Of a stretch of DNA of 19,651 nt, positions 1 to 19,651 are shown one piece after another. The DNA is from Zoogloeaceae bacterium (GTDB taxonomy: Bacteria > Pseudomonadota > Gammaproteobacteria > Burkholderiales > Rhodocyclaceae): positions 1 through 19,651 of the forward strand of contig JAISSL010000108.1 of assembly GCA_031273145.1 (NCBI GenBank), read 5' to 3'. Position 1 is the stretch's first letter. Every line of letters begins with the position of its first letter. The position numbers and the translations under genes are program-made. The notes beneath the pieces were generated by a model. The model was not told the origin of the DNA and ran no database searches. It was given only the letters and a program-made list of their open reading frames with translations.

Positions 1-641
1 AAAAACATCGAAAAAATGAGCCAGGCCGGGACGTTTTGCTGTACGGATGAAGGCACTGCGGCAGCGACGGTTCCATCGTCATGACTGCTGACGGATTCAA
101 TTGCGATTTCCGGCAAGCCGACGCGCTCCGTGACTTCGCGCAGTTCCGGCAGCATCATGTTTTGCCCAAACTGTTCAAGCGCCTGCGTAAGCCACACCTT
201 GCTGGCCGCCATTTCGACGTACTGATGGAAACTGCTGCGTACCATGCCCGGAACGGCAGGATCGATCAGAAAACGCAGGACGGGAGTCTGGTTCGTGTCG
301 ATCTGCCGGGCGAACCCTTCAGGAATCACGACGACGAACGCCATTTCTTCGGCGCGCACCCGCAGGCGGGCATCCGCCTCATCGGATGGAGGCGTGGATT
401 TTTTGAGCAGTTCGATGTTGCCCAACAGCGCATCAAGCGCGCGGGAGGCCGGGGTGTTATCGAGATCCAGCACCGCATAAGCAATGGTGGCTTCCTGTTT
501 TTCTGGAAGCGCATCCGCAAGCGTGAGCGACATAATCAGGATGAACGCCGCAGGCATGATAAAGAGCGCAGCCAACCCATGCCGGTCGCGGATCAGCGCC
601 AGCCCTTCCTTTTTCCACAGCGCGAGAAGTTGGATCAGCAT
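1..641 (-). CDS. ABC-2 type transporter permease, N-terminal part (runs off the left edge)
   Basis: The minus-strand frame from ATG at 641 to the window edge has no stop and encodes about 213 residues, so the 3' part is missing. A hydrophobic segment lies near residues 24-42 (GLAALFIMPAAFILIM). A soluble, presumably extracytoplasmic domain of about 160 residues follows, and a second hydrophobic stretch (PAWLIFSMFF) begins at the edge. An N-terminal anchor, a large external loop and then a membrane bundle is the layout of ABC-2 permeases of the YhhJ/ABC2_membrane_3 type. The ATG is 7 nt after the stop of the ATPase gene, so the two should form one exporter. The substrate is unknown; the context with a ketosynthase and an acyltransferase suggests a lipid-like product (inference). 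Confidence 0.85.
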   Translation of the reverse strand, partial: MLIQLLALWKKEGLALIRDRHGLAALFIMPAAFILIMSLTLADALPEKQEATIAYAVLDLDNTPASRALDALLGNIELLKKSTPPSDEADARLRVRAEEMAFVVVIPEGFARQIDTNQTPVLRFLIDPAVPGMVRSSFHQYVEMAASKVWLTQALEQFGQNMMLPELREVTERVGLPEIAIESVSSHDDGTVAAAVPSSVQQNVPAWLIFSMF

Positions 642-648
642 GTCGGAA

Positions 649-1374
649 TCAGTCTCTCAGCGAATACCCGGTGAGTTCCACGAAAACCTGTTCCAGCGTT
701 CTGCCTTGCTTGACTTCCGCAATGGGGCCTGCCAACAGTACTTTGCCGTGGTCGATGATCGAGGCATCGGAGCATATCGCTTCCACCTCTTCCATGTAAT
801 GACTGGTGTAGAGCACGGTACGTCCGGCTGCGGCGAATTGCCGGATGATTTCGAGCAGAAAGCGGCGCGAGGAGGGGTCGACGCCCACGGTTGGCTCATC
901 GAGCAAAAGAATCTCCGGCTCGCCGGTGAGTCCGATCGCCAGATTCAGCCGTCGCCGCAGCCCGCCGGAGAGTTCTTCCGCGCGTTGCTTGGCGACGGTT
1001 TCGAGGCGGGAAAAAGCCAGTGCTTCGGCACACCGGCGTTGCCGCTCCTGCTGAGGAACCCCCTGTACCCCGGCGAAGAAGTCCAGATTTTCGGCCACGG
1101 TCAGCATCGGGTAGAAAGCATAATCCTGCGGAACCAAGGCAATGGCATTGGGGCGCACAGCCCGCCAGACATCGAGCGATTCGCCGTCGATGACGATGCG
1201 CCCTTTCTGGGGCGTGAGCAAGCCGGCCAGAAGTGAAATCAGCGTGGTCTTGCCCGCGCCGTTCGGGCCGAGCAGACCGTGGATGCTGCCGCGCGCGATG
1301 TCGATCGAAATGCCATCAAGCGCCGGAGGCGTTTCAGGGCGATAGCGATAGTGGAGGCTGTCAATGCGAATCAT
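649..1374 (-). CDS. ABC transporter ATP-binding protein
   Basis: A 241-residue cytoplasmic ATPase that should power the adjacent ABC-2 permease. All motifs are visible: Walker A GPNGAGKTT at about 36-44, Q-loop Gln83, signature LSGGL at 135-139, Walker B LLLDE at 156-160 and switch His192 (TSHYMEE). The sequence resembles the CcmA/DrrA-like exporter ATPases. The frame stays open upstream to about 1824, but the ABC domain begins at MIRIDSLHYRY and that ATG overlaps the stop of the BtrH-like gene as ATGA, so I place the start at 1374. The overlap implies translational coupling. The transported molecule cannot be read from the ATPase. Confidence 0.93.
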   Translation of the reverse strand: MIRIDSLHYRYRPETPPALDGISIDIARGSIHGLLGPNGAGKTTLISLLAGLLTPQKGRIVIDGESLDVWRAVRPNAIALVPQDYAFYPMLTVAENLDFFAGVQGVPQQERQRRCAEALAFSRLETVAKQRAEELSGGLRRRLNLAIGLTGEPEILLLDEPTVGVDPSSRRFLLEIIRQFAAAGRTVLYTSHYMEEVEAICSDASIIDHGKVLLAGPIAEVKQGRTLEQVFVELTGYSLRD

Positions 1375-2381
1375 GAACGGCGCACGGCTTTCTCCAGCGA
1401 AGTGAAGAACGTCTTTTCGCGCGCCGCTTGCGCGCGCAGCAGGGTTGCGAGATGGGCCGGGTCGAGCGGGTCGCGGTCGCGGATCATGCGCGCGGTAGCA
1501 AGCGCAAATTCGCGCCAGAGATCGCCGATTTCGACCAGTTGCGCAGCCAGTTCGGCAAGCGCCGGACGAGCCATGCGCGTGGCCGCTTCTTCCAGAAAGG
1601 CTGCGTACATGAAGCGAAACCCTCCGCCGCCGGTTCCGATTTCTTCCTGCATCCGTATCAGATGTCCGATGTAGAGCTTGGTGGCTTGCGGGTTGGCAGC
1701 GGCAGGCAGGCGCTCGAACGCGCGCGCAACCCGGTTGATCCCTCTGACGCCGATGAACGGCAATGGGGTACGGAGCATGTTTCGCGTCGTTTTTTTGATG
1801 GCGGCAGGAATCGCCTGTTCCCATGCCGGCTCCTGCGGCGCGTGGGCAGGGTAATACAACAGCCCCTTTGGCGCGAGCAGGCCGCGGGCAAAACGCGCTT
1901 TCGCCAGATCAGCGGACGCGCACCGCACCGGCTCTTCCAGCACGGGATCGGAGAGCAGGTAATCTCCGCTCGCTTCGTCACGCCCAAAGGCCAACAGATT
2001 ATGGGCGTTGAAGTGAAAGCGAAAATCCGGCGGCATGAACGGCAGCCAGAATACGGAAGCCTGCAAGCCCACGACTTGCCCGGCGTCAAGCAGTTGATCG
2101 AGCCGCGCCATGCCATCTTCCGGGCGGCGGAATGTTTCGGTGCGCATCGAAAAGCGGAGCGGTTTTTGCAGGCCGCGTAAAATCGTCCTGGGCGGCATCC
2201 GGTAAGAGACCAGCGGCTGACCGGAAATTTTGATGAAAGGCAAAAAGGCGAACGTCAGCGCCGAAGACAGACCGAACGCCATCGGCTCGGAAAACGGCAA
2301 ACCGTAATGACGCACGATGGCGCTCATGACCCCGCTTTCGCAATGGGATGCCTGTTGGTGGACGAAAGAGGTCGTTGCCAT
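1371..2381 (-). CDS. BtrH-like (butirosin acyltransferase-type) cysteine acyltransferase/peptidase
   Basis: A 336-residue protein whose N-terminus matches the BtrH N-terminal domain. It shows the motif HQQASHCESG with candidate nucleophile Cys14, then SEPMAFGLSS, a His in NAHNLLAFG (about His127) and an Asp in LLSDP (about Asp145), giving a papain-like Cys-His-Asp triad. BtrH itself moves an acyl group from an acyl carrier protein onto the aminoglycoside ribostamycin, so an acyl-transfer role on a carrier-bound product is plausible (inference). The C-terminal half is helical and unrecognised. The ATG at 2381 lies one base after the stop of the upstream gene; the frame is open further up to 2798, but that part overlaps the HTH-like gene and lacks family features. 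The 3' end overlaps the ABC ATPase start by 4 nt. Substrate unknown. Confidence 0.82.
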   Translation of the reverse strand: MATTSFVHQQASHCESGVMSAIVRHYGLPFSEPMAFGLSSALTFAFLPFIKISGQPLVSYRMPPRTILRGLQKPLRFSMRTETFRRPEDGMARLDQLLDAGQVVGLQASVFWLPFMPPDFRFHFNAHNLLAFGRDEASGDYLLSDPVLEEPVRCASADLAKARFARGLLAPKGLLYYPAHAPQEPAWEQAIPAAIKKTTRNMLRTPLPFIGVRGINRVARAFERLPAAANPQATKLYIGHLIRMQEEIGTGGGGFRFMYAAFLEEAATRMARPALAELAAQLVEIGDLWREFALATARMIRDRDPLDPAHLATLLRAQAAREKTFFTSLEKAVRRS

Positions 2382-2382
2382 T

Positions 2383-2778
2383 TCAGTCGATGACATCCAG
2401 CTGATCGGGTTCGATGCCCAGAACCTGGGCGTAACGCGCGCGCAATGCCTTTGAAAGACGGGCGAACACCGCCGGGCGGAGGTGGCGGCGCACCTGCCAG
2501 CGCCAGAGTCCGCTTGCCTGCGCCAGCACGGAGACATCCATGCGAGCGCGATACATGTGGACTTCCAGCGGAGCACTTTGTCCGGCGCGCACACGCTCAA
2601 GCGCGGCGGCGGCCAATTCCTCGAAGGCCAGCACCGCCTGCCGGGTAACGGTCTCCTCGACTTCCCATCCGCGTGACTGCACGAGCACGAGCCGTCCATC
2701 GGGGTTGCGCGCATACATGGCCTTGAGATGACCGCCGTAGGTGGCGCTGCCTTCCTGGGGAACGTCGGTGGTGTCCAT
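2383..2778 (-). CDS. Small protein with a helix-turn-helix-like C-terminus, function unknown
   Basis: A 131-residue soluble protein that I do not recognise as a named family. Residues about 78-121 (ARMDVSVLAQASGLWRWQVR, then RRHLRP, FARLSKALRARYAQVLGI) look like an XRE-type helix-turn-helix: a 'x-LAQASGL-xx-xxVRRHL' helix pair followed by an L-x-x-YA-x-VLGI helix. The N-terminal half (GRLVLVQSRGWEVEET) is predicted mixed alpha/beta. The gene sits 16 nt after the ketosynthase stop and ends one base before the BtrH-like ATG, so it belongs to the same transcript. It could be a local regulator or a structural partner of BtrH; the sequence does not decide. The start at 2778 is preceded by a purine-rich stretch, with no perfect ribosome binding site. 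Confidence 0.72.
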   Translation of the reverse strand: MDTTDVPQEGSATYGGHLKAMYARNPDGRLVLVQSRGWEVEETVTRQAVLAFEELAAAALERVRAGQSAPLEVHMYRARMDVSVLAQASGLWRWQVRRHLRPAVFARLSKALRARYAQVLGIEPDQLDVID

Positions 2779-2794
2779 TCCTGATCGCCTCGCC

Positions 2795-3943
2795 TCAAAC
2801 GACCGTCATGTGCATGAGTCCGCTCGAAAAGCGTCCGCTCTCAGGCACGTAGCACAGCAGACGCTCACCCGGCGCAAGACGCCCGCTGCGACGCAACTCG
2901 TCCACCATGACGTAGAGTGATGCCGAACCGATGTTGCCCTTGGTTGCCAGATTCGTAAACCAACGCTCGAACGGGACAGGTAATCCTGCCCGCGCCAGTC
3001 CGTCGGCAATGGGCTGGCGGAAGTAATACGACGACATGTGCGGCAGGAACCAGTCGATTGCTTCTGCCTTGAGTTTGTGCCGCGTGACGAGGGCAGCCAA
3101 AGGCGTTTCCAGGGTCGCTTCGATCACATGGCGATCCAGCAGTTTCACATCCTGCTTGAGCGCGAAAATGGATTTTTCCGCCCATTGGTCGGACGGGAAC
3201 TGCGCCCAACCGATCAGCCTACCATCGGCATCGCGGTCGCTGCCCATATACATGCACGCGGGCAGCCGGTGCGCGGCGGAAGAAAGCGCAATCCAGTCGA
3301 TGCGGAAATTGACCTGTCCGGCACGCGGGCGAGGTTCGATGAGAAAAGCGCCCGCGCCATCGGAGAGCATCCAGCGTAGAAAATCTTTCTCGAACGCGAT
3401 GTTGGGCTGCGCGTTGAGATCCGCGACGCGGGCGGCGCTTTCTGCGGAGAAGTATTCTGCCCGCATCACTGCGGAGGCCAGTTCGGAACCGGTTGCCACT
3501 GCGTTTTCCGCCTCTTTCCCCTTGACCGCAAGCCAGGCGTATTTGAGGGCGGAAAGCCCCGACAGACAAACCCCGGCGGTTGAAACAACCTCGCAGGCAG
3601 GATTGCCCAGTTCGCCATGAACCATGACACCATGATTGGGCACGATCTGGTCGGGTCTGGATGTTCCGGTGACGAGGCATTCGAGACGGTCGAGCGCAAA
3701 ACCGCTGTCCTCTGCGAGGGCGCGAACCGCCTCGGCAGTGAGGCTGGCGTTGGTATGCGTGGGCAATCCGCTTGCCGGGTCAATCGCGTAATGGCGGTTT
3801 TTGATGCCGTTCTGGCGCAGGACGATGGCGCGCGCGCGCGAGGGCTTGCCCCCAATCCAGCCAAGAATGGCTTCGATGGATTCGTTATCGACCGGCGAGT
3901 TGGGCAAGACCGCAGCCGTGGCGGTGATGAAGGCTTCACTCAT
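2795..3943 (-). CDS. Beta-ketoacyl-ACP synthase III (FabH/DarB-like)
   Basis: A 382-residue thiolase-fold ketosynthase. The catalytic triad of KAS III enzymes is in place: Cys126 in STAGVCLSGL, His302 in FLPHMSSYYF and Asn337 in TKGNIGSASLY. Known relatives condense an acyl starter with malonyl-ACP (FabH) or two beta-keto acyl chains (DarB of the dialkylresorcinol pathway). It is longer than housekeeping FabH (about 317 residues), and no fatty-acid synthesis genes are adjacent, so a specialised product is more likely than bulk fatty acid. Its ATG overlaps the end of the flavodoxin-like gene by 8 nt, a pairing reminiscent of darA-darB. The acyl carrier protein it would need is not in the window. 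Confidence 0.88.
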   Translation of the reverse strand: MSEAFITATAAVLPNSPVDNESIEAILGWIGGKPSRARAIVLRQNGIKNRHYAIDPASGLPTHTNASLTAEAVRALAEDSGFALDRLECLVTGTSRPDQIVPNHGVMVHGELGNPACEVVSTAGVCLSGLSALKYAWLAVKGKEAENAVATGSELASAVMRAEYFSAESAARVADLNAQPNIAFEKDFLRWMLSDGAGAFLIEPRPRAGQVNFRIDWIALSSAAHRLPACMYMGSDRDADGRLIGWAQFPSDQWAEKSIFALKQDVKLLDRHVIEATLETPLAALVTRHKLKAEAIDWFLPHMSSYYFRQPIADGLARAGLPVPFERWFTNLATKGNIGSASLYVMVDELRRSGRLAPGERLLCYVPESGRFSSGLMHMTVV

Positions 3944-4874
3944 GGATCATGCGCGTAGCATCCGCGCCCGAAGGTTGTTCATAATGACGAATGATCGCTG
4001 CGGCGCGGCGGGCAAGCAACGGCGCGGCCAACCGCTGTAAAACGAAATTGATCGGCACGACGGTCAGGATGATGACAATAAGATAGATGATGAACAGTAT
4101 GAGCGCCGGAATCCGCCGCCATTGCCCGGCACACCCGCACAGGCGGACGAGCTTCGACCATACCCGGAAGGCACGATGGGCGATGCGTTCGGACATGGCC
4201 AGATGGGGCGTGACTTTGACCGCGCACAGGCCGCTCAACATGGGTTGCCCGGTTTTTTCTGCGTCGCGGGCGAGTGCCTCGGCCAGCGCCTCGCCGAATC
4301 TCGCCGTCCCCGCTGTCTGTTGAGCCGTGATCCCGGCGGGCGGCAAACCGAGAAAACGGTTACGCCGACCGGTCAACATCCAGCGCGGCGTAGTGATGAA
4401 AGTCACCAACGCCGGGGACTCATCAATCAATGCCACATGGTCGACAAGCCGCCCACCTGCTTCCGCAACCAGCGTTTTCAGCGTATCGAATGCGCTGAAC
4501 CACATATTGCGACAGGCCACCAGACTAACAACGGGTTTGCCCGCGAGCAGGCGCTTTCCTTCGGCACTTTGCAGAAAAGCGGTTATGGGCTGCGATGGGG
4601 AGAGATACCAGACCGTCCAGGCAAGGATGACCAGATCGAACCTCACATCGGTCGGGATCGCAAGAGGCTTGTTGGGACGCGGGTCGAGGCACACCGACTC
4701 CGGGAAAGCATCGAAAAAAGTGAAAAACGGCCAGGGAAACGGAAAGGCCGGATCTGACCGCAGCACTTCATGATGAACCCCGATCCCCCCCGTTTCCAGC
4801 GGACGCGCCAAGGCGGCAACAATGCCAGCAAGCTGACCGCTCTGAGAGTAGGAAATGACAAGAATGTTTTTCAT
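3936..4874 (-). CDS. Flavodoxin-fold protein with C-terminal membrane anchor, DarA-like
   Basis: A 312-residue protein. The N-terminus (MKNILVISYSQSGQ) is a beta strand followed by a flavodoxin phosphate-binding loop, and LVILAWTVWYLSP near 81-93 resembles the flavin-stacking loop, so an FMN-dependent oxidoreductase is likely. Near residues 256-279 there is a strongly hydrophobic helix (ALILFIIYLIVIILTVV), which should fix the protein to the inner membrane. Proteins of this kind next to a ketosynthase III are annotated as dialkylresorcinol condensing/aromatising enzymes (DarA), which suggests oxidative tailoring of the ketosynthase product; this is an inference from context. The start at 4874 is preferred because an upstream GTG adds five residues before the conserved strand. 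It appears to be the first gene of the left-hand operon, after a 181-nt gap; I could not identify a convincing promoter. Confidence 0.75.
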   Translation of the reverse strand: MKNILVISYSQSGQLAGIVAALARPLETGGIGVHHEVLRSDPAFPFPWPFFTFFDAFPESVCLDPRPNKPLAIPTDVRFDLVILAWTVWYLSPSQPITAFLQSAEGKRLLAGKPVVSLVACRNMWFSAFDTLKTLVAEAGGRLVDHVALIDESPALVTFITTPRWMLTGRRNRFLGLPPAGITAQQTAGTARFGEALAEALARDAEKTGQPMLSGLCAVKVTPHLAMSERIAHRAFRVWSKLVRLCGCAGQWRRIPALILFIIYLIVIILTVVPINFVLQRLAAPLLARRAAAIIRHYEQPSGADATRMIHE

Positions 4875-5020
4875 CAATGGTATCCGCACGGGGGATGAAT
4901 TCTAACATTTTCTTTCATTCTGAATCCCCACGACCTGAAATATCAAGTACAAGTTTTTTCAATTTGCATTGGAAATACGAAGGAGATTGCGCCGATTTGT
5001 CCAAGAAGGACGCAGCGTAA

Positions 5021-5058
5021 TGAAGCGCGGCGTTTCGTCAGGATAGGAAGGCGCTTCA
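5021..5058. repeat. 8-bp perfect inverted repeat at the 3' end of nadB
   Basis: The arms TGAAGCGC (5021-5028) and GCGCTTCA (5051-5058) are perfect reverse complements around 22 nt, and one arm covers the nadB stop. No T-run follows, so it is a poor intrinsic terminator; it may be a weak transcript-end hairpin or chance. The rest of the 181-nt gap (4875-5055) is AT-rich, with no other structure I can support. Confidence 0.3.
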
Positions 5059-6630
5059 CCTTTTCAAAACCGTGTTTTTGGCCTTGGGCAACAGGGCAGG
5101 GTAGTCCCGTGAAAAATGCAGTCCTCGGCTTTCTTTCCGGCGCAGGGCAGAACGGACGATCAGCTCGGCATTGACGACCAGATTCCTCAGTTCAATCAAA
5201 TCATGGTTGACCCGGTGATTGGCATAGAAATCGTCAATCTCGCGGCGCAGCACGCGGATGCGGGAGAGTGCGCGTCGCAAGCGGTGCGTCGTGCGGACAA
5301 TGCCCACATAATCCCACATCAGGCGGCGCAATTCGTCCCAGTCATGCGCGATCGTGATGGTTTCGCTGGCTTCCGTGACGCGGCTTTCATCCCATTTCGG
5401 CAGGACAGGGAAGGGCGGGGGCAGGGGCGTTTGCGCCAACATGGCTTCTGCCGCAGACTTGGCGAAAACCAGACATTCGAGCAGGGAGTTGGAAGCCAGC
5501 CGGTTTGCGCCGTGCAGGCCGGAACAGGAAGATTCGCCAATCGCGTAAAGCCCAGGCAGGTCGGTACGTCCTGCCAGATCAATGAGAACGCCGCCGCAGG
5601 TGTAATGCGCGGCAGGCACGACCGGAATCGGCGCGACCGTGATGTCAATCCCCAGACTCAAGCAATGGGCATGGATATTAGGAAAATGCTCAAGAATAAA
5701 ATCCTTGCCCTTGTGGGAAATATTGAGGAAGACGCAATCCAATCCCCGTTTTTTCATTTCAAAATCAATGGCGCGCGCGACGACATCGCGGGGCGCCAAT
5801 TCGGCGCGCGCATCGTGCGCCGGCATGAAGCGGCTGCCATCCGGCAACTGCAAAATTCCCCCTTCGCCCCGGACGGCTTCGGAAATCAGGAACGATTTTT
5901 CCGACGGATGGTAGAGGCAGGTCGGATGAAACTGGATGAATTCCATGTTCGCTACCCGGCATCCAGCCCGCCAGGCCATTGCAATGCCATCTCCGGTGGA
6001 AGTGTCGGGATTGGTTGTATACAGATAGACCTTGCCTGCGCCGCCCGTCGCCAACAGGGTCTGGGAGGCGCTTATCGTATGGATTTCCCCGCTCGCGTCG
6101 TCAAGCACGTACGCGCCATAGCAGCGGTTTTCCGGCAACCCCAGTTTTTTGCCGGTAATCAGTTCAATGGCGATATGGTTTTCCCGGATTTCGATGCCCG
6201 GATGTTGGCGCAGAAGCCTTGATAGCGTCTCCTGAACGGCTAACCCGGTTGCGTCCGCAACATGGATAATGCGACGGGCGCTGTGTCCGCCTTCGCGGGT
6301 CAGGTGATAGCCCAGATGATCCTTGGTAAAGGGAACACCCTGTTCAATCAGCCATTCAATCGCCGCCCGGCTGTTTTCCACCACAAAGCGGGTTGCGCGT
6401 GGGTCGTTCAGATAAGCGCCCGCGACAAGCGTATCCTGAATATGCGCTTCTATGGAATCCTGGCTATCCAGCACGGCAGCAATGCCGCCCTGGGCGCGGG
6501 AAGACGCGGTTTCTTCCAGAATTCGCTTGCTGATCAGCAAAACACGCGCGCCCTTATCCGCCAGACGCAACGCAGTGGACTGTCCCGCCAGTCCGCTGCC
6601 GATAATCAGAACGTCATACTCAGGTTTCAC
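5056..6630 (-). CDS. nadB: L-aspartate oxidase
   Basis: A 524-residue FAD enzyme that oxidises L-aspartate to iminoaspartate in the cytoplasm, the first step of de novo NAD synthesis; NadA then makes quinolinate. Visible features are the FAD-binding GSGLAG at 11-16, [12 protein letters not shown] at 43-54, the active-site region [12 protein letters not shown], the loop RGEGGIL, and AAHYTCGGV with [15 protein letters not shown] in the FAD/capping region. The length is close to the E. coli enzyme (540). The start is GTG at 6630, supported by a good Shine-Dalgarno (CGGAGG) 6-7 nt upstream. It begins 18 nt after the symporter stop, so the two are probably co-transcribed. nadA and nadC are not in the window. 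Succinate dehydrogenase and fumarate reductase flavoproteins are related, but the SSRAQGG segment and length fit NadB. Confidence 0.95.
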
Positions 6631-6648
6631 GTTATGCCTCCGATAAAC

Positions 6649-8181
6649 TCAGTCTGCGTCAATCTTCATGTCGTGCAGGTTCAGGTATGATTCCCTGAAC
6701 AGCGCACTCGTCTGCTCGGCATCCGGCGGCGACGTGACCAGGCTTACCAACGGCACAATCACCAGCCCCGCCAGCATCGTCAACGCGCCCGCAGTGATGG
6801 GCGAGATGACGAAATCAAGCATCATGTTTCCGCAAGTCAACGCCACCGCAAAAATAAAGCACGCCCACACGCCTGCCACAGTCGTGCGTTGCCAGTAAAG
6901 GCCGTATAAAAAGGGGGCGAGAAACGAGCCTGCCAACGCCCCCCAGCTAATCGCCATGAGTTGCGCGATGAACATGATCGGCGAATTGTACTGGATGAGC
7001 GCAATGACCATCGAAATCAGGACAAAGGCCACGATGAGCAGCCGGATAGCCAGAATCTGCCCCTTGACGTTCATCTCCCCAATAAACTTGCCTTTCAAGA
7101 CATCTAGCGTCAATGTGGAACCCGATGTGAGTACCAACGCGCTCAAGGTCGACATGGATGCGCTCAACACCAGCACCACCGTCAGCCCCATGAGCAAGTC
7201 CGGTATGTTCGTGAGCATGGACGGAATGATCGAATCGTAAACCGGCACGCCATTGGGCTGATACTTGATATTGCCTGCGGCAAGCCGGGCAAACCCGCCC
7301 AGAAAATAACAGCCGCCCGCCACCACCACCGCGAACAGAGTCGAAATGATGGCTCCGCGCTTGATGGCGTCAATGCTCTTGATGGCATAGAACTTCTGCA
7401 ACATCTGCGGCATTCCCCAGGTTCCCAGCGAAGTCAGCACCAGCACGGCGGCAAGGTCGAACAGATTGGTTCCGAAAATCGAAGTGTAGGCGCCCTGCAT
7501 ATCCGCCATGCCCGGCGCGTCACTCGGCACCTGCGAGAGCGTAATCATCGCCTGCGTGAAACCGCCGTATTCCGCCAGAACCGCAACGATGACGGCCACG
7601 ATGCCGAACAGCATGATGCAGCCCTGTACCGTATCGTTGACGGCGGTCGCCATGTAGCCGCCCATGACTACGTAGATGCAGGTCAGCACGGCCATGACCA
7701 CGATGCACCATTCGTAGGGCACGCCGAACGCCATGTCGAAGAGTCTGGATAGCCCGCTATAGACGCCTGCCGTATAGGGAATCAGGAAAATGAAGATGAT
7801 GGCGGCGGCGGCAATGCGTAGGGCAGGGCTGGAAAATCGCGCGCCGAAGAATTCCGGCGTGGTCTGCGCCTGCAAATGGTGCGTCATCGCCCGCGTCCGC
7901 GCCCCCAGGACATACCAGACCAGCAGGCTGCCAATGAACGCATTGCCCAATCCAATCCAGATGGCTGCCATGCCGTATTTCCAGCCGAACTGCCCGGCAT
8001 AGCCGATAAAAACCAGCGCCGAAAAATACGAAGTGCCATACGCAAACGCGGAAAGCCACGGTCCAACCTTGCGTCCGCCAAGCACGAAACTATCGACATC
8101 CCGCGCGCTCTTGCGGGTACGAAAACCGATATAGAGCGTCACGGCGATGAACGCCAGCATCATCAGAATCTTGAGAAACAT
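6649..8181 (-). CDS. Sodium:solute symporter (SSS family)
   Basis: A 510-residue inner-membrane transporter with about 13 hydrophobic helices. The N-terminus has the SSS pattern SFVLGGRKVGPWLSAFAYGT. GGYMATAVNDTVQG matches the family signature region, and SASMSTLSALVLTSGS is the Ser/Thr-rich helix that helps bind Na+ in PutP-like proteins. The family imports proline, pantothenate, acetate or other organic solutes with sodium. The exact substrate cannot be read from sequence. Its position 18 nt before nadB suggests co-regulation and perhaps a nutrient linked to aspartate or NAD metabolism (speculative). The start at 8181 begins directly with the first helix, and only a weak GGGA lies upstream. 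Confidence 0.9.
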   Translation of the reverse strand: MFLKILMMLAFIAVTLYIGFRTRKSARDVDSFVLGGRKVGPWLSAFAYGTSYFSALVFIGYAGQFGWKYGMAAIWIGLGNAFIGSLLVWYVLGARTRAMTHHLQAQTTPEFFGARFSSPALRIAAAAIIFIFLIPYTAGVYSGLSRLFDMAFGVPYEWCIVVMAVLTCIYVVMGGYMATAVNDTVQGCIMLFGIVAVIVAVLAEYGGFTQAMITLSQVPSDAPGMADMQGAYTSIFGTNLFDLAAVLVLTSLGTWGMPQMLQKFYAIKSIDAIKRGAIISTLFAVVVAGGCYFLGGFARLAAGNIKYQPNGVPVYDSIIPSMLTNIPDLLMGLTVVLVLSASMSTLSALVLTSGSTLTLDVLKGKFIGEMNVKGQILAIRLLIVAFVLISMVIALIQYNSPIMFIAQLMAISWGALAGSFLAPFLYGLYWQRTTVAGVWACFIFAVALTCGNMMLDFVISPITAGALTMLAGLVIVPLVSLVTSPPDAEQTSALFRESYLNLHDMKIDAD

Positions 8182-8245
8182 GGTGGTTGTCCCGGTGGAT
8201 TGAAAATAGAGTGCTCGGAGAGGGGTTACACAGGCGGGGATTGGC

Positions 8246-8908
8246 TCATGTTTTTTCTTCCTTGTCCCGCATCAGCCAGAGAATCAGCATGGGCAGCAGG
8301 GAAACGAGGATGATCCCCACGATCAGCAGGGAAAGGTTCTGGCGCACCCACGGCAGATTGCCAAACCAGTAGCCCGCCAAGGTGAGCGAAAAGCACCATC
8401 CCAACCCGCCCGCCAGGTTGAACATGAAAAACCGGGGATAATCCATCGCGCCCACGCCCGCCACGAACGGCGCAAACGTGCGGAAAATCGGCAGAAAACG
8501 AGAAATGACCAGGGTTTTGCCGCCATGCCGCTCATAAAAGGCATGGGTCTTCAAAAGCGCCTTTTTGTTGAAAAAGCGGGAGTTTTCCCAGTGGAATACC
8601 CTGGGGCCAATGAAGCGGCCTATCTGGTAATTCACCATGTTGCCCAATATCGCGGCCATTGAGAGGATCGCCAACAGCCAGCCGATATTGAGGCCGCCTT
8701 CGGCCTCGGTCATCCCCAAGGCCGCCAGCGCGCCCGCCACGAACAGCAGGGAATCTCCCGGCAGAAAGGGCGTCACCACAAGCCCCGTTTCCGCAAAAAC
8801 GATCAGGAACAGGATAGCGTAAATCCACACGCCATACTGAACGACCCACGCGCCCAAGTATTGATCCAGGTGCAAAACGACGTCGATGAAATGGGAAAGA
8901 ATTTCCAT
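8246..8908 (-). CDS. DedA family (VTT-domain) inner-membrane protein
   Basis: A 220-residue polytopic membrane protein. DedA hallmarks are present: an acidic residue in the first re-entrant region (FAETGLVVTPFLPGDSLLF, Glu40 and Asp52), GNMVNYQIGR, and the motif ISRFLPIFRTFAPFVAG with Arg137, Pro140 and Arg143. Members of the family (YqjA, UptA and related proteins) are proton-coupled and include undecaprenyl-phosphate or phospholipid flippases; they affect membrane homeostasis and drug or alkali resistance. Which subfamily function applies here is not decidable. The ATG at 8908 lacks a clear Shine-Dalgarno. It is 64 nt upstream of the symporter and 81 nt downstream of the broken methyltransferase, so operon membership is uncertain. 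Confidence 0.92.
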   Translation of the reverse strand: MEILSHFIDVVLHLDQYLGAWVVQYGVWIYAILFLIVFAETGLVVTPFLPGDSLLFVAGALAALGMTEAEGGLNIGWLLAILSMAAILGNMVNYQIGRFIGPRVFHWENSRFFNKKALLKTHAFYERHGGKTLVISRFLPIFRTFAPFVAGVGAMDYPRFFMFNLAGGLGWCFSLTLAGYWFGNLPWVRQNLSLLIVGIILVSLLPMLILWLMRDKEEKT

Positions 8909-8989
8909 GAAGGGTAGGGCAGACCAAAAGTCCGTATTCTACCTGAAGCGCGTCACCCTCTGGGGTGCAGATTTGCAATGCAGGCTCAC

Positions 8990-9718
8990 CTACGCGCTTT
9001 TGAGCGCGGTCATGGCGATTAACGCGATTTGGTTTTCCGTGTCCGCCTCCAAAAACTCCACGTCATTAAAACCAAGATGTTCTTTCTCCCAATGCGCCCA
9101 GGGATACCAAATGGCTTTCGGGTCGGGAATATCGTAGCAAGACGTAATTTCCGCGATTCCGGTTTTTTCCCAGAGATTGCGCCACCATCCGGCGCTGTGG
9201 AAGGAACACAGTTCTCCTTCTGCCGCCTGCCAAAATGATTTCATGGTTTCGGGATAGCCCTTCTGGAATTCCTGAACCAGTCCGGGAACGACGATTCCCA
9301 ATTGACCGCCCGGTTTCACGAGCTTGGCGAAGGTGCAGGGAAAATACAGTTCATCCGCGCCGTAGTAGTGGTAGCTGTCAATCGAAATCGCCGCGTCAAA
9401 GAAGCCTTTGGCGTAGGGAAGGGCATGAGCCTCCGCGTGGATGGGGAACACCCTGTCGGACACGCCTGCCGCTTCAAACCTTTGCAGGTTTTCGGTTGCG
9501 TCAATCCATAGGTCGTTTGCGAAGACGGTTACACCGAACTCTTTCGCAAGAAAAACGGAAGTCAAACCCTTTCAGCAACCCATGTCCAAAACCCTCATGC
9601 CGGGTGAGAGCTTCATGTTGCCGCATAACTCTTCCAGCAGGTAAAGCGGGTTTGGCCCCATCCAGTTTTCTTCAATCCACTTCGGGTCGTACTTTTTGGT
9701 TGTCGGATATTCATTCAT
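8990..9718 (-). pseudogene. SAM-dependent methyltransferase interrupted by an in-frame TGA
   Basis: Read from ATG at 9718 (Shine-Dalgarno AGAGGA 8 nt upstream), the frame encodes a class I methyltransferase. Codon 49 (9574-9572) is TGA. It falls inside the SAM-binding motif I, which reads VLDMGC-stop-KGLTSVFLAKEFG; relatives have glycine there (D-x-G-C-G-K). A single G-to-T change of GGA gives TGA. Downstream the frame is intact for 193 residues, with NDLWIDA, SIDSYHYYG and LVKPGGQLGIVVPG as motifs II-IV. No plausible restart with its own ribosome binding site follows the stop, and a restart would omit motif I. So the gene is probably inactive, unless the base is a sequencing error or the stop is read through. 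Selenocysteine is unlikely because the aligned residue is Gly. Confidence 0.8.
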
Positions 9719-9773
9719 GGGATATTCCTCTGGCACCAACCAGGCGGGGAAGGTGGCGCAGTGCTCTCAAGAA

Positions 9774-9802
9774 AAAGCGTTGACCAGGCGGGTTGACGCT
9801 TT
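9774..9802 (-). terminator. Possible intrinsic terminator downstream of the DUF1640-like gene
   Basis: On the minus strand AAAGCGT (9802-9796) pairs with ACGCTTT (9780-9774) around a 15-nt loop, and the T's run on as TTTTTCTT. It lies between the DUF1640-like gene and the methyltransferase. The stem is short and the loop long, so this is a weak candidate. Confidence 0.35.
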
Positions 9803-9841
9803 GCGTGGGGCACGGGGTAGCAAAAGCCTTGCAGTGTGTGG

Positions 9842-9872
9842 GATGTGAGGAAGTGAAGATGTGAGGAAGTGG
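9842..9872. repeat. Short direct repeat, period 16
   Basis: GATGTGAGGAAGTG occurs at 9842-9855 and again at 9858-9871, directly beside the terminator hairpin. No coding role is apparent; it is probably a small slippage duplication. Confidence 0.6.
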
Positions 9873-9904
9873 AAAGGCCGGGTCTGGAAAACCCGGCCTT
9901 TTTT
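9873..9904. terminator. Strong GC-rich hairpin with T-run, likely bidirectional terminator
   Basis: The arms AAAGGCCGGGT (9873-9883) and ACCCGGCCTTT (9891-9901) pair perfectly around the 7-nt loop CTGGAAA. On the plus strand six T's follow (9899-9904), and on the minus strand three T's extend the stem. It touches the stop codon of the DUF1640-like gene (minus strand), so it probably ends that transcript. Its better T-run points the other way, although no plus-strand gene precedes it. Confidence 0.75.
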
Positions 9905-10151
9905 ATGGGCTAATCATTTTTACGATTGCGGCGGCAAGCCCTGCGGCGGCAAAGACAGTGCCTATATTCCATCTGATGATTCGTAACTCTGCATCTTGAA
10001 TCATGACTTTGATGTCATTTCTGGTTGCAATGTCTGAACTATTGAATGCTTGCTTCATTGCGTCCGATAAGCCCTCGGCTTGGTCTTTCTTGAATCCTTT
10101 AGCCTCAAGGGTTTTGACGAATTCGAGCGTGTCAAAAGTGGTTGCGGTCAT
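9903..10151 (-). CDS. DUF1640/CCDC90-like small coiled-coil membrane protein
   Basis: An 82-residue protein that starts TATTFDTLEFVKTLEAKGFK, the usual opening of DUF1640-like proteins. An amphipathic helical middle follows (QAEGLSDAMKQAF, then DIATRNDIKVMIQDAELRI), and a single C-terminal membrane helix ends it (IGTVFAAAGLAAAIVKMI). The family has coiled-coil, membrane-anchored members distantly related to the mitochondrial MCUR1/CCDC90 proteins; the bacterial function is unknown. I chose ATG 10151 because GGGGG lies 6 nt upstream; the frame opens with TTG at 10208, which has no such site. The 3' end sits on a strong terminator. Base composition is AT-richer than the flanking operons, as for the lipoprotein gene upstream. 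Confidence 0.75.
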   Translation of the reverse strand: MTATTFDTLEFVKTLEAKGFKKDQAEGLSDAMKQAFNSSDIATRNDIKVMIQDAELRIIRWNIGTVFAAAGLAAAIVKMISP

Positions 10152-10195
10152 GATGTACCCCCGGTTGTTTGATGGTGGAAGTTTGCCATTATTGG

Positions 10196-10213
10196 CCTGA
10201 TTGGTCAATCAGG
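10196..10213. repeat. 18-nt palindrome at the lipoprotein stop codon
   Basis: CCTGATTG-GT-CAATCAGG is a perfect palindrome apart from its two central bases, and it covers the stop codon of the small lipoprotein gene. It could be a hairpin limiting read-through into the DUF1640-like gene or an operator-like site; no T-run follows. Confidence 0.45.
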
Positions 10214-10595
10214 GCGCGGCATCGGTTGCCATGCTGCATTTCTTCTCTTCCATAGCTCTAAAGGCAACGGCGCGGCTATTGTGTAAGCTGGCGATAGCAT
10301 CATCATTGCTACTGTTTACGCTTTTGCTACCTCGTGTCGTAAACCTGAAAAAGAGGAATTTAACCTCTGTCTCGGTTGTCCGGTCTTGTTCAATCTGGTT
10401 ATTCGCTTTGCGTAACTCTGCTTCTTGCTTGTCGAATTCGACAATTTCGGCGGCAATTTGTGAACAGGTGTGATTGTAGTATTTGAAATGTGCGGATTCG
10501 CTAGGGTTGTAGGTGGTTTTTTCCGGCGCGGCGGATTTGTTTGAACAGGCAAAAAGTGCAAGCGCGGCAAGGGAAAGCAGGGCGGTTCTTCTCAT
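10209..10595 (-). CDS. Small hypothetical lipoprotein
   Basis: A 128-residue protein with a lipoprotein signal: MRRTALLSLAALALFAC, positively charged start, hydrophobic core and lipobox LFAC with Cys17 as the lipid-modified residue. The mature part is charged and helical (IAAEIVEFDKQEAELRKANN), suggesting a short coiled coil, and two further cysteines occur in HTCSQ and KKCSM. I do not recognise a family. The start at 10595 has GGAG 6 nt upstream; ATG codons further up lie before the signal peptide and are less likely. A sigma-70-like promoter stands just upstream. It is 57 nt ahead of the DUF1640-like gene, so the two may share a transcript. Confidence 0.7.
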   Translation of the reverse strand: MRRTALLSLAALALFACSNKSAAPEKTTYNPSESAHFKYYNHTCSQIAAEIVEFDKQEAELRKANNQIEQDRTTETEVKFLFFRFTTRGSKSVNSSNDDAIASLHNSRAVAFRAMEEKKCSMATDAAP

Positions 10596-10620
10596 GATGA
10601 ACTCCATGTGGGAATGAATG

Positions 10621-10656
10621 GATGCAAATAATATCAAAAACCCTACTGCTTTACAA
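10621..10656 (-). promoter_or_regulatory. Sigma-70-like promoter for the small lipoprotein gene
   Basis: On the minus strand TTGTAA (10656-10651, 4 of 6 to consensus) and TATTAT (10633-10628, 5 of 6) are separated by exactly 17 nt. Transcription would start around 10620, about 25 nt before the start codon at 10595. The surrounding gap (10596-10864) is AT-rich and otherwise holds a tandem 8-bp repeat (GGAAACTG twice, 10845-10860) and a weak ACACC/GGTGT hairpin near 10821-10836. Confidence 0.55.
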
Positions 10657-10864
10657 TCTGTTACAAACTATACCAATGTCGCAAACCCGCATAAATGCAG
10701 GGTATAGGCAAAATCTATCAGGACTAACTACCTTCATAACAATATAGATGCTACCGGGCTTGTCTTTTTGAAATTTTACATAATACAAATTATGCGAAAT
10801 AGCCAATCACTGAATAGGCGACACCAAGTCAGGTGTTTCAGATTGGAAACTGGGAAACTGGTAT

Positions 10865-11368
10865 TCAGCGCAACATCTTTCCGGCTACACCCTGAAAGTC
10901 GCTTTTTTTGAACACTCCGTATTTACGCAACACGACTTCGCCCTTGCGATTGATGAGCAAGGTAAATGGCAGGAGACCTTTTTCATTGCCAAGCGTCTGC
11001 ATCAGGGATGCCCCCTGATTGCCAGCAAGCGCAGCGGGATAATTCACGCCATAAGCGGCAAGGAATTCACGTACCTTGACTGGGTCTTCTTCCAGCGCGA
11101 TGCCAAGTACGATCAGTCCCTGCTTTTTATATTTCTTTCCCAACAGGGTAAGTTCCGGGAACTCGTCACGGCAAGGGACACACCAGCGCGCCCAGAACTG
11201 GACGATGAGCGGTTTGCCCCGAAAACTGGAAAGCGGCATCGGCGCACCATGAACATCCATCATCGTGGCGGAAAAAAGCGCATCCACCCCCTCTTCTTCC
11301 GCCCTCGCCGTGACGGTGAGCAGGACAAACCCCAAAAGCGCGCCCGCCAAAACTTTTACCACCTTCAC
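10865..11368 (-). CDS. TlpA/ResA-like thioredoxin-fold protein of the nos operon
   Basis: A 167-residue periplasmic or membrane-tethered thiol oxidoreductase. It has an N-terminal signal/anchor (VLAGALLGFVLLTVTARA), then the thioredoxin fold with the redox motif WCVPC (Cys63, Cys66) in VQFWARWCVPCRDEFPEL, and a cis-Pro segment LLPFTLLINRKG. TlpA-type proteins reduce cysteines in copper-site or cytochrome c maturation. As the last gene after nosY, a role in keeping NosZ CuA or NosL thiols reduced, or in haem attachment to the operon's cytochromes, is a reasonable inference. It starts with GTG that overlaps the nosY stop (GTGA), with GGGGAG upstream, so translation is coupled. The operon appears to end here. 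Confidence 0.9.
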   Translation of the reverse strand: MKVVKVLAGALLGFVLLTVTARAEEEGVDALFSATMMDVHGAPMPLSSFRGKPLIVQFWARWCVPCRDEFPELTLLGKKYKKQGLIVLGIALEEDPVKVREFLAAYGVNYPAALAGNQGASLMQTLGNEKGLLPFTLLINRKGEVVLRKYGVFKKSDFQGVAGKMLR

Positions 11369-12216
11369 AGCAAATCTCCCCGGCGCAGGAGAAAATAGCC
11401 CGCAAACGCGGCAATGATCCCAAGCAGAAACGGATAGGCCAGCGCGTAAATCTGGAAACCCGTCGCGCCGAAAAGGTCAATGATGACGTAGGCAGACGGG
11501 CCAAGCACGACAAGCTGCGGATCGAACATCGCCAGAGCGGCGGTACGGAAGACTTGCAGCGGGTTCAGGAGCGCGATGGTCACGGCGGTCTCTGGCGCAA
11601 TGCGCCCCTGGATCATGACCCCCAACAGGACCAGGTCAAGAAAGAGCAGCAACACAAGCCAGAGCATGAAGGCCGCGCCCTGAGCTGTATCCGTGCTGCG
11701 CGCAATGGAAGAGATGAGCATACCCAGACCGAGAAAACAGAGCGCCATCGCGGCCAGCAGCGCCGTGTAATAGCCAAACACTGCCCAGGGAATGTCAATC
11801 TCCCTGAAAGCGCCCCACATTACCGCGCCCAGCATGGCAAGAAACACCGGCGCGAAGATGACCGCATAACGCCCGACAATCTTGCCCCAGTACCAGGCAC
11901 CGATTGAGACCGGCAGGGACAACAGGTATTCAAATACGCCCGCTTCGCGGTCTCCCGCCACGGAGCGCACCGTAGTCATCAATACGAAGATTGGCAGAAT
12001 CGCCATCGTCAGTTGAATGTATGTAACCAACAGACGCGACAGGCCGATGAAGCCGAGCACGCGCGATTCCGACAACCCAAACGCGAACAGGAGTGCAACA
12101 ATGCCTCCGAAGACCAGGGTATAGATCAGGAACCAGCGCGCGCGCAACGATTCCGCAATGTCGAGTTTGGCAGTGAGGAATAGTTGAAAACACTTTAAGT
12201 TAACGTTATAACTCAT
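11365..12216 (-). CDS. nosY: Nos ABC transporter permease NosY
   Basis: A 283-residue inner-membrane permease with about six hydrophobic helices. With the ATPase NosF and periplasmic NosD it forms the NosDFY complex required for assembly of the NosZ CuZ sulfide-copper centre. The family pattern DREAGVFEYLLSLPVSIGAWYWGK after helix 2 is clear, and the C-terminal arginine-rich RRGDLL ends the last helix. The start at 12216 has AAGAAGG about 11 nt upstream and lies 18 nt after the nosL stop. Here nosL precedes nosY, whereas many clusters have F-Y-L order. Confidence 0.92.
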   Translation of the reverse strand: MSYNVNLKCFQLFLTAKLDIAESLRARWFLIYTLVFGGIVALLFAFGLSESRVLGFIGLSRLLVTYIQLTMAILPIFVLMTTVRSVAGDREAGVFEYLLSLPVSIGAWYWGKIVGRYAVIFAPVFLAMLGAVMWGAFREIDIPWAVFGYYTALLAAMALCFLGLGMLISSIARSTDTAQGAAFMLWLVLLLFLDLVLLGVMIQGRIAPETAVTIALLNPLQVFRTAALAMFDPQLVVLGPSAYVIIDLFGATGFQIYALAYPFLLGIIAAFAGYFLLRRGDLL

Positions 12217-12234
12217 TGTTTTATAACACCTTCT

Positions 12235-12744
12235 TCATCGTTTATCTCCATGTCCGCCATCATGCCGAGGCGTTTGCACCCGCCGCAGCATTTCATCAAA
12301 GCCGATAGCCTCCTCACTGCGGTTTTCTACTGCGGCAAAATTAAAACCCATCGGGGAACTGCGTTCGATGTAACGCGCCACACGCGCGTCAAGCCAGCGA
12401 AGTGCCGCGCGGTTGTCGACCGGGCTATTGAAATCGGCAACCCATACGCGAGTCCCCTCCCCCGGTTCTTCCCACCAGGGACGCGCCCCGGTTTTTTTGC
12501 TTGACGCATTCGTCCAGGCGATGAGGCAACCGATGTCGTCGAATTTGAGCGCGACTTTTTTCGGCTCGTTGCGCGACAGCTCAACCGCAAAGCGGGGATC
12601 GGAAATCACCATGCCGCAATGCGCGCAGGTATCCCGATCCCAATGAATCGGCTCCATCCCTTCCGGCCAGTTGTCGCGTTTTTCGCAGGCGACAACGAAC
12701 ACGGCGACAAAAACAGTCAACACGAAAAAACGAAAGCGGCACAT
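12235..12744 (-). CDS. nosL: Copper-delivery lipoprotein NosL
   Basis: A 169-residue periplasmic lipoprotein that binds Cu(I) and hands it to apo-NosZ via NosDFY. The signal peptide ends in a lipobox (VVAC, Cys20). The NosL motif CAHCGM (Cys40, Cys43, Met45) follows WDRDT, and conserved FDDIGCLIAW and WVADFNS segments come later. The real start is ATG at 12744: a strong AGGAGG stands 8 nt upstream, and the longer open frame (to 12939) is merely nosF read in another frame. It starts 4 nt after the nosF stop. Confidence 0.93.
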   Translation of the reverse strand: MCRFRFFVLTVFVAVFVVACEKRDNWPEGMEPIHWDRDTCAHCGMVISDPRFAVELSRNEPKKVALKFDDIGCLIAWTNASSKKTGARPWWEEPGEGTRVWVADFNSPVDNRAALRWLDARVARYIERSSPMGFNFAAVENRSEEAIGFDEMLRRVQTPRHDGGHGDKR

Positions 12745-12748
12745 ATCT

Positions 12749-13417
12749 TCAAACCTCCTCTGCATTGGAACGGTCGACCGTGACGCGACCCATGTCCATT
12801 TCGACGACGCGCGTGATGATCGCGGACATTTCGGAAGGACGATGGCAGGAAATGAGCATGGTGGTTTTTTCCTGGCGCTCTGCGAGCAGGTTGAAGAAAA
12901 TCTTGCGGGCTTCGGGGTCGAGATTGGCTGCCGGTTCATCCATCAGCAGCACGCTGGTATCGCGCCCCAACGCAATGGCAATGAGCAGCTTTTGCTTCAT
13001 GCCGCCTGAGAGGCGCAGGAACTGCCGTGAGCGGACGGCGGCTACGTCTAACCCAAGTTTTCCAGCAATCCCGATCATCCGCGCCGGTTCGACGCCAGAG
13101 AGCGAGGCCGAAAAGTCTATGAGTTGTCCCACTGGCATCTTGAGCGGCGGCGGCAGTTGCGGCACGAAGCCGATCCTGTTGAGCACCTCGGAACGATGTT
13201 GGCGCGGGTTCAGACCTGCTACCCGCACCACGCCCTCGCAGAGGTATTCGCCAAGCAGGCAGCGAATGAGCGTAGTCTTGCCCGCGCCATTGGAGCCGAT
13301 CAGCGCCACCCGTTCCCCTGCCGCAACGGTGAGCTTGATACCATCCAGTACCCGCGCCCTGCGGAAAGTCTTGACGAGATTTTCAATGAAAATCAAGTGG
13401 TTCAAGTTCCGATTCAT
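12749..13417 (-). CDS. nosF: Nos ABC transporter ATPase NosF
   Basis: A 222-residue cytoplasmic ATPase driving NosY. Walker A GSNGAGKTT is at 41-49, Q-loop Gln87, signature LSGGM at 136-140, Walker B VLLMDE at 156-161 and the H-loop His192 (SCHRPSEM). It is shorter than typical NosF (about 300 residues) and lacks the usual C-terminal extension, ending soon after the nucleotide-binding domain. ATG at 13417 has GGAAGG about 9 nt upstream. It lies 87 nt after nosH, the largest gap between neighbouring genes inside the operon. Confidence 0.9.
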   Translation of the reverse strand: MNRNLNHLIFIENLVKTFRRARVLDGIKLTVAAGERVALIGSNGAGKTTLIRCLLGEYLCEGVVRVAGLNPRQHRSEVLNRIGFVPQLPPPLKMPVGQLIDFSASLSGVEPARMIGIAGKLGLDVAAVRSRQFLRLSGGMKQKLLIAIALGRDTSVLLMDEPAANLDPEARKIFFNLLAERQEKTTMLISCHRPSEMSAIITRVVEMDMGRVTVDRSNAEEV

Positions 13418-13475
13418 ACGCTTTCGCCTTCCATACGGTCAAGCCATCCTTACTAAAGAAGTAAACGAGCGCCAT
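13383..13475 (-). CDS. Possible 30-residue small ORF between nosH and nosF
   Basis: ATG 13475 to TGA 13385-13383 encodes MALVYFFSKDGLTVWKAKAY and a further ten residues ending DFH, overlapping the first 35 nt of nosF in another frame. It fills most of the only sizeable gap in this part of the operon. The ribosome binding site is weak (AGAG) and I know no homologue, so it may be chance or a translational coupler for nosF. Confidence 0.25.
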   Translation of the reverse strand: MALVYFFSKDGLTVWKAKAYESELEPLDFH

Positions 13476-13504
13476 GACGACTCTATCAACTGAGTGACAG
13501 TATA

Positions 13505-14476
13505 TCAAAGCAGTTTCGACAAGCCCTTGACCTCAAAGCGCAACGCGCCGGTCGGGCAGGCATCCACGCACAGGCCGCAGCGCGTACAGTCGGGGCCAAG
13601 CCCCATCTCTGCCACGGGGGCGCGTCCCTTGATCGTCACGTCAAGCACATGCGGCACCAGGCAGACCTTATGGCAATCTCCTTCATGAAAACAGGGTTCG
13701 ACATGGTAACTGATCTGTAATGGGGAAATCGTTCCCACCACGCCATAGGTGAGGCCAATCGGGCAGACGTAGCGGCACCATGCGCGACGCGACCAGAACA
13801 CCTCAAAGAGCAGCAACAAAAACACCCAGGCCAGCGCGAGTCCCGGTCCATAAATCAACGCGCGTGACAGGATGCCGACCGGAGAGAGCGTCTCGAAAAC
13901 CGTATAACCAGTCAAAAACGCCAGCGCGACAAACAAGACCCAGAACACGGTACGCGCCCCCCGGTGGAATTCGTGGTCGGTCACGAGCTTCTTTCGCGCG
14001 AGCGCAAGATGGATTTTTTCCGTGAGTTCGGAGACCAGATGATACGGACACACCCAGGAACAGAAGCTGCGCCCGCCCAGCAGCACCCAGAGCAGGAAAA
14101 TCGTGAGCGTGCCGATGACGAGGTTCACGATGAGGTGCTTATGCGCCAGCATCACCTGGAGCGCGGCGTTGAGGTCAATCAGGTGAAACCCCACGAAGCG
14201 CGAGGCCGTGAGCGATCCTTCGAGTATCTGGATGTCCAGCCAGAAAGAAAACATGAACAGCAGGTTGACCGCCACGAGCACCGCCCAGCGCCGGTTGCGC
14301 CAGGCGTGGCGCGGTTGCCGATGCGCCTGATCGTGCAAGTGCGCCTTGATGCGGGATTTATCTTCCCGCTTGATTTCCATGATTCGACGCACTTCTGCGG
14401 AGATTTGCGCCGGATGTTCCGGTTTTTTCGGTTCCATCCCCAACATGCAGAAGAAATTTTCAACTAAGCGGCGCAT
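13505..14476 (-). CDS. nosH: Membrane iron-sulfur protein NosH (NapH-like)
   Basis: A 323-residue inner-membrane protein thought to pass electrons from the quinol pool towards the periplasm with NosG. It has four or more membrane helices, two CxxxCP motifs at the membrane face (GGRSFCSWVCP, Cys139/Cys143; RAWCRYVCP, Cys234/Cys238), a cluster Cys262/Cys268/Cys272, and a C-terminal 4Fe-4S motif CTRCGLCVDACP (297-307). This is the NapH/NosH/CcoG-like layout. The chosen ATG (14476) is one base after the nosG stop with GGGGAGG upstream; a GTG three codons earlier is less likely. Confidence 0.92.
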   Translation of the reverse strand: MRRLVENFFCMLGMEPKKPEHPAQISAEVRRIMEIKREDKSRIKAHLHDQAHRQPRHAWRNRRWAVLVAVNLLFMFSFWLDIQILEGSLTASRFVGFHLIDLNAALQVMLAHKHLIVNLVIGTLTIFLLWVLLGGRSFCSWVCPYHLVSELTEKIHLALARKKLVTDHEFHRGARTVFWVLFVALAFLTGYTVFETLSPVGILSRALIYGPGLALAWVFLLLLFEVFWSRRAWCRYVCPIGLTYGVVGTISPLQISYHVEPCFHEGDCHKVCLVPHVLDVTIKGRAPVAEMGLGPDCTRCGLCVDACPTGALRFEVKGLSKLL

Positions 14477-14477
14477 T

Positions 14478-15353
14478 TCAGGCACCCTCCCCGTTCATTT
14501 CCCAGACCGCACGTGATTCAATCTCAATGGCGGGGAATTCCAAAGGACAGATCATCTCGCAGACGCCGCAGCCCACACACTGTTCACGCGCCACGGGACG
14601 GAAGCGTTGGTTGCCATCGGCATCGGTAAAAGGTTCCAGCGCGATGGCATCCTCAATCGGGCACTCCGTCACGCACAGATCGCAGAGTTCGCGTTCATAA
14701 GGATGGTCAATGACCGGGATAGGCTTCCAGCGGTCGACTTCCATGTAACGCATTCGTCCCTTGAATGTTGTCTCGCGGGCAGACCCGGAAAACCCTTTGC
14801 CCTGCACTGCCAGACAGGCTTCCGGGCGGGTCAGCCGCGCCAGCCCCATGCGTTCCTTAAGATTGAGGGCTGGTTCCGGTTCGCCCGCTCTAGCCTTGAG
14901 TATCGGCAAACTGGAGAGTCCAGCCCCTTCGCGTACCGGGAAAAAACCGGGTTTCGTGTAGGTCAACGCGCCGGTCGGGCACGCAAGAATATACTGCACC
15001 GCGTCGCAGGAAAAATCGCACGCCTGCTCACGCGCCGTAATATAGGGCACGCCGATGCCAACTCCTTCGTCAAGGTCGCCCAGCCGGATTGCGCTGACCG
15101 GACAAACCTGCACACATTGACCGCACTTGATGCAGGAAGCGAGAAAATCCTTTTCGTCAAGCGCCCCCGGCGGACGCAACCGTTTTACACCCGCCTGCAA
15201 AACGGGCAGGATGCCCGCGAGCGACGCCCCAATTATTCCGGCCAACAGCATGACTGAACGGATGAACTTGCGCCGTGCGCGACGCCCCTTCTCTGCCGAT
15301 ATGACCGGCTTTGCGCGTGGCGTTGCCGGGTTTTTCGACTCCGGGGCGCTCAT
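14478..15353 (-). CDS. nosG: Periplasmic ferredoxin-type protein NosG (NapG-like)
   Basis: A 291-residue iron-sulfur protein with a Tat-type signal: RRKFIRS at about 27-33, then a hydrophobic run to about residue 55. Cysteine motifs for up to four 4Fe-4S clusters follow: CIKCGQCVQVCP (74-84), CDFSC with CP at 125, CDLCVTECP (224-231) and CVGCGVCEMICP (259-269). NapG and NosG are exported folded and relay electrons from the NapH/NosH membrane partner. Its start overlaps the nosD stop as ATGA and its stop is one base before nosH. NapG is the closest alternative name, but the nos context settles it. Confidence 0.93.
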   Translation of the reverse strand: MSAPESKNPATPRAKPVISAEKGRRARRKFIRSVMLLAGIIGASLAGILPVLQAGVKRLRPPGALDEKDFLASCIKCGQCVQVCPVSAIRLGDLDEGVGIGVPYITAREQACDFSCDAVQYILACPTGALTYTKPGFFPVREGAGLSSLPILKARAGEPEPALNLKERMGLARLTRPEACLAVQGKGFSGSARETTFKGRMRYMEVDRWKPIPVIDHPYERELCDLCVTECPIEDAIALEPFTDADGNQRFRPVAREQCVGCGVCEMICPLEFPAIEIESRAVWEMNGEGA

Positions 15354-16750
15354 GACGCATTCTCCTGCCGGGTTTTCTCGAAGCGCGGTTTTTGATCTCG
15401 CAAAATGAGATCGGGCGAGGAAAAGGGCGCGAGCCGTTCCAGAAAATCAAGCAGTTCCAGCACCGGCGAAGCGCGGAAAAAACTCGCCATCGGGAATTCC
15501 ATCCAGATGCGATCCGCCCAGGCGTAAGCCTCGTGCGGCGTATCGCCGAACCCGTCGCCGTTGCTATCGAACCCCTGATAGGTATCCCAATAGTTGCCTT
15601 CCCAGAAATTCTTGTCTGGATTTTCGCTGCGTCCGCCATAACTCACATCCGTCAGATTGCCCTCGAAAACGTTGCCGCGCAGGTTGTTACCGCCCGTCTC
15701 CGAATTGAACAGAACGGCGACGCCATTGTAGGCAAAGCGGTTGCCGGTAATTTCGATGCTCGAATCCGGCTCGAACGGCGAGAGATCGGACCCCACGCCG
15801 ACGCCGCAATAAATAATCTCGTTATTTTCGATGACCGTGTCCGAGGCTTCCTTGAAACCGATACCCATGCCTGTAGCCCCGGTCGCATGTGAGATGAGGT
15901 TGCCACGCGCCGCACCGCCGTGGGTATACATGAAGTACACGCCCACGGCGTTATCCCTGAAGTGGTTGTTCTCGACGAGGTTGTCGTCCGCAAACATGAA
16001 ATGCAGGGAATAGCGGCTGCCCTGCCCCATGTTGCCGCGAAACACGTTGCGGTGCGAATACCAGGCCACCATGTCGCGCGAATCAACCACTTCGTTCCCT
16101 TCGATCAGGTTGTCGTTGCTGTACCACAGGCGCAGACCATCGCCCCGCACGCCGAGATCAACCGGCTTGGAACGGATATGGTTACGGCGCACGACGTTAT
16201 GGGAAGACTGCTTCAAATCAATACCGAACAGGCAATTGTCGAGCGTCAGGTCTTCGATCACGTTGCGGTTTCCGCGCACATCGAGACAGGCGTCATCCGT
16301 ATCGTGCGATGTCCCGGAACCGGTCAGGCGCAGTCCGCGCACGCTGGAATCGCTCGCATTGAGCGCCATTACCGTGCCCTTATCGCCTGCGTCAATGGTA
16401 ACTGCCCCGCCGCCTTCGATAATGAGCGGTTTGTCGACATTGACCGGCCCGGCGTAGATACCCGGCGGCGGGCGCAGCGTGGAACCGGGCGCGGCGGCAT
16501 CCACGAGCGCCTGAAACGGTTGCAATCCATGAATGCGCGCATCGCGCTCGAAAAGCATCCAGACCGGCTTCGGGCGGTCAATGGTCACACGCGGCGCGTC
16601 TCCGTTCCCGTAATAGCTGTTGCTGGCATTGTCTCCGAATGAAGTCACCTGCCCTACTCCCCCCAGCGGGAACAGAAACGTCAGGCACACAAGCGCAATT
16701 GCGGCGCAAAAACGCATGAATGGTTTGAGGGCGTTGATCCGGTCTTTCAT
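15350..16750 (-). CDS. nosD: NosD, periplasmic right-handed beta-helix protein
   Basis: A 466-residue exported protein: a signal segment (residues about 8-33, ending GGVGQ), then CASH/beta-helix repeats in which N-x-I/L-x-x-N patterns recur (VIEDLTLDNC, NVVRRNHI, NLIEGNEV, NVFRGNMG, NLVENNHF, NEIIYCG, NRFAYNG). A conserved C-terminal part follows (NFWEGNYWDTYQGFD, then FGDTPHEAY). NosD works with NosF and NosY to mature the CuZ centre of NosZ. The start overlaps the nosB stop as ATGA. The length fits the family (about 420-470). Confidence 0.95.
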   Translation of the reverse strand: MKDRINALKPFMRFCAAIALVCLTFLFPLGGVGQVTSFGDNASNSYYGNGDAPRVTIDRPKPVWMLFERDARIHGLQPFQALVDAAAPGSTLRPPPGIYAGPVNVDKPLIIEGGGAVTIDAGDKGTVMALNASDSSVRGLRLTGSGTSHDTDDACLDVRGNRNVIEDLTLDNCLFGIDLKQSSHNVVRRNHIRSKPVDLGVRGDGLRLWYSNDNLIEGNEVVDSRDMVAWYSHRNVFRGNMGQGSRYSLHFMFADDNLVENNHFRDNAVGVYFMYTHGGAARGNLISHATGATGMGIGFKEASDTVIENNEIIYCGVGVGSDLSPFEPDSSIEITGNRFAYNGVAVLFNSETGGNNLRGNVFEGNLTDVSYGGRSENPDKNFWEGNYWDTYQGFDSNGDGFGDTPHEAYAWADRIWMEFPMASFFRASPVLELLDFLERLAPFSSPDLILRDQKPRFEKTRQENAS

Positions 16751-17724
16751 TCCCTGCCCGGTTCTTCGCGCAACTGTTTGCGGCGAATCAAGAGCGCCAG
16801 CCCCAGGCAGACGAAAATCAATACCAGCAAGCCATAGCCCCAGGCCGGATAGGAATAGGTCGAAAACTGTGCCACCTTGCCCTCGCCGAATACCGTAGGC
16901 ATGAAAGGTTTGACCGTAAAGGCCGCCCAGGAATGCAGGTTATGCCCGAAGAACCACAACCAGCCGGCGTAGGTTATCAGGAAAAACAGCGGCAACAGCG
17001 CGGGAACCAGCGGCAGCACCAACTGAAAGCCGCGCGATTTTAGCGCGCCTATTACCACGATGACCATGCTCCCGATCAGGCCGAATATCGCAATTTCGGA
17101 AATGAGCCGCACATTCTCGCCCCAGGCCGCGATGCGATCCGGTTCCTTGAAGAACGTCCCGGCTGCCAGAACATAATCCTGTACCTGGGCGTCCAGCTTC
17201 CCCAGGATGAACTGGTCGACGAGCATCCACACGGCAACTGCGGAAAAGCCCGCAATGAGCGTGACCATCCGCGCCCGATGCCGAGGCAGGATAAACGCCA
17301 CGATCATCACCGCGAAAAAGCCGAAGAAGTATTTCGCCAAAGGCCGTTCCACGGGCGCGCCTGTCTCGATCGGGAACATGCCGACGTAGTGATTGATGGT
17401 ATTCATCTCATGCACGCAATCCAGACCCTTTGCCCATTTGTCAATGTTTTTCCGCGCGTCGAGAATGGGATTCCAGCGTTCTGTCTCGTGCGAAAGATCG
17501 CCCTGGATGATTTCATCCGCCATGCGCGTGCCTGCGGCGGCTACCTTGCAGCCGTTGGCAACGCGGTCAAAGTGGAAATGGATGCGAATGCCGTCCGGGA
17601 AGGCATCTGCCGGATAATTGGGCGCGGTCAGCGATACCCACCAGATTGGCGAGAAGTACGCAATCACCATCGCCACCAACGCCACGAGCGCCAGCGCGCC
17701 TGCGAGTCCGTCCTGCTTCTTCAT
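16747..17724 (-). CDS. nosB: NosB-like membrane protein
   Basis: A 325-residue polytopic inner-membrane protein, typical of clade II nos clusters and absent from classical (clade I) ones. A first helix (residues 8-28) is followed by a periplasmic domain of about 100 residues with His49/His51 and the conserved NHYVGMFPIETG (111-122), then five or so helices ending in an RRKQL cytoplasmic tail. Its precise role is unknown; it has been suggested to take part in quinol-linked electron supply to NosZ. The start was put at ATG 17724: the longer frame opens with GTG inside the preceding cytochrome gene. No clear Shine-Dalgarno stands before it, so translation is probably coupled (start 2 nt after the cytochrome stop). 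Confidence 0.82.
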   Translation of the reverse strand: MKKQDGLAGALALVALVAMVIAYFSPIWWVSLTAPNYPADAFPDGIRIHFHFDRVANGCKVAAAGTRMADEIIQGDLSHETERWNPILDARKNIDKWAKGLDCVHEMNTINHYVGMFPIETGAPVERPLAKYFFGFFAVMIVAFILPRHRARMVTLIAGFSAVAVWMLVDQFILGKLDAQVQDYVLAAGTFFKEPDRIAAWGENVRLISEIAIFGLIGSMVIVVIGALKSRGFQLVLPLVPALLPLFFLITYAGWLWFFGHNLHSWAAFTVKPFMPTVFGEGKVAQFSTYSYPAWGYGLLVLIFVCLGLALLIRRKQLREEPGRE

Positions 17725-17726
17725 CG

Positions 17727-18470
17727 CTATTTTTTGCTGGCTTTTGCTTCGCACATCGCGCCGGGCATTTTCAGACTCGCCTGATATGCCGAAATCGCCA
17801 CCAGCATGTCATCGGTGTAAGGCTTGATGATCCGCACCATGTCCAGATTGGCGTTGCGACGGTGCCCGTCGCGGATTTCCGTCATCTGGCGCAGCAGGTA
17901 TTTGTAGTGCTGTCCGGCAATGACCGGGTAGAACTTTGCCTTGTCGCCTTCGCCATTTTTGCCGTGACACTCCAGGCATTGTTTTTCGTAGAGTTCCTTC
18001 CCCTTTACGATTTGCAGCGCCGCGTCCGTCCCTTCGTACTTGCCGTGGTCAGGGGGAATGCACAGGCTCTCGATATAAATGGACACGTCGGCGAGTTCCT
18101 GCGGATCGGTCAAGGTCACGGCAAAGGGATACATGGTCGGGTTATCGCGCAAGCCTGCGCGGATGTCGGCCATCTGCTTGATGAGTACCGTCGTGTGCTG
18201 GCCCGCAAGCTGCGGAAACGTGCCATCCGGTCGCCCTGCCCCGGAAGGCAGATGACAGGCGCCGCATATTTCGTAGGCTTCCTCGCCGTTTTCCCTGTTG
18301 CCTTTCAGCTTGAGCGCCTCGTTTTTTTCGCCTTCCTGAGCGTTCCAGGAGTAATCCCTGCTTTCGATTCCCGCCGCCTTCGGAGCCGGAGGCGCGGCGA
18401 AAGACAGGCTCATCGCCACAACTCCCACCGTTCCCAGCAAGAGCATTGATAAAAGTGATGTTTTTTTCAT
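17727..18470 (-). CDS. Di-heme cytochrome c (c4-like), NosC-type
   Basis: A 247-residue periplasmic cytochrome. The signal peptide is cleaved near SLSFAAP. Two haem motifs, CGACH (69-73) and CLECH (165-169), sit in two similar halves; Met113 (NPTMYPF) and Met211 (NLDMVR) are the likely sixth ligands. Both halves carry AGQH plus a QM-x-x-IR-G helix, so the protein is an internal duplication of a mono-haem unit, as in cytochrome c4. It probably passes electrons to NosZ. In Wolinella the two nosC products are mono-haem, so this is not an exact counterpart. GGAGG 9 nt before the ATG marks the start; it follows the mono-haem gene by 19 nt. Confidence 0.9.
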   Translation of the reverse strand: MKKTSLLSMLLLGTVGVVAMSLSFAAPPAPKAAGIESRDYSWNAQEGEKNEALKLKGNRENGEEAYEICGACHLPSGAGRPDGTFPQLAGQHTTVLIKQMADIRAGLRDNPTMYPFAVTLTDPQELADVSIYIESLCIPPDHGKYEGTDAALQIVKGKELYEKQCLECHGKNGEGDKAKFYPVIAGQHYKYLLRQMTEIRDGHRRNANLDMVRIIKPYTDDMLVAISAYQASLKMPGAMCEAKASKK

Positions 18471-18489
18471 AAAAACAAACCTCCAGTCT

Positions 18490-18855
18490 TTATTTCAATG
18501 TTTCCAGCCAGATGGCCAGTGCCTTGATTTCCTCATCGTTTACCAGGTGCATGATGCCGGCCATCGCTGCGGCTTGCCCGTTGGCGCGCGCCCCGCTCTT
18601 GATGTCCTTCATCTGCTGTTCCGCGTAGGCCGCATTCTGTCCCGCAATCCTCGGATAACTTGGCAACAGCGGCTTGTTCCCTTTCGGGCCGTGGCAGGCA
18701 ATGCAGGTTTTCTCGGCATAGAGCGCCGCCCCATCAGACGCGGCAACGGCTGCTTGTCTTGATAATTGCGTATAGAGCGCCGCCCCGTCAGGCGCGGCAA
18801 CGGCTGCCGGGAGCACAAATGCCCCCAGGATGGATAAGGTCAACAATCGTTTCAT
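18490..18855 (-). CDS. Mono-heme cytochrome c, NosC-type
   Basis: A 121-residue periplasmic cytochrome with a signal peptide (MKRLLTLSILGAFVLPAAVA), one haem motif CIACH (51-55) and methionine candidates for the sixth ligand, Met98 and Met102 (AMAGIM). It resembles the c5/c553-type small cytochromes and should deliver electrons to NosZ. The true start is ATG 18855 with AAGGAGAGGG upstream; the frame is open to 18927 without a ribosome binding site. Between signal and haem there is an odd internal repeat: residues 17-28 (AAVAAPDGAALY) recur at 35-46, adding 18 residues. It lies 75 nt after nosZ and is probably co-transcribed with it. Confidence 0.9.
   Translation of the reverse strand: MKRLLTLSILGAFVLPAAVAAPDGAALYTQLSRQAAVAASDGAALYAEKTCIACHGPKGNKPLLPSYPRIAGQNAAYAEQQMKDIKSGARANGQAAAMAGIMHLVNDEEIKALAIWLETLK
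18718..18807. repeat. Imperfect 54-bp tandem duplication inside the mono-heme cytochrome gene
   Basis: The 36-nt segments 18718-18753 and 18772-18807 are nearly identical (about two mismatches), offset by 54 nt, i.e. 18 codons, so the frame is kept. The duplication repeats the signal-cleavage region AAVAA(P/S)DGAALY. Confidence 0.85.
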
Positions 18856-18882
18856 GATTTCCCTCTCCTTGCGGAACGCGCA

Positions 18883-18918
18883 TTCTCCCCGGCGCGACCA
18901 ATGCCGTACCGGGGAGAA
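18883..18918 (-). promoter_or_regulatory. Perfect 10-bp hairpin between nosZ and the cytochrome gene
   Basis: TTCTCCCCGG (18918-18909 on the minus strand) pairs with CCGGGGAGAA (18892-18883) around a 16-nt loop, in the 75-nt gap after nosZ. No T-run follows on the minus strand, so it is not a classical terminator. It may protect the 3' end of nosZ mRNA or cause partial termination, giving more nosZ than accessory transcript (inference). Confidence 0.7.
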
Positions 18919-18930
18919 GCGAGCCACAGA

Positions 18931-19651
18931 TCACTTGATCTTCCTGGCGCCGTTCTGCTCAAGATAAGTCTTGGCGCGCAAGCCGATGTCGGCTGCCTTG
19001 ACCTGATACTGGAAGACCTGTTCAGCCCACAGGTTAGCCTGCTCCCAGTCCTTTTTCGCGGCAGCTTCTTCATGCTTTTTCTTGGCGCCAGGCATCTTGC
19101 CAAGCTGATCGGTTGCGTCCTCGACCATATTCACCACATCCGGGAAATCCTTGTAGTTGGTGCTGGTGATGTAGCCCACCACCGAGTCAATCACCGCCTG
19201 CGTATCGGCGATTTTCTTCAGCGTCGCCTGATAGTCGCTCTCGGTATAGGCGGCCTTGGCGATTTCCTTTTTGGCGGTCGGCTTCCAGCCCTTTGGCTTC
19301 ACCAGCAGGTAGCCCTGCATTTCAAGGTGCAGCGCGGAACAGAACTCCGTACAGTAGTACGGATATACGCCTTCCTTGTCCGCCTTGAACTTCACCGATA
19401 CCGTTTTGCCCGGCTCGATTGACGCATGTACGTTGTAGGTGGAAATGGCAAAGCCGTGGGTCTCGTCCTGAGCGCGCTCAAGATTGGTGAGATTGATCGT
19501 CACCTCGTCGCCCACTTCCACTTCAATGATTTCAGGCGTGATGTGCGAGCGGGTCAAGGTGCCGTATACCGTCACCTTGTTGCCACTGCGTACAATCTTC
19601 TCACTGCCTGCCCGGACTGCGCCTGGGTGGTCTTTATCGGTACGGCTGTTG
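18931..19651 (-). CDS. nosZ: Nitrous oxide reductase NosZ, C-terminal part (runs off the right edge)
   Basis: The frame is open from the window edge and gives the last 239 residues of NosZ, the periplasmic multicopper enzyme that reduces N2O to N2. The segment begins just before the cupredoxin domain (VTVYGTLTRSHITPEI). It carries the CuA ligands: His65 (DETHGFAIS), Cys100, Cys104, His108 and Met111 of YYCTEFCSALHLEM (fragment numbering). A helical tail of about 110 residues follows (KKDWEQANLWAEQVFQYQVK). This long tail and the neighbouring nosB/nosG/nosH genes fit clade II NosZ; unlike the Wolinella enzyme there is no C-terminal haem domain (no CxxCH). The CuZ domain and signal peptide are outside the window. 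Confidence 0.97.
   Translation of the reverse strand, partial: NSRTDKDHPGAVRAGSEKIVRSGNKVTVYGTLTRSHITPEIIEVEVGDEVTINLTNLERAQDETHGFAISTYNVHASIEPGKTVSVKFKADKEGVYPYYCTEFCSALHLEMQGYLLVKPKGWKPTAKKEIAKAAYTESDYQATLKKIADTQAVIDSVVGYITSTNYKDFPDVVNMVEDATDQLGKMPGAKKKHEEAAAKKDWEQANLWAEQVFQYQVKAADIGLRAKTYLEQNGARKIK

What the first reader, a model, noticed from the sequence alone, without database searches (positions are those of the whole stretch)
1..4874. Compact, little-described operon: flavodoxin-like, ketosynthase III, HTH-like, BtrH-like acyltransferase and ABC exporter
Six genes lie head to tail with overlaps or gaps of at most 16 nt. Seen directly: KAS III triad residues, a Cys-His-Asp BtrH triad, flavodoxin loop plus membrane anchor, and a complete ABC ATPase. 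Known: DarA/DarB make dialkylresorcinols, BtrH transfers acyl groups from a carrier protein. Inference: the operon builds a polyketide- or fatty acid-derived molecule, transfers it to an acceptor and exports it or inserts it in the envelope. I know of no described product for this combination.
Basis: partly seen in the sequence, partly recalled or inferred. Interest (0 to 1): 0.72.

Follow-up and report, generated by a model that had tools for sequence, protein, structure and literature searches.

The report
Known dialkylresorcinol pigment (dar) operon
These six genes are an ordinary copy of a published bacterial gene set that makes a ring-shaped lipid, which a related bacterium joins to a yellow pigment.

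Summary
The six head-to-tail genes are darA, darB, darD, darE, darF and the start of darI of the dialkylresorcinol (dar) operon. The same genes, in the same relative order, were published in 2014 for Azoarcus sp. BH72 (PMC3949708), whose resorcinol is part of the yellow aryl-polyene pigment arcuflavin. NCBIfam has models for the DarB family, DarD (named 'DarG') and DarE (named 'DarH', BtrH-related acyltransferase). The window is a whole contig of an 86%-complete draft genome and ends inside darI; the relative L025 shows the expected rest (permease, carrier protein, second ketosynthase, DarK). Of 369 genomes sampled from the class, the 18 with DarE over cut-off all have DarB, and 20 of 21 with DarB over cut-off carry a polyene ketosynthase marker; the exception is this incomplete genome. 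Most likely DarB makes a cyclohexanedione, DarA (flavodoxin fold) aromatises it, DarE esterifies it with the polyene acid, and DarF/DarI transport. The DarE and transport roles are inferred. DarD is predicted to hold a Cro/XRE-type helix-turn-helix fold. Low interest: already known, with one small open step, who makes the ester.

The parts
3936..4874 (-). darA, 312 aa: dialkylresorcinol condensing enzyme / aromatase, flavodoxin-like domain plus C-terminal helices with a hydrophobic stretch
   Evidence: Many of the 120 listed homologues are named 'dialkylresorcinol condensing enzyme' (others 'hypothetical protein' or unnamed). AlphaFold model pLDDT 93.7 from 36 sequences; best Foldseek match WrbA 7q6m_B, E 7.6e-7, only the N-terminal domain aligns well. 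No Pfam or NCBIfam match.
2795..3943 (-). darB, 382 aa: StlD/DarB family ketosynthase, Cys126-His302-Asn337
   Evidence: NF005293 567 bits, cut-off 450; the narrower DarB model NF053539 476 bits, below its cut-off 550; solved StlD 5gk0 E 4.6e-134; triad 81 of 81.
2383..2778 (-). darD of BH72 (NCBIfam 'DarG family'), 131 aa, predicted two strands, long helix and Cro/XRE-type HTH
1371..2381 (-). darE of BH72 (NCBIfam 'DarH'), 336 aa: BtrH-related acyltransferase, conserved Cys-His-Asp
   Evidence: NF053550 459.5 bits, cut-off 300; Pfam BtrH_N and DUF4872; C15, H128, D146 in 69 of 69, numbered on a translation with one residue before the ATG.
649..1374 (-). darF, 241 aa: ABC transporter ATP-binding protein
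   Evidence: PF00005 5.4e-33; best NCBIfam match drrA TIGR01188, 212 bits, below its cut-off 312.
3..641 (-). darI, first 213 aa: ABC-2 permease, cut by the contig end
   Evidence: PF12698 35.1 bits, cut-off 31.6; 77% DNA identity to the permease gene of L025.
4917..4946 (-). possible promoter upstream of darA (consensus match only)
   Evidence: TTGATA, 18 nt, CAGAAT, 9 of 12; one of two such matches in 4700-5200, shuffles give 0.2 on average.

Best explanation
This is the dialkylresorcinol (dar) operon of a draft genome whose nearest matches are Azoarcus/Zoogloeaceae-type Betaproteobacteria, orthologous to the arcuflavin dar operon of Azoarcus sp. BH72. DarB joins two fatty-acid-derived acyl chains into a cyclohexanedione; DarA, a flavodoxin-fold protein, aromatises it to a 2,5-dialkylresorcinol (DarAB product published for homologues; FMN use is my inference). 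DarC (ACP) and DarJ (ketosynthase), not in this contig but present in relatives, probably supply a chain. DarE, a BtrH-like Cys acyltransferase, most likely moves the finished aryl-polyene acyl group from a carrier protein onto a phenol of the resorcinol (inferred, about 0.6 on its own). DarF/DarI most likely move the pigment or a precursor towards the envelope (inferred). DarD is a small HTH-fold protein, regulator or assembly factor (undetermined). The confidence below is for the identity of the operon and its product class.
For: Same genes in the same relative order as BH72 Table 1, whose strain makes arcuflavin. NCBIfam matches over cut-off for DarB family, DarD and DarE. Heterologous DarAB of Chitinophaga pinensis make a dialkylresorcinol, and a darB mutant of Flavobacterium johnsoniae is flexirubin-negative (PMC3992019, passages). 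L025 continues with permease, ACP, ketosynthase and DarK. In 369 genomes of the class: DarE over cut-off in 18, all 18 with DarB over cut-off (Fisher p 8e-28); polyene marker PF13723 in 20 of 21 DarB genomes and 17 of 18 DarE genomes against 86 of 369 overall (p 6e-13 and 7e-11). DarB loci without DarE exist: 3 of 21 genomes in the sample, and L057, L066, L075, L081 (Pseudomonas x2, Brenneria, Burkholderia), where no DarE was found genome-wide; none of these seven shows a DarD in the DNA held. In 7 of the 17 genomes with DarE and marker, marker and DarB lie within 30 kb on one contig; in the 3 without DarE they lie on different contigs, as they also do in the other 10.
Against: No polyene gene was found in this genome itself: PF13723, 7 kb of polyene-cluster DNA from L115 and its exporter gave nothing, nor DarC, DarJ or DarK; at 86% completeness this is inconclusive. 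The 3 DarB genomes without DarE, and 3 of the 4 isolates with DarE-less loci, also carry PF13723, so DarE does not simply track the marker. The narrower DarB model is not reached (476 of 550 bits). For flexirubin the published guess for the coupling enzyme is another protein, FlxW. Fisher tests ignore relatedness. No test of DarE, DarF/I or DarD was seen in the passages and listings.
Confidence: 0.93

Rival explanations
1. The operon makes a free dialkylresorcinol (signal or antibiotic, as DarAB loci in Pseudomonas chlororaphis and Photorhabdus do), exported by DarF/DarI and not joined to a polyene.
For: No polyene genes found in this genome. Pseudomonas chlororaphis makes 2-hexyl-5-propyl resorcinol with dar genes (listing and abstract start of PMC6403133; Photorhabdus recalled).
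Against: Seven DarB loci or genomes without DarE also show no DarD in the DNA held, while this operon has both; 20 of 21 DarB genomes of the class and 10 of 11 close-relative genomes searched carry the polyene marker.
Confidence: 0.07
2. DarE is not the ester-forming enzyme but trims or transfers acyl chains during resorcinol assembly (BH72 Table 1 calls it 'BtrH-like peptidase'), and another protein joins the polyene. This concerns one step and does not exclude the best explanation's identity of the operon.
For: The flexirubin paper proposes the ligase-like FlxW for the coupling; DarE-less genomes with DarB and a polyene marker exist.
Against: NCBIfam names DarE a BtrH-related acyltransferase; heterologous DarAB suffice for the resorcinol of flexirubin (PMC3992019, passage); C, H and D are invariant in 69 of 69.
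Confidence: 0.3

Closest known systems
dar operon of Azoarcus sp. BH72 (azo0283-azo0293), strain makes arcuflavin (PMC3949708)
   Same: Same genes in the same relative order (darA, B, D, E, F, I here; C, J, K in L025); DarA 62% identical to an Azoarcus olearius homologue (that BH72 is A. olearius is recalled)
   Different: BH72 has darG/darH (prevent-host-death and PilT) between F and I; here F and I are 7 nt apart. Polyene genes not found in this incomplete genome.
Flexirubin clusters of Bacteroidetes (Chitinophaga pinensis, Flavobacterium johnsoniae; PMC3992019)
   Same: DarA/DarB plus an aryl polyene joined as an ester (passages); DarD matches the flexirubin DarG model at 105 bits
   Different: Below that model's cut-off of 170; the flexirubin ring is tyrosine-derived, that of arcuflavin comes from 3-hydroxybenzoate.
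StlD ketosynthase (solved structures 5gk0, 5gk1, 5gk2)
   Same: Full-length match of DarB, E 4.6e-134
   Different: StlD works in stilbene synthesis (recalled).
BtrH (butirosin biosynthesis)
   Same: BtrH_N domain
   Different: DarE also matches DUF4872 at its C-terminus; BtrH itself transfers to an aminoglycoside (recalled).

Membership tests
dar (dialkylresorcinol) operon | DarB-family ketosynthase with the C-H-N triad | tested here: met
   NF005293 567 bits over cut-off 450; C126, H302, N337 in 81 of 81. The narrower model NF053539 scores 476, below its 550.
dar (dialkylresorcinol) operon | DarA next to DarB | tested here: met
   8-nt overlap; homologues named dialkylresorcinol condensing enzyme; a DarA hit in 77 of 80 DarB loci.
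arcuflavin-type dar operon (BH72) | darD, darE, darF, darI after darAB | tested here: met
   darI only in part
arcuflavin-type dar operon (BH72) | darC (ACP), darJ (ketosynthase), darK | tested here: inconclusive
   Contig ends inside darI; not found elsewhere in the 86%-complete genome; ACP and ketosynthase present in L025.
arcuflavin-type pigment pathway | polyene (arc) genes in the genome | tested here: inconclusive
   None found in own genome; PF13723 in 10 of 11 close-relative genomes searched.
arcuflavin-type pigment pathway | resorcinol-polyene ester made | not testable with these tools
   Needs extracts and mass spectrometry.
BtrH-related acyltransferase (NF053550) | score over curated cut-off | tested here: met
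   459.5 bits, cut-off 300
dialkylresorcinol DarB (NF053539) | score over curated cut-off | tested here: not met
   476 bits, cut-off 550; the broader StlD/DarB family NF005293 is met.
flexirubin DarG (NF053545) | score over curated cut-off | tested here: not met
   105 bits, cut-off 170; the broader DarG family NF053536 is met.
Cro/XRE-type HTH fold (DarD) | structural match of the modelled domain | tested here: inconclusive

The most novel reading that the evidence does not exclude
In this lineage the dar operon works without an aryl polyene: DarE esterifies the dialkylresorcinol with another acyl group (for example a fatty acid), and DarF/DarI place that colourless lipid in the envelope.
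Probability: 0.06. Interest if true: 0.45.

Novelty: already known. Interest (0 to 1): 0.12.

Why it matters
It settles that the operon is a published pigment module and not an undescribed pathway. What remains testable is small: which enzyme makes the resorcinol-polyene ester (DarE here, FlxW proposed for flexirubin), and what the HTH-fold protein DarD does. The distribution data give a simple argument for testing DarE and DarD first.

Full report
What is there. On the minus strand of window 1-4874 lie six genes with gaps or overlaps from -8 to +16 nt and no internal stops: darA (312 aa), darB (382), darD (131), darE (336), darF (241) and the first 213 aa of darI, cut by the contig end. The window is a whole contig, C237, of a 1.98-Mb draft genome of 294 contigs, 86.28% complete, so nothing to the left can be read from this contig. 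Upstream of darA is nadB (L-aspartate oxidase), on the same strand; L025 has other genes upstream of darA (metG and dnaE, on the opposite strand), so nadB is not part of the unit.

Identification. NCBIfam names DarB (StlD/DarB family, 567 bits, cut-off 450), DarD (as 'DarG family', 155 bits, cut-off 70) and DarE (as 'BtrH-related acyltransferase DarH', 459.5 bits, cut-off 300). The narrower DarB model NF053539 is not reached (476 of 550 bits). DarA has no Pfam or NCBIfam match, but many of its 120 listed homologues (3144 in all) are named dialkylresorcinol condensing enzyme, with organism names such as Betaproteobacteria, Azoarcus and Zoogloeaceae; many others carry no name. DarF has the ABC ATPase domain and DarI an ABC-2 membrane domain.

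Published counterpart. PMC3949708 (parts 1-3 of 5 read, plus passages) lists for Azoarcus sp. BH72, azo0293 down to azo0283: darA, darB, darD, darE (BtrH-like peptidase), darF (ABC ATP-binding), darG (prevent-host-death), darH (PilT), darI (ABC permease), darC (ACP), darJ (ketosynthase), darK. The window has the same order without the PHD/PilT pair. The paper reports that heterologous dar proteins make a dialkylresorcinol, that the pigment arcuflavin (C41H52O4) holds it together with a xanthomonadin-like polyene, and predicts an ester link. Its mutants were in polyene genes arcK and arcT, not in dar genes. In PMC3992019 (passages) a darB mutant of Flavobacterium johnsoniae is cited as flexirubin-negative.

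The missing left part. In L025 (87% DarB identity, MAG Th196P3bin67) darA-darB-darD-darE-darF is followed by a 400-aa permease, an acyl carrier protein, a 363-aa ketosynthase-like protein and a 168-aa protein without family match, which I equate with DarK by position. In the window's genome the DNA of this part matches the contig end inside darI and, besides that, only short repeats.

Conservation. Of 145 DarB relatives found in genome contigs the best 80 were kept. By tblastn, 77 hold a DarA hit, 76 DarD, 73 DarE, 65 DarF, 59 DarI, 59 DarC, 57 DarJ and 38 DarK somewhere in the locus; many loci are cut by contig ends. The set reaches beyond Betaproteobacteria (records titled Gammaproteobacteria, Opitutia, Planctomycetota). 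Four loci have neither DarD nor DarE: L057 and L075 (Pseudomonas), L066 (Brenneria, which shows no DarA hit either) and L081 (Burkholderia); no DarE was found in those four genomes. L037, L039 and L040 have darA-darB-darD without darE downstream; DarE lies elsewhere in the genomes of L037 and L040 and was not found in that of L039.

Co-occurrence. In 369 genomes drawn from the class, with the same handles in three searches, DarE over cut-off is in 18 (21 with weaker matches), DarB over cut-off in 21 (346 match at E up to 0.001, nearly all as distant ketosynthases) and the polyene ketosynthase marker PF13723 in 86. All 18 DarE genomes have DarB. Of the 21 DarB genomes 20 carry the marker; the exception is the window's own. 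The three DarB genomes without DarE (G104, G198, G221) do carry the marker, against a simple rule 'DarE equals polyene partner'; their short DarB loci (about 1.5 kb on each side) show DarA but no DarD. In 7 of the 17 genomes with DarE and marker the two lie within 30 kb on one contig (G071, G072, G155, G252, G288, G347, G358); in the other 10, and in the three without DarE, they lie on different contigs, which in drafts does not exclude nearness. In the genome of L025 the marker is about 21 kb from darB, taking G369:C7 and WRMF01000007.1 (both 87,677 bases) as the same contig. Beside it lie genes that resemble acyltransferase, two AMP-ligases, glycosyltransferase, thioesterase, LolA2 of flexirubin loci and an HpnN-type exporter, all by matches below the curated cut-offs. 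PF13723 also covers other aryl-polyene types (recalled), so it marks a polyene pathway in general.

Polyene genes in this genome. PF13723 was not found (the control Bacteroides ihuae rang), nor 7 kb of the L115 cluster, nor its exporter (both without a positive control). Among 11 close-relative genomes searched, 10 carry PF13723. I read the absence as incompleteness, without proof.

Verdict. A well-observed but already published operon. Interest 0.12.

Noticed in passing
window 13505-16750 (-): NapH-like and NosD genes (over cut-off) and a NapG-like gene (below cut-off): part of a nitrous oxide reductase accessory cluster, with a weak cytochrome-c match at 17727-18470; unrelated to dar.
   Followed up: no
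L025 about 16487-16602; own genome contigs C132, C126, C46, C21, C163, C236: Two stretches of about 46 nt recur at several places in the window's genome, at some of them on both strands, as a dispersed palindromic (REP-like) repeat would.
   Followed up: no
L037, L039, L040: The dar operon is split in these three Azoarcus MAGs: darA-darB-darD without the rest downstream; DarE lies elsewhere in two of the three genomes.
   Followed up: partly
window 1371-2778 (-): Name clash: NCBIfam 'DarG' and 'DarH' are BH72 DarD and DarE, while BH72 darG/darH are a prevent-host-death/PilT pair.
   Followed up: yes
window 9001-11000: A stretch of lower G+C (0.526 and 0.448 per kb); its open frames were not scanned; no Rfam family or tRNA, only short repeats.
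   Followed up: partly
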